Source: Chryseolinea serpens (GTDB taxonomy: Bacteria > Bacteroidota > Bacteroidia > Cytophagales > Cyclobacteriaceae). From it: a stretch of 64,000 nucleotides of DNA. Both the position numbers and the translations under genes were made by a program. Below, one piece after another: positions 1 to 64,000 of this stretch (positions are counted from its first letter, which is position 1; every line of letters begins with the position of its first letter). Below the pieces are notes generated by a model that was given only the letters and a program-made list of their open reading frames with translations, did no database searches and was not told where the DNA came from. Where the stretch lies: positions 868,001 to 932,000 of the forward strand of contig NZ_FQWQ01000001.1 of the NCBI RefSeq assembly GCF_900129725.1. The letters run 5' to 3'.

Positions 1-981
1 TTTACCGCCTCGCTCGATTACTTCCACAAAATAACAACCGACTTGCTGGTGAGACGGCCCTTGCCGTCGTCTTCGGGAACCGCCAGCGCGCCGTGGGTGA
101 ACGATGGCAAAGTCTTGAACCGCGGTGTGGAACTGGCCGTCAGCTATTCAAACACAGCTGGAGATTTCCGGTATACCATCAGTGGTAATGCCGCCACACT
201 GCACAACGAAGTGTTAGAAGTAAGCGCTCCGTTCCGAGGTGGAGCATACGGTTCCGATTATCTAACGCTCACCGAAAAAGGTCATCCCATCGGGTCGTTC
301 TATCTCTATGAAACCGAAGGCATCTTCCAGGATGCGACCGATGTCTTCACCCACGCTTTGCCGGTGAGTGGCGTGAAGCCCGGAGACGTCAAGTACAAAG
401 ATCAGAACCAGGACGGCGTCATCGATGCCGATCACGACCGGAAACACCTCGGCAGCGCCATTCCCAAAGTAACGGGCGGACTCACCATCAACCTGGGATA
501 TAAGAACTGGGATCTTTCTGTCTTCTTCCAGGGAGCGTACGGCCAAAAAATATTCTCGGTCCTGAATCGTGACATTGAAGGATTCTATCGCCCCTTCAAC
601 GTCACAGAACGATATTACCAAAATCGCTGGACAGGCCCGGGCACCTCGAACGAATTCCCCCGTGCCTCCTGGGATGCATCGGGTAATAACAATATTGTGT
701 ACTCCCAACGGTTCCTGGAAAGTGGATCCTATACGCGTCTGAAAAATTTGCAGATCGGCTATACGCTTCCTGCATCGCTGCTGAAGAATTATGGATTCAC
801 GTTCGTACGAATCTACTTCTCCGGAACAAACCTGCTCACCTTCACAAAGTACCCGGGGCTCGATCCGGAGATGACGGTAAGCAACAATGCACTGGCTGAC
901 GGTGACCGCGCCTCCGGGTTGGACTGGGGTACCTATCCCTCTGCGAAATCATTCAACCTCGGTCTCAGTATCACTTTCTAA
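1..981 (+). CDS. SusC-like TonB-dependent receptor, C-terminal part (5' end outside the window)
   Basis: The frame is open from base 1, so the gene starts upstream of the window; 326 C-terminal residues are visible. They read as the last strands of a SusC/RagA barrel: a DYFHK-type strand at the very start, a D-rich loop around 395-440 with the DQNQDGVIDADHD pattern typical of SusC, the NWDLSVFFQG strand, and a terminal stretch ending in Phe (NLGLSITF), as expected for BAM-inserted barrels. SusC proteins import oligosaccharides or peptides through the outer membrane with a SusD lid. The susD gene begins 11 bases downstream, so the two are one transcription unit. The substrate cannot be read from this fragment. 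Confidence 0.93.
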   Translation, partial: FTASLDYFHKITTDLLVRRPLPSSSGTASAPWVNDGKVLNRGVELAVSYSNTAGDFRYTISGNAATLHNEVLEVSAPFRGGAYGSDYLTLTEKGHPIGSFYLYETEGIFQDATDVFTHALPVSGVKPGDVKYKDQNQDGVIDADHDRKHLGSAIPKVTGGLTINLGYKNWDLSVFFQGAYGQKIFSVLNRDIEGFYRPFNVTERYYQNRWTGPGTSNEFPRASWDASGNNNIVYSQRFLESGSYTRLKNLQIGYTLPASLLKNYGFTFVRIYFSGTNLLTFTKYPGLDPEMTVSNNALADGDRASGLDWGTYPSAKSFNLGLSITF

Positions 982-992
982 AAACGACGGCC

Positions 993-2480
993 ATGAAAAA
1001 AATCAACATACTCTTCCTGACCATCCTCATTCTCGCGGCCAGCGCCTGCTCCGATTTTCTAAAAGAAGACCTTCAGGGCACCTACTCGAACGCCACGTTC
1101 TATAAAACAGAATCACAAGCCATCCTGGCGCTGACGGGCGTTTACAACGTCGCTTCCTTCACGACAACGGATAATGCCCTGTGGGTATTTGGCGATGTAG
1201 CATCCGACGACGCTGTACGCGGTGGCAAGCCGGGCGACCTGATCGACATCCAATACATAGACGACTTTAACTACTCCCGCAACAATGGCATCCTCGACAA
1301 AATGTGGAAGCGCTATTATGAAGGCATCTCCCGTGCCAACTACCTGCTGTACTACGGCAGTGCGATCGATATGGACGTTACGCTGCGCGATCGTTTGATG
1401 GGTGAGGCAAAGTTCCTGCGCGCGTACTTCTATTTTAGTCTCGTCAATATCTATGGCGAAATACCCTTAAAGCTTAACCCCCCCATCAACGACAGCGAGC
1501 TTTACAAACCCAAAGTAGCGGTCAGCGCCGTCTATGAACAAATCGAAAAAGACCTGACCGAAGCCGCCGCCGTACTGAGCGATTCTTACACCGGTGCAGA
1601 CATCGGAAGGGCCACGAAAGGTGCAGCCTGGGGCATGCTGGCGAAGGCTTATCTCTACCAGGAAAAATGGACCGAAGCCCTGAACGCCACAGCAGAGGTC
1701 GATGCGATCGGCATGTACGCCCTGGTGCCAGTGTATAAAAACAATTTTATCGACTCTACACAAAACAACGTCGAATCTATTTTTGAGATCCAACATCTCG
1801 CCGGACAATCGCCGCTGCTGGGCAGTTACCTCAATCAATATTTTAGCCCGGTAGTCTACAACGGATACGTGGTGAATGTGCCGGTGGAAAATTTCATCGA
1901 TGAGTTTGAAGTCACGGACGAATCGGTTGTCGATCCGAGGCTTGACTACACCGTGGGCAGAGAGGGCCAGTCTTGGGTGAACGGCGAAGCTTACGATCCG
2001 ACGTGGTCCCCTACCGGGTACCTGCAGAAAAAACATATCCAGCCCTTGAGCAAGGGCCCGGTCAACAACGATGGTGCGCTGAACTACGTCTACATGCGCT
2101 ATGCCGACATCCTCTTGATCAAAGCCGAAGCGCTCAATGAATTGAATCGCACCGATGAAGCTTTAACGCCTCTGAACGCCGTGCGCAAGCGTGCGCGGGA
2201 AAGCTACGTATACGATATGGATCTTCCCGGCGCGGGCGCAATTCCCACCGACCTCCTGCCAGATGTGACCAACACCGGCCAGCAAAATGTTCGTACGGCC
2301 ATCCGCCACGAGCGAAGGGTCGAGCTCGGTTTTGAGTTTCATCGCTTCTTCGACCTGATGCGCTATGGCAAAGTCACCGCCGAAGCGGCGTTGGAAGGAA
2401 CCGGTTTTTCATACGACAAGCACAGATACTTCCTCATACCACAGTCTGAACTCGATACGAATCCTGCCATTAATCAATAG
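993..2480 (+). CDS. RagB/SusD family nutrient-uptake outer-membrane lipoprotein
   Basis: 495 residues, normal for SusD. The N-terminus is a lipoprotein signal (ILAASAC lipobox, Cys about residue 19) followed by SDFLKEDL, a characteristic SusD start. The middle has the RANYLLYY and GEAKFLRAYFYFSLVN helices of the TPR-like SusD scaffold. The C-terminus has the conserved MRYADILLIKAEALNEL, the RHERRVELGFEFHRFFDLMRYGK block and the final HRYFLIPQSELDTNPAINQ. SusD forms the extracellular lid over the SusC barrel and binds the glycan. It follows the susC by 11 bases and precedes a LamG lipoprotein, as in a polysaccharide-utilisation locus. The ATG at 993 is the only sensible start. Confidence 0.96.
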   Translation: MKKINILFLTILILAASACSDFLKEDLQGTYSNATFYKTESQAILALTGVYNVASFTTTDNALWVFGDVASDDAVRGGKPGDLIDIQYIDDFNYSRNNGILDKMWKRYYEGISRANYLLYYGSAIDMDVTLRDRLMGEAKFLRAYFYFSLVNIYGEIPLKLNPPINDSELYKPKVAVSAVYEQIEKDLTEAAAVLSDSYTGADIGRATKGAAWGMLAKAYLYQEKWTEALNATAEVDAIGMYALVPVYKNNFIDSTQNNVESIFEIQHLAGQSPLLGSYLNQYFSPVVYNGYVVNVPVENFIDEFEVTDESVVDPRLDYTVGREGQSWVNGEAYDPTWSPTGYLQKKHIQPLSKGPVNNDGALNYVYMRYADILLIKAEALNELNRTDEALTPLNAVRKRARESYVYDMDLPGAGAIPTDLLPDVTNTGQQNVRTAIRHERRVELGFEFHRFFDLMRYGKVTAEAALEGTGFSYDKHRYFLIPQSELDTNPAINQ

Positions 2481-2525
2481 CCCAGTCCAAACAAGTCGAT
2501 TTTTAAATTTTAACACTTAAACTCT

Positions 2526-3584
2526 ATGAAAATGAAACCAGTAAAATTAATGCTCTTGGGGATAACACTGCTTTCGGCAATGTTTATTGCCTCATGTTCC
2601 AGTAATGACGATCCCGTAGAAGGAGACAAGACTGCTCTGAGTGCAGCCATCACGGCCACAGAACAGGCCCTTCTCAATGCAGAAGAGGGAACACTCGAAG
2701 GCCAGTTTCAGGTGGGCTCCAAAGCTACACTCCAGGCTGCTGTCGATGCCGCTAAAGCGGTGGTAGCCGACACAAAAGCTGAACAACCCAAAGTGAACAG
2801 TGCACTAGCCAATTTGCAAGCTGCACTGGCAGCCTTCCAGGCTAAAATCGTACAGCCTATTGACCTGGCCAATTTAGTGGGCCGCTGGAGATTTGACGAA
2901 GGCACCGGAACTACGGCGAACGACGAATCAGCCAACAATTTTGATGGCACGTTCAAAACGGGCGCTACTGCCTGGGGCGCTGGTGTTCCGACGTGGACGA
3001 CCGATCGGTTTGGTACAGCAAACAAAGCGCTCTTTTTTGACAAGGGAGCGAACATTGAAGTGCCTTATAACAGCTCGCTCAATCCGACAAAAATCTCCAT
3101 TTCCATTTGGGTGAAGGCCAACGAAATTAAACCCGGCAATCGTTTTATTGGTTTACAATCCTGGATCGGTTACAAATTTGAATTGCAAGAAGCGAACCGT
3201 CCCTTCCTGAGCATTGGTAAACCCGATGGCGGCACCTACGACCGCGATTCCCAACAGGATCTGCCCATCAACGAATGGCATCATCTCATTGCCACCTTTG
3301 GTGATGGCAATATGATCTTCTATGTCGATGGAGAATTGGTGTTAGCATGGAACGATACCCCTGGCGACGCCCGCTCAATCTCCGGCGCGCCCTATAACCT
3401 GGTATTCGGTCAGGATTTCCCGACGGATAAGTACGCCGCCACCGATACTAACTTTGACAACGATCACATTATCCCCCTGGCATGGGGCGGATTTTTCCAC
3501 GGCTCGCTCGATGACATCAGAATTTACAAATCTGTGCTCACGGCTTCACAAGTAGCCAGCATCTACGCTTCCGAAAAACCGTAA
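2526..3584 (+). CDS. LamG/concanavalin-like surface lipoprotein
   Basis: 352 residues. A lipoprotein signal (lipobox near FIASC, Cys about residue 24) is followed by an Ala-rich helical segment (about 35-110) resembling FIVAR-type modules, then a LamG-like jelly-roll (about 115-345). The jelly-roll shows VGRWRFDEGTGTTANDES, the WHHLIATFGDGNMIFYVDG strand pair and the LDDIRIYKSVLTASQV ending, all classic LamG signatures. It sits in the third position after susC and susD, where SusE/F-like surface glycan-binding lipoproteins usually lie. A carbohydrate-binding role is inferred from fold and position; no catalytic motif is visible. A strong terminator follows directly. Confidence 0.88.
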   Translation: MKMKPVKLMLLGITLLSAMFIASCSSNDDPVEGDKTALSAAITATEQALLNAEEGTLEGQFQVGSKATLQAAVDAAKAVVADTKAEQPKVNSALANLQAALAAFQAKIVQPIDLANLVGRWRFDEGTGTTANDESANNFDGTFKTGATAWGAGVPTWTTDRFGTANKALFFDKGANIEVPYNSSLNPTKISISIWVKANEIKPGNRFIGLQSWIGYKFELQEANRPFLSIGKPDGGTYDRDSQQDLPINEWHHLIATFGDGNMIFYVDGELVLAWNDTPGDARSISGAPYNLVFGQDFPTDKYAATDTNFDNDHIIPLAWGGFFHGSLDDIRIYKSVLTASQVASIYASEKP

Positions 3585-3596
3585 TCCACTATTGAC

Positions 3597-3633
3597 AAAA
3601 AAGGAACAGTAAAAATTTTACTGTTCCTTTTTT
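3597..3633. terminator. Rho-independent terminator after the susCD-LamG operon
   Basis: Perfect inverted repeat: an 18-base arm (AAAAAAGGAACAGTAAAA) is followed one base later by its exact complement, ending in a T run. It lies 13 bases after the LamG gene stop and separates that operon from the next gene. Confidence 0.85.
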
Positions 3634-3698
3634 AATTCCAATCAGACGAAGGATACAGAGAAATACAAGTTCCAAAAAGAACTTTAACAGAATTGAAA

Positions 3699-6600
3699 AT
3701 GATAAAGGCGTGTGTCAGAAGAATAATTTGGTCAGGTTTGCTGGGGATCACACTGATCAACGCCTACGCACAGCCGGGGCAAATCGATATTGCCCGTGTT
3801 CAGCAGATGCCTGACCTTCCTTCACCCTACCTGATGCGCGACTGGAAAGACGTAGCGAAAAAATATGATGAATTTATTTTCTCCACAGGCGCCACGGGTG
3901 ACTTCCTCCCCTTGATCAGCCTGAAAGCAAACGGCACGAATTACCCAGCGCTGCAACCGATCCTTCTCGACACCTATGTAGGCTCTCCCGGCAACCCAGC
4001 TGAAGCGATCAACATCATTCCTTCCATTGTCGGAGCGACGCTCGTAGGAATTGACAAGTCAAATCAGAATGGGATCAACTGGGCCATCAAAGCAAAAGAT
4101 TTTTTCAATAAAACAAACGGGCAAAATGTATACCTCAACGGCTACGCTACGACCAGCGGCAGCGATTGGTGGTACGATGTCATGCCGAATGTTTATTTCT
4201 ACCAGTTGTATTCACAATATCCCACCCTCACCGACTTTAATGAACAGTTCACCACGATCGCCGACCGCTGGCTCGATGCTGTGAAAACCATGGGCGGCAC
4301 CACCACACCGTGGACCGTTCCTCAAATGAACTACCGCGGATTCAATCTGCTCACCATGACACCGAACGGCAACGGTGTCATCGAACCCGAGTCGGCGGGA
4401 ACCATTGCCTGGCTTCTGTATCACGCGTATGGCAAGACCGGCAACAAAAAATATTTAGACGGCGCCCAAATGGCGCTGGAGTTTTTATCATCGCTCACCA
4501 CCAATCCGTCGTATGAGCTTCAGCTGCCCTATGGAACCTTTATGGCTGCAAAAATGAATGCCGAAACGGGGACAGCCTACGACGTAGAAAAAATGCTCAA
4601 CTGGAGTTTTAATCGCGGTCCGCTAAGAGGCTGGGGAACCATTGTCGGCACCTGGAATGGCGCCGATGTTTCCGGGCTTATTGGGGAGGCCAACGACGGA
4701 GGCGATGACTATGCCTTTGTCATGAACGGATTCCAGCAAGCAGCAGCGCTCGTGCCCCTGGTGAAATACGACAAACGTTTTGCGCGCGCCATAGCCAAGT
4801 GGACGCTCAATCTGGCAAATGCCAGTCGTTTGTTTTATTCTCAATACCTGCCACAAACCAGCCAGGATGACTTCGCCTGGAGTTCGCTGCACGATCCGCA
4901 GTCCGTTATTGCCTATGAAGCCTTGAAAGAAAATAAAGACGGCAAAAAATTATATGCCACAGGCGATGCTAAAAATGGCGGATGGGCAGAGACCAACCTA
5001 AGCCTGTACAGCTCGTCCAGCGTAGGATATCTTGCGGCTGTCGTTGACCCGACAGATGTAGACGGCATTTTATTGCTCGACGTCAACAAAACAGATTTCT
5101 TTGGTCAGAACAAATTCCCTTCTTTCCTTGCCTACAATCCGTACGCCGTCCCGAAGGCGATAACACTTCCCCTCGGCGCTCAAACGTATGACCTCTACAA
5201 TGCTATTTCAGAGACCATTTTAAAAACCGGGGTCACTGGAAACACCTCCATCACCCTGCCTGCCGGTGAAGCCATGCTCCTGGTCTATCTTCCTCAAAAC
5301 GCAACAACCGTGGCAAAGAATGGAAAGCTCTACCTCGGCAACGACGTAGTGGACTATCACCATGGTTATGATTTTACGGGCAAGCTTCGCATCAAATCCC
5401 TTGCGACAAAAGATGCACTCGTGGAATTCAATCAGCAAGTAGATGTCTACAGCGCAGCAGAAAATGCGACGGGAGCCGTTACGTATAAGTGGTACGTTAA
5501 CGATGCTTTAGCCGAGTCGTCTTCATCGGAGGTTTTTCATTGGAGCGTCCCGGCGGCGGAAGGAACGTATAAGCTTTTACTTGAAATTAATTCCGGTACG
5601 GCTTCTGCAAAAGACAGTATCAGTCTCACGGTAGTGGAAAGAATTCCAGGCCCACCGATCATTGCCGGTTTTACGGCAGACAAGAAATGGTTTACGGCCG
5701 GGTCTGAGTCCTCCATCATCTGCCAGGCCAGCAATAGCCACGGAGGCCCGTTGCAATATGCCTGGACCTTTACCGCTGGTGCGCTTGTAAATCAAAACGA
5801 TTCGCTGATCCGGTGGAGCGTTCCGCAAACTGAAGGGTTGTATACGATTACCTGTGAAGTTACCAATGAAGATCATCTGAAGGCAACGGGGCAACAACAA
5901 GTCCTGGTCAAGAAATTGAGTGACGGCACGACAGCTCCCTTTGCCTATTATCCTCTGGACGGTGATGTGAAAGACTACAGCGGCAATGATCGCGACGCGC
6001 ACAAGGAAGGCACCCAGCAAACAGCAGACGCACGGGGCGAGCCGGACAGGGCTTATAAATTTTCCTCTGGGAGTGATATTATCTATGTCGACAATTCGAC
6101 AAGCCTCAACTTTCAAAACGAGATAACACTTTCCTTCTGGGTAAAGCTCGACGCCGTAACAGAAGAATCATTTATCCTATCACACGGCAGTTGGGAAGAG
6201 CGATGGAAGGTCTCGGTCACCCCCACAAAAAAATTGCGCTGGACAGTGAAGTCAACTTCCGGCACAAAAGACCTGGACAGCTCATTTCCATTGGAGCTGG
6301 ACCATTTTTATCACTTCACCGTCGTGTATACCCCCTACTCCATGGAGCTGTATAGCGACGGAGTCCTGGATACTTTTTCCGCGGCATCCGGCCTGATGTC
6401 GACCACGACAAAAGCGATCACCTTCGGCCGGAAAGCTGTGGATGAAGCCGCCTATTTTTTAAAGGGCACACTCGACGAAATACGCATCTACAACAAAGCC
6501 CTCGCCCCCTACGAGATCGAAACACTGAAATCGTTGTGGAATGACGTGACCGCTGTTCCCGGTGAAACCGATCGCGACTTCACCCTGTATCCGAACCCAT

Positions 6601-6806
6601 CGCGCGACGCTGTTACGATTGAACACCTTCACGACGTAAAAAGCATCGACCTCTGGACGGTGACCGGAACAAAAATCGCCGCGGTTTATTCACACGATGA
6701 GGCGGAAGACAACTACCACGTGAGCTTCCATACGCACCCCGGAATGATCCTGCTCCGAATTGAAACTTCAACAGGCGTTTTCTATAAGAAGGTGTCTGTT
6801 GAGTAA
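3699..6806 (+). CDS. Large secreted glycoside-hydrolase-like protein with Ig-like and LamG domains and a T9SS sorting domain
   Basis: 1035 residues from the ATG at 3699; a TTG six bases earlier is in frame but less likely. A signal peptide ends near INAYAQ. Residues about 20-560 look like an alpha/alpha-barrel enzyme of a family I cannot name: Trp-rich repeats, a conserved-looking GGDDYAFVMNGFQQAA helix, and a short beta domain around 440-540. Two Ig/PKD-like domains follow (about 560-745, each with a YKWYVND or YAWTFTAG core). Then comes a LamG domain (about 750-945, DEIRIYNKALAPYEIETL) and a type IX secretion sorting domain (DFTLYPNPSRDAVTIEH). It is probably the surface or secreted enzyme acting on the glycan imported by the SusCD pair. 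That role rests on position, and no catalytic residues were identified. Confidence 0.8.
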   Translation: MIKACVRRIIWSGLLGITLINAYAQPGQIDIARVQQMPDLPSPYLMRDWKDVAKKYDEFIFSTGATGDFLPLISLKANGTNYPALQPILLDTYVGSPGNPAEAINIIPSIVGATLVGIDKSNQNGINWAIKAKDFFNKTNGQNVYLNGYATTSGSDWWYDVMPNVYFYQLYSQYPTLTDFNEQFTTIADRWLDAVKTMGGTTTPWTVPQMNYRGFNLLTMTPNGNGVIEPESAGTIAWLLYHAYGKTGNKKYLDGAQMALEFLSSLTTNPSYELQLPYGTFMAAKMNAETGTAYDVEKMLNWSFNRGPLRGWGTIVGTWNGADVSGLIGEANDGGDDYAFVMNGFQQAAALVPLVKYDKRFARAIAKWTLNLANASRLFYSQYLPQTSQDDFAWSSLHDPQSVIAYEALKENKDGKKLYATGDAKNGGWAETNLSLYSSSSVGYLAAVVDPTDVDGILLLDVNKTDFFGQNKFPSFLAYNPYAVPKAITLPLGAQTYDLYNAISETILKTGVTGNTSITLPAGEAMLLVYLPQNATTVAKNGKLYLGNDVVDYHHGYDFTGKLRIKSLATKDALVEFNQQVDVYSAAENATGAVTYKWYVNDALAESSSSEVFHWSVPAAEGTYKLLLEINSGTASAKDSISLTVVERIPGPPIIAGFTADKKWFTAGSESSIICQASNSHGGPLQYAWTFTAGALVNQNDSLIRWSVPQTEGLYTITCEVTNEDHLKATGQQQVLVKKLSDGTTAPFAYYPLDGDVKDYSGNDRDAHKEGTQQTADARGEPDRAYKFSSGSDIIYVDNSTSLNFQNEITLSFWVKLDAVTEESFILSHGSWEERWKVSVTPTKKLRWTVKSTSGTKDLDSSFPLELDHFYHFTVVYTPYSMELYSDGVLDTFSAASGLMSTTTKAITFGRKAVDEAAYFLKGTLDEIRIYNKALAPYEIETLKSLWNDVTAVPGETDRDFTLYPNPSRDAVTIEHLHDVKSIDLWTVTGTKIAAVYSHDEAEDNYHVSFHTHPGMILLRIETSTGVFYKKVSVE

Positions 6807-6910
6807 GCATGCACAAAACACCATCCCATCTCAAAGGAAGGCAAATTTCGGATCACGGATAACCTGCCCGATCAGAGGCCCTTATTTATTTGTAGAAATT
6901 CCTGCCCCAT

Positions 6911-6927
6911 TGAGGCATAATGCCTCA
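6911..6927. promoter_or_regulatory. Perfect short palindrome, possible operator
   Basis: TGAGGCAT and ATGCCTCA are exact inverted copies around one base. It lies about 100 bases upstream of the small gene at 7026, in a gap with no other gene. A protein-binding site is a guess from symmetry alone; no T run follows, so it is not a terminator. Confidence 0.3.
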
Positions 6928-7025
6928 GCTGTCATTGACCAATCTCTTCGCAAAGTGCTTTATTTTCGGTCGTACCGGGCGGCATGAATTTTCGGGTATG
7001 ACAGGCGTACCAAATAGTTACCATT

Positions 7026-7208
7026 ATGAAAACGTCGCAAAAAAATAAGCCCGCGCACAACGTGAATACGCCCACCCCACCCCAAGTGATGGATCCTACC
7101 CGTCATAGAAAACAGAATGAAAATCCGGACCGACGGAAGGATGCAAAGTCAAAAAAAATGCAAGAAGACCTCGATGACAGAAAGCTTGCGCCCCGGGAAG
7201 AACTGTAG
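7026..7208 (+). CDS. Small highly charged hypothetical protein (60 aa)
   Basis: 60 residues with no signal peptide or membrane segment. Lys, Arg, Asp and Glu dominate the second half (RKQNENPDRRKDAK), and the N-terminal half is rich in Pro, Asn and Thr, so the protein is probably disordered. The gene has a clear ATG. It converges with the MarR-GNAT gene, whose end is 17 bases away. Function unknown; it could be a nucleic-acid or ribosome-associated small basic protein, but nothing in the sequence proves that. Confidence 0.5.
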   Translation: MKTSQKNKPAHNVNTPTPPQVMDPTRHRKQNENPDRRKDAKSKKMQEDLDDRKLAPREEL

Positions 7209-7225
7209 CCCGCGAGGAAAAAGTG

Positions 7226-8179
7226 TTACAGATCCAAGACCATGATTTTCTCGGTGCGTTTGAGCACAGCCATCTGCTTGGGAGCCGCGCGATCCGTAAA
7301 GCCGAGTTTGTAATACAACGCATGCGCTTCCGGCATCGCCATCGTCGTCTGCAACCATAGCTGCGTGGCATAGTTCTCCTTACACCGCGATATGCAGCGT
7401 TCGATGAGCCGCGTGGCAATGCCGGCTTTGCGGATCGTGCGATCCACAAACAGTTTCGCAAACTCAAACGTGTTTTCGTCAAGTCTTTTCAGCGCGACCA
7501 CACCCACTACTTTTTTGTCATGCAACGCATAGAACACAAAACCGCCTGCATCCAGGTAGGCTTTGTCTGGATGCTGGAGAGTGATCTTGTCCTCTTCTTC
7601 CAGTTTTCCTTTTAGCACTTCCAGCAGCCAGGGCGCCGCCAGTTCGTAGAAGTATTTTTTGAGAGAGGGCCTATAGTCCACCACGCGAATATCCGGAAGC
7701 GTATGCAAGTGCTTTAATCTTTCATGGATGGGATTCGCCGACAGACCCGCTTCGATCCGGCTGAGAATGTTAGGGAAATCGGGGTGACCAGCATCCAGGA
7801 GATGTTTCAACGTCGCACCAAATGAACTCCAGATCTTTTGCAGTTTGGGAAGCAAGTTTTTCCCCTTCGCAGAGAGCTGGATTTGCTTGGATCGTTTATC
7901 CGTAGGATGCGACTTTACTTTGACAAGCTCCTGCTCCTCCAACTCGCGCACGATGTTTTTTACGGTGATATGAGAAACACCGATCTCCCCTGCAATCTCA
8001 AGCACCGTACGTGGCGCTTCGGATGTGGCCAGGATGTAGTAAACCGAAAACCAACTGGCCTTGAAATTCAAGTCGCTGTCACTATAGATCTTGTCGCCAT
8101 CAATATGCAGCTTCTCACTGATTCGCCGGAACCGCGTGGCACACGCGAGATACCCGAGTTGTGTGATCTTGTCGGTCAT
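7226..8179 (-). CDS. MarR-family regulator fused to a GNAT acetyltransferase
   Basis: 317 residues in two modules. Residues about 1-150 form a MarR winged helix: ISHITVKNIVRELEEQ-like recognition helix (VSHITVKNIVRELEE) and a wing with HPTDKRSKQIQLSAKGK. Residues about 165-317 are a GNAT domain with VVGVVALKRL, the acetyl-CoA loop region RKAGIATRLIERCI, and ALYYKLGFTD near the end. Such MarR-GNAT fusions are a recognised bacterial architecture, but their acetyl acceptors are mostly unknown. A 10-bp inverted repeat just upstream of the start codon (8186-8225) is a likely autoregulatory operator. The nearest neighbour on this strand is 330 bases away, so it is probably monocistronic. Confidence 0.9.
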   Translation of the reverse strand: MTDKITQLGYLACATRFRRISEKLHIDGDKIYSDSDLNFKASWFSVYYILATSEAPRTVLEIAGEIGVSHITVKNIVRELEEQELVKVKSHPTDKRSKQIQLSAKGKNLLPKLQKIWSSFGATLKHLLDAGHPDFPNILSRIEAGLSANPIHERLKHLHTLPDIRVVDYRPSLKKYFYELAAPWLLEVLKGKLEEEDKITLQHPDKAYLDAGGFVFYALHDKKVVGVVALKRLDENTFEFAKLFVDRTIRKAGIATRLIERCISRCKENYATQLWLQTTMAMPEAHALYYKLGFTDRAAPKQMAVLKRTEKIMVLDL

Positions 8180-8185
8180 ACTTAT

Positions 8186-8225
8186 TATGAAAGTAGTTTC
8201 ACAAAATTATAAAAGTACTTTCATA
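8186..8225. promoter_or_regulatory. Inverted-repeat operator in front of the MarR-GNAT gene
   Basis: TATGAAAGTA at 8186-8195 and its exact complement TACTTTCATA at 8216-8225 are separated by 20 AT-rich bases. The near arm is 7 bases from the start codon of the MarR-GNAT gene. Symmetry, position and a MarR dimer encoded next door make autorepression the natural reading. This is inference. Confidence 0.6.
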
Positions 8226-8241
8226 AATACGCCATCCCACA

Positions 8242-8388
8242 GAAAAAGTTTCACCAAAAAACCAAAAGGGCTCCCGACCGAAAGGTTCACCAAAAGCCCA
8301 AAAAAGCTCCCCGACTGAAAAGTTTTCATCAAAAGCCCAGGACTCCCCGACTGGAAAGTTTTCTCAAAGCCCAAAGGGCTTCCCTACC
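8242..8388. repeat. Four imperfect tandem copies of a 37-39 bp unit
   Basis: The gap between the MarR-GNAT gene and the alcohol dehydrogenase gene (8180-8510) contains four degenerate head-to-tail units starting at about 8242, 8281, 8318 and 8355. Each has the pattern AAAAGTTTCACCAAAAGCCC followed by GGCTCCCCGACTG or similar. The last copy is incomplete. The only other feature in this gap is the operator at 8186 and the hairpin at 8393. Confidence 0.6.
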
Positions 8389-8392
8389 ATAG

Positions 8393-8411
8393 CCCCCGGT
8401 GAAACCGGGGG
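8393..8411. repeat. GC-rich REP-like hairpin
   Basis: CCCCCGGT, loop GAA, ACCGGGGG: an 8-bp perfect GC stem directly after the tandem repeats. There is no T run, so a terminator is less likely than a dispersed palindromic (REP-type) element. Whether it recurs in the genome cannot be judged from one copy. Confidence 0.45.
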
Positions 8412-8510
8412 TACGGATCAAACAGCACAGACAACCCCAACGAGGTTCCCTATGCCCACACACCATTAAAAATCGGGTCAATGACCTTGCAACAAATCAA
8501 TCTCCACAGC

Positions 8511-9686
8511 CTAACTCAACTGCAAGACGTCCGTCATCTCCTCAGCGTTCAATACGATCGGATTGTTTTTGTTATCCGAAGCCGCCAGGATTTTAGGAAA
8601 GTCTTGAGGCGTAACGCCGCTTTGAGACAAGGCTGGGATGGCCATTTCAGCGCTCCAACTGGCCATAAGATCAAGAAGAAAGTCGATATAATAATCGCTC
8701 GTTTTTCCGGGAAGCGCCGAGAATAACTTACCAACTGTAGCATACTTTACCAGCGCCAGTTCATTGGCTTGCGTCGCGCGCAGTTTACGAACGGTCACCC
8801 GGTTTGCCGCCGTCATGAGTGCGCTGCAAATCACCCCGTGTGAGATCTTAAAGTATCCGCCTACCGCAGAAGCAAAGCCATGCACGAGACCGAGCCCCGC
8901 GTTGGCGAGCGTGATGCCCGAGAGATAGGCAGCCAACATCATATCGGCACGGGCTTCCAGATTTGTGCCTTCACGATAAGCCTTGGGCAAAGCACCGGAG
9001 ATGCGTTTTAATCCCTCCAGGGCCAGCGCATCGGTCACAGGATTAGCTGCCGTGGAGAGATAGGATTCCAGCAATTGCGTGAACGCATCCATGCCGCTGG
9101 CCGCCGTGATGGCGGGAGGACAATGAACGGTGAGCGCCGGATCGAGTATCGCCACTTTGGGTACGAACTTGTTATGCCGCAGTGACTTTTTAAAACCCCG
9201 CGCTCCCGTCTCCGACAACACCGCGTTCTTTGTTGCTTCACTCCCCGTTCCTGCAGTGGTTGGAACGGCCACAAAGGGAAGTGTGGTGCCGGGGTGGGAT
9301 TTTGTTCCTACACCTTCCAAATAGGGAGCGACGGGCTCATCCAAGACCAGCATCGCCGCAATGGCTTTGCCGGCATCCAGCACACTGCCACCGCCGATGG
9401 CCAGGACCGCGTGTGGTCTAAAGTCTGAAAATTTTGTCACCGCGCTGTCGATCACCGCCGGCGAAGGTTCACCCGGGATCTTACAGATCTCGACGTTGAA
9501 ATGCTCCTGTCGCAGTTGATCCAGCAAGGTCTGGCCTGGCGTGGACGATAGAAAGGAATGCGCGCCCGTAACCAGCACGATCTTCTTTCCATAGGTTTCC
9601 AGCACGCCCGGGGCAACCGAGATCATGCCGGCGCCAAAATGTACATGGGGTGTGGCGGCTAATCCGAATGCTTTCATGACTTCCAT
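8511..9686 (-). CDS. Iron-containing alcohol dehydrogenase family protein
   Basis: 391 residues from the ATG at 9686. The start is chosen because that ATG overlaps the TAA of the upstream gene (TAATG), which indicates translational coupling. An NAD(P)-binding N-domain carries GGGSVLDAGKA (about 98-108). The C-domain has the Fe/Zn ligand region GMDAFTQLLESY and GLVHGFASAVGGYFKISHG with its histidines, plus the PTTAGTGSE signature. Family members reduce aldehydes or ketones, and one subgroup is maleylacetate reductase. The exact substrate is not readable. Coupling to a YgiN-type monooxygenase suggests processing of a small quinone, aromatic or reactive carbonyl compound, which is inference. Confidence 0.9.
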   Translation of the reverse strand: MEVMKAFGLAATPHVHFGAGMISVAPGVLETYGKKIVLVTGAHSFLSSTPGQTLLDQLRQEHFNVEICKIPGEPSPAVIDSAVTKFSDFRPHAVLAIGGGSVLDAGKAIAAMLVLDEPVAPYLEGVGTKSHPGTTLPFVAVPTTAGTGSEATKNAVLSETGARGFKKSLRHNKFVPKVAILDPALTVHCPPAITAASGMDAFTQLLESYLSTAANPVTDALALEGLKRISGALPKAYREGTNLEARADMMLAAYLSGITLANAGLGLVHGFASAVGGYFKISHGVICSALMTAANRVTVRKLRATQANELALVKYATVGKLFSALPGKTSDYYIDFLLDLMASWSAEMAIPALSQSGVTPQDFPKILAASDNKNNPIVLNAEEMTDVLQLS

Positions 9687-9985
9687 TATGCGGAGACTGG
9701 GTAGAGCAAGTTGTGCTTCACGCCTTCGCGTGGTTTGGCCATCCAATCGGCTACAGTGTCGCGCCATTTCTGGTAGTGGGCCGTCTCTTTGTGGGCAGCG
9801 GCAGCTTGCTCGGTGGCGTAGGCTTCGTAGAATACGAATTTGTTCGGATCCTGGGCGTCTTGTAAAATATCGAAGCGTAGGTTGCCGGGCTCCTGGATGG
9901 ATCGTTCGTGGTTTTGGCGCGTGGCTTCGATGAAGGTTTGGCGGAATTCGGGTTTTACCTGGACGTGGATGATGGTGGCGACCAT
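9686..9985 (-). CDS. Antibiotic biosynthesis monooxygenase (ABM/YgiN-like) domain protein
   Basis: 99 residues, the usual size of a stand-alone ABM-fold protein. It begins MVATIIHVQVKPEF and has the family pattern RSIQEPGNLRFDILQDAQDP followed by KFVFYEAYATEQAAAAHKE and HYQKWRD. ABM proteins are cofactor-independent dimeric ferredoxin-fold oxygenases acting on quinols, polyketide-like aromatics or haem. A longer in-frame start upstream exists but adds residues unlike the family. Its stop codon shares one base with the start of the alcohol dehydrogenase gene, so both are one translational unit. Confidence 0.9.
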   Translation of the reverse strand: MVATIIHVQVKPEFRQTFIEATRQNHERSIQEPGNLRFDILQDAQDPNKFVFYEAYATEQAAAAHKETAHYQKWRDTVADWMAKPREGVKHNLLYPVSA

Positions 9986-10094
9986 TGCTTTTTTTCTGCT
10001 AACGTACGAGGAAAAAGGCTTAACCGCAAAGACCCGCCTTCGCTGAAGCTTCAGCGGGCAAGCGCAAAGTTGGCGCAAAAAAATTCAGATACCC

Positions 10095-11192
10095 TTAGTT
10101 GTCGATCGTTTGGGGGGTGGGAGTTTCGTGCCTTTGTTTGGCGGCCTGCCAGTCTTCGCGGATGAGGAAATGGATGTCTTCCCGTTCGAAGGTTTGGAGC
10201 AGCTTTAGGTTGATGTATTGTTGGATGTCCATGTAACGCAGGTAGTCGGCCACGGTGACGTAGTAGATCACTTCGAACACAACGCCATAGTCCGTGAGTC
10301 GTGCCAGGTGGGCACGGTCAAAACGAACATCCTTGGCGCTTTCGATAATGGACTTGATGAGGGTGGGGATTTTTTCGAGCTGGCTGGTCGTGGTGTCGTA
10401 TACCACTGTGACGGTGAATTGCACGCGGCGGTTTTCCTGGCGTTTGTAGTTGTGCACGCGCGACTTGGTGAGGTCACTGTTAGAGATGATGATCTGTTCG
10501 CCGGTAAGGCTGCGAAGACGCGTGGTCTTCACACCGATGTATTCGATGGTGCCGTTCTTGTCGTCCACGTTGATGGCGTCGCCTACTTCGAAGGGCTTGT
10601 CGAAAAAGATCACAAAATAGTTGAACAGGTCGCCAATGATGTTTTGCGCGGCCAGGGCCACGGCAATGCCGCCAATGCCCACACCGGTGAGAATGGTGGA
10701 AACGTCATAGCCCAGGTTTTGGATGAGGAACACCCCACCCAGGATCCACACCACCAGGTTGATGATGATCATCAACCCTCCTACCTGCAACACTTTCGTC
10801 TCCCCGTTTTCCTGTTTTCGGATATGGTTGATAAGAATGATCCTGATGGTGGTGGAGATAAACCGCAGCACAAAAACCATGATGACCACACCCGTGGCGA
10901 CCTCTACTACGCGGCTCGCTTTTACGGACAACTCCAGGCTGTTGATGCCCCAGTAAATGACCAGGAAGCTGAGGATCGGCAACACAAATTTTTCAATGCC
11001 GGCCACCACCTGGTCGTCGGTCTTGGATGGGCTCTTCGCCACCATCTGCTCCACCTTGGTCATGATGACCCGCTTGAAGATGCGAATGAGCAGCAAGCCT
11101 AAAACAATGATCCCGGCGGCAATGAGATAGGTCTGTACCGTATTCTTGCCTTCTCTCGAAAGTATTTCCTCGAATGATCCCATGCATTTCAT
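10095..11192 (-). CDS. Small-conductance mechanosensitive channel (MscS family)
   Basis: 365 residues. Four hydrophobic segments lie at about 20-40, 70-90, 95-120 and 135-160. They are followed by the Gly/Ala-rich pore helix GVGIGGIAVALAAQNIIGDL and the FVIFFDKPFEVGDAINV transition into the cytoplasmic beta domain, which is diagnostic of MscS. The C-domain contains IEYIGVKTTRLRSLTGEQI and ends in a charged tail. It releases osmolytes at the inner membrane on hypo-osmotic shock. ATGs at 11192 and 11183 are both possible starts. It is apparently monocistronic; 220 bases separate it from the next gene upstream. Confidence 0.94.
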   Translation of the reverse strand: MKCMGSFEEILSREGKNTVQTYLIAAGIIVLGLLLIRIFKRVIMTKVEQMVAKSPSKTDDQVVAGIEKFVLPILSFLVIYWGINSLELSVKASRVVEVATGVVIMVFVLRFISTTIRIILINHIRKQENGETKVLQVGGLMIIINLVVWILGGVFLIQNLGYDVSTILTGVGIGGIAVALAAQNIIGDLFNYFVIFFDKPFEVGDAINVDDKNGTIEYIGVKTTRLRSLTGEQIIISNSDLTKSRVHNYKRQENRRVQFTVTVVYDTTTSQLEKIPTLIKSIIESAKDVRFDRAHLARLTDYGVVFEVIYYVTVADYLRYMDIQQYINLKLLQTFEREDIHFLIREDWQAAKQRHETPTPQTIDN

Positions 11193-11413
11193 TTTGCATT
11201 CTTCAGAAGGAAAATATTGTGCCGGAGATGTTGTCTTCCATCACAAAAATGCAAAGCGCCCGGAAAGCGTCGTAGCTCTCGTTCGATTCCATCCCCGGGA
11301 AGGATGTTTTTTTATTTCACAGATGGTGGGAAAAATTTCCTCAGTTTGAAACCATCACCATGGTCCGGAGTGTGGAGAAATGTCGACAGGATCCTTTCAA
11401 AAAATTCTACCTC

Positions 11414-13084
11414 CTACTCCACCTCTGCATCAAATGCAGCATTCACGATCCGGTCGTTCCGTTTCAGTTGTATCCAAATGCGATAACGACCGGGCGACGG
11501 AAAGGCATAGGGAAACGAGACCATGGTGTGTTCCGGATCGCGCATCGTGTGGTCCATGTTTGCTCCATAATACTGGTTGCGTTCGGCCTCCGTCATATTT
11601 TCAAGGCGTGTCAGTTCACGGTTTACGCTATCCATAAAGACCCGCGACCGCGGCAGTTTCTTAACATCCACAGGGCCCTCGTTGGTGGCAAAGCGATTCA
11701 GCATGGTTTGCTGGGAGGCCATGGAATAGCTGCCCACGGGATGCAGGTGGATGTACACACTGCCGTCATCCTTCATCACGACGGCGTGACCCATCATGCC
11801 CAGGTAAGGTTGGAGCACTGCGGGCTTCCCGGTTTCGTCCTGCACATTGAATTTGAGCGAATACAAATTTTGAGCTACCAGGGGTTCGGATGGATTGTGT
11901 TCCCAGGTCACCGTGGCCCCGTCGGGCAAGGGCGTGCGTACGCCGGGCGTTCCGCAAATGATCACATCGGCCGGTAGCTGTGTCGTTGCTTTTGTTGCGG
12001 CGATGGGGTTTGTGAAAAAATAGGTGTCGTCGTGATCCCGCCGGCTGGTGTCGGGTGACATCGCGACGTTGGTGGCATATTGCCCGGGAATGGTGAGCGT
12101 GTCGGGGATGGTTTCGGAAAAGCCGCTGAGGCGCGTCACGTCCGCGAAGACAAAGTATTTTCCCGCGGGCAGCGGCGGCATGGGGGTCACAAAGGTGACG
12201 GAGTCTTTTCGTATGGGGTGCAGGTGTGCAAATGCATCCAGCGTGTTGGCGCGGACGAGGAAGAGGTGCATCAACTTGCCGTGATCGGGGATGATGTAGC
12301 TGATGTTGCGCGTGAAGGTCAGGTTGGTCAGTTTAGTCGTGTCGACGGCAAAAACCAGTTGCCTTCCATTTCCTTCCGGGACGATCGACGTGGTGGCCCG
12401 GAAAGGTTTGAACATGAAGCGTTGATAGGATTCGGCCCAACCGTTCCACCACGACCTTCCTCCCCAAAGCAAAAGCACCATCAACACGGAAGCCGACACA
12501 GCGCCGATGATGCGCTTTCGCTGGATGGCCTTGGCCTGATCAAGTCCGGGTTTCACCAACCCGTCGCTCACGCTCGCGCTGATGATGGTGACCATGAGCA
12601 CCACCAAAAGGATGGCAAGGGCCAGCAGCGACCACCCCAATTTAGCGTCCATCACTTTTTGCGTCGTCGATACAGCCATCACCGGGATGATCACCCGGCC
12701 CGTTTCGGCTGTGCCCCGCACTTCCACTTCTATACCGGACGTGCCCACATCCATGAGCCAGATGATGCCGCGGTAATGGCCGGGCTCTCCAGGTACGGGT
12801 TTCATTTCGTCGGCCTGGGGTGTGCCCTTTGCGCCGGCAAACCAGTACACGGGCTTGGCCCATACGGACGTGACGCCGGTGGCATGTGTAAAGATGTCTA
12901 CGGTGGCCGTGCCGGGAATCACTTCCGGAGGATTGATGAGGGCCATCAGCGAATACGTTCCTGCGCTGCCTTCAAAGCTAACGCCCGGGCTACCGACGTG
13001 CGACCACCCTGCCAAGGGAATGCAAAGCCCCAGACAGGCTGCGATAAGTACGCGGAATAATTTCCGTCCACCGCGCGCCATCAT
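11414..13084 (-). CDS. Membrane-anchored protein with two His-rich (HLHP) periplasmic domains, unknown function
   Basis: 556 residues from the ATG at 13084. That ATG overlaps the upstream gene's TGA (ATGA), the reason for choosing it. Order: signal peptide (to about GWS), a periplasmic beta domain, a TM segment (about 145-170), a second TM (about 190-210), then a long periplasmic part. The latter holds two related motifs: HLFLVRANTLDAFAHLHP and, later, MMGHAVVMKDDGSVYIHLHP. Such His-rich FAHLHP strands occur in YtkA/FixH-like and metal-handling proteins, so copper or another metal is a reasonable guess but not shown. It is cotranscribed with the polytopic protein upstream. I do not recognise a named family. 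Confidence 0.75.
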   Translation of the reverse strand: MMARGGRKLFRVLIAACLGLCIPLAGWSHVGSPGVSFEGSAGTYSLMALINPPEVIPGTATVDIFTHATGVTSVWAKPVYWFAGAKGTPQADEMKPVPGEPGHYRGIIWLMDVGTSGIEVEVRGTAETGRVIIPVMAVSTTQKVMDAKLGWSLLALAILLVVLMVTIISASVSDGLVKPGLDQAKAIQRKRIIGAVSASVLMVLLLWGGRSWWNGWAESYQRFMFKPFRATTSIVPEGNGRQLVFAVDTTKLTNLTFTRNISYIIPDHGKLMHLFLVRANTLDAFAHLHPIRKDSVTFVTPMPPLPAGKYFVFADVTRLSGFSETIPDTLTIPGQYATNVAMSPDTSRRDHDDTYFFTNPIAATKATTQLPADVIICGTPGVRTPLPDGATVTWEHNPSEPLVAQNLYSLKFNVQDETGKPAVLQPYLGMMGHAVVMKDDGSVYIHLHPVGSYSMASQQTMLNRFATNEGPVDVKKLPRSRVFMDSVNRELTRLENMTEAERNQYYGANMDHTMRDPEHTMVSFPYAFPSPGRYRIWIQLKRNDRIVNAAFDAEVE

Positions 13085-14256
13085 CGCACAATGCGTTTTA
13101 GCCATGAGCCCCACGCCAGTCCCACGCGCGACGTAAGCACGCCCAGCACGAAAGCGATAGCCAGTCCTTTCACCAGGTCGAGCCCCGAGGAGATCATCCA
13201 GGGGCCAAAGGCATAGCGGTATTCCCAGTTGGCGTCAGAGCCAAAATACCATTTCGAGGTGCCGAAGAACCAATGTCCCTTCGAGGCCATGAGCACGTTG
13301 GCGAAAGGCCACTGCACGGCCAGCAGCAAAACCACGAACGCCAGGCTGCAAACGACCGACCTTAACCAGGCGTTGGACAGGGATGGCCGATGGATAATGA
13401 AATCGATGGCCAGCGCCGGAATCACCAGCAACAAGGGGAAATCAAACGGCTGGAACGTCGTGATGGGATTCAACACGGGTCCGAGTCGCGGGGTTGCGGG
13501 GAACAAGGGTAGGATCCACAGCATCACCAGCATCAATACGGAATAGACGGTTGCCGCCTGTGTGGCGCCCCACCTTGAATGTGAAGCCACTGAAAAGGCC
13601 ACGAGGAATAGCGGGAAAATGAGTGACGCGACTTCATAAAAAAGCACGCCGTGCATATCGTGACGGCTCAGGTATTCGGAGGCCATGGTGTATAACATGG
13701 CGACCATAAATCCGGAGGAAAAACCAAAGAGCCACGTGAAGCGGTTTTGTGTGTCCGTCGTCATGGTAGCCCCGCCGAGGTTTTGGTAAGCCACCACGCT
13801 GACGATGGCGCCTAGCTGTATGGTGATCATTCCCAAAAGCAAAACGGTATGGGGCGGCGAAAGGATGGTGACGTCCAGGCCGTAGGTGTTGTGCCACCAG
13901 TCGTCAAAGGGCGCGGAGGTCAGCATGGCCAGTGCACCCCAGATGCAAAACAGGTTGCCGAGCGAGCCATAAAAAATGCCCCAGAATTTTACGCTGCCTG
14001 CCCGTTCCAGGGCACTGCCCGCAAATGTCAGTCGTAATACCCGGTAGCCCGAGAACAGGCCGGCCGTTACGCCTCCGAGATAGATGGCCAGGTGCGGCGC
14101 CGAAAACAAACCATCCCTCCCAATGCTGAGATGCCAGGAGATGTCCCAGATCAGGCCCACCATTATGCTGAGCGACGATAGTACGGTTACATAGAGATAA
14201 GGCGGAACAGCCTTTGATTCCGAACGGGCCGAAGCCTGCAGCGATAAAGCATCCAT
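13081..14256 (-). CDS. Polytopic inner-membrane protein, unknown function
   Basis: 391 residues from the ATG at 14256; an in-frame TTG two codons earlier is less likely. About ten hydrophobic segments are visible, beginning at YLYVTVLSSLSIMVGLIWD. Polar or aromatic residues within and between them include WDISWHLS, APHLAIYLGG and SPPHTVLLLGMI. The conserved-looking His residues (SWHLS, APHLA, SPPHTV, DDWWHNTYG) could ligate a metal or haem, but no known oxidase or carrier signature is present. It is translationally coupled to the HLHP protein downstream, so the two probably form one complex. Confidence 0.75.
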   Translation of the reverse strand: MDALSLQASARSESKAVPPYLYVTVLSSLSIMVGLIWDISWHLSIGRDGLFSAPHLAIYLGGVTAGLFSGYRVLRLTFAGSALERAGSVKFWGIFYGSLGNLFCIWGALAMLTSAPFDDWWHNTYGLDVTILSPPHTVLLLGMITIQLGAIVSVVAYQNLGGATMTTDTQNRFTWLFGFSSGFMVAMLYTMASEYLSRHDMHGVLFYEVASLIFPLFLVAFSVASHSRWGATQAATVYSVLMLVMLWILPLFPATPRLGPVLNPITTFQPFDFPLLLVIPALAIDFIIHRPSLSNAWLRSVVCSLAFVVLLLAVQWPFANVLMASKGHWFFGTSKWYFGSDANWEYRYAFGPWMISSGLDLVKGLAIAFVLGVLTSRVGLAWGSWLKRIVR

Positions 14257-14399
14257 AGTCAAGCGTTACAAACCAAAGATACTTTTTAATTTCAGCGCGA
14301 AAAATAACGGCAACCTGGGATTTTAAAATGTATGTTAATTTTTTTGGATGTTGCACCCTCGGTTTAGGATGAGCGATACCCCCACCCAAGTCAAACCGA

Positions 14400-15089
14400 T
14401 CAAAAGATCCTGTAGCCCAGGCGGACACCGACGATCAACCGGAATTCTCCATGGTCTGCCTCCGTCGGCGCAAAGATGTCGTCGGAATTGTTGCTGAACG
14501 CTTGACTATTCGGGGCATTGGGTTTGCCAACATCGGTGTAAAGAATGCTGCGATAGGCCGCCCCGACGTTGATGTCGAAAAAGAATGAACGGTTTTTGTT
14601 CCATCCCGGAAAAAGCAGCAACCCATATTTTAGGCCCACCCCCTGGTTGTGGTGCACGACTTTGTAGGTCGTGTATTGAAAATAATCACAGTTGCCCGAG
14701 ACACAGTCGAAGCCGATCACTTCCGAGCGGTCGAACGTTACGCGGCTATAGTAATATTCACCTGCGATATAAAATGGGATCTTCGCCGGCGATGGCAGGT
14801 AGTAGCGCAGCTCGGCAATGCCGCGGTAGCCGCCCTTGTTGCTGAATTCCTCCGTGCCGGACGATGGGTAATTCAAGATCCAACCCAGATCATATTGCAG
14901 GTTGATGTGCTGCGTGAGTTTGTGTTCCAGTGCCACCTGGAACGATGGGTAAAAATAGATCAGGTGGAGCGGGCTCCATTTTATCGCCAGTTTAGGTTGC
15001 TCTATGCGGTAGCTTTGCTGCGCCACACCAACCAGGTTCAGGCACAATAGCATACCCACCAGGGAAACGATCCCGTTCCGTTTTTTCAT
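14400..15089 (-). CDS. Outer-membrane beta-barrel protein (DUF3575-like)
   Basis: 229 residues with a signal peptide (cleavage about NLVGVAQQ). Alternating amphipathic strands with aromatic belts follow (LAIKWSPLHLIYFYPSFQVALEHKL, in which LYFYPSFQVALEHKL is the first strand pair). The protein ends in Phe (LGYRIF), as BAM substrates do. The size fits an 8-10 stranded barrel. The ATG overlaps the TGA of the upstream LVIVD lipoprotein gene, so it is the last gene of a three-gene coupled operon. The ligand is unknown. Confidence 0.8.
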   Translation of the reverse strand: MKKRNGIVSLVGMLLCLNLVGVAQQSYRIEQPKLAIKWSPLHLIYFYPSFQVALEHKLTQHINLQYDLGWILNYPSSGTEEFSNKGGYRGIAELRYYLPSPAKIPFYIAGEYYYSRVTFDRSEVIGFDCVSGNCDYFQYTTYKVVHHNQGVGLKYGLLLFPGWNKNRSFFFDINVGAAYRSILYTDVGKPNAPNSQAFSNNSDDIFAPTEADHGEFRLIVGVRLGYRIF

Positions 15090-15838
15090 GGCGCTACCGG
15101 GATGAGGCTTAACTTTTTAATAGCATCGGGGTCGGTGTAATCATACTGTGCGACGCCGTCTTTCCCCGTCAGGATCAGCGTACCATCGTTGGGGATCACA
15201 TCATAGGCATTGTCTTCTGCATAGCGTTTGACCAGTTTAACGTTCATCGGATCTTTTACATTCAGCACGGTGAGACCCGACTCGCCTTCGCAGACAAATA
15301 ACAAGTCACCGTCCACAGCTAAACCGTAGGGTGAGTTGAGGCTATAGCTCGTCAACATAATCGGTTGTTGTGGGTCTTTGATGTTGATGATCTCCAGGTG
15401 ATTGACACTTGCAGGACGGCAACTGTAGGTGCGCAGGGTCACAAACGCCAGGGTATCCTGAACCACCACGGGGTCGCAAGAGACAAAGTGTGAATAGGAC
15501 GATACAAACAACGGGCTGGCCGGAGTGGCTATGTCGTAGGTGATCATCGCATCCACGGTCCCCAGGTAGAGCCAATGCTCGCGGACGAAAATGGTTTCCA
15601 CGCCGGGACTGAGTTGGACTTCATTTATTTTTTCCAGGGCGCCATTGCCCATGAGTTGATACACTTTCAGTGCGTCGTCTTCCACAGCATAAAGATGCGT
15701 TGCCGTAACAGCGAAGCGCGCCAACGATCCGCCTTTGCCAGTAAGACCATCGGTCGTTGTTCCATCCGAATCCTGGCAGGAAAAGGCGGCGAGGCACACG
15801 ACAGCCATAGCAACGATGAACAGGATGCGCGTTTTCAT
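15086..15838 (-). CDS. LVIVD-repeat beta-propeller lipoprotein
   Basis: 250 residues from the ATG at 15838, chosen because it overlaps the preceding TGA (TGATG). The lipobox is at LAAFSC. Several LVIVD-type propeller blades follow, for example YDIATPASPLFVSSY, LEIINIKDPQQPIML and LTVLNVKDPMNVKLV. Each shows the pattern hydrophobic-D-I-x-D/N-P-x-x-P. Such proteins are predicted surface or periplasmic seven-bladed propellers, usually of unknown function. It has no catalytic motif. It lies between a second, shorter LVIVD lipoprotein and a barrel, suggesting an outer-membrane complex. Confidence 0.85.
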   Translation of the reverse strand: MKTRILFIVAMAVVCLAAFSCQDSDGTTTDGLTGKGGSLARFAVTATHLYAVEDDALKVYQLMGNGALEKINEVQLSPGVETIFVREHWLYLGTVDAMITYDIATPASPLFVSSYSHFVSCDPVVVQDTLAFVTLRTYSCRPASVNHLEIINIKDPQQPIMLTSYSLNSPYGLAVDGDLLFVCEGESGLTVLNVKDPMNVKLVKRYAEDNAYDVIPNDGTLILTGKDGVAQYDYTDPDAIKKLSLIPVAP

Positions 15839-16377
15839 CAGCGGAAACATTTAGGATTGTTCAACGTGGTCATCTCCCACCCGATCACGATCCCCTGGTT
15901 GCTGTCGGGACATTCAAAGTACCTTCCCTCGCGCGGAGGGACTTGTTGCGCCCAGTGCTCTTGCTTGAGGCGACTGAGCTCATGGATGTTATTCCAGTCC
16001 GATACATCGAGTGCCACCAGGTCGGTCAGATGGTCGGCGTAGAGCACATTGTTTCGTACGGCCATCTCGGTATTGCCCGCGAGTTGCAGAAATCCCAAGG
16101 CCCTGGGATGCGACGGGTCGCTATTGTCGAAGACGTGGATGCCCTGGTACTTTTCGTTGATGAGCAGATACGTTGACACCACATAGATTTTTCCGGGGTG
16201 AACCAACGGCCGTGCTCCGACAAATGCCAGATTCACCTGGTCGTCTGTGCCATAGATGGGTTTGTACCCCTCGACTTCTCCCACGGGAAAGTCCGGTGCA
16301 AAGGGTGGCTCCGGGTAGCAACCTGACGCGAAGATCAGGGCAGCCATTAACACGCGTGTTGCTGTTTTCATCGCCAT
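15838..16377 (-). CDS. Short LVIVD-type lipoprotein, first gene of the operon
   Basis: 179 residues with a lipobox at LIFASGC. One or two blades are visible (IHVFDNSDPSHPRALGFLQL and LVALDVSDWNNIHELSRL), and the chain ends with a Cys-containing segment (NNPKCFR). It is much shorter than the neighbouring LVIVD protein, so the two may complement each other or one may be a partial duplicate. Its stop overlaps the next start (TGATG). The ATG at 16371 is an equally good start. Function unknown. Confidence 0.8.
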   Translation of the reverse strand: MAMKTATRVLMAALIFASGCYPEPPFAPDFPVGEVEGYKPIYGTDDQVNLAFVGARPLVHPGKIYVVSTYLLINEKYQGIHVFDNSDPSHPRALGFLQLAGNTEMAVRNNVLYADHLTDLVALDVSDWNNIHELSRLKQEHWAQQVPPREGRYFECPDSNQGIVIGWEMTTLNNPKCFR

Positions 16378-16562
16378 AAGGATTAGGATGTGAAGACCAA
16401 TCGCCGCTCACCTCCCCTGCTCACCCACAACTGCGGCTTTTATAGAGACACCGTTTTTGAGGATTAGGTTGGAATGGGATAGGACTTTTGCGCGACGGGA
16501 TCGCTCCGGATCACTTATGTTATCCCTGGTTTACGAAGATGATGCCGGTGTAGAGATCATTT

Positions 16563-17660
16563 TCACCACTTGATATGTTGTTCGATGAAAGCGATAAGGC
16601 TCTCGGCCACTGCTTTTTGTTCGGACTCCCGCGGATGACCACCCGTGTTTTTGTATGGGAAAAAGCAGGTGCGGATCTTTTTATCTTTCAATCCGGCGAT
16701 CGCCTTTTGAACATAGCCGGGCCAGGGAGATCCTTCCCGCGTGGCGTCCATGTTGCCGAGGGAGCAGATGATTTGGGCGCGTGGATATTTTTTGCGGATG
16801 GAGGACACGAAGTCCTTATAGGCAGCCACAATAAATTTCTCATCGGGGGCCTTCGTTCCAAAGCGGGCACGGAATTGTGCGTTGTCCGGCAGATTAATGA
16901 TCCAGGAATCATTTTGGAATAAATCGATGACCACGACATCGGGCGTGTATTGAGCGAAGTCCCATTTGGACAACGAGTCGGTTGGATCGAGGCGGTCGTA
17001 CATTTCGGGCATGATGAGCGGAAACCAGCTGACCATGATCCCGATGCCGCTTTTGCCGATGCAGGAATATTGCGCGTTGAAGTGGCGCGCCGTGAGCGCG
17101 GCATAGGTGATGTAGTTGTTCTCGAAATAACCGTCGCGCGAATCTTTGCCCCGCGTGTCTTCCACGCCATAGCCACAGGTGATGGAGTTGCCGTAGAACT
17201 CGATCTTTCGTTTTGGTTTAGGTTGAGGTGGCAGCACCGTCGCGCTGTCTTCCACCTCAAAGCCGAAGAACAAGGTCTTGCCTTTGTCCCATTCCGTGCG
17301 CTTAAAAAGCTGAACCTTGTGGTTTCCTTTGCTCAGACCCGAGGCCAGCACATGGCTCCGCTTTGTCGTGTCCGGGTTTATTTTCACAATCGTGGTGTCG
17401 TCGATGATGGCGTTGTAGTAGTTGGCGGTGTCCACATCTTTCAGAATGGCCGACAGCATGGTGCCCTTGAACCAGAGGGTGGCCGATGTGCCGGACCAGA
17501 TGAGCTCGGCGGCCTGGTCCTTATAGGCTATCCGTCCCTCGTAGGCGATGTTGGCATCGCGAAAGGGAACGGTGCGGGTTTGGCCGCAGCAATGAAAAAT
17601 AATGAACGTCAGGAAAAGGGAAGCCCAGGTTGACCGGGATGATAGAAATGCCATGACCAT
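16563..17660 (-). CDS. SGNH/GDSL esterase, CE2-like acetyl-esterase
   Basis: 365 residues from the ATG at 17660; an in-frame TTG upstream is disfavoured. The signal peptide ends around FHCCGQ. An N-terminal jelly-roll (about 30-145) is followed by an SGNH hydrolase domain with block I at IEFYGNSITCGYG (Ser159), DVVVIDLFQNDSW as the Asn block, and the catalytic His in TGGHPRESEQ. This two-domain order matches carbohydrate esterase family 2, which removes acetyl groups from xylan or glucomannan. The family assignment comes from architecture and motifs; the substrate is inferred. It is flanked by unrelated genes. Confidence 0.85.
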   Translation of the reverse strand: MVMAFLSSRSTWASLFLTFIIFHCCGQTRTVPFRDANIAYEGRIAYKDQAAELIWSGTSATLWFKGTMLSAILKDVDTANYYNAIIDDTTIVKINPDTTKRSHVLASGLSKGNHKVQLFKRTEWDKGKTLFFGFEVEDSATVLPPQPKPKRKIEFYGNSITCGYGVEDTRGKDSRDGYFENNYITYAALTARHFNAQYSCIGKSGIGIMVSWFPLIMPEMYDRLDPTDSLSKWDFAQYTPDVVVIDLFQNDSWIINLPDNAQFRARFGTKAPDEKFIVAAYKDFVSSIRKKYPRAQIICSLGNMDATREGSPWPGYVQKAIAGLKDKKIRTCFFPYKNTGGHPRESEQKAVAESLIAFIEQHIKW

Positions 17661-17748
17661 GAAATTAAACCGGCCGGAAAGATCAGGCAAAGTCAACGCA
17701 TCTCCATGCAAAGACCGCGATTTTTTCAGCGGCCCGGCTCCATGGAAA

Positions 17749-20118
17749 CTATTCGCTTCTCAGCGCCTTCACCGGGTTGCGCAGCGACGCGCGGATGGCC
17801 TGGGTGCTCACGATCAGGGCCGTTACCCCCAGCAACATCAATCCCGACACGGGGAATACCCACAACGGCATGTCTATTCTTACCTGGTATTGCTCCAAAA
17901 ATTGCTGCGCCGCCCAGCCGGCCAGGGGCGCCGAAAAAATAAAGGCGACGATCACCATGCGCGAAAAATCTTTTGTCAACAGCAGCACTAGTCCCGTGAC
18001 GCTGGCGCCCAACACTTTGCGGATGCCGATCTCTTTGGTGCGTTGTTCCGCGGTGAAAGCGGCCATGCCGAACAGACCCAATCCCGTGATGAACATTGCC
18101 AGCAGGGCAAACGCGCTGGTGAGCCGCCCGATCATGTTGATGCTGGAGAATTTCCGTTGGAACTCGTCATCGGCAAAGCGATACTCGAAGGGATAGTCGG
18201 GACTGTATTTTTTGAAGACGTTGCTGATGCGGATGATGGAAGCTTCTAAGTCGTCGCTTTTGGGTACACGCACGGTGATCGTGCTGGACCAGGTCGGGTC
18301 CATCGTCATCACCAGCGGGTCGATGTTGCGCGAGCCGGAGCCCATCAGCACGTCGTCCATCACACCGATGATGGTCCAGGTTTGTCCCCACATTTGAATC
18401 CGGTCGCCGACGGGATCTTTCAAATCCATGGCACGCACGGCGGCCTTGTTGAGGATGATGGCCGTGGTGTCGCTTTTGAAATCCTCGGAGAAGTCGCGGC
18501 CCTCGAGCATGCGGATGCCCATTGTTTTGGTGTAGTCATATTGGGTGGCAATGTTCGTGGCTTCCACGCGCTGGCCCGCCCGCATTCCCGTCCATTTTTC
18601 GATGGGGCTGGACGCAAAGATGTTTGTGATCGGGCTGTTTGACTTGGTCACCGACACCGCGGCGCCGGTGTTGACGAGCTCTTGTTTCAGCGAAGAGAAA
18701 TTCTTTTCAATGTCGGTTGTCGACCAGATCAGCATCAGGTTCTCACGGTCATAGCCCACTTCGCGATGCTTCAGATATTCGACTTGTTTATAGATCACCA
18801 CGGTGCCCACCGTCAGCAAAATAGAGAAGGCAAATTGCAGCGTCACCATCACTTTGCGCGGCATGCGGCCGGCCCTGCCGGTTCGCACTTTCCCTTTCAG
18901 GATCTGCGCGGGGCGGAACGACGACAAGTAGAACGCCGGATAGCTTCCGGCCAACAACCCGGTGAAGAGGATGAGTGAGAGGCCAAACAGCCAGATCTGG
19001 GGTGAGGTATAATCGATGACCAGGTGCTTATCGATCAGGACATTGTAAAACGGTCGCGCCAGTTCCACCAACACGATGGAAAAGAAGAATGCCAGCGCCG
19101 AGATGAGCAGCGACTCCCCAATGAATTGCATCACGAGTTGGTTTCGGCTGGAGCCAACGCTTTTGCGGATGCCCACCTCCCGCGCCCGGTGTTCGGAGCG
19201 GGCCGTGGCCAGGTTCATGAAATTGATACAGGCGATCACCAGGATAAAAGCGGCGATGCCCGAAAACAACAGCACATAATCGATGAGGCCGCCGTTTTCT
19301 TTTCCATTTTCAAAGTTGTTATAGAGGCGCCAGTGACTCATCGGGTGAAGGAACAGTGAAACCTCGCGCGACTCGGTGTTGTGCTTGCCTACCACATCGT
19401 GCAGGAAGCGGTCCACGCCCGCCCGGTCGGCTCCCGGCTGCAGCTCCACATAGGTCTCGAAGGCGTTGTTGTTCCAATTGTCACGGGCATATTTGATCCA
19501 GTCGGCCGTGGCTTCGAAATACACGAAGGGCAGCAGGTAATCGAAAGAGAAGGAAATGTTTTCGGGTGGGTCGGCCAGGATGGCCGTCACTTTCATGGGC
19601 TCGTTGTTGGCAATCTTGACCAGCACGATCTTGCCAAGCGCGTCTTCGTCACCGAACAGAGCGGTGGCCGTCGATTGAGTCAACACGATGGAGTGCGGCT
19701 CGCGAAGCGCGGTGGCGGCATCGCCTTGCAGCAATTGGAAACGAAACATTTCCAGGAAGCTCTCACCGGCATCGAGGCCTCGTTTGTTGAGCTTCTTTTC
19801 ACCCACGGTCAGCAACGCACTTTGCCCCACCGTGAGCACCGAGCGTTTGATGCGCGTATCCTGGGCCAACGCTTCGCGCAAGGGCAGCGGCGTGTATGGC
19901 TTGGTCATCACACCGTTGTCGGTCGTCGCGTTTTGTTTGATCTGATAGATATCCCGGTAGTTGGAAAAGTAGTGATTGAACGTGAGCTCATCCTGCACCC
20001 ACAGCAGGATCAGGATGGACGCCGCGATGCCCACCGCCAGGCCGGCGATGTTGATGAACGAGTAAGCGCCGTTTCGCTGGAGCGTGCGCAGGGCAATGGT
20101 GAGGTAATTTCTAATCAT
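17749..20118 (-). CDS. FtsX/MacB-type ABC transporter permease
   Basis: 789 residues from the ATG at 20118 (MIRNYLTIALRTLQRN), the standard start of this Bacteroidota family; the open frame runs further upstream without similarity. Topology: TM1 (about 20-40), a MacB-like periplasmic core, three TMs (about 285-390), a second periplasmic domain, and three final TMs with the FtsX signature TKEIGIRKVLGASVTGLVLLL. A parallel EVGIRKSVGSSRNQLVMQF lies in the first FtsX block. Such permeases drive export of lipoproteins, peptides or antibiotics, or transduce signals. They need a separate ATPase, and none is adjacent here. Confidence 0.92.
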   Translation of the reverse strand: MIRNYLTIALRTLQRNGAYSFINIAGLAVGIAASILILLWVQDELTFNHYFSNYRDIYQIKQNATTDNGVMTKPYTPLPLREALAQDTRIKRSVLTVGQSALLTVGEKKLNKRGLDAGESFLEMFRFQLLQGDAATALREPHSIVLTQSTATALFGDEDALGKIVLVKIANNEPMKVTAILADPPENISFSFDYLLPFVYFEATADWIKYARDNWNNNAFETYVELQPGADRAGVDRFLHDVVGKHNTESREVSLFLHPMSHWRLYNNFENGKENGGLIDYVLLFSGIAAFILVIACINFMNLATARSEHRAREVGIRKSVGSSRNQLVMQFIGESLLISALAFFFSIVLVELARPFYNVLIDKHLVIDYTSPQIWLFGLSLILFTGLLAGSYPAFYLSSFRPAQILKGKVRTGRAGRMPRKVMVTLQFAFSILLTVGTVVIYKQVEYLKHREVGYDRENLMLIWSTTDIEKNFSSLKQELVNTGAAVSVTKSNSPITNIFASSPIEKWTGMRAGQRVEATNIATQYDYTKTMGIRMLEGRDFSEDFKSDTTAIILNKAAVRAMDLKDPVGDRIQMWGQTWTIIGVMDDVLMGSGSRNIDPLVMTMDPTWSSTITVRVPKSDDLEASIIRISNVFKKYSPDYPFEYRFADDEFQRKFSSINMIGRLTSAFALLAMFITGLGLFGMAAFTAEQRTKEIGIRKVLGASVTGLVLLLTKDFSRMVIVAFIFSAPLAGWAAQQFLEQYQVRIDMPLWVFPVSGLMLLGVTALIVSTQAIRASLRNPVKALRSE

Positions 20119-20298
20119 AGTCGCTGGGGCTGAGGCTAAATTCAAGCCAATTTTAAAAACTGGTTTGGTGTCGCCATATAGCCGCTTTTGGAAGCCCCCG
20201 AGGCCGTTGGCGGGCAATCTTGTGCGCCTGCGGACGGAGGCGTCTAAAACATTTTCGATCGATTTTTTATATTCCTCGCACATTAAGACCCTTCTGTT

Positions 20299-21048
20299 AT
20301 GTTCTTCCGATCCACAGCTTTCATAGGGCTGGTGCTGGCAAGCACCTTATCCTATGGCCAAACCTACCCCGCGTCGCGCAGCAACACCGTGAAACTGGAC
20401 CTCACCTCGCAACTGCTCTATTCAAAGTCCCTGGTGTTCTCCTACGAGCGCGTACTCAAAACCCATCAAAGCATGGCCTTCACCGCCGGCTACCACACCT
20501 TCCCCACCCTGGTGGACCTGGGCGCCAACGTCCACGTGACCGACGACAACAAACGCAGCGGATTTGTACTGGGCGGTGAATACAGGTTCTACCTGGCCAA
20601 GGAAAATAAATATGCGGCACCCCACGGTGTCTACCTCGGCCCCTATGTGACCTACCATCGATTCGCCAACAACCGGAACGTTGAGGTGACCAACGCCGAC
20701 GGCTCCATCTCACAAGCCATTCTCGACACCAAGTTCAACGTTCTCAACATCGGCGTTCAACTGGGCTACCAGTTCATCATCAACGATCGCTGGTCGATAG
20801 ACTTCGCTTTTATCGGTCCTTCCACCTCCTACTACTCCGCCGATCTTAACCTCGGTGGCAACTTCAGCGCCGACGATCTCAGCGAGCACCACCAGGAGAT
20901 CCTGCAAGCCCTGGCCGACAAATTCCCATTCCTCAAAGACCTGCTCGAAGACAACACTGTGTCAGCCAGCGGCAAGTCAAGTAAGTGGTCGTTTGGTTAC
21001 CGGTATTTTTTTCAAGTGGGATATCATTTCGGAAGAAAGCGCGGATAG
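20299..21048 (+). CDS. DUF3575-like outer-membrane beta-barrel protein
   Basis: 249 residues. The signal peptide ends at LSYGQ. Strands LDLTSQLLYSKSLVFSYER, FVLGGEYRFYLAKEN, YLGPYVTYHRF and LNIGVQLGYQFIIND have the alternating pattern of a small barrel, and the chain ends KWSFGYRYFFQVGYHFGRKRG. The family is common in Bacteroidota and of unknown function. It is transcribed divergently from the FtsX permease, with 180 bases between the two starts. A large hairpin at 21232 lies downstream. Confidence 0.85.
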   Translation: MFFRSTAFIGLVLASTLSYGQTYPASRSNTVKLDLTSQLLYSKSLVFSYERVLKTHQSMAFTAGYHTFPTLVDLGANVHVTDDNKRSGFVLGGEYRFYLAKENKYAAPHGVYLGPYVTYHRFANNRNVEVTNADGSISQAILDTKFNVLNIGVQLGYQFIINDRWSIDFAFIGPSTSYYSADLNLGGNFSADDLSEHHQEILQALADKFPFLKDLLEDNTVSASGKSSKWSFGYRYFFQVGYHFGRKRG

Positions 21049-21231
21049 AAGGACATTCAAACATACTCGAACACACAACGATGACCAATCATAAAATATT
21101 TTGACTCATCCCGTATTCCGGGGTTCACTCCCACCTACCGTAGAGGATTGCAACACGTCATATCCATTTCTTAAAATCAAAATTCATTCCGGAGCAGCGC
21201 AATGGATATATACCGATATTCAATTGATTAG

Positions 21232-21272
21232 AAATTATAAGGAGAGCGACAGGTCGTCTCTCCTTATAATTT
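21232..21272. terminator. Long hairpin between convergent genes
   Basis: A 19-base arm (AAATTATAAGGAGAGCGAC) is repeated as its complement two bases later with a single bulged T. There is no long T tract, but the AT-rich base and convergent position suggest a bidirectional terminator. The rest of the gap 21049-21303 shows nothing recognisable. Confidence 0.6.
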
Positions 21273-21303
21273 GCCTGCTCACACGGTGGTAAATCTGACC
21301 GGC

Positions 21304-21654
21304 TTACTCCATTCGCCTATAACCACTCAAAATGGATGGCGTTAGCTTTGCCACCCGGTGTTCTCCCAACTTCTCTGTCAAAAGAGACTTCTTTCTCTTG
21401 AGAAATAGTCTTCTATATTTTGCACTCTTTGTTGCCAATGGATATATTTTCCCCTCGAGCACGATCACCATGTAATACTTCGCATACTGACCATCGTTGT
21501 AGTCGCGATCAATCACAGTCCGAAAAGGCTTTGAGAAAATCGCATAGTAATAAATTCCATCACACCCCAGGCTATCCATAGCCGCTGGCGAAGCGTCAAA
21601 ACGAACGGCTTCACCCTTGTTCTCCTCTTTTGGAATCAGGAGGCCCCTCCAGGC
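21304..21654 (-). pseudogene. 5'-truncated hypothetical gene remnant
   Basis: An ATG-started frame of 91 residues begins at 21579, but protein-like sequence continues upstream in the same frame without any ATG (LLIPKEENKGEAVRFDAS) until a stop at 21655-21657. The C-terminal part reads YYYAIFSKPFRTVIDRD and KYYMVIVLEGKIYPLATK, and ends in a basic tail. I read it as the tail of a longer gene that has lost its start. A short intact protein from 21579 is the alternative. It is not similar to anything I recognise. Confidence 0.5.
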
Positions 21655-21868
21655 TTATCAGTATCCCCTGCTACTGGACTGACCAAAATTTCAATCGACA
21701 AAAACTTTTAATGGTGCTTGGTTCAGTTATATATATGAGTATCCTCGTGCTAGAGCAGATACATATTCTAATTCATCATCCTGCACAAATCGTGTTATTT
21801 TTTGAATGGTTTGTAATGATGAATGACACTGGAAATCGGGATATTCATCCTTATAAACCCCCAACGCC

Positions 21869-22255
21869 ATGAAACTTTTCATCGCCCTCTTCCTGATGGT
21901 GCTCGTCACGGTTGCGTCCCAGGCCCAGTATAGAAACGACAGCACGACCTACGTCATAAAAATCCAAAAGTATCACGACATGCGCACCGTCGGCACGCTG
22001 TTGACCATCGCCGGAAGCGGGATGTTTGTTGCCGGGTTGGTGACCATGGCGGATAATCTTTTGGGTGATGATCAAAAGTTTGAGAACGGGCTTGTCGTCT
22101 ATGTGCTCGGTGCCGCCAGCCTGGGCGCGGGCATTCCCTTGTGGATCGTGGGGGCGCATAACCACAAAAAATATTCGGAGAAACTAAGGGCGCTCACTTT
22201 GAATTTTAACGCGGGCGCGTCTTATCGGGGATTGACGTTGCGCTACCGGTTTTGA
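21869..22255 (+). CDS. Small membrane protein, unknown function
   Basis: 128 residues. A signal peptide or first TM (to about SQAQ) is followed by a short charged region and two TM helices (TVGTLLTIAGSGMFVAGLVTM and VVYVLGAASLGAGIPLWIVG). Then come a basic linker (HNHKKYSEK) and a barrel-like strand ending in Phe (SYRGLTLRYRF). This two-helix plus terminal-strand form recurs in small Bacteroidota proteins of unknown role. It is bordered by gene remnants on both sides. Confidence 0.7.
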   Translation: MKLFIALFLMVLVTVASQAQYRNDSTTYVIKIQKYHDMRTVGTLLTIAGSGMFVAGLVTMADNLLGDDQKFENGLVVYVLGAASLGAGIPLWIVGAHNHKKYSEKLRALTLNFNAGASYRGLTLRYRF

Positions 22256-22285
22256 AGGTAGCCGTCGCTATCTTCACTGGATATT

Positions 22286-22556
22286 TCAATCACCACCCAT
22301 TCGCGTCTTCTTGTCGACGTATGTCAGGAAAACATTGTCGCGTCCATAGATGATCCCCACTCCACCGGTTTTCTTCTCGAGGCGGATCGTCTTACTTTGT
22401 GTGTTGAAGGCATCTATAGGGCCATGCGTTTTCATCTTTTTAACTTCAGCTTCGTCATCAAGGTATGGCCGTCGCGATAGCCATGGAAGTAGTTGAACTC
22501 GCCTGCCTGACATACGCCGGGTGAAAAGCTATTTGTTCCTGGGGTGATGACTGGGC
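22286..22556 (-). pseudogene. Frameshifted C-terminal remnant of a paralogue of the 23022-24572 gene
   Basis: The intact gene at 23022-24572 ends with a YNYFYGYL strand, then NHGPVDALN and GVIYDGAGVLLVYIVKKTKE. Here the same order appears as EFNYFHGYRDGH in one frame, then, after a +/-1 frame change near 22475, THGPIDAFN and GIIYGRDNVFLTYVDKKTR in the other frame. The segment is therefore a broken tandem copy. A 75-residue ATG frame (from 22513) exists across part of it but mixes shifted and true sequence. Its 5' side runs into the stop of the 22557-23018 gene. Confidence 0.7.
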
Positions 22557-23018
22557 CTAAATTCCGTGCTTCTTCTTCATTAAGCGAATCAGCTGATCAA
22601 AATGGCTATGCTCTACCGGGTTAAAAAGTGCATCAGGCCATGAAAGGCTCGCGGGAAAAAGGTAATACCGCCACTTGCTTTTGATTTTTATCACGTAGGT
22701 ACTTCCTTTTATCCCAAAGATGTTCCCCAGGCGGTTGACAAAATCAACGTCTTCCCATTTGATGTACTTCTTTGTTGTCAGCCAGATCCCCTCTTTTGTA
22801 ATTTCGGCCTGGCAAACACTCGGGGAATAGATATGGTGTAGCCAAAGCAAGACCGCGAGCACGGTGCCATCCCGGACAAAATCCTCCAGGGTGTAGTGGC
22901 CCTTATTCAGGGCATCCTTTGTAAAACCACCGGCACCCAGAACAAAAAGAACCATGAAAAAATATTTCAGGGAATAGTAACGAAAGGCATCGCTTTTTTG
23001 CTCTTTCTCAATGTTCAT
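22557..23018 (-). CDS. Two-TM membrane protein with a PH-like domain, hypothetical
   Basis: 153 residues. Two hydrophobic segments (LKYFFMVLFVLGAGGF and VLAVLLWLHHIY) are followed by a beta-rich cytoplasmic part (EITKEGIWLTTKKYIKWEDVDF, of which KEGIWLTTKKYIKWEDV is the core). This part resembles bacterial PH-like domains found after paired TMs. It starts 3 bases after the upstream gene's stop, so the two are cotranscribed. The remnant at 22286 follows directly. Function unknown. Confidence 0.65.
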   Translation of the reverse strand: MNIEKEQKSDAFRYYSLKYFFMVLFVLGAGGFTKDALNKGHYTLEDFVRDGTVLAVLLWLHHIYSPSVCQAEITKEGIWLTTKKYIKWEDVDFVNRLGNIFGIKGSTYVIKIKSKWRYYLFPASLSWPDALFNPVEHSHFDQLIRLMKKKHGI

Positions 23019-23021
23019 GGA

Positions 23022-24572
23022 CTATACTTTTTCGATCACCATTTCTTTGGTCTTCTTCACGATATAGACTAGCAACACCCCGGCACCATCATAGATAACC
23101 CCACTTTTCCCCGCCTTGATTTCTTTGCTTACTTTGGCAAATCTCCTATTCAACGCATCTACTGGTCCGTGGTTATCTAAGAATTGTGGTGCCGCACTTA
23201 AATCAGAACTCGTCAGGTACCCGTAAAAATAGTTGTAATCTACTGTGTAGCCACTCCCACCGGGCATCATATGCCCAGGGGTAGAAATTGTACCTCCGGG
23301 TGTGGACATGGTTGACCCTGGCGACATGATCGAGCCACCGCCATAGCGAGAGAACACCTTGCTCCCCACGATCAATCGATAATAGGTGTCCGAAGGTTCC
23401 ACCAGGATGAAAGGCTGCCCATTATTGTTCAAGGCCCTCAAGACCTTCGTTGCACGATCTGCTTCATTGCGGGCATTCGACCATTCCGTTTCCAAACTTT
23501 CATTGCCTTGCATCAGGTCGGAACTCTTAAAAGCAACCGGCGTTCCTTTAGGATAGTGAAGCAATTTTGTTTGTTCTCCTGTTTTAATGTCGTGAATAGA
23601 GAGTGCGATGGCCTCGTTGTCGAAACAAAAAACGAATAATTGGTCATCCAGCAAAAAGCTATTGTGCTTCATCTTGGCGGCATTCACCATGACCGTGATG
23701 GGACCTGCATGCTGCGGAGGCGGGGTGAACGCCGAGCCTGATTTTATCTCCCGTTTATCGCCGTTCAACCACGGAATGGTTCGCAGGTCCGCCTTGCCCG
23801 TATTCGTGTCGAGTGACATGACCGCCAGAGCTCCGGAGCTGTTGTCCTCGGGGCCATCAGAGATCAGGTAAATGATGTCTCCCCGGACATAGATCTTGTT
23901 GCCGCTCCGGCCGTTTTCAAAAGAAACTGCCTGCCCCCTGGGGACAAATTCAAAATCTTCTTTTCGCAGTATTTTCTCCAGCTTATCGTTGCTGATGGGA
24001 AACATCATCACCTTGTCGGCATCCGTGCCATTGGTGGCTACGACTCTTAGCGCATCCTTTTTCTTGTCCACAGCCACCCGGTAAAATTTTCCATCTTGTG
24101 CGAAACTGGCAATATAGTTTTCGCGGTCGAGGACCTTTTGCTGAAAGTACTCCCCTTTCTTTACAAACTGGAGTAGTTCGATGCGAGGCTCTCCCTGAGG
24201 CAATTTGGTTTCGATGTAAAACTTAATATCCTCCGGTGTGGAGATCATCCCCGCAAACCGAAAGCGCACGCTCGAAACGCGATACTTGGTCACATGCTGC
24301 GTAGCCCGGTTCACCAGGACAAATCTTGTGATCTCCGTATCCTCCTTTCCCCAAACGGCGATGTGCGTTTCATCGGTCACACCTTCCATGTTGTCCAGGT
24401 AATTTTTTTCCATGGCAAACTGAATGGGATTTGATTGGCCATATACATCGCGGGTGACCACTACCATCGCGAAAATGGTGATCAGCAATAGACAAAATCG
24501 CGAATCTGAATTGATAAAGAAAGGGAAAGGCACGATCCGTGACAACGGTCGGGCAGGGTGTGTTTTCATCAT
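23022..24572 (-). CDS. Secreted hypothetical protein with a Gly/Pro/Ser/Thr-rich hinge
   Basis: 516 residues. An N-terminal membrane or signal segment (about 27-45, ending DVYGQ) leads into a mainly beta region with repeated short strands, possibly a propeller (for example VVATNGTDADKVMMFPIS and FCFDNEAIALSIHDIKTG). About 420-450 is a low-complexity hinge of SPGSTMSTPGGTISTPGH type. The C-terminal domain follows and is duplicated as the remnant at 22286. No known family recognised. It is cotranscribed with the two-TM protein downstream. Confidence 0.7.
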   Translation of the reverse strand: MMKTHPARPLSRIVPFPFFINSDSRFCLLLITIFAMVVVTRDVYGQSNPIQFAMEKNYLDNMEGVTDETHIAVWGKEDTEITRFVLVNRATQHVTKYRVSSVRFRFAGMISTPEDIKFYIETKLPQGEPRIELLQFVKKGEYFQQKVLDRENYIASFAQDGKFYRVAVDKKKDALRVVATNGTDADKVMMFPISNDKLEKILRKEDFEFVPRGQAVSFENGRSGNKIYVRGDIIYLISDGPEDNSSGALAVMSLDTNTGKADLRTIPWLNGDKREIKSGSAFTPPPQHAGPITVMVNAAKMKHNSFLLDDQLFVFCFDNEAIALSIHDIKTGEQTKLLHYPKGTPVAFKSSDLMQGNESLETEWSNARNEADRATKVLRALNNNGQPFILVEPSDTYYRLIVGSKVFSRYGGGSIMSPGSTMSTPGGTISTPGHMMPGGSGYTVDYNYFYGYLTSSDLSAAPQFLDNHGPVDALNRRFAKVSKEIKAGKSGVIYDGAGVLLVYIVKKTKEMVIEKV

Positions 24573-24854
24573 AACAAGCCAAACGATTAGATAAAAGAAT
24601 TAAAGCAATATCGAATATACAAATAAGCTTGAAATTTCAAAATGGTTACCAGTGTCTAATAACAGACAACCCAAGGACACCACGTTTAGATCGTCATTGT
24701 ATTTTTTTTGTATCATTAACTCCCAATCGGACCAAACGTTCCAGACAGGATACGTCGATTTCCTCCACGTTCAGTCATTCCCTGCTCTTCTTCCGTATCG
24801 TTGTTATGGTCCTGTTCGAATGGTGTTCGAAGGCTGCCCTCAGGACCGCCACAA

Positions 24855-25745
24855 TCATTTCCTAAAATCTTCCTTTGCCTTTGCAGCCCATTCCTGTTTT
24901 ACTTTTTCAAAGTCCTGCAGAAAAGCTTTGTTCTGAAACAGCATATTGACAAACTGCCGGGCGAAGATCCTCGATGCTTCCGAATCGCTTGGGTAATGAA
25001 CGCCCAAGATCTCGCGGGAGTGAGCCATGTCGTAGGCATCCTTCACAAATACGTCGGTGAACTCAGGCGCTAGTTCCTGATAGATATAAGCATTGATGTA
25101 GGAGTTTGCCGCGTGGCCGCTGGGATAGGCCGCCCAGTCCGTGTCCTGCAGATTTTTCAAATCGTGATCGATAACATAAGGGCGAATGCGGGCGTATTTG
25201 AATTTGAGCGACCAGATGAAGTAGCTCGCATCGCGCCATACTTTCGCCATGAAATCGGCCGTGACGGGCAGGCTTTCCGGATTGAACCATGAACCGATGG
25301 AGCGGCCAATGTGAAAGAGGTTCCGGCGATAGCGGGCATAGGACGAATCGCCTGGTTGAACGCGGTGGCTATAATAGACATCGGCCATGTAGAGACTCGC
25401 CCGTATGTCTTCTTTGGTCCTGTACTTTTGAAGGGCCAGCAGATAGTTGATCTCCGCCCGCGTTTGTTCGGAGCTGTTGACCGGTGCATCCGGTAATTTG
25501 AAATCATCAACCTTGACACCGGTCAGGTATTGCGGCGTGAGGTTCATCCTCTGTTTTACGGTTTCCTGGTCGGTTATGAATTTTTCCTTGTCCATGGGTT
25601 CTTGCAACGACCGGGCTTTGGGGCTAAACTGCAGCAACTGTTTGTAATGGCCCCGAATGGGCGTCAACTCCCGGTGAATACCTTTTTGTGCGGTGACTAC
25701 CGCGGGCAGCAGAACGAGTAAGAGAAATGAATAGACTGTTTTCAT
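24855..25745 (-). CDS. PAP2-family acid phosphatase (class A-like)
   Basis: 296 residues. The signal peptide is cleaved at about VVTAQ. The three PAP2 phosphatase motifs are intact: K-x6-RP in KFKYARIRPY, PSGH in YPSGHAANSY, and SR-x5-H-x3-D in SREILGVHYPSD. The soluble secreted form with an N-terminal helical region resembles class A non-specific acid phosphatases. It should hydrolyse phosphomonoesters in the periplasm. The gene stands alone, with 260 bases to the neighbours on its 5' side and 282 bases without features on its 3' side. Confidence 0.93.
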   Translation of the reverse strand: MKTVYSFLLLVLLPAVVTAQKGIHRELTPIRGHYKQLLQFSPKARSLQEPMDKEKFITDQETVKQRMNLTPQYLTGVKVDDFKLPDAPVNSSEQTRAEINYLLALQKYRTKEDIRASLYMADVYYSHRVQPGDSSYARYRRNLFHIGRSIGSWFNPESLPVTADFMAKVWRDASYFIWSLKFKYARIRPYVIDHDLKNLQDTDWAAYPSGHAANSYINAYIYQELAPEFTDVFVKDAYDMAHSREILGVHYPSDSEASRIFARQFVNMLFQNKAFLQDFEKVKQEWAAKAKEDFRK

Positions 25746-25879
25746 GTTTGCGTTTTTGATATAGAGACGGCGAGGCCTTCAAAAAGACGCAAAAAAAAAT
25801 CTTGCGTCTTTTCCGGACGGTACGCGTCAATAAAGGCGAGTGAGTTCACTCATCTTATCAAACTAAAACAAATAAACGT

Positions 25880-25954
25880 ATGGAAAATCAACTTGATCCC
25901 GGCGCTTGCTGTGGCGATGACTGCTGCGGCGGCCTGAACAGCGGATGCTGCTAA
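25880..25954 (+). CDS. Candidate 24-residue Cys-rich microprotein with three CC pairs
   Basis: An ATG at 25880 opens a 24-codon frame ending TAA. The peptide begins MENQLDPGACCGDD and carries three vicinal Cys pairs (CC-x3-CC-x6-CC), the last at its very C-terminus. The leader is A-rich (AAACAAATAAACGT), as usual for Bacteroidota translation starts, and a hairpin with a short T run follows 8 bases after the stop. The arsenic operon converges on it from the other side. Vicinal thiols bind As(III) and soft metals, so a metal-binding or storage role is plausible. Chance occurrence of so short a frame cannot be excluded. Confidence 0.5.
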   Translation: MENQLDPGACCGDDCCGGLNSGCC

Positions 25955-25961
25955 ACCAAAA

Positions 25962-25985
25962 GAGGCTGCCCTTTGGGACAGCCTC
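25962..25985. terminator. Hairpin terminator between the Cys-rich micro-ORF and the arsenic operon
   Basis: GAGGCTGCCC, loop TTT, GGGACAGCCTC with one bulged A, followed by a short T run. It serves the micro-ORF (+) and possibly the sigma-factor gene (-) from the opposite side. Confidence 0.75.
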
Positions 25986-26004
25986 CTTTGTCATCTTACG
26001 CCCA

Positions 26005-26571
26005 TCAACAATGGCACGGACCACGATTCTCGCAAACCGTTACGTTTCCATAAGCATCGAGCTTGATGGTATATTGCTCGTCCATTTTGCGCTTTAACAT
26101 TTGTCGCGCGCGTTGAACGCGTGATTTGGCGCCGGAATAAGAAATATTAAGCCTTTCGGCCAATTGCAGTTGTGAGAGATTGTCGTGTTCGGTGAGCTCG
26201 ATGGCCTGGCGGTATTTGGCAGGAAGCGTCGACAGCATCTCTTTCAAACACGAATAGACGCAATCGTTCAGATTGGTGCGGTCGCTTTCCCAATCCAGGT
26301 CGAGCAAGGTGACGGATTTGTTTTGACTTCGAAAATAGTCGGTGATGGTGTTCCGCGTGATCTGATACAGCCACGCTGTAATTTTCTCGGCATCGTTTAG
26401 CTGATCCATGCGGGTGTACATTTTTAAGAAAACATCTTGAAGGATGTCCTCGGCTACAGCTTTATCTCTCACCCTGCGGTAGATGAAGGCTTTTAACGCC
26501 GTTTGGGTCTCCGTCCAGAGTATTGTTGCCGGTGCTTCCATAGGATTTGTTTTTATAACAGCATTGTCCAT
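26005..26571 (-). CDS. sigZ: ECF sigma factor, SigZ-like, with a Cys-containing tail
   Basis: 188 residues. Region 2 (VRDKAVAEDILQDVFLKMY, TAWLYQITRNTITDYFR) and region 4 (LPAKYRQAIELTEHDNLSQ, then AERLNISYSGAKSRVQRAR) of a sigma-70 ECF factor are complete. The tail after region 4 (LDAYGNVTVCENRGPCHC) carries three Cys. The YGN tail motif and position in an arsenic locus fit the SigZ-type group, which is why I give that symbol cautiously. The gene is last in the ars transcription unit, 2 bases after ACR3. No anti-sigma factor lies nearby, so the Cys tail may be the sensor (inference). Confidence 0.8.
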   Translation of the reverse strand: MDNAVIKTNPMEAPATILWTETQTALKAFIYRRVRDKAVAEDILQDVFLKMYTRMDQLNDAEKITAWLYQITRNTITDYFRSQNKSVTLLDLDWESDRTNLNDCVYSCLKEMLSTLPAKYRQAIELTEHDNLSQLQLAERLNISYSGAKSRVQRARQMLKRKMDEQYTIKLDAYGNVTVCENRGPCHC

Positions 26572-26573
26572 TT

Positions 26574-27617
26574 TTACACGGCTGTTTTATACAATCTTCT
26601 TCTAAACCAGAAGGCCAGGTTCACCAGCAAGATCAACGCCGGCACTTCAATGAGGGGACCGATGACCCCGGCAAATGCTTGTCCTGAATTGATCCCAAAG
26701 ACGCCAACTGCTACGGCGATGGCCAGTTCAAAATTATTGCCGGTGGCCGTGAACGACACTGACGCGTTCTCCTCGTAGTTGGCGCCCAATCGCTTCGACA
26801 AAATAAAACTTAGCACGAAGATGATGATAAAATAAATCATCAGCGGTATCGCGATCCGGACCACGTCTAACGGGATACTGACGATCATCTTGCCTTTGAA
26901 GCTGAACATGATGACGATGGTGAAGAGCAGGGCTATCAAGGTCAGTGGACTGATCTTGGGCACTACATGTTCCACATACCAGGCCTCCCCTTTTTTCTTT
27001 TTAAAAGCGTAGCGCGTAAGAAAACCCGCGATGAACGGCACACCCAGGTAGAGAAACACACTCTCCGCGACGTCGCGCATGCTCACGTTCACCACCGAAC
27101 CATCCACACCAAAATAAGGTGGCAGCACGGTGATGAACAACCAGGCAAATGCGCTATAGAATAACACCTGAAAAATGCTGTTGAGTGCTACCAGCCCTGC
27201 GGCATACTCTTTATCACCTTTGGCCAGGTCATTCCAAACCAACACCATGGCGATGCAACGGGCGAGGCCGATGAGGATGAGGCCTACCATATACTCCGGT
27301 TTGTCGCGCAGAAAAATGACGGCGAGCGTGAACATCAGTAAGGGACCTACGATCCAGTTCAACACCAGCGAAAGGCTGATCACCCTGACGTTACTGAACA
27401 CCTTGCCCAGATGTTCATAGCGAACCTTGGCCAGTGGCGGGTACATCATCACGATAAGTCCCCCAGCAATGAGTACGTTCGTTGTGCCCACCTGGAAGTG
27501 CGCCATGAGTTGCTCTACCGGAAGCAAGTTGCCCAGGGCGACACCTACGGCCATCGCCAGAAAAATCCAGGACGTCAGATAGCGGTCCAGGAATCCGAGT
27601 TGCTTTTTGTTGCTCAT
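26574..27617 (-). CDS. acr3: ACR3-family arsenite efflux permease
   Basis: 347 residues with ten predicted TM helices. The hallmark [19 protein letters not shown] carries the catalytic Cys of ACR3 proteins, and [18 protein letters not shown] followed by [10 protein letters not shown] gives the second conserved region. ACR3 extrudes As(OH)3 across the inner membrane using the proton gradient. It lies between the ArsC-like phosphatase (10-base gap) and the sigma factor (2-base gap), all one transcription unit under ArsR. Confidence 0.96.
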
Positions 27618-27627
27618 GGCGTCTTGG

Positions 27628-28269
27628 CTATACTTTTATTCGCGAAAACGCATATAATATCTCGCGCCCGATTTCGTGGACCCTTTCGGCATATTTGGCT
27701 GCTTCCTGAGGTGTTCCATCAAAGTTTTTCGGATCGTCATAGGTAAGCGCGATTCTTGTTGTGGCGCCCTGCACGAGGGGACAATTTTCATCGGCATGTG
27801 AGCACGCCATCACGGCCGCGAAATCGTTGCTTTGATTGAAAGGGTCATCGTATTTTTTTGAGAAAGCCCGGATGCCGGGCGCGTCGGGAGCGAATTTCAC
27901 ATCATACACCGGGTTCTCGCCATTGGCAAATTTGCTGATCGAAAATCCGGCGTCCTGCATGGCCTTTACCGCCCTGGGATTAAAGGCCGTTGCCTCCGTA
28001 CCGCCCGAAAAACAAATCACATTCGGCACACCATAGGCATGTGCAGCGGTCTGCGCCCATATTTGAGACAGGTGACTTCTCCGTGAATTGTGTGTACAAA
28101 TAAAGTTGAGATACGCCTTCTCGCCTGCGTCAATCTTGTCTTGAACAAAAGCTGTAAGTTGGTCAAGGATCTTTTTTCGCTCTGCCGGGATCTGTTCGAA
28201 TTCCCGTGTGAGTTGTTGGATAGTTCCTTGCAAGGGAGAAAGTAGTGTGGCGGTTCGAATCGCTGACAT
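27628..28269 (-). CDS. Low-molecular-weight phosphatase / arsenate reductase-like protein
   Basis: 213 residues of the LMW protein-tyrosine-phosphatase fold used by thioredoxin-coupled ArsC. The P-loop is C-x5-R in [14 protein letters not shown]. The position where the classical thioredoxin-type enzyme has a second Cys (CTGNSCR) is Arg, though further Cys ([13 protein letters not shown]) are present downstream. The last D-P of the fold is seen in [11 protein letters not shown]. Such proteins are standard in Bacteroidota ars operons and presumably convert arsenate to arsenite for ACR3. Activity is assumed from context. An N-terminal extension of about 35 residues precedes the fold. Confidence 0.88.
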
Positions 28270-28284
28270 AGTTATTGTATTATT

Positions 28285-28294
28285 GTAATATTAC
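28285..28294. promoter_or_regulatory. Palindrome in the arsR-arsC gap, possible second ArsR site
   Basis: GTAATATTAC is a perfect 10-base palindrome 16 bases upstream of the ArsC-like start. The AATATTACG core recurs in the operator in front of arsR (28652-28671). It may be an internal operator or promoter element. Confidence 0.4.
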
Positions 28295-28315
28295 GGTAGC
28301 GCTAGTCAAAAAAAA

Positions 28316-28645
28316 TCAACAACAATCGTTCTTCTTCACAAATTTGGAGAACATGTTTATGAAGATGTCCCGGGCTTCCTCCCACACGTTTTCGTCGATG
28401 CAGTAGTTCACCTTGGGGCCTTCGATCTCGCCTTTGATGATCCCGATCTGTTTCAATTCTTTGAGATGTTGATTGATGGTGGATTGTGAAAGCGGCAGAA
28501 CATCGACCAGGTCGTTGCAAATACAGGTTTGATTGCTCAACAAATGTTCCAGTATGGCTACGCGGGCGGGATGGTCAAACGCCTTGGCCAGAACGGCAAG
28601 CCTGTTCTGACGCTTCTTGAATAGTTCTGATTTCGTGATCCCCAT
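28316..28645 (-). CDS. arsR: ArsR-family metalloregulatory repressor
   Basis: 109 residues from the ATG at 28645; a TTG five codons upstream is in frame but lies inside the operator. A winged helix is clear: HPARVAILEHLLSNQTCIC is alpha-3 with its Cys pair (TCICND, equivalent to the CVC As(III)-binding site), and PLSQSTINQHLKELKQIG is the recognition helix. The chain ends in a vicinal Cys pair (NDCC). It represses the ars unit and releases DNA on binding arsenite. An inverted repeat lies 6 bases upstream of the start codon. Confidence 0.94.
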   Translation of the reverse strand: MGITKSELFKKRQNRLAVLAKAFDHPARVAILEHLLSNQTCICNDLVDVLPLSQSTINQHLKELKQIGIIKGEIEGPKVNYCIDENVWEEARDIFINMFSKFVKKNDCC

Positions 28646-28651
28646 ATCGTT

Positions 28652-28671
28652 ATAACGCAATATTACGTTAT
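28652..28671. promoter_or_regulatory. ars operator (inverted repeat) upstream of arsR
   Basis: ATAACG, 8-base spacer CAATATTA, CGTTAT: a perfect 6-bp inverted repeat 6 bases before the arsR ATG. ArsR repressors bind such AT-rich imperfect dyads at the start of their own operon. The spacer core AATATTACG recurs at 28287-28295. Confidence 0.6.
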
Positions 28672-28729
28672 GACGTTTAAGAATCCAATTTTCGACAGAA
28701 ATCTTTTTGCTGTACTATAAGGGATTCTG

Positions 28730-29776
28730 TCACTCCACATCTTTCACACAACGAAAACCAATATGCGATTGCCCGCTGTCAAAGGCGGTAGCTTGCCGTG
28801 CGCTCGGGCGGTAGTTGACGCAATAGTTTGATGCACACAAGAACGATCCTCCTTTGGTGACGCGCTTCAGCCCATACGGATCTTGCGGGTCGAAAGGCTT
28901 AGCCGGACCGTGGGGGTTTAGGGTGAGACGGCTCTTGGCCAGTGTTTGGAAATACGTGGCATCATACCAGTCGCCGGTCCATTCCCACACGTTGCCGATC
29001 ATGTCGAACAGTCCATAGCCGTTGGGAGGAAAAGAACCCACGGGCGATGTGGTTTCGAAGCCATCCTCTTTGAGGTTGCGCACGGGGAAGCTGCCTTGAA
29101 AGGTGTTCGCCATAAATTTCCCTTGTGGCGATACTTCTTCGCCCCAACTGTAGCGATCGTTCTTTCCCCCGCGCGAGGCAAACTCCCATTCGGCTTCTGT
29201 GGGGAGGCGCTTGCCATAGTATTGGGCATAGGCCAGTGCATCGGGATAAGCAATATGAACGACCGGATGGTCCCACCGGCCTTCCAGGTTGCTGCCGGGA
29301 CCTTCGGGGTGTTGCCAGCTCACGCCTTCCCTCCATTGCCACCATTGGGTGTAGTCGTTCAGCATGACGGGTTGGGTTGGAGCATGGAACACCAGCGATC
29401 CGGGGACGAGCACGCTGTCGGGCGGTGCGGGGGTGCCGGGAGGGAGTTGCTTGCGGAGTTCCTCCCACGAGGGGTGGCGCTCGGCCAGCGTGATGTAGAC
29501 GGTGGCGTCTACAAACTTCTTGAATTGACGGTTGGTCACTTCCGTCTTGTCCATCCAAAACCTATCGACCTGAACCATGTGTGCAGGACGCTCGTGGTCG
29601 TAACTCTCGGCATCATCGGTGCCCATCATGAACACGCCACCCGGGATCAGCACCATGCCGCTTTGATCCGGTGTGACAACACGGGTATCTTTCACCGGGC
29701 GTGGTTTCATAAAGGCCACCGTTGCCGCCAACGCCACCACTCCGATGGAGATGGCCACGATTTTTGTTGCTTTCAT
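28730..29776 (-). CDS. Formylglycine-generating enzyme (sulfatase-modifying factor family)
   Basis: 348 residues from the ATG at 29776; a GTG two codons upstream is less likely. An N-terminal hydrophobic segment (about 7-22) suggests a membrane anchor or export. The FGE-sulfatase fold is complete: MVLIPGGVFMMGTDD, DKTEVTNRQFKKFVD, GKRLPTEAEWEFASRGG, GNVWEWTGDW and the terminal block with both active-site cysteines (C314 and C319 in SFLCASNYCVNYRPSAR) and HIGFRC. FGE oxidises the Cys of C-x-P/A-x-R sites to formylglycine, which both sulfatases at 34492 and 40503 need. A periplasmic location would fit those exported sulfatases. Confidence 0.93.
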   Translation of the reverse strand: MKATKIVAISIGVVALAATVAFMKPRPVKDTRVVTPDQSGMVLIPGGVFMMGTDDAESYDHERPAHMVQVDRFWMDKTEVTNRQFKKFVDATVYITLAERHPSWEELRKQLPPGTPAPPDSVLVPGSLVFHAPTQPVMLNDYTQWWQWREGVSWQHPEGPGSNLEGRWDHPVVHIAYPDALAYAQYYGKRLPTEAEWEFASRGGKNDRYSWGEEVSPQGKFMANTFQGSFPVRNLKEDGFETTSPVGSFPPNGYGLFDMIGNVWEWTGDWYDATYFQTLAKSRLTLNPHGPAKPFDPQDPYGLKRVTKGGSFLCASNYCVNYRPSARQATAFDSGQSHIGFRCVKDVE

Positions 29777-29994
29777 ACGCACCTTGTGTTAGATCCTCGT
29801 TGTTGCTTGTTCCTCTTGATAAAGCTCAGTTCGCCTTGATGAACTGCTCATACGGGTCAAGAAAATCTCTGGTATATGGCGTTTTGATCGAGACGCACCC
29901 CTCCCTGAAAAACGGTAGTCACGCCCTGATGATCGCTATGGGCGACTCGCTTTGCGTTACCGATTTCGACTTGGACATTCGGATGGCTTTCATA

Positions 29995-30103
29995 ACCATT
30001 GTAGTATTGATGAATTACCATTGTAGTATCGATGGATTACCATTGTAGTACCGATGGATTACCCTATAGTATCGATGAACCACCACTATAGTATCATTGG
30101 ATT
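29995..30103. repeat. Five tandem copies of a 21-22 bp repeat
   Basis: Head-to-tail units start at 29995, 30017, 30039, 30061 (21 bases) and 30082, with the consensus ACCATTGTAGTATCGATGG plus ATT. Copies differ at one to six positions. The block ends at the stop codon of the small gene 30102-30365. The rest of the 29777-29994 gap shows no gene or motif. The array is too short and lacks spacers, so it is not CRISPR. Confidence 0.85.
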
Positions 30104-30365
30104 ACCCTTCAAGCCTTGTTCTCTTATTATCGTCCGAATTCAAGTATCCAACGATCTCTTTCTCCAAGTCAGCGAAAACGCGTTGATACTCTAATTCTCC
30201 TTTCAGATTTTTGATCATATCATTCTTATAGTGCTCGAGTGTCCTTGCGCTGAAGTAGAAATCCTGACACAAGCTCTTGAAGTCGTCGTTCGTATTATAG
30301 GTCTTCAAAATTATTTTTCGATGCTTGGGAAAGCGATCGAGCATGTAAATAATCTCTTCGTTCAT
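30102..30365 (-). CDS. Small hypothetical helical protein
   Basis: 87 residues from the ATG at 30365; a further in-frame ATG at 30392 is possible. Mainly helical and charged: DRFPKHRKIILKTYNTNDDF, then SLCQDFYFSARTLEHYKND and a C-terminal charged helix. There is no signal peptide or TM. It is divergent from the TolB/TPR regulator gene (127 bases between starts) and its stop merges with the tandem-repeat block. It has no relation I recognise; it may be a small cytoplasmic partner of the regulator. Confidence 0.55.
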   Translation of the reverse strand: MNEEIIYMLDRFPKHRKIILKTYNTNDDFKSLCQDFYFSARTLEHYKNDMIKNLKGELEYQRVFADLEKEIVGYLNSDDNKRTRLEG

Positions 30366-30491
30366 AATCTTTTTAACAAGAAATATGTACATTCACTGAG
30401 CTGATATATTCGAAGTGCGAGGACGAATGTAGACGCTTCCGATGTGAACTATAAGTGAATAACCGTATTTTACTGTAAAACATGACCCCCG

Positions 30492-32132
30492 ATGTTAAGA
30501 GAAGAAGTATCCATTCAACTTCGAAGAATACTCAATTCCGCACCCATCATGAACTCGAGCGTTCTCACGCAGTTCTTGAATTTCGTGGTGTCGGAAACAC
30601 TCGCCGGCCGGAGTGACAGCCTGAAGGAATACACCATCGGTGTCCAGGCGCTGAAGAAGGATGCTGACTTCAACCCGCAGATCGACTCGATCGTCCGCAT
30701 CCATGCTGGCCGGCTGAGGCGCGCCCTCAAGGAGTATTACTATGAGCTCGGCCAGAACGACCCCATCATCATCGACATACCCAAGGGAAGTTATACCCCC
30801 CTCTTCACGTTCAAGTCCGACAAGGACATGATGGTCCTGACGGATCAAAGCCAGGAAGAGTTCACCGGCAATGCCCTCGACACAGAGATCGCATCGCCAC
30901 CGGCAACACCCGTGATCACCCTCCTGGAAAAGCCCACCATCGAGGTGCTCCCTTTCAAAAACATCACCTCTCAAAAAGAAGTCCAGTTCTTTGCCCGGGG
31001 ACTGACCGAATACATGAGCGCGGAGCTCACCCATTTCAGAAATGTAAGAGTGATCACGCCCGACCGTGAGCAACCTTCCAACACGCGCGACTTCGTCCTT
31101 ACGGGAAGTGTTCAGTGGGTGACCGGACGCATCCGCGCCTGGGTACACCTGACCCATTTCGCCACGCAGGAGCAGGTGTGGGCGCAGACCTTCGAGCGGC
31201 ATATTTCATTCGAAAGCTATTGGGAGTTCCAGGAAGAGATCGTGAACCAGGTGCTGGCCGAGATCATGGGACTGTACGGGGTCATCTCCAATTTCTATGT
31301 GAATAAGATCGACAATGCGCGGCCCGAAGAACGGACGGCATATCCCCTGCATTACTGGCACTTCCACCTCATAAAAAACTTTGATCTCCCCACGCTTCAA
31401 CGGGCCAAGCAAGCCTATGGCGACATTGTCAGGAATGACCCCAACAACGCCTTGGCCTACGCCTACCTCAGCCAGGTGTGTTCCGGCGAGAAGGCCCTGG
31501 TCAACATGGGCTTTGAAAGAGGGCTGGACGATGGCCTTGCCTATGGACAACTGTCGCTCAAGCGCGACCCGCTATGCCAGGAAGCCTACAAGGCCTTGGC
31601 CATTAACCAATTGATGCGGAACCACTTTAAAGACGCCGCGCAGCTCTTGGAGCAGGGCATCCGCATCAACCCGAAGTCCAACGACTACAAGGCCTACATG
31701 GGGGCAACCCTGATCTACTGTGGCTTTTACGATCGGGGCAAAGAGGTGCTGGACGAAGCCTTCGCGCGTGATCCGTATTTACCCTGGTGGCAGGTGCTGG
31801 CGTTCGGCTACTACGCGTTTAACCGTGAACACTACCAGGACGCCATTTTCTGGATCGAACGGATCGAGGTCACCAGTGAAAAGATCTCCCTCCTGAGAGC
31901 TGCATCCTATGCCTACCTGGAAAACTACAGCATGGCCTTCGACGTGTTGTCGCTGGAGCGCCAGGAATTGCTTACCGAACAACTGCTGGATCTTGACCGG
32001 CTAAATTCCCTCTTCACCCCTCACACCTTCGCACTCCAGGTACGCGAAGGATTAAAGAAGCTGATCCAACATCAGGCGACGGGTGTTTTCGGTATGACAC
32101 TCATGTTGCTCGTGCCTTTTATTTTTTGTTGA
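30492..32132 (+). CDS. TolB-like/TPR protein with an N-terminal putative DNA-binding domain
   Basis: 546 residues. Residues about 1-105 match the domain common to TolB/TPR regulators (VLTQFLNFVVSETLAGRSDS, then EYTIGVQALKKDADFNPQID and RIHAGRLRRALKEYY). It resembles a winged-helix signalling module. Residues about 150-265 form a TolB/FlgO-like domain (IEVLPFKNITSQKEVQFFAR). TPR helices follow to about 500, with a hydrophobic end (MTLMLLVPFIFC). It lies at the head of the sulfatase region and is the only plausible local regulator. Regulation of those genes is inferred from position. Confidence 0.75.
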   Translation: MLREEVSIQLRRILNSAPIMNSSVLTQFLNFVVSETLAGRSDSLKEYTIGVQALKKDADFNPQIDSIVRIHAGRLRRALKEYYYELGQNDPIIIDIPKGSYTPLFTFKSDKDMMVLTDQSQEEFTGNALDTEIASPPATPVITLLEKPTIEVLPFKNITSQKEVQFFARGLTEYMSAELTHFRNVRVITPDREQPSNTRDFVLTGSVQWVTGRIRAWVHLTHFATQEQVWAQTFERHISFESYWEFQEEIVNQVLAEIMGLYGVISNFYVNKIDNARPEERTAYPLHYWHFHLIKNFDLPTLQRAKQAYGDIVRNDPNNALAYAYLSQVCSGEKALVNMGFERGLDDGLAYGQLSLKRDPLCQEAYKALAINQLMRNHFKDAAQLLEQGIRINPKSNDYKAYMGATLIYCGFYDRGKEVLDEAFARDPYLPWWQVLAFGYYAFNREHYQDAIFWIERIEVTSEKISLLRAASYAYLENYSMAFDVLSLERQELLTEQLLDLDRLNSLFTPHTFALQVREGLKKLIQHQATGVFGMTLMLLVPFIFC

Positions 32133-32169
32133 CTCCTCTTGGTCTCCCCTTTTCCGAACCTCACCCCCG

Positions 32170-32225
32170 CCGTTAACGGTCAACCCATTCCTTAGTTTAA
32201 CGGTGTAACACCGTGTTTAACTATC
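32170..32225. promoter_or_regulatory. Palindrome cluster and shared 13-base motif upstream of the barrel operon
   Basis: The 339-base gap 32133-32471 contains CCGTTAACGG (32170-32179), CGGTGTAACACCG (dyad at 32201-32213) and GTGTTTAACTATC (32213-32225). The last motif also occurs exactly at 40389-40401, in front of the second sulfatase gene. These look like binding sites of one regulator. The remainder of the gap shows nothing else. Confidence 0.45.
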
Positions 32226-32471
32226 TTTTCTGACCCTGTCATGGTAACTATGTCTCCAGAACACCATGGCGTTGTGTCGGGCATACCCCATGCGTTGCGC
32301 ACGTACACAATCCTATCTGTCATTGAACATCGGGTTGGCCTTTGACTTCTCATGAAATAAAGGACCCTCTCTTTTTTTTCATAGTAGTTAAGGTAGGGAG
32401 GGGCGGAAGCGGGACCTGGAGTTACCGCTCTCCGCTCCGACCTTTCTTTTTTTTCAAACGATCCCCTCGAA

Positions 32472-33629
32472 ATGAAATCGCCTTATACGTTTGTCATGTT
32501 GATCTGCTGCTTCTTTATTGCCGTGCGTGGCCAATCACAGTCAAAGAAATTCGACATGAACGTATTTCGCGACTCTTTAGACGGGGCGTTGGACTTTAGC
32601 GAGTTTCTCATCAAAATGCGCGGCTTTGTGCCCGTGCCCATCATCGTCACCGAGCCGGCACTAGGTGGGTTTGGGCTGGGCGTTGCACCGGTGTTTTTGA
32701 AAAAGCGCCCACCCCTGGTGGACACGCTGGCTACGCGCATCAAAATAACACCGACGGCGCCCGACATGACCGGTGGCGCGGCATTTTACACCCTGAACAA
32801 GACCTGGGGTCTGCTTGCCTTCCAGTCTGGCACCTGGTTGAAGGCGCGAAGTAAATACCGCATCGCCGGCGGTTTTGCCAACGTGAACCTTTCGTTCTAT
32901 CGCACCCTCAACAACACCGAACAACAATTCCGTTTCAACCTGAAGAGCTTCCCCTTTATGGGCTACCTGCTCAAGGGCATCCGGGGAACCAACTGGAGCG
33001 CCGGGCTGCAGTATATGCTGCTTCACACCAAACTGAAGACCGACTCCGAATCACTTCCTGCGTTTGTGACCGACAAAGAAGTGACCAGCATCGTGAGCAT
33101 GCCCAGCGCGGTGATCGAATACGACAACCGCGACAATATTCTGACACCCAACAAAGGTCTGCGCTGGCGCACCAGCGTGGGATGGTCTGACCATGCTTTT
33201 GGCAGCGACTACGACTATGTGAAGCTCACCAGTTATGTAAACTACTACTACCCGGTACTGAAAAACCTGATCGGCGGGTTCCGTTGGGAGATGCAGGAAG
33301 TTTTTAACGAGCCGCCCTTCTACTTGCTGCCCTTCATCGACTTGCGGGGCATACCCATGGCCCGCTACCAGGGCAACATCTTTTCGCTGGTGGAGACCGA
33401 ATGGCGATGGGATTTCGTGCGGCGCTGGAGCGTTGTGGGATTTGTTGGCACCGGCAAGGCCTACGACACCTGGAGCGCCTTTGGCGAAGCCGATTGGGAG
33501 ACGAGCGGCGGCGCCGGATTTCGTTATCTCATCGCCCGAAAATTCAAATTGCGCTGTGGTATGGACCTCGCGCGCGGGCCGGAGCAGTGGGCGTATTACA
33601 TCGTGTTTGGCAGCTCGTGGTTCCGGTAG
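32472..33629 (+). CDS. BamA/TamA-like (D15-type) outer-membrane barrel protein
   Basis: 385 residues. A signal peptide (to about RGQS) and a short periplasmic segment lead to a barrel of the surface-antigen D15 type. Visible are SMPSAVIEYDNRDNILTPNKGLRW, here shown by its core YDNRDNILTPNKGLRW, then FIDLRGIPMARYQGN with the conserved RG motif, GFVGTGKAYDTW, and a final Phe/Arg (FGSSWFR). POTRA domains are absent, so it is unlikely to be BamA itself. A transport or surface role is inferred. It heads the operon that continues with the PepSY-like and sulfatase genes. Confidence 0.85.
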   Translation: MKSPYTFVMLICCFFIAVRGQSQSKKFDMNVFRDSLDGALDFSEFLIKMRGFVPVPIIVTEPALGGFGLGVAPVFLKKRPPLVDTLATRIKITPTAPDMTGGAAFYTLNKTWGLLAFQSGTWLKARSKYRIAGGFANVNLSFYRTLNNTEQQFRFNLKSFPFMGYLLKGIRGTNWSAGLQYMLLHTKLKTDSESLPAFVTDKEVTSIVSMPSAVIEYDNRDNILTPNKGLRWRTSVGWSDHAFGSDYDYVKLTSYVNYYYPVLKNLIGGFRWEMQEVFNEPPFYLLPFIDLRGIPMARYQGNIFSLVETEWRWDFVRRWSVVGFVGTGKAYDTWSAFGEADWETSGGAGFRYLIARKFKLRCGMDLARGPEQWAYYIVFGSSWFR

Positions 33630-33692
33630 TGACCAAAAGAAAATAACCATGACACATAACCCTATACATTTTTATCCTCTAAAAACAATCCT

Positions 33693-34223
33693 ATGAAAAA
33701 GCTCATCGTAACATGTTTGGCTGCGCTATGCATCCTGGGTTCGTATGCGCAGGAAAAAGTTTTGAAAGAAATGGACGCCGTGAAAATTTCGAAGACGGAC
33801 GCGCCTGGCCCGGTCGTGAAGCAGGCAGAAATAGATTTCCCCGGTGCCAGTCCCTTCCAGTATTATGCCGTGGGCGACACCATGCTGTCTAAAGACTGGC
33901 AAATAACGGAAGAACAGAACTTCTCGAAGGGCGAGAAAATAAATCACTACAGCGTAGAAATGCGCGGAAAGGATTCCTACTATCATGCGCTCTACGATGC
34001 GAATGGAAAACTACTGATGTCGCGCAAGGAAGAAAAGAACGTGGCGTTGCCCAAGGCGATCATGACCGCCTATGAAAACGGGCCCTACAGAGGCATCCCG
34101 CTCAAAAAAGACAAGCACTACAAGATCACGGATCACGGTAAGAAGAAAAATTATTATGAGGTATACCTGACCAACGGAAAAAAACTGATGTATAACGTCG
34201 ATGGCACGTTGATCAAAAAATAA
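33693..34223 (+). CDS. PepSY-like periplasmic protein
   Basis: 176 residues. The signal peptide ends at GSYAQ. Two PepSY-like units are visible, each with a strand-helix-strand pattern and the D-x-x-G-K-L turn: VVKQAEIDFPGASPFQYYAV with LYDANGKLLMSRKEE, and IMTAYENGPYRGIPLKK with VYLTNGKKLMYNVDG. Family members are often small exported proteins of unknown role or inhibitors. It sits 63 bases after the D15-like gene and before the first sulfatase. Confidence 0.75.
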   Translation: MKKLIVTCLAALCILGSYAQEKVLKEMDAVKISKTDAPGPVVKQAEIDFPGASPFQYYAVGDTMLSKDWQITEEQNFSKGEKINHYSVEMRGKDSYYHALYDANGKLLMSRKEEKNVALPKAIMTAYENGPYRGIPLKKDKHYKITDHGKKKNYYEVYLTNGKKLMYNVDGTLIKK

Positions 34224-34276
34224 AAACAGCCAATTGCAAAAAAACACCCGATCCCTGAGCAGAGATGATTTCACCC

Positions 34277-34319
34277 AAAGCGCAAAAGGGCATGCCGAAT
34301 AACGGCCGCTTTGCGCTTT
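34277..34319. terminator. Possible terminator hairpin before the first sulfatase gene
   Basis: AAAGCGCAAA at 34277-34286 pairs with TTTGCGCTTT at 34310-34319 across a 23-base loop, followed by only a short T run. It is weak as a terminator and could be an attenuating or processing hairpin. Confidence 0.4.
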
Positions 34320-34491
34320 TGCGACGACCCAATCCAAGCAATATGAAAATTTACCCCTCTGAAGAGGATGCAAAAAAAGGCCAACCATCCACTGGCCAAC
34401 ATCAAGGCGCTCAACCTTCAGCATTATTATATCCCCACGCTTCACGACGACCCAAATCTGAAGCCAATACGCCCTCTTATTTCACTGAACT

Positions 34492-36846
34492 ATGAAAACC
34501 AAAAGCATCGCATTGACCCTTGTGATTTTCTTTGGCGGAAGCCTCGGACTTGCCACGATGGCGCAGGAAAAAAACAGCACGCCGGCCATTCTGCCGCGGC
34601 CTGATTTTCATTTTCCCGGCAGCATTGGCCGCACCTACCTGGAATCCGATCCCCCGCAGTTTCCCCAACCCGTGGCAGCACCAAAGGGAGCGCCCAACGT
34701 GTTGCTGATCCTCATCGACGACACGGGCTTCGGACAGTTCAGCACGTTCGGCGGCGGCGTGCCTTCGCCTACTATGGATAAACTAGCCGCCGATGGTTTG
34801 CGCTACAATCGCTTTCACACCACCGCGCTTTGCTCGCCCACACGCGCTGCGCTCATCACCGGTCGCAACCACCACTCCGTTTCGTTTGCCGGCATTACGG
34901 AGGCGGCTTCGGGCTATGACGGCTACACGTGCATCATGCCAAAGAATGCCGGCACGGTGGCCGAAGTACTCCGTCAGAACGGCTACATGACGGCGTGGAT
35001 CGGCAAGAACCACAACACGCCCACGTGGGAAACCAGCGCCGCCGGCCCCTTCGACCGATGGCCCAGCGGCCTGGGATTCGACTACTTCTATGGCTTCAAC
35101 GCCGGCGACATGAACCACTGGAATCCCGTGCTGTTTGAAAATCACAACCTGGTTCCCGCGTCGAAAGACCCACAATATCACCTGACGACCGACCTGGCCG
35201 ATCACGCCATCCGCTGGATGCACGAGATGAAGAGCATTGCGCCTGACAAACCGTTCTTCCTCTATGTGGCCCCTGGCGCCACGCACGCACCCCACCATGC
35301 GCCGAAAGCGTGGATCGATAAATTCAAGGGCAAATTTGATGGTGGCTGGGATGTGTATCGCGAAGAAACCTTTGCGCGGCAGAAGAAACTCGGCGTGGTG
35401 CCGCAAGACGCAAAGCTCACCGTGCGCTCCGAAGGTCTGCCCGCGTGGGAGTCGCTGAATGCGGATCAAAAGCGATTGTATGCCCACATGATGGAAGTGT
35501 TCGCCGCCTTTGGCGCGCACTGCGATTATGAGATGGGACGCATCGTGGATGCCGTGAAGCAATTGCCCGACGCCGACAACACGCTCATCATCTACATTGC
35601 CGGCGACAACGGCGCCAGTGCGGAAGGCGGCCTGGAAGGTTCGCTCAATGAAAATATTTTCTTTAACGGCTTCCCGGAAAAATGGCAGGACAACCTGAAA
35701 GTAATTGACGAACTGGGTGGCCCAAAACATTTCAATCACTTTCCCAGCGCATGGGCACACGCTATGAACACGCCGTTCCAATGGACCAAACAAGTGGCCA
35801 GCCACTTCGGTGGTACACGCAATCCCCTGATCATCTCGTGGCCCGCCAAGATCAAAGAACACGGCGGTCTGCGAAGCCAGTTCATTCACACTATCGACAT
35901 TACGCCCACCATCTACGAAGCCTGCGGTATTACACAACCCACGGTGTTGAATGGCATCCCGCAAAAGCCGATAGAAGGCACCAGCTTCCTCGACACATTC
36001 ACCGATGCCAAAGCCGAAGGCCATCGCAAGACGCAATATTTTGAACTGGGTGTGAACCGTGGCTTGTATGCCGACGGCTGGATGGCCTCCGCGATCTCCT
36101 TTCCGCCGTGGCAGCCCGTGCGCGACAAGTTCGATCCCGACAAACAGAAATGGGAACTCTACCATATCGACGAAGATTTCACCCAGGCGAACGACCTGGC
36201 TGCGCAAAATCCTGAAAAGCTCCGCCAGCTGCAAGACCTCTGGTGGGTCGAGGCCGCTCGCTACAACGTGTTGCCGCTGGATTGGCGTGGAGCAAACCCC
36301 CGGTTCAACGCCGAGCTGATGGGACGCCCCAGTCTGATGGGCCACCGAAAGATGATGACCTATTACGCGGGCACGATCGGCCTACCCGACGCAGCCTCCC
36401 CCAACATGATCAACAAATCGTGGACCATCACCGCTGATATTGTCGTGCCCGAAAAAAATGCCAGCGGCATGGTGGTGACACACGGCGGGTTGGAAGGGGG
36501 CTATGGTCTGTACCTCGTCAACGGCAAAGTAACTTTTGTCTATAACTACCTGGCTATCCAACGCTACCCGTTCACATCGAAAGAAGTATTGCCCAAAGGC
36601 AAAGTAAAACTGGTGGTGGACTTTGCGTATGACGGTGGCGGACAAGGCAAAGGGGGAAAGATCACGCTGACGGCCAACGGCAAAAAAATCGGCGAAGGGC
36701 GGCTGGAAAAAACAGTGCCTGTTCAGTTCTCGATCGGCGAAGGGTTGGATGTCGGAATGGATGTGGGCTCGGCTGTGGATTTCAGCTACAAGCTTCCCTT
36801 CGCGTTCACCGGAACGGTGGAGAAGGTGACGGTTGAGTTGAAATGA
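34492..36846 (+). CDS. Arylsulfatase (Cys-type, formylglycine-dependent)
   Basis: 784 residues. The signal peptide ends near TMAQ. The sulfatase core shows VLLILIDDTGFGQFSTFGG (metal-binding DD), the maturation site C114-S-P-T-R in TTALCSPTRAALITGR, GKNHNT, and IIYIAGDNGASAEG (second metal site). After about residue 560 a C-terminal extension resembles a beta-sandwich (LNMINKSWTITADI-type and YGLYLVNGKVTFVY strands). This long form with the jelly-roll tail is known among bacterial arylsulfatases. The substrate is unknown. It needs FGE (28730-29776), the only one in the window. Confidence 0.95.
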   Translation: MKTKSIALTLVIFFGGSLGLATMAQEKNSTPAILPRPDFHFPGSIGRTYLESDPPQFPQPVAAPKGAPNVLLILIDDTGFGQFSTFGGGVPSPTMDKLAADGLRYNRFHTTALCSPTRAALITGRNHHSVSFAGITEAASGYDGYTCIMPKNAGTVAEVLRQNGYMTAWIGKNHNTPTWETSAAGPFDRWPSGLGFDYFYGFNAGDMNHWNPVLFENHNLVPASKDPQYHLTTDLADHAIRWMHEMKSIAPDKPFFLYVAPGATHAPHHAPKAWIDKFKGKFDGGWDVYREETFARQKKLGVVPQDAKLTVRSEGLPAWESLNADQKRLYAHMMEVFAAFGAHCDYEMGRIVDAVKQLPDADNTLIIYIAGDNGASAEGGLEGSLNENIFFNGFPEKWQDNLKVIDELGGPKHFNHFPSAWAHAMNTPFQWTKQVASHFGGTRNPLIISWPAKIKEHGGLRSQFIHTIDITPTIYEACGITQPTVLNGIPQKPIEGTSFLDTFTDAKAEGHRKTQYFELGVNRGLYADGWMASAISFPPWQPVRDKFDPDKQKWELYHIDEDFTQANDLAAQNPEKLRQLQDLWWVEAARYNVLPLDWRGANPRFNAELMGRPSLMGHRKMMTYYAGTIGLPDAASPNMINKSWTITADIVVPEKNASGMVVTHGGLEGGYGLYLVNGKVTFVYNYLAIQRYPFTSKEVLPKGKVKLVVDFAYDGGGQGKGGKITLTANGKKIGEGRLEKTVPVQFSIGEGLDVGMDVGSAVDFSYKLPFAFTGTVEKVTVELK

Positions 36847-36907
36847 AAAACAGCGGAGGGTTACGGGCCAGCCCACAAGAAAATGAAACAAAAGGAATCC
36901 CTATACT

Positions 36908-38401
36908 ATGAAAAATAAGTTTCTGATGGTCGCATCGCTCGTCATGTTGACGGCTTGTACTAAATCGCCTTCCGGCGAAACTGGCAACGCAGACTCGACC
37001 AAGACGCCTTCAGCAGCGGATGCAACCGATTATGAATTTAAAGGAGGCTATCCCACAGCTCAAACGATAGAAAAGGCCTATGACGCCATCGATCTGAACC
37101 GCGCCATATCCGCCTACCGGATCTTTTATCCGACGGTTTCAGGTGCCGCGATGTTCAAGGGCAATGCGAAGATCGGTGTGCTTCCCAACAAGGCGTTTGG
37201 TACGCTCGATACACAACCGAAACACATCGGCTATACCCTCAACTCCGACACACCGTATGCGCCGCTGTTGCTCGACCTCAGCAACGGCCCAATGGTTGTA
37301 GAGATGCCGGCAGGCCCATTGATCTGCGTGGCGATGGACCTGAACCAGCGATGGGTTGCTGACATGGGAATTCCAGGACCGGACGCAGGGAAGGGAGGTA
37401 AACACTTGTTGCTGCCACCGGGATACAAAGACAAAATTCCAACGGGCTATCACGTCTGGCATGCTACTTCCTACCGCATGCTTGTCGGTGCCCGGTCGCT
37501 GCCTGTGAACGGAGACGTGGCCGCTGCAATAGAACGCCTCAAAACCGTGAAGGTGCATCCGCTGTACGCGACCGCAGGGTGGACAGCGCCAACATGGGCA
37601 GACCTGACCCCCGGTCCGCAAGACACAACGCCGCTGGCCTGGGAAGGAAATTTTCAATACTGGCAAGCGCTTGCCGAGGTGGTTGAGAAGGAACCGGCCT
37701 ACTTAGGTTATGCCGACCACTACGGCGATCTCGCTGCGCTAGGCATCGAGAAAGGCAAGCCTTTCGCTCCGGATGCGCGCATGAAAGGAATCCTGGAGAA
37801 GGCAGCGAAGATCGCCAACGCGCAAATGCGAGTGGAATCCATGGCCGACCGCCGGCCCGACCGCATCGTGTGGACCGATCGCCAGTGGGAATGGGCAGCG
37901 TTGCGTTTTGAAGACGGCGACTTCAACGCCGCCAACTATGCCGACACCTATGCACGCGACAAATGGTTCTTCCAGGCCATCGGCGCTTCGCCCGCCATGT
38001 TCCGGCGCAACGCCGGCGCTGGCTCGTTGTACTGGCTCGGACTGCGCGACAACACCGGTGCCTATGTAGACGGTGCAAAAACGTATAGGCTCACCGTGCC
38101 CAACCCCGTACCCGGAAAATTATTCTGGTCTGTAACCGTATACGACGCCGAAACGCGGAGCCAGGTGCAAACCGATCAGGGAAAGGCCGCCCTTCGTTCC
38201 ATGTTTGAACTCAAAGACATTATAGAGGGCGCAACATCGGTCGACCTGTTCTTCGGACCCAGCGCTCCCGCCGGCAAAGAAGGCCAATGGATCAAGACCA
38301 TTCCCGGCAAGGGATGGTTTATATACTTCCGCATATACGGTCCCGAACAATCCGCCTTCGATGGGCAATGGAAACCGGGGGACCTGGAAGAGGTGAAATA
38401 A
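36908..38401 (+). CDS. DUF1254/DUF1214 domain lipoprotein
   Basis: 497 residues with a lipobox at VMLTAC. The N-terminal half reads YDAIDLNRAISAYRIFYP, then YTLNSDTPYAPLLLDLSNGPM, the DUF1254 signature. The C-terminal half has NPVPGKLFWSVTVYDAETRS and the DLFFGPSAPAG ending of DUF1214. The enzymatic role of these domains is not established. They often sit beside sulfatases and HAD phosphatases in Bacteroidota and Proteobacteria. It is 61 bases after the sulfatase gene and likely cotranscribed. Confidence 0.88.
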   Translation: MKNKFLMVASLVMLTACTKSPSGETGNADSTKTPSAADATDYEFKGGYPTAQTIEKAYDAIDLNRAISAYRIFYPTVSGAAMFKGNAKIGVLPNKAFGTLDTQPKHIGYTLNSDTPYAPLLLDLSNGPMVVEMPAGPLICVAMDLNQRWVADMGIPGPDAGKGGKHLLLPPGYKDKIPTGYHVWHATSYRMLVGARSLPVNGDVAAAIERLKTVKVHPLYATAGWTAPTWADLTPGPQDTTPLAWEGNFQYWQALAEVVEKEPAYLGYADHYGDLAALGIEKGKPFAPDARMKGILEKAAKIANAQMRVESMADRRPDRIVWTDRQWEWAALRFEDGDFNAANYADTYARDKWFFQAIGASPAMFRRNAGAGSLYWLGLRDNTGAYVDGAKTYRLTVPNPVPGKLFWSVTVYDAETRSQVQTDQGKAALRSMFELKDIIEGATSVDLFFGPSAPAGKEGQWIKTIPGKGWFIYFRIYGPEQSAFDGQWKPGDLEEVK

Positions 38402-38494
38402 GCAGGTCCGCCGTCACAGAGCAAAGTGGGTGACAATTCTGACGATGGCAGCCTTTCGAATTTGGTGGACTCTAATTTCTAAAACGCAAAGCGT

Positions 38495-39493
38495 ATGAAA
38501 AGAAATCTACTCGTCGTCATCCTCCTGCTCTCGGTCGCAACATCCTGTCGTAAGGCCGATGGTGAAAAGACGGATGTGGCCGCCATAGTGGATACCGATC
38601 CGCTTCCCTCCTGGAACGACGGGGAAGTGAAGCGCGCCATTATCGACTATGTGAACCGGGTGACGAAAGACTCTTCCGTCGATTACATCCCCGCCGAGGA
38701 TCGGATCGCCACCTTCGACAACGACGGCACCTTGTGGGCGGAGCGACCCTATGTGCAGGAGCTTTTTGCTTTCTATCAAGCCAAACAAATGGTGGCCAAA
38801 CAACCTGCGCTGGCAAAGAAGCAACCCTTCAAGGCCATGGTGGAAGGCGACAAAGCCTTTTTTGCCAAGGGTGGCGACAAGGCGCTCATCGCAGCCGTCG
38901 GTGCCACCCATACCGGAATGAGCGAAGATGAATTCGAGGCCAGTTCCAAAACATTTTTCGCGTCGGCCACCTACCCCGGGAAAAATGTGCCTTTAAAACA
39001 GATCCGCTATCTGCCACAGTTGGAGCTGTTGGATTTCCTGCGCGTACACGGATTCAAAATTTATATCTGCACCGGCGGCACGGTCGAACTGGTGCGGAGC
39101 ATGGCGCGGGATTTCTATGGCATCCCACCGGAACAGATCATCGGCACTTCGTTCAAATATGTTTACGCCGACAGTTCACGCAAGATCTACCGCGAACCCG
39201 CACTGAATCATTTCAACGACAAAGAAGGGAAGCCGGTAGGCATCCAGCTGGCCATCGGGAAACATCCGGTATTGGCCTGTGGCAACGAAGGTGGTAAGGG
39301 CGACATTGCCATGTTGGCGTTTAGCCAGGCCGGCAAATATCCTTCACTTCAATTGCTGGTGAACCACGACGATGGCGCCCGTGAATTTGAATATAGCGAG
39401 CCGGACTCCGCCTCGCTCAAAGCGGCTAACAAAAATCACTGGCGCATCATCAGCATCAAAAATGACTGGAAAGAAGTTTTTCCAAAACCCTAG
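38495..39493 (+). CDS. HAD-superfamily phosphatase-like lipoprotein
   Basis: 332 residues with a lipobox near VATSC. HAD motifs: I in RIATFDNDGTLWAERPY (nucleophile Asp), II in HGFKIYICTGGTVELVR (Thr/Gly), III/IV in PVLACGNEGGKGDIAML. Phosphatase activity is predicted. The long helical cap between motifs I and II (about 80-165) resembles phosphoserine-phosphatase-like members. It is exported, so its substrate is probably an extracytoplasmic phosphoester, perhaps released in the sulfatase pathway. It lies 93 bases after the DUF1254 gene. Confidence 0.88.
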   Translation: MKRNLLVVILLLSVATSCRKADGEKTDVAAIVDTDPLPSWNDGEVKRAIIDYVNRVTKDSSVDYIPAEDRIATFDNDGTLWAERPYVQELFAFYQAKQMVAKQPALAKKQPFKAMVEGDKAFFAKGGDKALIAAVGATHTGMSEDEFEASSKTFFASATYPGKNVPLKQIRYLPQLELLDFLRVHGFKIYICTGGTVELVRSMARDFYGIPPEQIIGTSFKYVYADSSRKIYREPALNHFNDKEGKPVGIQLAIGKHPVLACGNEGGKGDIAMLAFSQAGKYPSLQLLVNHDDGAREFEYSEPDSASLKAANKNHWRIISIKNDWKEVFPKP

Positions 39494-39559
39494 CGATCTC
39501 ATACCGGTCATGAGCAAGATTGGAAAACCGGCAGACCAGACGCTATCCGTGAACGAGGG

Positions 39560-40350
39560 ATGAGCAACAAGAAAAGATGTACGCAAACGCATATGCTTCG
39601 CATGATCGTCATAGCCACCAGCATCACGGCGACCTTCCAGGCCGTGGCCCAGGAGGATGTGCCTCAAAATTTTTGCGTCTGGCCTGGGTTCGAGGTATTC
39701 ATGCCCTTCCGGGAAGACAGTCGCTGGGGATTGTTTGCAGAAGGATATGTGAAGCGCGTCAATTTTCTAAAGGATCCACAAAGTCTCTTCTTGCGTCTCG
39801 GGGGAACCTACTATTTGAAAAATGGCAACCGCATTACGGGGGGCGTCGCCTGGCAATACAACTATCCCTATGACGCGGTAGCCCTGCCCTACTCCTGGCC
39901 CGATTCGCGAATCTGGCAACAGTATATGATCCGTCGTGCATCATTAAAGAACAAAGAACATTTGTGGGTTCACCGGTTCCGGTTGGAAGAGCGCTGGTTG
40001 GCCAGAAAAAATGACCCTGCCGAGGACGGCTATGACTCCTACAAGTTTGAAACCACGTTCCGCTACATGTTGCGCAGCCAGTGGTATATCAGGCCAAGGG
40101 TTGGGTTGGCCGTTTATGAAGAGGTGCACCTGCGGGTCTACTCGGAAGAACGCGACGAAAAGATCTTTGACCAAAACCGGATCTATGCCGGGCTCATCTA
40201 TGCCCTCGACAAAGACCGGCTGTGGCGCATAGAGACCGGCTACATGTTTCTGTCATGTGGAATGCGCCCGAGAACGAGCCCGGCCGGCAACGCATCAATC
40301 ACACGTGGCGCATTACGCTGACCGGCGACGTGCCGCTGAGAAAAAAATGA
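39560..40350 (+). CDS. DUF2490-like outer-membrane protein with a frameshifted C-terminus
   Basis: The uninterrupted frame codes for 253 residues and stops at 40321, but its last about 24 residues look wrong. From about 40250 the typical DUF2490 ending is present in the next frame (WNAPENEPGRQRINHTWRI, then TLTGDVPLRKK, stop at 40350). A single missing base near 40249-40251 would restore it. N-terminal part: signal peptide (to AVAQ), strands VWPGFEVFMPFREDSRWGLF and FRLEERWLAR. Either a real truncation or a sequencing indel; homopolymers are not obvious at the site. DUF2490 barrels have unknown substrates. Confidence 0.8.
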
Positions 40351-40375
40351 GCACTCCGTACATCGTTAGCCCTTC

Positions 40376-40401
40376 ACGGTGTTTAACGGTGTTTAACTAT
40401 C
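40376..40401. promoter_or_regulatory. Direct-repeat motif upstream of the second sulfatase
   Basis: ACGGTGTTTA occurs twice in tandem (40376-40385, 40386-40395) and leads into ACTATC. GTGTTTAACTATC at 40389-40401 is identical to 32213-32225 in front of the barrel operon, about 100 bases from the sulfatase start. Confidence 0.45.
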
Positions 40402-40502
40402 ATTTAAGACAACCGAAGTGTAACTAGCCAACGGTGATGAGAGGCCTTTAGGCGTCACGCTACCGGATTTCAAAACCACTGTACAACGTAACCCCTATCA
40501 TC

Positions 40503-42179
40503 ATGAAAGTATCGTACAGCACAAAACTATTTTCACTGCTCACCATCGTCGTGAGCCTCACGGCGTCTGTTTCACAGGCGCAGCAAAAGCCGAACATCCT
40601 CATCCTGTGGGGTGATGACATCGGCATCAGCAACATCAGTGCCTACAGCGACGGCCTGATGGGCTATACCACGCCGAACATCGATCGCATCGGCAACGAG
40701 GGTATTCGTTTTCTGCACTACTATGGCGAGCAAAGCTGCACAGCCGGCCGCGCCGCATTTCTCACGGGGCAGCATGGCCTTCGCACGGGTCTCACCAAGG
40801 TGGGTTTTCCGGGGGCCCCCATGGGCATGAGCCAGTTGGATCCCTCCGTCGGGGGTCTTCTCAAACAACTCGGCTATGCTACCGGTCAATTTGGGAAGAA
40901 CCATGTGGGCGATCGCAACGAAAGCCTGCCCACCGTAAACGGCTTTGACGAATTCTTTGGCAACCTCTATCACCTCAACGCCGAAGAGGAACCCGAACTG
41001 CCAGACTATCCGAAAGACCCCGCCTACTTGGCCAAGTATGGTCCGCGTGGCGTCTTAAAATGCAAGGCCACAGACCGCGACGATCCCGCCATCCCCGATG
41101 CACGCTTTGGCAAGATCGGCAAACAAACCATCGAGGACAGCGGCCCACTCACCAAGAAGCGCATGGAAACCATCGACGATGAAACGTCGGCGGCGGCCAT
41201 CGATTTTATGAAGCGGATGCACTCGGCTAATAAACCCTTCTTCTGCTGGTTCAACGCCACACGCATGCACATGCGCACCCACGTACGCGCCGAACACCGC
41301 GGACGATACAAACACGGCGACAGCGAATACGTCGACGGCATGATCGAGCACGATGAAACCATCGGCACATTACTCAAAGCACTGGACGACATGGGAATCG
41401 CCAACAACACGCTCGTCGTCTACTCATCCGACAACGGCCCGCACATGAACACGTGGCCCGACGGCGCCATGACGGCTTTCCGCAGTGAAAAGAATACAAA
41501 CTGGGAAGGCGCCTTCCGCGTGCCCTGCCTCGTGCGCTGGCCTGGCGTGGTCAAACCCGGTACGGTAACCGACGAACTGATGAGTCACAACGATTGGATC
41601 CCCACCCTCTGCGCCATCGCCGGCGAGCCGGACATCATTAATAAATGTCTGAAAGGCTATGTGGCCAACGGCAAGACCTACAAAGTGCACCTCGACGGGT
41701 TCGATCAATCCACGTTTCTCAAAACCGTGAGCGGCACCGTCGGCACGTCTTCCGTGAAGAGCGCTCGCAATAACTTCTTCTATGCCGATGATGATGGCCT
41801 GCTGGTCGCCATGCGGGAAGGCGATTACAAATACGTTTTCGCAGAACAACGCCTGCAGGGCACCATGGGGTTGTGGGCAGAGCCCTTCACAAAACTTCGT
41901 CTCCAGAAGGTCTATAACCTCTTTCAGGATCCCTACGAGCGAGCCGACATCACATCGAACACCTATTGGGATTGGCTTATTAACCAGGTTGGGGCGATCT
42001 ACGGCGTAATGGACGACGTCTTCAAATTTGCCGCCACCTTCAAAGAATATCCACTACGCTCGATCCCGCCCAGTTTCAACCCGACAACGATCTTAGAAGG
42101 CGTTCTCGATGAGATCAAGGAGGAAAGACGAGCGGCGGCCATGTCTCAAAAAACAGAAGCACAGAAAAAGAAGAAATGA
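40503..42179 (+). CDS. Arylsulfatase (Cys-type, CxAxR)
   Basis: 558 residues. The signal peptide ends at SQAQ. NILILWGDDIGISNISAYS holds the first metal-binding Asp pair, GEQSCTAGRAAFLTGQ holds the maturation site (C79-T-A-G-R), GKNHVGDRN the next active-site block, and VVYSSDNGPHMNTWPDG the second metal site. The C-terminal Lys-rich tail (QKKKK) is unusual but short. The form is shorter than the sulfatase at 34492 and belongs to a different subgroup. The substrate is unknown. It has its own upstream motif, so it is probably a separate transcription unit. Confidence 0.95.
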   Translation: MKVSYSTKLFSLLTIVVSLTASVSQAQQKPNILILWGDDIGISNISAYSDGLMGYTTPNIDRIGNEGIRFLHYYGEQSCTAGRAAFLTGQHGLRTGLTKVGFPGAPMGMSQLDPSVGGLLKQLGYATGQFGKNHVGDRNESLPTVNGFDEFFGNLYHLNAEEEPELPDYPKDPAYLAKYGPRGVLKCKATDRDDPAIPDARFGKIGKQTIEDSGPLTKKRMETIDDETSAAAIDFMKRMHSANKPFFCWFNATRMHMRTHVRAEHRGRYKHGDSEYVDGMIEHDETIGTLLKALDDMGIANNTLVVYSSDNGPHMNTWPDGAMTAFRSEKNTNWEGAFRVPCLVRWPGVVKPGTVTDELMSHNDWIPTLCAIAGEPDIINKCLKGYVANGKTYKVHLDGFDQSTFLKTVSGTVGTSSVKSARNNFFYADDDGLLVAMREGDYKYVFAEQRLQGTMGLWAEPFTKLRLQKVYNLFQDPYERADITSNTYWDWLINQVGAIYGVMDDVFKFAATFKEYPLRSIPPSFNPTTILEGVLDEIKEERRAAAMSQKTEAQKKKK

Positions 42180-42202
42180 CCCTTCACCTTCCGCAGAAAG
42201 CA

Positions 42203-42239
42203 AAAACCCATCGTCACAAACAACATGACGATGGGTTTT
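42203..42239. terminator. Bidirectional rho-independent terminator
   Basis: AAAACCCATCGTCA, 9-base loop, TGACGATGGGTTTT: a perfect 14-bp stem with A/T flanks. It lies between the stops of the second sulfatase gene and the convergent Oar-like receptor gene. Confidence 0.9.
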
Positions 42240-42260
42240 GATTTTAAACAGTGGGTCTCT

Positions 42261-45200
42261 CTAGAAGCTGTATCGCACGCCCAATTGTCCTTGCCAGCGC
42301 GAGCTGAACTGGTCGATCGAATACGATGACGTGGGCCGTGTAAAAGTATAAGTAGGTTGCGCAGTGGAGTTGTTGGCGCGGGTCACGCGAAGTCCCATGT
42401 CGACAGAAGAGTTCTGCGTGTTGGGCGTGAAGTACACCGTTCCCCAGCTCTTGTTGAGCATGTTGGAGAAGTTGATCACGTCAAAGGTGATCTGCAGGGT
42501 GTGTGTCTTCTCTCCTACCTTGAGGTTGATGTCTTGCATGAGGCGAAGATCCAACAGGTTGTTCCAGGGTGTGCGCGCCGCGTTGCGTTCGGTGAATTCT
42601 CCTTTGTGTTTGCTCAGGTAAGGATCTTTGTTGATAAAGTCGGCAAGGTCGGCATATTGTTGCGCGGCCGTCGTGGTCGTACCATCGGCGTTCTTTCTGT
42701 CCACCAGGTTGATCTGGTCTGCGGAAGCAGGAATGAACATCAGGTCGATCTGTTGACCCGAGCGGGTCAGGTTGCTGTTGGCCGTGTTCACCCAGGTGAA
42801 CGGCGAGCCGGATTGATTGGTCGAGATCAACGAGATGTAGGAAGTCAATTTTTCATTCCAGGCTTTTCTGTATTGCACCGTAGCCACGATCCGGTGACGG
42901 ATATCAAAGTTGGAATAGGTCAACGCAGGGTTGTTGGGATTCAACGCCTGGTTCAACTGCCATCCCGATTCAGGCGAATTGCGGATACCGTTCAGGATGT
43001 CTTTCGACTGTCCGTACGTATACGCTGCCATAAAGCCCAGGCCGAAGGCATATTGTTTCGAGAGTTGGGCGGTCAGTGAATAGCGGGAGCCTTTGTTCGT
43101 GTTCGTGATCAGGTACACGCTGGAGAAAGCATTGCTAACCCGGTTGCCCGTAGCGCCACCCGACAAATACAGGGGCTGTTGCTGACCCACATCCGTCGCA
43201 GCATAATATACAGAGTCTTTCAGGTTGATCTGTTTGATCTGCACATCCTTGATGGTTTTGGTGTAGAGGCCTTCGAGGGTCAGCTTATAACCATCGCCCA
43301 ACACAAAGTCCACCGCCAGGTTGCTTCTCCACATTCTGGGCATTTGGAAATTCTTGTCGATGAGGTCCAACTCGTTCCGGTTTGCCGAGCCATTGGCCGC
43401 CGCAAAGTTTTTGAATTGGGTGGGATCTGTAGGGATCGGTGTGCCGGCTTTCGGAGGGTTCAAATCCATGGCGGCGTAAGTTTTGCCATCGTTCACGTAT
43501 GCATAACCCAACCAGGCGAAGGGTATACGGCCAGTGAACAATCCGCTACCGCCACGCAGCACCAGCGATTTGTCACCTTTCACATCATAGTTAAAGCCTA
43601 CACGGGGTGACACATATACCTGTCCGAAGAACTTATTGGTGTTTGAAGCCACCGGATGGTCGTAGGTATAGGTTGTTCCATAATTGGCGGGAGGATTGGG
43701 GAAAAGGGCGTGCGAATCGGCCGGAGGTGTGCTGGGCATCACCGTCATGTCGGCACGCAGTCCGTAGGTCAACACCAATTTAGAATTCACGGCCAGTTCA
43801 TCTTGCACATAAAGGCTGTTCAGCGAGATATTGAATTTCGCCGGAGAGTTGGCCAGGTTGTTTGCCAGGCTGTTGTCGCCGGGGTTGTAGATGGCGCGCA
43901 TCCGCGAAGGTTTGTCGGCCAGGAAGTCGGCTAAGCTGGCGTAGTCGAACCGTCCGTTGTAGGAGTTGATGAACGTATAGTCGATCTTATAAAATTCATT
44001 GTGCGTTCCGAACGTGAACGAGTGATTGCCGGTGAACCAACGGAAGTTGTCCGTCACTTCAAAGGTCTTCTGATGCATGTTGAAGACGGCGGCTTCGCGG
44101 TTTGTTCCAATCAGGGCGTGGCCGCTGCCAATGCCGTTGATTTGAATCTGAGGGAAAAGTGAACCGTTTGGATTGCGGCTGTCGGTGATGTCGGTGTAGC
44201 CCAGGATCAAGCTGTTGCTGGTGGCGTTGCCAAAGCGGCTTTTCAATTCGGCCACGGTGCTGATGTTGTGGTTCTTCTGAACGAAGTCGTAGTTACCAAA
44301 TTGAAATTCGGTCGTAGAACGCTCCAGGTTGCTGGCTTCGGAAATAACCGAGTTGTTGCGGATGGCCAGTGAGTGGTTCTTGTTGATGATCCAGTCGAGG
44401 CGGTTGAAGAATTTTACGCTTTTGGAATAGATGTTATAGTCCTGCGTTGCGCCGGGATCGTAGCCACCGGTAGGATTGTAAGTCGAAACCGGAAGCGTGT
44501 TCAGTTTATTGACGATCTGGTTAGCAATGTCCGTGGTCATGAAATAGTTGGGTGCACCGGCGGGGAAGAACAACGGAATCTGGCTGCGGGTGATTTCTTC
44601 GTTCGTAAACCAAAACAATTTGTCTTTCACCAACGGAAATCCAACGCGGAAACCGGTCTGGTAATCGTGATAGGCACTGCTGATAGAGCCGTCGCCCAAT
44701 TTATCGGAACCTTTGTATTTTCCGGTGATGGCCGAATTTCTTCCAAAGCCGTACACGGAGCCCGTCACGTTGTTGCTACCGCTGCGCGATACGGCGTTGA
44801 TGCTTCCACCCGTGAAGTTACCGAGCGTAACATCATAGGGAGCCAATTGCACTTGCACTTCCTGGATGGCGTCGAGGCTGAACGAATTGGTACGCGTGCT
44901 GCTGCCGGGCTGGTTGGCCGTGCCGCTCACGCCGCCTAATGAAGGGCTAAAGCCGATGGCGTCGTTGTTGATGGCGCCGTCGAGGGTGATGTTGTTGTAG
45001 CGGAAGTTCGTGCCGGCAAATGAGTTGTTGCTGGCCTGGGGTGTGAGGCGTGTAAAATCCGAAAAGCTGCGGCTCAGCGTAGGCAGCGATTGGATCTGTT
45101 CTTTGCTCACACTATTGCTGGCGCCGGTTTTGTTGAGGTCCAGGATGTTTCCGGCAATCACCTGAACTTCCTGTAACTGGGTGGACTCTTCTTTCAATTG

Positions 45201-45512
45201 AAAGTCAAGCTTCAGGGTTTCGCCAAGTTTAAGGGTGATGTCCGAAAGTTTTTCTACCTGATAGCCTACAAAAGTAACGGTGGCTTCATAGGGTCCGCCC
45301 GGGTTCAGGTTGCGCAGCGCATAGCGTCCGTCAACGTTGGTGGCTACGCCATACACCGTGTTGGTGGGCTTGTACACCAGCTGAATCGTTGCTCCCGGAA
45401 GATCGTCGCCCTTGGCGTCGGTGATCTTGCCGCTGACCGAACTGGTGGTCACCTGGGCGTGGATCAGGAAAGGAATGGATAAAAATAAACAAATCGATAG
45501 TATCGTTTTCAT
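42261..45512 (-). CDS. Oar-like TonB-dependent receptor with an N-terminal carboxypeptidase-regulatory domain
   Basis: 1083 residues. Signal peptide to IHAQ; carboxypeptidase-regulatory-like domain (VSGKITDAKGDDLPGATI through LNPGGPYEATVTFVGYQ); an ELKEESTQLQEVQVIAG-type TonB box; plug (KEQIQSLPTLSRSFSDFTRL, then FRYNNITLDGAINND); and a long barrel from about 260, with many strands and a C-terminal LGVRYSF. This is the Oar family rather than SusC: there is no SusD partner, and the plug has the LTPQASNNSFAG motif. Substrate unknown. It is monocistronic, ended by the terminator at 42203. Confidence 0.95.
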   Translation of the reverse strand: MKTILSICLFLSIPFLIHAQVTTSSVSGKITDAKGDDLPGATIQLVYKPTNTVYGVATNVDGRYALRNLNPGGPYEATVTFVGYQVEKLSDITLKLGETLKLDFQLKEESTQLQEVQVIAGNILDLNKTGASNSVSKEQIQSLPTLSRSFSDFTRLTPQASNNSFAGTNFRYNNITLDGAINNDAIGFSPSLGGVSGTANQPGSSTRTNSFSLDAIQEVQVQLAPYDVTLGNFTGGSINAVSRSGSNNVTGSVYGFGRNSAITGKYKGSDKLGDGSISSAYHDYQTGFRVGFPLVKDKLFWFTNEEITRSQIPLFFPAGAPNYFMTTDIANQIVNKLNTLPVSTYNPTGGYDPGATQDYNIYSKSVKFFNRLDWIINKNHSLAIRNNSVISEASNLERSTTEFQFGNYDFVQKNHNISTVAELKSRFGNATSNSLILGYTDITDSRNPNGSLFPQIQINGIGSGHALIGTNREAAVFNMHQKTFEVTDNFRWFTGNHSFTFGTHNEFYKIDYTFINSYNGRFDYASLADFLADKPSRMRAIYNPGDNSLANNLANSPAKFNISLNSLYVQDELAVNSKLVLTYGLRADMTVMPSTPPADSHALFPNPPANYGTTYTYDHPVASNTNKFFGQVYVSPRVGFNYDVKGDKSLVLRGGSGLFTGRIPFAWLGYAYVNDGKTYAAMDLNPPKAGTPIPTDPTQFKNFAAANGSANRNELDLIDKNFQMPRMWRSNLAVDFVLGDGYKLTLEGLYTKTIKDVQIKQINLKDSVYYAATDVGQQQPLYLSGGATGNRVSNAFSSVYLITNTNKGSRYSLTAQLSKQYAFGLGFMAAYTYGQSKDILNGIRNSPESGWQLNQALNPNNPALTYSNFDIRHRIVATVQYRKAWNEKLTSYISLISTNQSGSPFTWVNTANSNLTRSGQQIDLMFIPASADQINLVDRKNADGTTTTAAQQYADLADFINKDPYLSKHKGEFTERNAARTPWNNLLDLRLMQDINLKVGEKTHTLQITFDVINFSNMLNKSWGTVYFTPNTQNSSVDMGLRVTRANNSTAQPTYTFTRPTSSYSIDQFSSRWQGQLGVRYSF

Positions 45513-45592
45513 AGAAGACGTATTTGAACTAGAACAATAAGCTTTTATAAAGTCGTCTGCAGGAACGTGCAGGAATTCAGATCATGTGAATC

Positions 45593-45874
45593 TTACGCAT
45601 CGGAGTTCACGGCTACCTCGGCCGGCGTCGTGGTGTAACTCCAAAGCTCAGTATGCTGGTCGTTTAACTTCGGTTGACAAACCTTGCCGGTGTTGATGCG
45701 CATCGTCCGTGCCCAAGGTCTTTTCGCCATCTGGACAGAGACCTCGTGTGACATTTCCAGTGCCACATCTGAAAATTCGATCTCATCCTCTTCGGCACGC
45801 TGCTTAAAATCTGCGTTCAGCACACTGGCGTCTACGGCAACGAAGATGATCAGGGCGAACAAGAATGCTTTCAT
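45593..45874 (-). CDS. Small exported hypothetical protein
   Basis: 93 residues with a signal peptide (MKAFLFALIIFVAVDASV). An acidic segment follows (QRAEEDEIEFSDVALEM), then RPWARTMRINTGKVCQPKL, with a single Cys, and a polar end. No known motif. Some small Bacteroidota leader-processed peptides have a similar layout, but I do not recognise a family. It is isolated, with about 80 bases on its 3' side to the start of the Oar-like gene. Confidence 0.55.
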   Translation of the reverse strand: MKAFLFALIIFVAVDASVLNADFKQRAEEDEIEFSDVALEMSHEVSVQMAKRPWARTMRINTGKVCQPKLNDQHTELWSYTTTPAEVAVNSDA

Positions 45875-46065
45875 CTTTTCAGAATCTACGATACAAAGGT
45901 CTCAAAAAAATTGAGGGGCGATTGATAATTGGTGTTGCTAAATCATTAAACCGGAAACAGGGACTTAACATTAAGGAAACATTAGATCGGCCTCATTTCG
46001 GCGCAGTGGGAGGCAGCAATCACTTTTGCGGGAGCTTTATGAGGGTAGCTGGGCCGTTTCTTATA

Positions 46066-46539
46066 TCAGAACCATTTTGTAAAGAATCCTTTTTTTGCTT
46101 TTAAAAAGCCTGAACTAACCTGGTGTTCGATTTCTTTTCTTGTGCCCTCTATCATGTTTTGCTTTTCAAATTCCTGGTACACTAAATTCGAAGGGTCCCT
46201 TAAAATCGAAAGTAGCATATGGTGAGGCTCCACCAACTCCTGTTTTAATAGCTTTGCTTCTAAAGGCGCAATTTTCATAATCTTTTCAGATGACTTTGAA
46301 AGTCTTATGGTTTTGCCCTCTTTATGCCCTCCTCGTTCATGGTGGTTCTTTGTAAGGGTACTGACCATGTCCTCGATATCCATCCCAACGTTAAGCAAGG
46401 CCTTTCTCGTTTGATCATCTATCTTGACAATGCCTAGGAATAAATGCCCAGGAGTGACCTCGGCGGATTCTGCCCTTATGGCTTCTTTATGTGCGTGAAG
46501 TATTACTTCTTCGGATCGCTTTGAAAAATCAAAATCCAT
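46066..46539 (-). CDS. Stand-alone Clp N-terminal (ClpA/ClpC-N) repeat protein
   Basis: 157 residues. Both halves of the Clp N-domain are visible: FSKRSEEVILHAHKEAIRAE with VTPGHLFLGIVKIDDQ, and LSKSSEKIMKIAPLEAKLL with VEPHHMLLSILRDPSNL. There is no AAA module. The N-domain is the substrate- and adaptor-binding part of ClpA/B/C, so an orphan copy could act as an adaptor, decoy or antidote. It lies 15 bases after the 46555-47016 gene and is likely cotranscribed with it. Confidence 0.85.
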   Translation of the reverse strand: MDFDFSKRSEEVILHAHKEAIRAESAEVTPGHLFLGIVKIDDQTRKALLNVGMDIEDMVSTLTKNHHERGGHKEGKTIRLSKSSEKIMKIAPLEAKLLKQELVEPHHMLLSILRDPSNLVYQEFEKQNMIEGTRKEIEHQVSSGFLKAKKGFFTKWF

Positions 46540-46554
46540 GTCGAGCGCAGTTTT

Positions 46555-47016
46555 TTAGGTGTCATATTCACCGTCCCATGGCCAACGAAAGGAAATCGTC
46601 GAACTGGGTTCTAAGTCCACGGTTCTAAACAGCCTGTTTGGCACGTGTCCAAAAACGTGTCCGTCAATGATCGTCTTGAAAGGCCTGACGATGATGTCGG
46701 TATAAGTCACATCTCCCAGTTCGCTTATCAACTCCTCAAGTTTCTTCCGGATTAAGGAGTCGTTCGTTTCAGAAGTCGTCCCTGCAAACCAATGCGTTGT
46801 TGTAAGGTAATTCCCGTCTTTATCAAAGATGTACAAAACAGCATACTCTCGTCTGACTTTTGTCCAGTCATCCGAAACGGGTACTCCTTTCGGAAAAACA
46901 AATGTCTCGTAACCAAAAAACTGCCGGCCGTCACTCGTCTTTCCAATGTAATGTGTGTGATAGTCCTCTTCTCTTTTGATTGGGATCTTTTTCGGTATTA
47001 TGAACCAATTCAACAT
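46555..47016 (-). CDS. Hypothetical protein next to the Clp-N gene
   Basis: 153 residues, cytoplasmic in appearance. Strand-rich: DGRQFFGYETFVFPKGVPV and YAVLYIFDKDGNYLTTTHWF. A helical middle follows (LIRKKLEELISELGDVTYTD), then a Trp-rich end (ISFRWPWDGEYDT). No family recognised. The style resembles small immunity-type or accessory proteins, but no toxin lies beside it. The start ATG at 47016 follows a T-rich stretch. It is cotranscribed with the Clp-N protein downstream. Confidence 0.65.
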   Translation of the reverse strand: MLNWFIIPKKIPIKREEDYHTHYIGKTSDGRQFFGYETFVFPKGVPVSDDWTKVRREYAVLYIFDKDGNYLTTTHWFAGTTSETNDSLIRKKLEELISELGDVTYTDIIVRPFKTIIDGHVFGHVPNRLFRTVDLEPSSTISFRWPWDGEYDT

Positions 47017-47206
47017 TTCTGTTTTTTTAAATTATGCCCAACGTTTTCGGCTAGCCATTGATTTTGAGAAACCAAACTAACAAACTTATCCGAACCGCGC
47101 AATGGGTGGATACCTTATAGAGGGCTCTGTCAAATGGTCGATCGGCTCCAAACTACGATGCCAACGCCCCGATTCTTGCCACGGCACTTCATCAACAAGC
47201 CGATAT

Positions 47207-47260
47207 CACATCGCGCATTCCCCTACGCACGTTGCGAATATTTTCCGGACCGCGCGAAGG
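47207..47260. repeat. 54-bp direct repeat, copy 1
   Basis: CACATCGCGCATTCCCCTAC begins a 54-base block that recurs at 47913-47966 with only two mismatches. This copy lies just beyond the 3' end of the lipoprotein gene 47285-47800. The flanks show weaker, patchy similarity. Confidence 0.85.
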
Positions 47261-47284
47261 CTGGGTATAGCTGCAGGTTCACCG

Positions 47285-47800
47285 CTAACGATTTCCAACC
47301 TCTGTTTTAATACTTTGAAAGACCTCTCGCATTTGCTGTACTCGCTCCCGGCATTCGGAATCGTATTTACTCTCCGGCAGATCGAACCAGCTAATCTTTA
47401 ACGGCCCCCCTGGCTCCGGCATAAAAAGTCTATTCCGCTCCGCACTAATCGACGGGCACAGCCATGCATCTGACATAAAAACATCCCGTATTCTCACCGC
47501 TACACTCCGGCCATCGGCAAGGGTTATCAAAAAGGTGCCCCCAAAAAATTCGCCCCTGACCTTTGACAATTCGCTCGCAATATTCTCATCGATATAAAGA
47601 TCTATAGCCTTAGTCCTCGCCGTCGAATCAGGCCCTTGACCTATTGAATAGGAAGTGTCTTTTATTGACTCCACCTGATGCCCCTGGAAAGAGAACAAAA
47701 CTGAATCCTGCTGACTTAAAAACTCAAACTTGCTTTGGGGGCTCGAACAACTTATCGTACACAGCACGAGGCAGATAACAGTCCATTTGAATTTCACCAT
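47285..47800 (-). CDS. Hypothetical lipoprotein flanked by direct repeats
   Basis: 171 residues with a lipobox at VLCTISC, where the Cys is followed by SSPQ. The mature part has FFGGTFLITLADGRSVAVRI and VFMSDAWLCPSISAE, with a Cys pair elsewhere (WLCPSI and DSECRERV). The end is a charged helix. No recognised family. The pair of 54-bp direct repeats, one on each side, suggests a gene moved or duplicated with its flanks. Confidence 0.65.
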   Translation of the reverse strand: MVKFKWTVICLVLCTISCSSPQSKFEFLSQQDSVLFSFQGHQVESIKDTSYSIGQGPDSTARTKAIDLYIDENIASELSKVRGEFFGGTFLITLADGRSVAVRIRDVFMSDAWLCPSISAERNRLFMPEPGGPLKISWFDLPESKYDSECRERVQQMREVFQSIKTEVGNR

Positions 47801-47912
47801 TAAACATTGTTTGATTTCTGGAATCTAAGCAGAAGCACGCACAACCGATCTTCATTTTAGGTCAAACTTACAGCAAATGCTCCTATCGCACATGCCTCAT
47901 CAGCGACGTACC

Positions 47913-47966
47913 CACATCGCGCATTCCCCTACGCACTTTGCGAATATTTTCCGGACCACGCGAAGG
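47913..47966. repeat. 54-bp direct repeat, copy 2
   Basis: Same orientation as copy 1 and 706 bases away; differences are G/T and G/A. The gap 47801-48141 (341 bases) otherwise contains only AT-rich leader sequence for the downstream oxidoreductase gene. Confidence 0.85.
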
Positions 47967-48141
47967 GCTCTTTTCCTGCTGACCGTTAGGTTTTTCCGTG
48001 TGCCTCCCGCACACCAAAATAATAGGGTCCAATTTCATCCATTGACCCAAAAAATGTTTTTAAAAAACTCGATTAATATACTTATTGCATACCAAGTCTT
48101 ACAAGAATGTCTCAACAGAGGCACCTAACCTATACCAAGAA

Positions 48142-49422
48142 ATGAAAAAGAAGAACGTCAGCTTAAAAGAAAGCTCCCGCAGAGACTTCCTGAAGAAATC
48201 GGCCCTGGCCCTGGGTGCTTTTGCCATCGTGCCCCGCCATGTACTGGGCAAAGGTTTTATCGCCCCCAGCGACACCCTCACCAAAGGCATCATCGGTGTG
48301 GGCGGCATGGGACGTGGCCACATTCCCTATGAAGGCACAAAAGTGATCGCCATGTGCGATGTGGATAAAATCCATTTGAAGGAGGGCATTGCCCTGGCCG
48401 GCGGAAATGTGCGAGGCTATTCCGATTTCAGAGAACTGATCGCCCAACCCGATATCGACGTGGTCCACATTGCCACCCCGCCCCATTGGCACGGCCTCAT
48501 GTCGGTGATGGCGGCCCAGGCTGGCAAGGACGTGTGGTGCGAGAAACCCATGACCCGGACCATCGGCGAAGGAAAACGCGTGGTGGAAGCCATGGAGCAA
48601 TACGGCCGCATGTTCAGGCTCAACACGTGGTTCCGTTTCAAAGACAACTTCTATGGCCTCGGCACCGAAGTGAAACCCCTGAAAAAGGCCGTGGACAGCG
48701 GCATTCTGGGCTGGCCCCTCAAAGTGACCATCAGCGGCGTGACCGGGTTCAACTGGAAATTCTATTGGGTCGGTAAAACCAACCTCGAACCCACACCCGT
48801 GCCCCAGGAACTGGACTACGATATGTGGCTGGGTCCTGCACAATACAAACCCTACAACCCCCACCGCGTGCACAGCACCTTTAGAGGCTACTGGGACTAC
48901 GACGGCGGTGGACTCGGCGACATGGGACAACACTACATCGACCCCGTGCAATACTTCCTCGGCAAAGACAACACCAGCCCCATCCGCGTGGACGTGGACG
49001 CGCCCCAGCAACACGACGACGCCGTGGGAACCTGGAGAAGGATCGAGTTTACCTATGCCGACGGTTGCAAGATCATCCTCGACGGCGAAAACAAAGACAC
49101 CTCCGTGCCCTACATCGAAGGCCCCAAAGGAAAGATCTACCGTGGCTTCCGGTCAGACATTCCCAACATCCTCAAAGTGATCGACACCTTGCCCGATCCC
49201 GAACCCCAGGTAGGCCTGTTTTCGGATGCCGTGAAGACCCGCAAGAAATTCGCCCTCAACGAATTGAACGGCCACCGCTCTGCCACCATCGTGAACATGG
49301 GCAAGATCGCCCTGCAATTGGGCCGGTCCCTGGACTTCGACCCGGTGAAACAGGAGTTCATCAACGATGAGGCGGCAAACCGCCTGATCCATCAGCCCAT
49401 GCGCGGCGCCTGGAAAATCTAG
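48142..49422 (+). CDS. Tat-exported Gfo/Idh/MocA-family oxidoreductase
   Basis: 426 residues from the ATG at 48142; a TTG 57 bases upstream is in frame but would bury the signal. The twin-arginine signal is explicit: SRRDFLKKSALALGAFAIVP. The NAD-binding fold follows (KGIIGVGGMGRGH), then the family markers HIATPPHWHGLMSVMAAQAG, DVWCEKPMTRTIGEG and GLGDMGQHYIDPVQYFLG. The enzyme uses a bound nicotinamide and oxidises or reduces sugars. Exported members with DUF1080 neighbours are proposed or shown to be 3-dehydrogenases of glycosides. It heads the operon with the two following genes. Confidence 0.93.
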   Translation: MKKKNVSLKESSRRDFLKKSALALGAFAIVPRHVLGKGFIAPSDTLTKGIIGVGGMGRGHIPYEGTKVIAMCDVDKIHLKEGIALAGGNVRGYSDFRELIAQPDIDVVHIATPPHWHGLMSVMAAQAGKDVWCEKPMTRTIGEGKRVVEAMEQYGRMFRLNTWFRFKDNFYGLGTEVKPLKKAVDSGILGWPLKVTISGVTGFNWKFYWVGKTNLEPTPVPQELDYDMWLGPAQYKPYNPHRVHSTFRGYWDYDGGGLGDMGQHYIDPVQYFLGKDNTSPIRVDVDAPQQHDDAVGTWRRIEFTYADGCKIILDGENKDTSVPYIEGPKGKIYRGFRSDIPNILKVIDTLPDPEPQVGLFSDAVKTRKKFALNELNGHRSATIVNMGKIALQLGRSLDFDPVKQEFINDEAANRLIHQPMRGAWKI

Positions 49423-49449
49423 TCATTACGTAAAGAACCTATCGAAAAA

Positions 49450-52400
49450 ATGAAACCAACTACCTTCATACGCATCGCCCTGTTCCTGTCCCTGCTCATT
49501 CCCCAAGTGCTTTGGGCCCAGGACCAGCGTTTGATGAAAACAAAAGTAGCGGACGTACTGGCCCTGCTGCCCGCCACCGACAATCCCCAGGCCCTCCGCC
49601 TCTACAAGGAAATCATAGGCTTTGGCGACCCCGGCATCGCGGCCCTCACCGAAGGGGTTCAGCCCAATGGCAACGCCGCGGGCATACCCTATCGCTATGG
49701 CGTGTCCCTCCTCACCCACTATGCCACCTCCAAAGAGGACAAGGCACAAATTGAACGCGCCTACCTGGCAGCGCTGGGAAAGACTAGCGACGTGGAAGTG
49801 AAAGCCTATTTCATTGACAACCTGAAGCTGATCGGCTCCAATGCCGCTGTGACTGTGCTGGCGCCCTACATCTCCGACAAAGACCTCTTCAACCAGGCGG
49901 TCTCCGCTTTGGTTTCTATCGACACGGACGATGCGCGGAAGGCCATTGCCAACGCCGTGGCTAGTCAGCCGGCAGAGACGCAGATAAAACTGATCAAGTC
50001 CCTCGGCACCTTTAAGTATAAACCTGCCCTGTCATCCATCACTACGCTGGCCGCCAGCAATGATCCGCAGGTGAAGAAACAAGCATTGTGGGCCCTCGCC
50101 TTGCTGGCCGATGCCACGTCATCAAACCTCCTGCTGGCAGAAGCAAAAAAAGTGGGGTTCAAGAACGATCCTACCGAAGCCACCGTGGCGCTGGTAGAGT
50201 ACCTACACCAAATCACGGTGAACGGGAACGCCACACTGGCAAAGGAGATCAGCAACACCATGTTGGAGAACACCCCGGCACCTGACCAACAACACTTCAG
50301 ACTCGCCGCCTTGAAAGGCCTCACGTTGGCCGATCCCGATGGCTCCGTAAAGGTCCTCATCAAAGACCGCAGCCTGTTTGATAGCGAATATCAAAAAGAG
50401 GTACTGAAGGTCGCCGTACTTTCTGCCAATCGTCCCGAAGCCTTGAAGAGCTGGACAAAGGAATATAAAAAAGCAACGGGTGCGGCACAGGCCGATATCC
50501 TGGCGATGTTGTCGAAAGCAAATCGCAATGCAGGTTTTATCGAAAGCACCGTATTGCCCGCCCTTTCGTCCAAAGAACAGCAAACCCGCATGACAGCCGC
50601 GGCGGAGATTGCCGCGAGCAAAGACAAAAAGTATGTCGCCGCCCTGTTGGACTACTTGCTCCGTTCAACGGATGACACAGAACTCGCTGCAGCAAAAGCA
50701 GCGACGCTCCAATTGGCCGGCAAGGAAAACGGTGCACTGATCGCTCAGAAAATAGAAACCGCCCAACCGAAGAACAAAGTTGCCCTCGTTCAGATGTTGG
50801 GAGCCCGACGCGCCACCGATCAATTTGATGTGGTCGCCAAACTCACCGCCTCCAATGATGCCGCTGTGAAAAGCGCTGCGTTCGAGGCACTCCCCGCCGT
50901 TTCGGCTGGCAGCAACACGCCGGCATTGCTCACCATGCTCGCGGCAACCGAAAACGAGAATGAGATAAAGGCCATTCAGTCTGCGCTCGCTTCTGGCCTG
51001 GACACCAATTCCGTCGCCCTGTTGGACGCCGCCTACGCAAAAGAAAAAACCAAGTTGCTTCCCGTTCTTCCCTACGTAAAAGACAGCGGTGCCTTGGAAA
51101 AAGTCGTCGCGTCTTTCTATAAAGGCGAAGGAAAAGAAAAGGAAGTTGCCTTTGAAGCGCTCACCCACTGGCAGAACAACGATGCCGCCAGAACCTTGCT
51201 TGCCATTCGCAAAGACGAAAGCTTAAAGAAATATCACGCTGCCGCATTCGACGCGTTCATTTCACAAGTGGCCGCCTCTACCTGGCCCGACGATGAGAAG
51301 CTGCTCCTGCTGCGCGAGGTCATGCCCCTGGCCGCCAACAAGGACGAACAAAGCAACGTCATTGAAGCTGCCGGTCGCGTGAGAACATTTTTGTCGCTCA
51401 TGTTCGTATCCCAATACATCGACGATGCCAACCTCAGCAGTGCGGCCAGCCGCTCGGCCATGCAGATTGCGCTGCCCACGTCCGATGCCAAACCCGGTCT
51501 CACCGGTGTTGAAGTACGCAACACCCTGCAACACATGTTGGACAAACTCACGGGCGCCGACAGTCAATACGAACGCATCGACATACGCACCTACATGGAA
51601 AAGATGCCTTACACAAAAGGATATGAGTCGATCTTCAATGGCAAGGATCTCTCCGGCTGGCAAGGCCTGGTAGAGAATCCGATCGCACGTTCTAAAATGA
51701 CCAAGGAAGTGCTCGCCAAAAAACAGGCGGAAGCCAACGCCAAAGTGAAAAACAACTGGAGCGTGAAAGACGGCTGCATCTACTTCCAAGGCGACGGCGC
51801 CAACCTCTGCACCGCACGCCCCTATGGCGATTTTGAAATGCTCGTCGACTGGAAGATCTCCAAAAACGGCGACAGCGGAATCTATCTCCGCGGCTCTCCG
51901 CAAATACAGATCTGGGACCTGGCCCGCATCGACGTCGGCGCGCAGGTGGGTTCCGGTGGCCTGTACAACAATCAAAAGGAAAGAAGCACACCCCTTGTAG
52001 TGGCCGACAACCCGATTGGTGAATGGAACACGTTCCACATCAAAATGATCGGCGACCGCGTAACGGTGCACCTCAACGGCGTGCTGGTAGTCGACAATGT
52101 GGTCATGGAAAATTACTGGGATCGCACACTCCCCATCTTCGCCGAAGAAGCCATCGAACTGCAAGCGCACGGCACCGAACTGGCCTTCCGCAATCTCTAT
52201 GTGAAAGAACTCAACTCGAAGCCGTATCAACTTACACCGGAAGAAAAAGCACAAGGCTATAACGTCCTCTTCAACGGCAAAGACCTCGACGGATGGGTGG
52301 GCAACAAAACGGATTATGTCGTGGAAGACAACACCATCGCCATCTATCCCACAAACGAAAGCCACGGCAACCTGAACACCGAAAAAGAATACAGCGACTT

Positions 52401-52833
52401 CATCTTCCGCTTTGAGTTCCAGCTCACTCCCGGCGCCAACAACGGACTGGGTATACACGCCCCGTTAGAAGGCGATGTGGCTTACGTTGGAAAAGAGATC
52501 CAGATCCTCGACAACACGGCACCGGTATATTCCAAACTGGAAGTTTACCAATATCACGGCTCCGTCTACGGCATAATACCGGCGAAGCGCGAGTTCCTGA
52601 AACCCCTGGGCGAATGGAACTATGAAGAAGTGCAGGTGAAAGGCGACAACATCAAAGTGACCCTCAACGGCACAGTGATCGTGGAAGGCGACGTGAAAAA
52701 AGCCTCCAAGAACGGTACCCTCGATCACAAGGACCATCCGGGCTTGAACAGCCACAAAGGTCACATTGCCTTTCTGGGCCACGGCACCGTCGTAAAATTC
52801 AAAAACATCCGGATCAAAGACCTCTCCAAATAA
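49450..52833 (+). CDS. HEAT-repeat protein fused to two DUF1080 (3-keto-disaccharide hydrolase) domains
   Basis: 1127 residues. Signal peptide to VLWAQ. Residues about 30-690 form HEAT-like helical repeats (repeated hydrophobic helices such as LKSLGTFKYKPALSSITTLA). DUF1080 domain 1 spans about 722-918 (SIFNGKDLSGWQGL, IYFQGDGANLCTARPYGDFE, DSGIYLRG). Domain 2 spans about 936-1125 (VLFNGKDLDGWVGN, ANNGLGIHAPLEGD, EIQILDN). DUF1080 is now known as a 3-keto-disaccharide hydrolase in Bacteroidota. The fusion to HEAT repeats and duplication are unusual. It is 27 bases after the oxidoreductase gene. Confidence 0.92.
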   Translation: MKPTTFIRIALFLSLLIPQVLWAQDQRLMKTKVADVLALLPATDNPQALRLYKEIIGFGDPGIAALTEGVQPNGNAAGIPYRYGVSLLTHYATSKEDKAQIERAYLAALGKTSDVEVKAYFIDNLKLIGSNAAVTVLAPYISDKDLFNQAVSALVSIDTDDARKAIANAVASQPAETQIKLIKSLGTFKYKPALSSITTLAASNDPQVKKQALWALALLADATSSNLLLAEAKKVGFKNDPTEATVALVEYLHQITVNGNATLAKEISNTMLENTPAPDQQHFRLAALKGLTLADPDGSVKVLIKDRSLFDSEYQKEVLKVAVLSANRPEALKSWTKEYKKATGAAQADILAMLSKANRNAGFIESTVLPALSSKEQQTRMTAAAEIAASKDKKYVAALLDYLLRSTDDTELAAAKAATLQLAGKENGALIAQKIETAQPKNKVALVQMLGARRATDQFDVVAKLTASNDAAVKSAAFEALPAVSAGSNTPALLTMLAATENENEIKAIQSALASGLDTNSVALLDAAYAKEKTKLLPVLPYVKDSGALEKVVASFYKGEGKEKEVAFEALTHWQNNDAARTLLAIRKDESLKKYHAAAFDAFISQVAASTWPDDEKLLLLREVMPLAANKDEQSNVIEAAGRVRTFLSLMFVSQYIDDANLSSAASRSAMQIALPTSDAKPGLTGVEVRNTLQHMLDKLTGADSQYERIDIRTYMEKMPYTKGYESIFNGKDLSGWQGLVENPIARSKMTKEVLAKKQAEANAKVKNNWSVKDGCIYFQGDGANLCTARPYGDFEMLVDWKISKNGDSGIYLRGSPQIQIWDLARIDVGAQVGSGGLYNNQKERSTPLVVADNPIGEWNTFHIKMIGDRVTVHLNGVLVVDNVVMENYWDRTLPIFAEEAIELQAHGTELAFRNLYVKELNSKPYQLTPEEKAQGYNVLFNGKDLDGWVGNKTDYVVEDNTIAIYPTNESHGNLNTEKEYSDFIFRFEFQLTPGANNGLGIHAPLEGDVAYVGKEIQILDNTAPVYSKLEVYQYHGSVYGIIPAKREFLKPLGEWNYEEVQVKGDNIKVTLNGTVIVEGDVKKASKNGTLDHKDHPGLNSHKGHIAFLGHGTVVKFKNIRIKDLSK

Positions 52834-52850
52834 AAACCCGACCCCGTAGC

Positions 52851-53960
52851 ATGGCTTCCATCACCCCAACCCAACGCCTGTATTCCCTCGACGCCCTCCG
52901 GGGCTTCGACATGTTCTGGATCATCGGCGGCGAAGAGATCTTTCACGCCCTTGCCAAGATCACCGGCTCACCGGCGATGGAAGCCATTGCTCATCAATTC
53001 ACCCATCCCGATTGGCATGGGTTCAGAATCTATGACCTCATCTTCCCACTCTTCCTCTTCCTTGCCGGCGTAGCCACCCCCTACTCCATGGCCAAGGAAC
53101 TGGAGAAGGGCAAGACGCGCGAGCAACTGTTGCTCAAGGTCATCAAACGAGGATTGATCCTCGTCGTGCTCGGCGTCATTCACAACAACGGGCTGGAACT
53201 TAAACCCATCGCCGAGATCCGTTTCGGCAGCGTGCTGGGACGCATCGGTCTCGCCTACATGTTTGCCAACATCATCTTCCTCTACACCAAACAACGCGGA
53301 CAGATCATCTGGTTTTGGTCGCTGCTCATAGGCTACTGGCTGCTTCTGCTCTTCAACGCAGCCCCCGGATTTGCCGCCGGCGATCTCACCATGGAAGGAA
53401 ACTTCGCCTCCTACCTCGACCGCCTCCTCATGCCCGGCCGCCTCTACAAAGGCATCCACGACCCCGAAGGCCTGGTCTCCACCATCCCCGCCATCAGTAC
53501 GGCGCTGCTGGGGATCTTCACCGGCAATCTCTTAAAATACGGCACGCAAACCGCGACGCGAAAGGCACTCCAGATGCTGATCATGGGATTGGTTTCTCTC
53601 ATTCTTGCGCAGGTCTGGAACCTGGTGTTCCCCATCAACAAGAATCTGTGGTCCAGCTCATTCGTGCTGCACGTCGGTGGATTGAGCCTGATCCTGCTGT
53701 CGCTCTTCTACTACATCATCGATGTGAAAGGAATAAAAAAATGGGCCTTCTTCTTCACCATCATCGGCATGAACTCCATCCTCATCTACATGTCAGGAGA
53801 TTTCATTAACTGGGACTACACGACGAAGTCGATCTTTGGCTGGTTGCTACAACTCGCAGGAGAACCCTGGAACGCGCTGGTGTATGTGATCTGCTATCTC
53901 GCCATGGAGTGGGTATTCTTGTATTTCTTATATCGCAAGAATGTGTTCTTGAGGGTGTAA
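52851..53960 (+). CDS. DUF5009/HGSNAT-like polytopic membrane acyltransferase-like protein
   Basis: 369 residues with about nine TM segments. It starts SLDALRGFDMFWIIGGEEIF, the family signature, and continues with PLFLFLAGVATPYSMAKELEKG, VLGVIHNNGLELKPIAEIRF, and GRIGLAYMFANIIFLY. The related human protein HGSNAT transfers acetyl groups to glucosamine across the lysosomal membrane. Bacterial function is not settled. The gene is 17 bases after the DUF1080 gene, so it joins the sugar-processing operon, probably acting on the released sugar or on a lipid-linked donor. Confidence 0.88.
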   Translation: MASITPTQRLYSLDALRGFDMFWIIGGEEIFHALAKITGSPAMEAIAHQFTHPDWHGFRIYDLIFPLFLFLAGVATPYSMAKELEKGKTREQLLLKVIKRGLILVVLGVIHNNGLELKPIAEIRFGSVLGRIGLAYMFANIIFLYTKQRGQIIWFWSLLIGYWLLLLFNAAPGFAAGDLTMEGNFASYLDRLLMPGRLYKGIHDPEGLVSTIPAISTALLGIFTGNLLKYGTQTATRKALQMLIMGLVSLILAQVWNLVFPINKNLWSSSFVLHVGGLSLILLSLFYYIIDVKGIKKWAFFFTIIGMNSILIYMSGDFINWDYTTKSIFGWLLQLAGEPWNALVYVICYLAMEWVFLYFLYRKNVFLRV

Positions 53961-54294
53961 CAGCCCTCATATTGAGAAACATCCCCCAACGACGTCATGT
54001 CCCAGGCACGCGCTACCTAAAAACGCACGCCAGAAATTCAAGACATCCCGAATTTCGAGCGCAATGAATCTGGATAGGCTTCGAACGAACTGAAACGAAC
54101 CCCGGCAGACACCGAGGACCGAAGCCACATAGTCCGACCCAAACCAACCTAAACCAGCCCAAAAGCCCTCCTTACATCGCCGGTTTTGAAGCACCGTTTT
54201 GAAGCGCTCCTGCCCTTCAAAAAAAAATCAAGCGATCCTCTATGGAAAGCGCATCACCCCCGCATCCTAATGCTACCTGAACCAAAAAAGTAGC
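53961..54294. other. Gene-free interval with weak dyads
   Basis: A 7-bp dyad (GAAATTC and GAATTTC, 54033-54056) and two copies of GTTTTGAAGC (about 54184 and 54196) are the only structures seen. No gene or strong terminator. It presumably holds the promoter of the 54295-61785 pair. Confidence 0.5.
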
Positions 54295-57168
54295 ATGACG
54301 CGAATCTCTACATTCCGACTTTTAACATTTCTCTTCTTCCTAGGCTACGCCGGTCACGCAAACGCACAAATGCGCACCGTGTCCGGAAGGCTGCTCGATT
54401 CGGGTGACAATCCACTGCCCGGTGTCAATGTCGTCATCAAAGGAACCGATACGGGCACCACAACCGACGCCGAAGGATACTACACGATCGATGTACCGGT
54501 CGGCGCCACCCTGTTGTTTTCATTTGTCGGCATGCGAACCAGCGAAGTGGTCGTTACGGCCGACAATCTCAGCACCACCTCACCGCGCATTCCCCCGCAA
54601 AGGAAAACAACAGGCCCATCCTTTTCCCTTAAAGACTCCACCCAGACCCAGGAACCCGGCGTGGCCGTGCTCACCGATGAAACTCCATCCTATTCCAACC
54701 GTGGGTCTATCCCACCCGACCAGATCAAATCCATCCGGCTGACCGGAAAGAAATATTCGATCGCAACCTTCGAGCCACAAGGCACCAACGATGTAGCCAG
54801 CGGACGTTTTACGTTGTCCGTTGGCCTGGAGCGCGTGAACAAGCTCCCTTCCCTGCAAACCACCTTTGCACAGGGCCGGCCCGTAAATGGACAAACGACC
54901 TGGAGAGGTCCCGACCAGCAAGAGATCTTTAGCTGGGGACCATTGGTGCGAACCCTGGAGTTTGATGGCAGCAGCTACCCCTTCGATCGCCAGGGTCGTT
55001 TGGTCGCCGCCGGAACGGGGAATGGAAATGCCGCACAGGCCTATGATCCTTCCCGTATTTTTCGCACGGGCATGACCACGTCGGCCGAGCTTTTGCTGAT
55101 GATCCCCGCATTAAAAAAAGGGATGCTTTCGCTGGACCTGGAGAACCGGACGCGATCGGGTGTGATCCCAAACACCGACTACAAACGTCAAAACATCTCG
55201 GTGGCGCTAAAACGTTTTCGCCTCACTTCGCACACCACGATCGACGGGATGCTCACCTATAATCATTCTGCCGGCACGCTGATGAATCGCGGCGCCAACC
55301 TGGCCACCATCGTAGGTTCGATCTATCGCACACCGGCAACGTTCGACAACACTAATGGACTTGGCCCATCAGCATTACACGCCCCCGAAGCTTACAAGCT
55401 TGCCGACGGAAGCCCCCGCACACATGCACCCGGCGCAGTCGACAATCCATATGGACTCCTCAGCACCTTGCCCGATCACGAACAACAAAACCGCTTCTTC
55501 TCCACCCTAACCCTGCAAAGCACCGTCATCCGCAAGGTCAAGCTCACGGGCAATGCCAGTTTTGAAAAGCAAGGGAACACGATCGTGCACGGATTTCCGG
55601 TCGACTATGCTGGCTACCCCTCCGGAAGACTTACCCACCGTGACGATGATGAGACCGTGGCCAAAGGCTTCGTGTCCCCGGAATACACGAGTCCTAACGA
55701 AGCGTTCAAGTTCTCGGCTTCGTATCAGCTCCACTATACGCAACGCACGCTCCACCGCGAAGACGGATTCGACTTCAACACTCCGGACCTGGACTTTGAA
55801 GAGGCCACCCGTAGCGCGCGGCTTCAACGATCGCTCTCGCGGACGGTGCATGAAACTTCGGTGGGTGGCCAATATCGCTTTGAAGACTTTTTGCTGATCA
55901 AGCTTTCGGAAAGGAACTACTTCTCCTCTACGGTCAACTCCAAACTTTACACCAATCTATTTCCGATGGCAGCGGTAAGTGCAAATCTGGCTTCGCGGTT
56001 GTATATGGACCCCATCGATAAGCTCGAGCCCTATTTCTCCGTTTCGCGCAGCTTGCATGAAGCGCCCTTGGTGTACAACAATTGGTCTTATCTGTCCACG
56101 CGACAGTCGCTGCAAACTTACAACCGGTTTTTCGAGTCCACCGAACTCTTCTTCCGGTCGGGGCTACTCCCGGAGACCGATCGAAAGCTGGAGACAGGGC
56201 TTTCGCTGATCATGTTCAATAACTTTAATTTTGACTTTGCCTATTTCAATAATCTCACCAGCAACTTCATCGCACCCCAGTGGGGACAGGGACAATTTTC
56301 GCTTCAGAATGTAGCCTCCATTCGAAACACGGGTACAACGGCATCCCTAAGCTACAACAGGTCGGTGTATTCGTCAGACAAACTGGGATGGGGTATCAAT
56401 CTGCGATGGAGCTCGTATCGCACCGTAGCCGAGACCTTGAATACTCCGGATGCATTTGTTCCGCTGGCGGGCTTTGAATCTGTGGCTTCCGTGCTGGCGG
56501 CGGGCAAACCGGTTGGAGCGATCTATGGAACTACTTATTTGCGAAACGAAAACGGGCAACGGGTTATCGATAGCGATGGCTATCCCGTGATCGACCCTTC
56601 CCTCAAAATGATCGGCAATCCTATTCCCGACTGGGTGTCGAGCATGGGTGCACACGTGAACTGGCAGCGCATCACCGTTTCCATTTTGGTGGATTATAAA
56701 AAAGGCGGCGACGCGTGGAACGGTACCGCCCGCATGCTGGACTACCTGGGACGATCGGCCACCACCGCCGACCAGCGAAACATCAGCCAGTTTGTCTTCG
56801 AAGGCGTGGATGAGAATGGTCACACCAACACAAAACCCGTCGATTTTGCTAACCCGAATCAACCCGTGGAATCCAATCGCTGGGTGCGTCAGGGTTGGGC
56901 TGGCGTGGGCGAAGACTACATTCAAAAGACCTCCTGGCTTCGGTTGAATGAAGTAACCCTATCCTATTCCACTTTACGCTCGCGGACGCGCAGGTTCGTC
57001 AAGGAAATGAACTTTGCGCTGACGGCAAGAAACCTATTGTTGATCACCCCCTATAAAGGCGTTGATCCGTCGTCGACATTATTCGGCTATAGTACCGGCG
57101 CTGGCCTCGACCTTTTCAACACCCCGGCCACCCGCAGCTTCAGTGCTTTGATCACCTTAAAATTCTAA
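54295..57168 (+). CDS. SusC-like outer-membrane barrel lacking a recognisable plug domain
   Basis: 957 residues. Signal peptide to HANAQ; carboxypeptidase-regulatory-like domain about 26-90 (SGRLLDSGDNPLPGVNVVIK, then LLFSFVGMRTSEV). A normal SusC then has a TonB box and a plug of about 120 residues. Here residues 91-170 are a Pro/Thr-rich linker with no VVVVGYG, no DGVP-type segment and no NGAI/VLI-type end. One weak plug-like trace, IPPDQIKSIRLTG, remains. The barrel starts about 171 (RFTLSVGLERVNKLPSLQT, SWGPLVRTLEFDG) and ends in LITLKF. It has no SusD partner. The next gene, 3 bases on, encodes an A2M-like protein that carries a plug. Confidence 0.88.
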   Translation: MTRISTFRLLTFLFFLGYAGHANAQMRTVSGRLLDSGDNPLPGVNVVIKGTDTGTTTDAEGYYTIDVPVGATLLFSFVGMRTSEVVVTADNLSTTSPRIPPQRKTTGPSFSLKDSTQTQEPGVAVLTDETPSYSNRGSIPPDQIKSIRLTGKKYSIATFEPQGTNDVASGRFTLSVGLERVNKLPSLQTTFAQGRPVNGQTTWRGPDQQEIFSWGPLVRTLEFDGSSYPFDRQGRLVAAGTGNGNAAQAYDPSRIFRTGMTTSAELLLMIPALKKGMLSLDLENRTRSGVIPNTDYKRQNISVALKRFRLTSHTTIDGMLTYNHSAGTLMNRGANLATIVGSIYRTPATFDNTNGLGPSALHAPEAYKLADGSPRTHAPGAVDNPYGLLSTLPDHEQQNRFFSTLTLQSTVIRKVKLTGNASFEKQGNTIVHGFPVDYAGYPSGRLTHRDDDETVAKGFVSPEYTSPNEAFKFSASYQLHYTQRTLHREDGFDFNTPDLDFEEATRSARLQRSLSRTVHETSVGGQYRFEDFLLIKLSERNYFSSTVNSKLYTNLFPMAAVSANLASRLYMDPIDKLEPYFSVSRSLHEAPLVYNNWSYLSTRQSLQTYNRFFESTELFFRSGLLPETDRKLETGLSLIMFNNFNFDFAYFNNLTSNFIAPQWGQGQFSLQNVASIRNTGTTASLSYNRSVYSSDKLGWGINLRWSSYRTVAETLNTPDAFVPLAGFESVASVLAAGKPVGAIYGTTYLRNENGQRVIDSDGYPVIDPSLKMIGNPIPDWVSSMGAHVNWQRITVSILVDYKKGGDAWNGTARMLDYLGRSATTADQRNISQFVFEGVDENGHTNTKPVDFANPNQPVESNRWVRQGWAGVGEDYIQKTSWLRLNEVTLSYSTLRSRTRRFVKEMNFALTARNLLLITPYKGVDPSSTLFGYSTGAGLDLFNTPATRSFSALITLKF

Positions 57169-57171
57169 CCT

Positions 57172-60100
57172 ATGAAACGTCTTCTTTATATCGCCTTCAC
57201 CCTGCTCGCCGGCATTATCCTACAGGCTTCCGACAGCGTTCCGTTTCTCGAAAAATTGAAAGCCACCCTGCAGCGCTTCAACGAACGCTATCCGGACGAA
57301 AAGGTGTATCTCCAATTTGACAAACCCTTCTATAAGCCGGGGGAAGACATTTGGTTCAATGCCTTTGTGCTGGAAGCCCGCCATAACACGCCAACCAAGA
57401 TCAGCGATGTGGTGTATGTCGAACTGATCGATCCCCGCGGCAATGTGGCTTCGCGCCTGGATTTGTTTGTGAAGGACGGGACCACCCGGGGTGATTTCAA
57501 ACTCACCGACAACGCATCCGGCGGACTGTATACCATCAAAGCCTATACGCAGTGGATGAAAAATGGTGGCGCTGAAAATGTCTTTCGCAAAAAGATCCAG
57601 GTCCAAACCGTGATCACCCCACGCCTGCTGCTAAAACTCGATTTCGAAAAAGAAGCCTATGGCCCCGGTGATGTGGTGAAGGCAAAGCTCACTGCAAAAA
57701 ATCTTAAGAACGAAACTGTCGCCGCAACCCTAAAGTACACCGTCGCGCTTTCCGGCGAGCAAGTCTTTTCTTCGGAATTGAGGGCCAGCGAACAAGGTAC
57801 GGCTACCCTTACCTTCACCCTGCCCACAGACCTAAAAACTTCCGACGGCTTGCTGCAAGCGATCGTCGCCGACAACGGTGTGGAAGAGTCCATTTCACGG
57901 GCCGTTCCCATCGTGCTGAATCACATCACACTGCAATTCTTCCCGGAAGGTGGTGATCTTCTCGATGGCATAACCAACACTGTGGCGTTTAAAGCCGTGA
58001 ACGAATTTGGAAAAGGTGCCGATGTCGCCGGGGAGATCCGCGATGAGCACGACCGGTTTGTCTGCAGTTTTGAGAGCTATCACATGGGCATGGGGGCGTT
58101 TACCTTTCATCCGAAGTCCGGAAGGCGATATCACGCGGTACTGAAAACGCCGGCGGGTATTGTCGCAACAACACCGCTTCCAACAGCGCGGCCGGATGGT
58201 TTCGCACTGCATAAGGGTGCTCAGGATCAATCGGAGATCGCCTTTGAGATCACGGCTCCTCTCGCCACCACGGGCTACCTGGTGGGACAACTACAAGGCG
58301 AGATCTACCACGCCGAAAAGATCTCGTTTCAAAAAGGGAGCAACGCCATCCGGGTGAACACAAAATTGTTTCCTGCCGGCGTGGCCGTGTTCACGGTGTT
58401 TGATGCGCAGGGATTGGAGCAATGTGAGCGCCTGGCGTTCGTCAATCCCGACCGGCAATTGTCCTTGAAGCTGACGCCCGACAAGAAACAATATCAACCC
58501 CGCGAAAAAGTTTCCCTCCACATCGAAACGTCCGACGACAAAGGCCATCCTATTCCGGCAAAACTGTCGCTGGCCGTGGCCGATGATCAACTCATCTCAC
58601 TGGCCAACGATAAGCAGGACAATATGCTCTCCTGGTTCCTGCTCTCCTCGGAGGTGAAAGGCGAAATTCAGGAGCCATCTTTCTATTTCAACAAAGAAGA
58701 ACCAAAAGCCTCTCAGGCGTTGGACTACCTGCTGATGACACAAGGCTGGCGAAGATTCCACTGGCACGATCTGGCTACTGAAAAGACGCTTGCCTATACA
58801 CCCGAAAAGGAAGGCCTCCTCTTTGGGCAAGTAGCCGATGAAAAGGGCCGGGGCATCGACGATGAAGTCACCCTGATAGAACTCAACAACAAACGACGCA
58901 TCATCAAGGTCCGGGCCAAGGCTGACGGCAATTTCTTATTCAAAAATACCGATGCTACCACGCCGATGCTCTTGCTCACCAGCAGCACCAGCCACATCAT
59001 CTTGCAGAAAGAAATTACAGGTGCCCGTGCATCTTACCAGCTCATCGGCAGCGATTCTGTTCTATACGAACCTACACGAAGCGAGACGGTGCAAGATAAT
59101 CGTATGCCCGCCGTAGTACCGTCGCTTCAGGTTGGAAAAGGAATTGGGTTGGATCTTCGTATGCAGGAAGACGTGCAATCGCTGAATGAAGTGGTGGTGG
59201 TGGGATATGCTGCTTCCGAGCGAAGGGATCTTACCGGGTTCGTTTCCGTGATGCGGACAAACGACTGGGTTCCTTTCGTTCCGGCCGTAAACCTTGAAGC
59301 AGCACTGCTGTGCCGGGCTCCGGGTATTGCGATCACTCACCAAAATGGAAATACAGGGGCTTCGTCCAACATGCGATTGAGAGGCGTCGGTTCCTATTTG
59401 GCTGGGAACGAGCCCCTCTTTGTGATCGACGGCGTGCCGGTGTCCAACAGTCTCAACAGCAATTTCTCAACCAGTGGCCTGGTGAGTCCCGACGATGTGG
59501 AGAGCATCACCGTGCTCCTTTCGCCAGAGGCTTCTGCGCTTTATGGCAGCCGGGCATCGAACGGCGCGATCGTGATCAACACGCGCTCGCGGCTCTACTT
59601 CGGGAGTTATTCGCAGCGGAAACGCCGCGCGCGGTTTTCGCACGTGATGGTGCAACCCCGGGCCTTTACGGCCACGCGCGAATTCTATGCCCCCACCTAT
59701 TCCAAGAGGGACCAGATTGAGGAGCGCCAGGATTTTCGCACCACCGTATATTGGAACCCTTCCATCGTAACGGACGAAAAAGGCGAGGCCACCGTTTCGT
59801 TTTACAACACCGATGCGGTGAGCAGTTTCCGCATCACGGCCGAAGGAATTTCCGGTCGCGGCTTATTGGGGCGAAAAGAAGAAACCTATTTCACCCAATT
59901 ACCCTTTTCACTCGATGCCAAGTTGCCGGAATTTATCGGGTATGAGGACACGCTCAGAATTCAAGTGCGCATCAAAAATACCACCCCTAAAATATTGGCC
60001 GGAGAGCTAACCCTCGACCTACCCGATGAATTGATGACGTCAACACGAATGCTGCCCGTGAACGTTGGGGCCTCCACCACAGAGACGGTAGTCGTGACCC

Positions 60101-61785
60101 TTCTTCCAAAAGCCAAAACCGGGCGCTACCCCATCGCGATCCGCCTCACCAGCAACGGCAGACACGACGAGATCCGGCAGATCGTGCAGGTTCACCCGGT
60201 AGGTTTTCCGGTACAGCTTGACGTTGGTGCGAAGACATTGGATACGCTGGTCCATTTTTCTGTTCACGATATAGAACAAGGGTCACTCCAGGCAAAATTC
60301 GCCGCTTTCCCCGACGTGATCAGCGATCTCTTTCACGGCGCCGAATCCATTTTGATGGAACCGCACGGTTGCTTTGAGCAGGTGTCGTCGAGCACCTTTC
60401 CCAATATCCTTGCCCTGCAGTTTATGCGGGAGTCGGGGACGATCGATCCGGCAGTGAACACGCGCGCGTTGGATCTGATAAAAGACGGATACAAACAACT
60501 CGCGGCCTACGAAATTGCCGGCGGCGGCTTTGAGTGGTTTGGCCACCCACCGGCACACGAGGCGCTATCGGCATATGGCCTTGTTGAATTTTATGAGATG
60601 AAAAAAGTGTACCCCCAAGTGGACGACGCGATGCTGAAACGCACCCGCGACTGGCTGTTGTCCCGCCGCGATAGCCACGGCGGGTTCAAACAAAACCGGG
60701 GCAAGTATGGATTTTCCGCCGCTCCTGCGGCAGTGAACAATGCCTACATCATGTATGCGCTCGCCCTTACCGGCTCTACCGACATTCAGAAGGAATATGA
60801 AACCGCGCGCGACGAGGCTTGGAAAAGTAAAGATCCCTATCGCATGGCGCTCATCGCCAATGCAGCCTTCACGCTGGGAGCGTTGGATGATTATCACCGC
60901 TTTGTGAACTACTTCCTGGAAGTGGCGCATACACGCGGTCTAGCTTCTCTTTCTCCAAACTGTTCCATTACGTATAGCTGGGGAGAATCACTCTTACAGG
61001 AGACCCTGGGTTTCTGGGTGCAGGCGCTGGCCCGGGAAGGCTATGCGCACCATAGTATGATGGCAGCCTGTATTCAAAACATTCTTCAACATCGCAGCTA
61101 CGGCGGCTTCGGCTCAACCCAAGCCACCACCGTATGCCTACAGGCCCTCACCGCGTATGCCCGCGTAATGCGCACCCCACAAGAAGGCGGTGAGATCCAA
61201 CTGACGGTAAACAACCAACCCGGCGGCCTCCTGACCTATCAAAAGGGCACACAGGAGAAACTCACGCTTAATCATTTCGCGGATAACCTGACCGGCGATG
61301 GCCCACAATCCATCCGCGTTGCCTTTGCCAAGACCAAACACCCAATCCCGTTTCACCTTCAATTACAATGGAGCTCGAAAACGCCCATGTCCAGCGACCT
61401 GTGCAAAATAAGCATCAAGACCTCCCTGCTTCAAACGGCCGTGCGCGTGAATGAGACCGTGCGAATGAATGTGACGCTAACCAACAAAACACACGACGGC
61501 CTTCCCATGACCATGGCGGTGGTGGGCATCCCCGGCGGCCTCAGTGCACAACCCTGGCAGTTGAAAGCACTACAAGAAAAAGGTGTGTTTGACTTTTATG
61601 AGATCATCGGAGACCGCATCGCATTTTACTACCGGGAACTGGGGCCATCGGCTGTTCACTCCATTGCACTTGATCTGAAAGCCGAAGTGGCAGGACACTA
61701 CACCGGCGCCGCCAACTCAGCGTATCTCTACTACAATAATGAATGGAAAGACTGGAGCAAAGGATTGACGATTGCTATACGCTGA
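57172..61785 (+). CDS. Alpha-2-macroglobulin-like protein with an internal TonB-receptor plug domain and a thioester
   Basis: 1537 residues. Signal peptide (ILQASDS). MG2 domain about 27-120 (KVYLQFDKPFYKPGEDIWF). More MG-like sandwiches to about 540. A carboxypeptidase-regulatory-like unit about 545-605 (LLFGQVADEKGRGID). A full TonB-receptor plug about 665-806: LNEVVVVGYAASERRDLTG, NLEAALLCRAPGIAITHQ, MRLRGVGSYLAGNEPLFVID, VSPDDVESITVLLSPEAS, SRASNGAIVINTRSR. The A2M core resumes with VYWNPSIVTDEKGEATVSF, the GCFEQ thioester motif (C1067, Q1070) and an alpha/alpha thioester domain to about 1330. It is probably periplasmic or outer-membrane-associated and cotranscribed with the plugless barrel. 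Function is inferred. Confidence 0.92.
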   Translation: MKRLLYIAFTLLAGIILQASDSVPFLEKLKATLQRFNERYPDEKVYLQFDKPFYKPGEDIWFNAFVLEARHNTPTKISDVVYVELIDPRGNVASRLDLFVKDGTTRGDFKLTDNASGGLYTIKAYTQWMKNGGAENVFRKKIQVQTVITPRLLLKLDFEKEAYGPGDVVKAKLTAKNLKNETVAATLKYTVALSGEQVFSSELRASEQGTATLTFTLPTDLKTSDGLLQAIVADNGVEESISRAVPIVLNHITLQFFPEGGDLLDGITNTVAFKAVNEFGKGADVAGEIRDEHDRFVCSFESYHMGMGAFTFHPKSGRRYHAVLKTPAGIVATTPLPTARPDGFALHKGAQDQSEIAFEITAPLATTGYLVGQLQGEIYHAEKISFQKGSNAIRVNTKLFPAGVAVFTVFDAQGLEQCERLAFVNPDRQLSLKLTPDKKQYQPREKVSLHIETSDDKGHPIPAKLSLAVADDQLISLANDKQDNMLSWFLLSSEVKGEIQEPSFYFNKEEPKASQALDYLLMTQGWRRFHWHDLATEKTLAYTPEKEGLLFGQVADEKGRGIDDEVTLIELNNKRRIIKVRAKADGNFLFKNTDATTPMLLLTSSTSHIILQKEITGARASYQLIGSDSVLYEPTRSETVQDNRMPAVVPSLQVGKGIGLDLRMQEDVQSLNEVVVVGYAASERRDLTGFVSVMRTNDWVPFVPAVNLEAALLCRAPGIAITHQNGNTGASSNMRLRGVGSYLAGNEPLFVIDGVPVSNSLNSNFSTSGLVSPDDVESITVLLSPEASALYGSRASNGAIVINTRSRLYFGSYSQRKRRARFSHVMVQPRAFTATREFYAPTYSKRDQIEERQDFRTTVYWNPSIVTDEKGEATVSFYNTDAVSSFRITAEGISGRGLLGRKEETYFTQLPFSLDAKLPEFIGYEDTLRIQVRIKNTTPKILAGELTLDLPDELMTSTRMLPVNVGASTTETVVVTLLPKAKTGRYPIAIRLTSNGRHDEIRQIVQVHPVGFPVQLDVGAKTLDTLVHFSVHDIEQGSLQAKFAAFPDVISDLFHGAESILMEPHGCFEQVSSSTFPNILALQFMRESGTIDPAVNTRALDLIKDGYKQLAAYEIAGGGFEWFGHPPAHEALSAYGLVEFYEMKKVYPQVDDAMLKRTRDWLLSRRDSHGGFKQNRGKYGFSAAPAAVNNAYIMYALALTGSTDIQKEYETARDEAWKSKDPYRMALIANAAFTLGALDDYHRFVNYFLEVAHTRGLASLSPNCSITYSWGESLLQETLGFWVQALAREGYAHHSMMAACIQNILQHRSYGGFGSTQATTVCLQALTAYARVMRTPQEGGEIQLTVNNQPGGLLTYQKGTQEKLTLNHFADNLTGDGPQSIRVAFAKTKHPIPFHLQLQWSSKTPMSSDLCKISIKTSLLQTAVRVNETVRMNVTLTNKTHDGLPMTMAVVGIPGGLSAQPWQLKALQEKGVFDFYEIIGDRIAFYYRELGPSAVHSIALDLKAEVAGHYTGAANSAYLYYNNEWKDWSKGLTIAIR

Positions 61786-61819
61786 TGCTGGATTGGACTG
61801 GACCGAACTGTCTCATAAA

Positions 61820-61849
61820 AAGAAGTTGAAGCGGCTGCTTCAACTTCTT
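61820..61849. terminator. Hairpin terminator between convergent genes
   Basis: AAGAAGTTGAAGC, loop GGCT, GCTTCAACTTCTT: a perfect 13-bp stem 34 bases after the A2M-like gene stop, shared with the convergent peptidase gene. Confidence 0.85.
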
Positions 61850-61911
61850 GCTGTAACCTTTCAAATTTTATGCCTTTAGTCAGTCCGAAGGATAATGGTC
61901 TATCTTAAATC

Positions 61912-63165
61912 CTATAGCGCCACAGCCTGCCCGTTGCGAGTGATGGCGACATCAATCGGTGCAGCTTCTTTCAAACTGGTGGTGGGGGTTATTTGTAAGA
62001 AGTAGGCATCCTTGGTGTTCTCCTCGAAGCTGATGGCGGCACCGCGATCGGTGTCGCGCACCTCGGCACGAACCTCCTTGCCATCGGCAGTCAGGACTTG
62101 CACTTTATAATTCTTACTATTCACCGACAGGACGATCTCCACTTGTCGTCGCGGGTCGATGTCGAGCGGACAGAAGCAGCATTCAGGAATGCGGAAGATT
62201 TTTGCTTTGTAAACGTAGAGGCGTTTTCGAATCTTCGTAAGCGCGCAAGCCAGGCTATTCGGATCGCGTTCGCAGGCCGTGCATTTGGGTTGAAGGATGC
62301 CATTGAGGGCGTCGTTGCACACAGCGCAAAGCTCAAAATTCAGAGCCCTCATCAGGCAATTGGCTTGCGGACGATAGATGCCCGTTGGCGAATAGCCACC
62401 ACCCGCCCATGCGCCCACTACACCCGGAGGAGTGTCGACCGTAGTCGGAAGCGGTGTAGTGGCAGCCACAAAACTTCCCCATTTGAGGGTGGCGCGATTG
62501 GTATTGATGGTGAGGTTCACCTGCCAGGGCTCCGGACCAGCATAGGCCGGTTCGACACGACCGTCGCAGAAGTAACAAGTGTATTCATCGGCGAGATGAC
62601 CAACGAAGTGACCCAGTTCGTGCACGATCACCTCCTGCATGCTGGTGTTTAGCGAAGTGTATACAATGTCTCCGGCGGCACCACCGTATTGCGCGTCGTT
62701 CACCAGCACATAGATGGCATCAAAGGCAGGCGCGTAGTTAGCGGCTTCCGTAACGCGTGCCGGTGTGGTGGAGTAAATAACGCGCTCGGGCGCACCCACA
62801 TTGTCGCCAAACGTGCAGTTGAGTTCTGTGTTCTTGGACACGCCGGTGAGGGGATGATCGATGCCCGCCTCGGCCGAAATAACATTGACACGCCACACGT
62901 TAAAAGAACAAATTTGGGTTGAATACGGCACTTTGTGCCGAAGCGCATCCACCGCCGAAAGAACGGCATTGTTAAACTTATCCTGGTCGGCTGCCGACGA
63001 GGTGAAGCCGTCGCCCACAAATACGATATCATATTTCCGCGTGGTGGAACCGTTCACCAACACCGCCGTAGCATGCGTGCCGTCGGCGTTGGTCTGTACA
63101 TTGACCGTGGCGTATGCTTGGACCATGCACAGCAAGCTGACGCAAAGAAGAAAGAGGGTTTTCAT
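61912..63165 (-). CDS. Secreted M64-type zinc metallopeptidase
   Basis: 417 residues. Signal peptide to QAYAT. The catalytic domain carries VIVHELGHFVGHLADEY, the HExxH-like zinc site of family M64 (IgA-peptidase-like), preceded by YDIVFVGDGFTSSAADQDKF. A Cys-rich region follows at about 270-320 (FELCAVCNDAL, PKCTACERDP, PECCFCPLD) with several CxxC-type pairs that may form disulfides or a structural zinc site. A C-terminal beta domain of about 85 residues ends the chain. It presumably degrades extracellular protein. The TIG lipoprotein gene, 35 bases upstream, is likely cotranscribed. Confidence 0.9.
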   Translation of the reverse strand: MKTLFLLCVSLLCMVQAYATVNVQTNADGTHATAVLVNGSTTRKYDIVFVGDGFTSSAADQDKFNNAVLSAVDALRHKVPYSTQICSFNVWRVNVISAEAGIDHPLTGVSKNTELNCTFGDNVGAPERVIYSTTPARVTEAANYAPAFDAIYVLVNDAQYGGAAGDIVYTSLNTSMQEVIVHELGHFVGHLADEYTCYFCDGRVEPAYAGPEPWQVNLTINTNRATLKWGSFVAATTPLPTTVDTPPGVVGAWAGGGYSPTGIYRPQANCLMRALNFELCAVCNDALNGILQPKCTACERDPNSLACALTKIRKRLYVYKAKIFRIPECCFCPLDIDPRRQVEIVLSVNSKNYKVQVLTADGKEVRAEVRDTDRGAAISFEENTKDAYFLQITPTTSLKEAAPIDVAITRNGQAVAL

Positions 63166-63200
63166 AAGATTCTGCTTTTTAGGTGATTGAAAATAACGTG

Positions 63201-63863
63201 CTACTTAGCGGGAATGGCCAGCTCGGTCATCAGTGTGGCCTTGCCCTTGGTAGCCGGGGTGATCGCCGACACACGTACCTTGGCCAGATCGGTGAGCACA
63301 GGAATGTTGACGCTGAACGGCACTTCATCTTTGCGTTCCACCATACTGAAGCCCTTGCCGTCGGGCGACGGCACCTCCAGCACGCCGGGATGATCCATAT
63401 AGACAAGGGCAATAACCTCACCCTTCGTGTTGAGAAATTCCACCAACAACTTGTTCATCGTGTGGCTCTTGTCGCGAACAAAATCTTCGCGGCTTGGCTG
63501 TCGCTCCGTATACGTCACGGCGTTGCCTTTCAACGTAAACCACAAACGCTCCGCATCCGGTGCCTGCACCTCGAAGGTGGCGCTGACGGACTTGCCCCCG
63601 ACGTCTACGCTGATCGCTGTGGATTGTGGCGCTACCGCCGGAACGATAATCGAGACGATGGTGTCGGAAGCGCTTATCACAACAGCACTTTCCCCGGCAA
63701 TTTTTACGGTGGGCGTTTTCGGAAAGACACCATTTGCCACGCGCAACGTAACCATGTCGCCTGGACTGCTACTGGGGGTATCCAGGGTGATGGTTGGAGA
63801 CTTGTTGCATGCCACAGCCAGTATGGCCAGCATCAACAGGAAGAGGATGGATTTGGGTTTCAT
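63201..63863 (-). CDS. IPT/TIG-like lipoprotein
   Basis: 220 residues from the ATG at 63863; an upstream GTG is in frame but lacks the signal. The lipobox is at LAVAC. An IPT/TIG-like Ig domain is visible at about 30-105 (ITLDTPSSSPGDMVTLRVAN, then VKIAGESAVVISASDTIVS). A second beta domain with GEVIALVYMDHPGVLEVP follows to the end. Such lipoproteins are surface or periplasmic scaffold or binding proteins. It is cotranscribed with the M64 peptidase downstream, possibly as its anchor or partner. The remaining 137 bases of the window show nothing. Confidence 0.8.
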   Translation of the reverse strand: MKPKSILFLLMLAILAVACNKSPTITLDTPSSSPGDMVTLRVANGVFPKTPTVKIAGESAVVISASDTIVSIIVPAVAPQSTAISVDVGGKSVSATFEVQAPDAERLWFTLKGNAVTYTERQPSREDFVRDKSHTMNKLLVEFLNTKGEVIALVYMDHPGVLEVPSPDGKGFSMVERKDEVPFSVNIPVLTDLAKVRVSAITPATKGKATLMTELAIPAK

Positions 63864-64000
63864 ATCGAGAGAGGGTTTATAAGTATTCAACACATCACTA
63901 CCCGGTACGGGAATACTTTCGATACGATTCCAAGCATAGCCGGAAGACGGGAGCCAAAACTTTTTCGGGGTTCCTAGAGTCTGACGATACGAATATAGAG

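Follow-up and report, generated by a model that had tools for sequence, protein, structure and literature searches.

Can the plug and the barrel of one TonB-dependent receptor be divided between two genes, and what would then be the role of the protein that carries the plug? TonB-dependent receptors are taken as a barrel and a plug on a single chain, and it is debated whether transport involves exit of the entire plug from the pore. The question is raised by a locus of Chryseolinea serpens in which a SusC-type barrel protein without a plug is followed by an alpha-2-macroglobulin-like (A2M) protein with one. The window, i.e. the whole stretch of 64,000 nucleotides that was analyzed, belongs to a genome of 8.36 Mb. 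Barrel plus plug is treated as a class definition in excerpts of PMC6434023.

Layout of the barrel and A2M genes

The stop codon of the barrel gene and the A2M gene are 3 bp apart and both genes lie in one reading frame. The features of the locus, in window coordinates, are the following.

54295..57168, + strand: SusC-type barrel gene, 957 aa, without plug domain (ORF, Pfam, NCBIfam, AlphaFold model, Foldseek)
54379..54585, + strand: CarbopepD_reg_2 N-terminal extension of the barrel protein, aa 29-97 (Pfam, E 1.6e-16)
54586..54798, + strand: linker replacing the plug in the barrel protein, aa ~98-168 (model and 12-ortholog alignment)
54799..57165, + strand: barrel domain, aa ~169-957 (TIGR04056 match and model)
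57172..61785, + strand: A2M-like gene with plug, 1537 aa (ORF, Pfam; frame shared with the barrel gene)
57301..57582, + strand: MG2 domain of the A2M, aa 44-137 (Pfam, E 3.1e-20)
58339..58596, + strand: A2M_BRD match in the A2M, aa 390-475 (Pfam, E 7.2e-6)
58972..59163, + strand: hypervariable linker 5' of the plug, aa 601-664, putative part of the bait-region site (conservation 0.35; pLDDT <50 from aa 614)
59185..59205, + strand: TonB-box-like motif NEVVVVG, aa 672-678 of the A2M, resembling the Ton box DEVVVTG of BT1763 given in excerpts of PMC7782687
59224..59568, + strand: SusC-type plug domain of the A2M, aa 685-799 (Pfam Plug, E 3.7e-14; TIGR04056; match to SusC BT1763, E 3.6e-21)
59590..59673, + strand: hypervariable linker 3' of the plug, aa 807-834 (conservation 0.31)
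59674..59742, + strand: conserved post-bait segment, aa 835-857 (conservation 0.56 in A2Ms with plug, 0.61 in those without)
59743..60012, + strand: A2M domain PF00207, aa 858-947 (Pfam, E 9.7e-10)
60304..61161, + strand: thioester domain TED, aa ~1045-1330 (Pfam and locus comparison)
60367..60381, + strand: GCFEQ thioester motif, aa 1066-1070 of the A2M (sequence)

A scan for promoters and terminators returned sites that were rarer than in shuffled sequence.

Judged from its sequence and its predicted structure, the 957-aa protein belongs to the SusC family. Pfam assigns CarbopepD_reg_2 to residues 29-97 and returns no Plug at E values up to 1, and TIGR04056, the NCBIfam profile of SusC, aligns only over profile positions 275-981, with a score of 211 bits that lies under the full-length cut-off of 368. 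In the structure predicted by AlphaFold from 12 sequences (mean pLDDT 71.5), the regulatory domain is folded, residues 91-138 are disordered (pLDDT <50), residues 144-158 form a small hairpin, and the strands of the barrel follow from around residue 169. The top Foldseek matches of this model in the PDB are SusC proteins, the first being SusC BT2264 (5fq6, E 1.5e-40, TM 0.60). In the linker, GVAVLTDxTPSY is the majority sequence among 12 aligned orthologs. Pfam, TIGR04056 and the model thus agree with the preliminary description, which had read the protein as the regulatory domain and barrel of SusC with the plug gone. A real plug at residues 91-170, which would have contradicted that description, is absent from the model, and Pfam Plug was found in none of the 53 plugless-group barrels scanned, out of 66 pairs with an intact barrel. 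A TonB-box-like string occurs in 6 of the 66 barrels, inside the regulatory domain or at its edge; the barrel of the window is one of the six (EVVVTA at residue 84). In the C. serpens genome, all 56 SusC matches scored, from 140 candidates, span the profile from its start, plug included, and a barrel-domain search revealed no other short barrel: the remaining 13 matches lie in frames of at least 1048 aa.

The neighboring 1537-aa protein, in which Pfam lists MG2, A2M_BRD, Plug, A2M and TED, begins 3 bases downstream and combines a GCFEQ thioester with a SusC-type plug, as first described (ORFs, Pfam, TIGR04056). Positions 67-204 of TIGR04056 match its residues 660-805 (E 9.9e-40). A PDB search with the single sequence links the plug to SusC BT1763 (E 3.6e-21) and places the thioester region closest to CD109 and TEP1. 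Identification of the plug rests on sequence, because the model of residues 614-745 has a pLDDT <50 over much of its length and because the first 50 PDB matches of Foldseek with the plug-region model are A2M and complement-type proteins, none of them SusC. Two details of the preliminary description had to be amended. The TonB-box region, given as VVVVGYG, actually reads NEVVVVGYA, and the regulatory-like domain placed inside the A2M has no Pfam match in the protein of the window, although CarboxypepD_reg occurs in 18 of 32 family members.

These 32 A2Ms, out of 66, are those that were run through Pfam, and Plug, MG2, TED and A2M (PF00207) are present in all of them, while Por_Secre_tail is missing from the families listed. 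Among the 67 family A2M ORFs as called, GCFEQ is found in 67 and a lipobox in none; the signal peptides were judged by eye to be of type I. A loose TonB-box pattern lies upstream of the plug in 70/70 A2M plugs, i.e. on the A2M partner rather than on the barrel, and TonB may bind this partner.

Co-occurrence of the two genes in Bacteroidota

The pair formed by a plugless barrel and a plug-bearing A2M is conserved over Bacteroidota and is no local oddity. The pairing exceeds chance, since an A2M gene lies directly downstream in 71/71 distinct plugless-barrel loci with downstream DNA. The plug of this A2M is found by custom HMM in 70 of the 71 loci, and the remaining one (L134) has a truncated plug, found by Pfam. 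The pair occurs in the named orders Cytophagales, Chitinophagales, Flavobacteriales, Bacteroidales, Marinilabiliales and Saprospirales, with a gap between barrel and A2M of -30 to 50 bp in 59 of the 67 loci measured.

Searches were led from either side of the pair. In the barrel-led search, the best 80 of 572 relatives gave 77 loci, which comprise 62 plugless barrels and 15 ordinary SusCs. The contig ends at one plugless barrel (L133), and an A2M adjoins the other 61/61 (plug by HMM in 60, truncated in L134). Each of the 15 ordinary SusCs includes a plug, and the DNA read around them has no A2M. Four loci (L071, L074, L077, L078) are, judged by length, the same contigs as L032, L043, L039 and L036, respectively, and were counted once.

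The first A2M-led search covered 118 genomes (own included), with at most 4 candidates scored per genome, and returned at least 20 further loci matching the thioester half. Among these 20, the match spans the plug region in 13, and a barrel lies directly upstream in 12 of the 13; the remaining 7 have no barrel in the flanking DNA read. In the exception, L042 (G116), only a 129-aa regulatory-domain ORF lies upstream of the A2M, and the body of the plug has decayed (17 bits vs a median of 137, no Pfam Plug), a TonB-box-like string being still there. A second sample of 296 genomes of the class, evenly drawn and queried with the C-terminal half of the A2M, added 48 loci, with plug and barrel in one (L190) and neither in 47 (custom HMMs). 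For the 68 A2M-led loci combined, a barrel was seen at 13/13 in which the SusC-type plug is intact and at none of the other 55, for which upstream DNA was too short in L044, L045 and L164 and only ~1.1 kb long in L169 and L192. The Pfam scan of the bait site covers 10 of these 55 segments, and absence of a plug from the rest is by custom HMM. The majority of this A2M branch is without a plug.

Together, these searches (71/71 barrel-led, 13/13 A2M-led) lend strong support to the match of the two genes that had been proposed from the window. It had been foreseen that plug-bearing A2Ms might generally occur without a plugless SusC neighbor. This is not so for full-length thioester A2Ms, 13/13 of which have the barrel, but it is for 24/24 short macroglobulin proteins and for a 2258-aa A2M of the same genome, which are considered below. 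Both proteins of the pair come from known families. A search of the open-access literature, with subscription papers and preprints outside its reach, returned neither a description of the pair nor a precedent for the combination.

The bait-region site and the history of the pair

Alignments of the family indicate that the plug occupies the bait-region site of the A2M, a point that is new here and was missed by the preliminary description. In 47 plugless A2M relatives, this site holds 102-179 variable residues, with a conservation of 0.34 vs 0.53-0.68 elsewhere. In 67 plug-bearing A2Ms, it holds a plug (conservation 0.53) flanked by variable linkers (0.35 and 0.31), and in the A2M of the window the linkers on both sides of the plug are variable and of low pLDDT. 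For the A2M of E. coli, excerpts of PMC4498604 give a disordered bait at residues 923-942, with further bait-domain residues up to 963. A profile of residues 806-1030 of the window's A2M, which begins after the plug, was aligned with E. coli A2M, where the aligned part starts at chain position 936-953, the exact position varying with the construct. This alignment opens at the A2M domain, just past the bait, and the match of the bait site is good to ~20 residues, because the bait itself lies outside the alignment and the offset to the published numbering is estimated. The same site holds a TonB C-terminal domain in other lineages (L044, L045, L175, L191, L193), a plug plus TonB_C in L192 and a divergent plug in L170, which suggests that A2Ms of this group acquire TonB-facing modules at the bait site.

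The barrel has a different partner from that of ordinary SusCs, since a SusD-like ORF is present at 15/15 ordinary SusC loci vs adjoining 0/71 plugless barrels (profile from five seed genes, all SusD-like by Pfam). The lone SusD-like match in the window, at 993-2480, is 52 kb off, beside another SusC. In the first of two barrel trees (35/69 and 18/69 plugless rows, respectively), plugless barrels form one side of a single branch with an SH-aLRT of 100, a split that is seen again in the second. Close plugged relatives include SusC followed by SusD (L208, L209), as well as one (L210) with no SusD-like gene after SusC. There may have been a single loss of the plug from an ordinary SusC line that had a plug-carrying A2M next to it, a direction that we infer from an unrooted barrel tree. 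Partnership of the TonB_C-bearing A2Ms with a plugged relative of the barrel was also considered and dropped, the relative in L208 and L209 being a SusC with its own SusD.

The plug tree was built from 24/70 A2M plugs, 24/27 SusC plugs, 18/21 short macroglobulin plugs, 6/20 vWA plugs and L206. A2M plugs group with SusC plugs, and short macroglobulin plugs are separate with a support of 100, inner branches being mostly weak. A common origin of all macroglobulin plugs is not favored by this tree. In a mirror-tree comparison of 63/67 pairs (L093, L117, L126 and L134 excluded), plug and barrel distances were unlinked beyond shared ancestry (partial r 0.03), and barrel distances tracked the N-terminal macroglobulin array of the A2M (partial r 0.62).

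A proposed split receptor with a protease trap

On balance, we lean slightly toward a reading of the pair as a single TonB-dependent receptor that is split over two genes and linked to a protease trap, the plug seating from the periplasm. Its parts differ in strength. The A2M plug probably docks in the plugless barrel, and there is a reasonable likelihood that TonB acts on this A2M-borne plug; that the plug is a functional bait is only a little less than an even prospect. Plug decay in L042, where the barrel is missing, may be counted in favor of a split receptor.

Both termini of the plug of a TonB receptor are on the periplasmic side, so that a plug in mid-chain can seat. The exported A2M would insert its plug into the barrel from the periplasmic side and shut the pore, and the seated plug would keep the macroglobulin ring and the thioester domain at the inner mouth of the pore. 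TonB would grip the TonB box and pull out the entire non-covalent plug, as excerpts of PMC7782687 propose for SusC; they also report that the plug of SusC BT1763 came out of the closed barrel as a whole in vitro, an event that the authors call likely non-physiological. A protease entering by the pore, or attacking the plug or its linkers, would cut the bait segment, which would free the post-bait segment, activate the thioester and lead to capture of the intruder. In excerpts of PMC4498604, a cut in the bait of ECAM releases a segment, which then pushes the thioester domain off its guard, and residues 835-857 of the window's A2M are conserved and placed like this segment. More tentatively, the plug may have become the bait, i.e. 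the stopper would be the sensing segment of a covalent trap, and its cutting or removal would arm the trap at the pore. Such a guarded gate, conceivable as part of this same proposal, would couple TonB-driven opening of the channel to the capture of whatever enters.

Each half of the proposed system has known counterparts. SusC/RagA transporters (BT2264, BT1763, RagA) share the barrel fold, the N-terminal regulatory domain and the SusC-type plug with its Ton-box-like motif, but have plug and barrel in one chain, with SusD, whereas two polypeptides and no adjoining SusD-like gene are found here. Myxococcus Oar, a TonB-dependent transporter, likewise has a plug, a barrel and an N-terminal extension, its plug and barrel being one chain; according to excerpts of PMC6434023, it is needed for secretion of the protease PopC, which shows proteins to be within the reach of receptors of this kind. 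The A2M of the pair resembles E. coli ECAM/YfhM and Salmonella A2M in its macroglobulin domains, its thioester domain and its putative bait site before PF00207. The periplasmic protease-trap logic that they share (excerpts of PMC4498604) is extended here by analogy, and the A2M would likewise trap proteases. ECAM is a lipoprotein anchored in the inner membrane, unlike the present A2M, which lacks a lipobox and has its plug where the bait would be. The eukaryotic CD109, TEP1 and A2M, which include the best single-sequence PDB matches, are alike in the thioester region. We know of no plug or outer-membrane partner in these eukaryotic proteins.

The alternatives differ mainly in the task given to the plug. 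The barrel comes from a family of nutrient transporters, its relative RagAB imports peptides according to PDB structure titles, and the TonB-box-like motif is conserved, all of which would suit a trans-plugged, TonB-dependent importer of proteins or peptides whose A2M is a periplasmic receiver binding cargo through its thioester for nutrition. We regard this as fairly unlikely: SusD-like genes are missing beside all 71 pairs, nutrient-uptake genes are absent from the identified neighbor clusters (a minority of all clusters), and covalent A2M chemistry would suit trapping over release.

Alternatively, the plug would not seat in this barrel at all and would be a general TonB or outer-membrane docking module, the barrel being shut by its own loops, its linker or another partner. 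Plugs outside the pair are relevant here. Short macroglobulin-plug proteins, mostly of 800-950 aa and without a thioester domain, have a plug match in 24 of the 30 loci read (a single match scoring just 18 bits; contig ends cut two of the 30), with a plugless barrel beside 0/24 in the DNA read. The 2258-aa A2M of the same genome has a plug of 116 bits by custom HMM, unlisted by Pfam, and lies near a SusC with its own plug, with no plugless barrel adjoining. Because of these 24 proteins and this A2M, a macroglobulin plug alone does not imply a plugless partner, and such plugs may have another use. Plugs also occur in vWA/YfbK proteins, TonB_C is found at the same site in other A2Ms, and plug and barrel do not covary. 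Nevertheless, the pairing found from both sides, the decay of the plug where the barrel is missing and the separate branch of the short macroglobulin plugs make a general docking module unlikely for the pair.

A surface device was another reading of the preliminary description; the A2M would then be outside the cell and anchored from above by its plug. CD109 and TEP1, which its thioester region resembles, act outside cells; the reading is disfavored, and very improbable, because no lipobox was found, the signal peptides appear to be of type I and both ends of the plug would be periplasmic, and Por_Secre_tail is also missing from the 32 A2Ms. Finally, chance adjacency, gene decay or misassembly, to which broken genes in L121, L126 and L132 and A2M genes broken in two in L037 and L043 might point, is scarcely credible and is refuted by 71 conserved loci, most pair loci having intact ORFs and a preserved gene order over six named orders.

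A split receptor joined to a trap would suggest the inner mouth of an outer-membrane pore as the place of work of these Bacteroidota A2Ms. With its plug on another exported protein, this phylum-wide split is also a system made by nature in which exit of the entire plug from the pore during transport could be studied.

In a Weeksellaceae group (22 named members and L095), a plug-region match by custom HMM lies in a gene at most ~2.2 kb upstream in 23/23 loci; in L094 the upstream match is weak, with no Pfam Plug there. Three long upstream proteins scanned by Pfam (L104, L097, L124) have vWA domains alongside the plug, and Pfam, run on one member of a neighbor cluster that recurs in 24 loci (L086 included), assigned this member to the ECF-type sigma factors. 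The two plugs of the operon have a similarity of 0.403 within loci vs 0.371 between loci, with 2 of 10,000 permutations as high, a slight difference that is inflated by kinship among loci. The second plug-bearing protein, with its vWA domain and the nearby ECF sigma factor gene, may report the state of the pore to transcription. A conserved third gene was also sought over the pair loci, and the large neighbor clusters proved to occur almost only in Weeksellaceae or in Flavobacterium. Clusters that cross families or orders are few and small, with 4-5 loci each.

Modules at the bait-region site

The variable segment preceding the A2M domain (PF00207), which holds the plug in the alpha-2-macroglobulin-like (A2M) protein of the window, can be occupied by other modules. 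In the A2M genes of loci L044, L045, L175, L191 and L193, a TonB C-terminal domain (PF03544) lies at this bait-region site, in the position of the window plug. Further A2M proteins carry a plug at the same site, matched by Pfam and missed by our SusC-type HMM:

L192:2361-7364, A2M with plug plus TonB_C
L170:5777-10555, A2M with plug

No SusC-type barrel was seen near these two A2M genes in the fetched DNA, which at L192 extends only ~1 kb upstream.

The genome of the window itself encodes a further A2M with a plug match:

L206:6953-13729 (contig C7), A2M of 2258 aa

This protein also has a regulatory domain, and a SusC-type plug recognized by our own HMM (116 bits; Pfam lists none) directly upstream of its A2M domain. 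The SusC encoded nearby has a plug of its own.

Broken and degraded pairs

L037:6643-11346, A2M gene in two ORFs (653 and 906 aa)
L042:6249-11313, A2M with degraded plug

At L037, one in-frame stop splits the gene directly before the plug, which may reflect either genuine fission or an error. At L042, a 129-aa regulatory-domain ORF adjoins the A2M gene in the place expected for the barrel gene.

Plugs in other proteins

Short macroglobulin proteins, most with a plug match, are a common class. Those of loci L051-L070 and L196-L205 are mostly 800-950 aa long, with a plug match near the C-terminus in 24 of 30, and no plugless barrel was found in the fetched DNA around them. In Chryseobacterium, plug and vWA or YfbK domains are combined in one upstream protein, with an ECF-type sigma factor gene nearby, in the following loci and others:

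L104:5567-7930, plug-vWA/YfbK protein
L097:5362-7941, plug-vWA/YfbK protein
L124:3428-5884, plug-vWA/YfbK protein

The L104 protein ends in a C-terminal type IX secretion tail (Por_Secre_tail).

Thioester region and neighbouring genes

In a single-sequence PDB search, the thioester region of the window A2M (60304-61161) matched eukaryotic CD109, TEP1 and A2M; E. coli A2M was absent from the matches. Beside the pair formed by the barrel and A2M genes lie:

window 61912-63893, minus strand, M64 peptidase-like gene and TIG-domain protein gene

Both are convergent to the pair.
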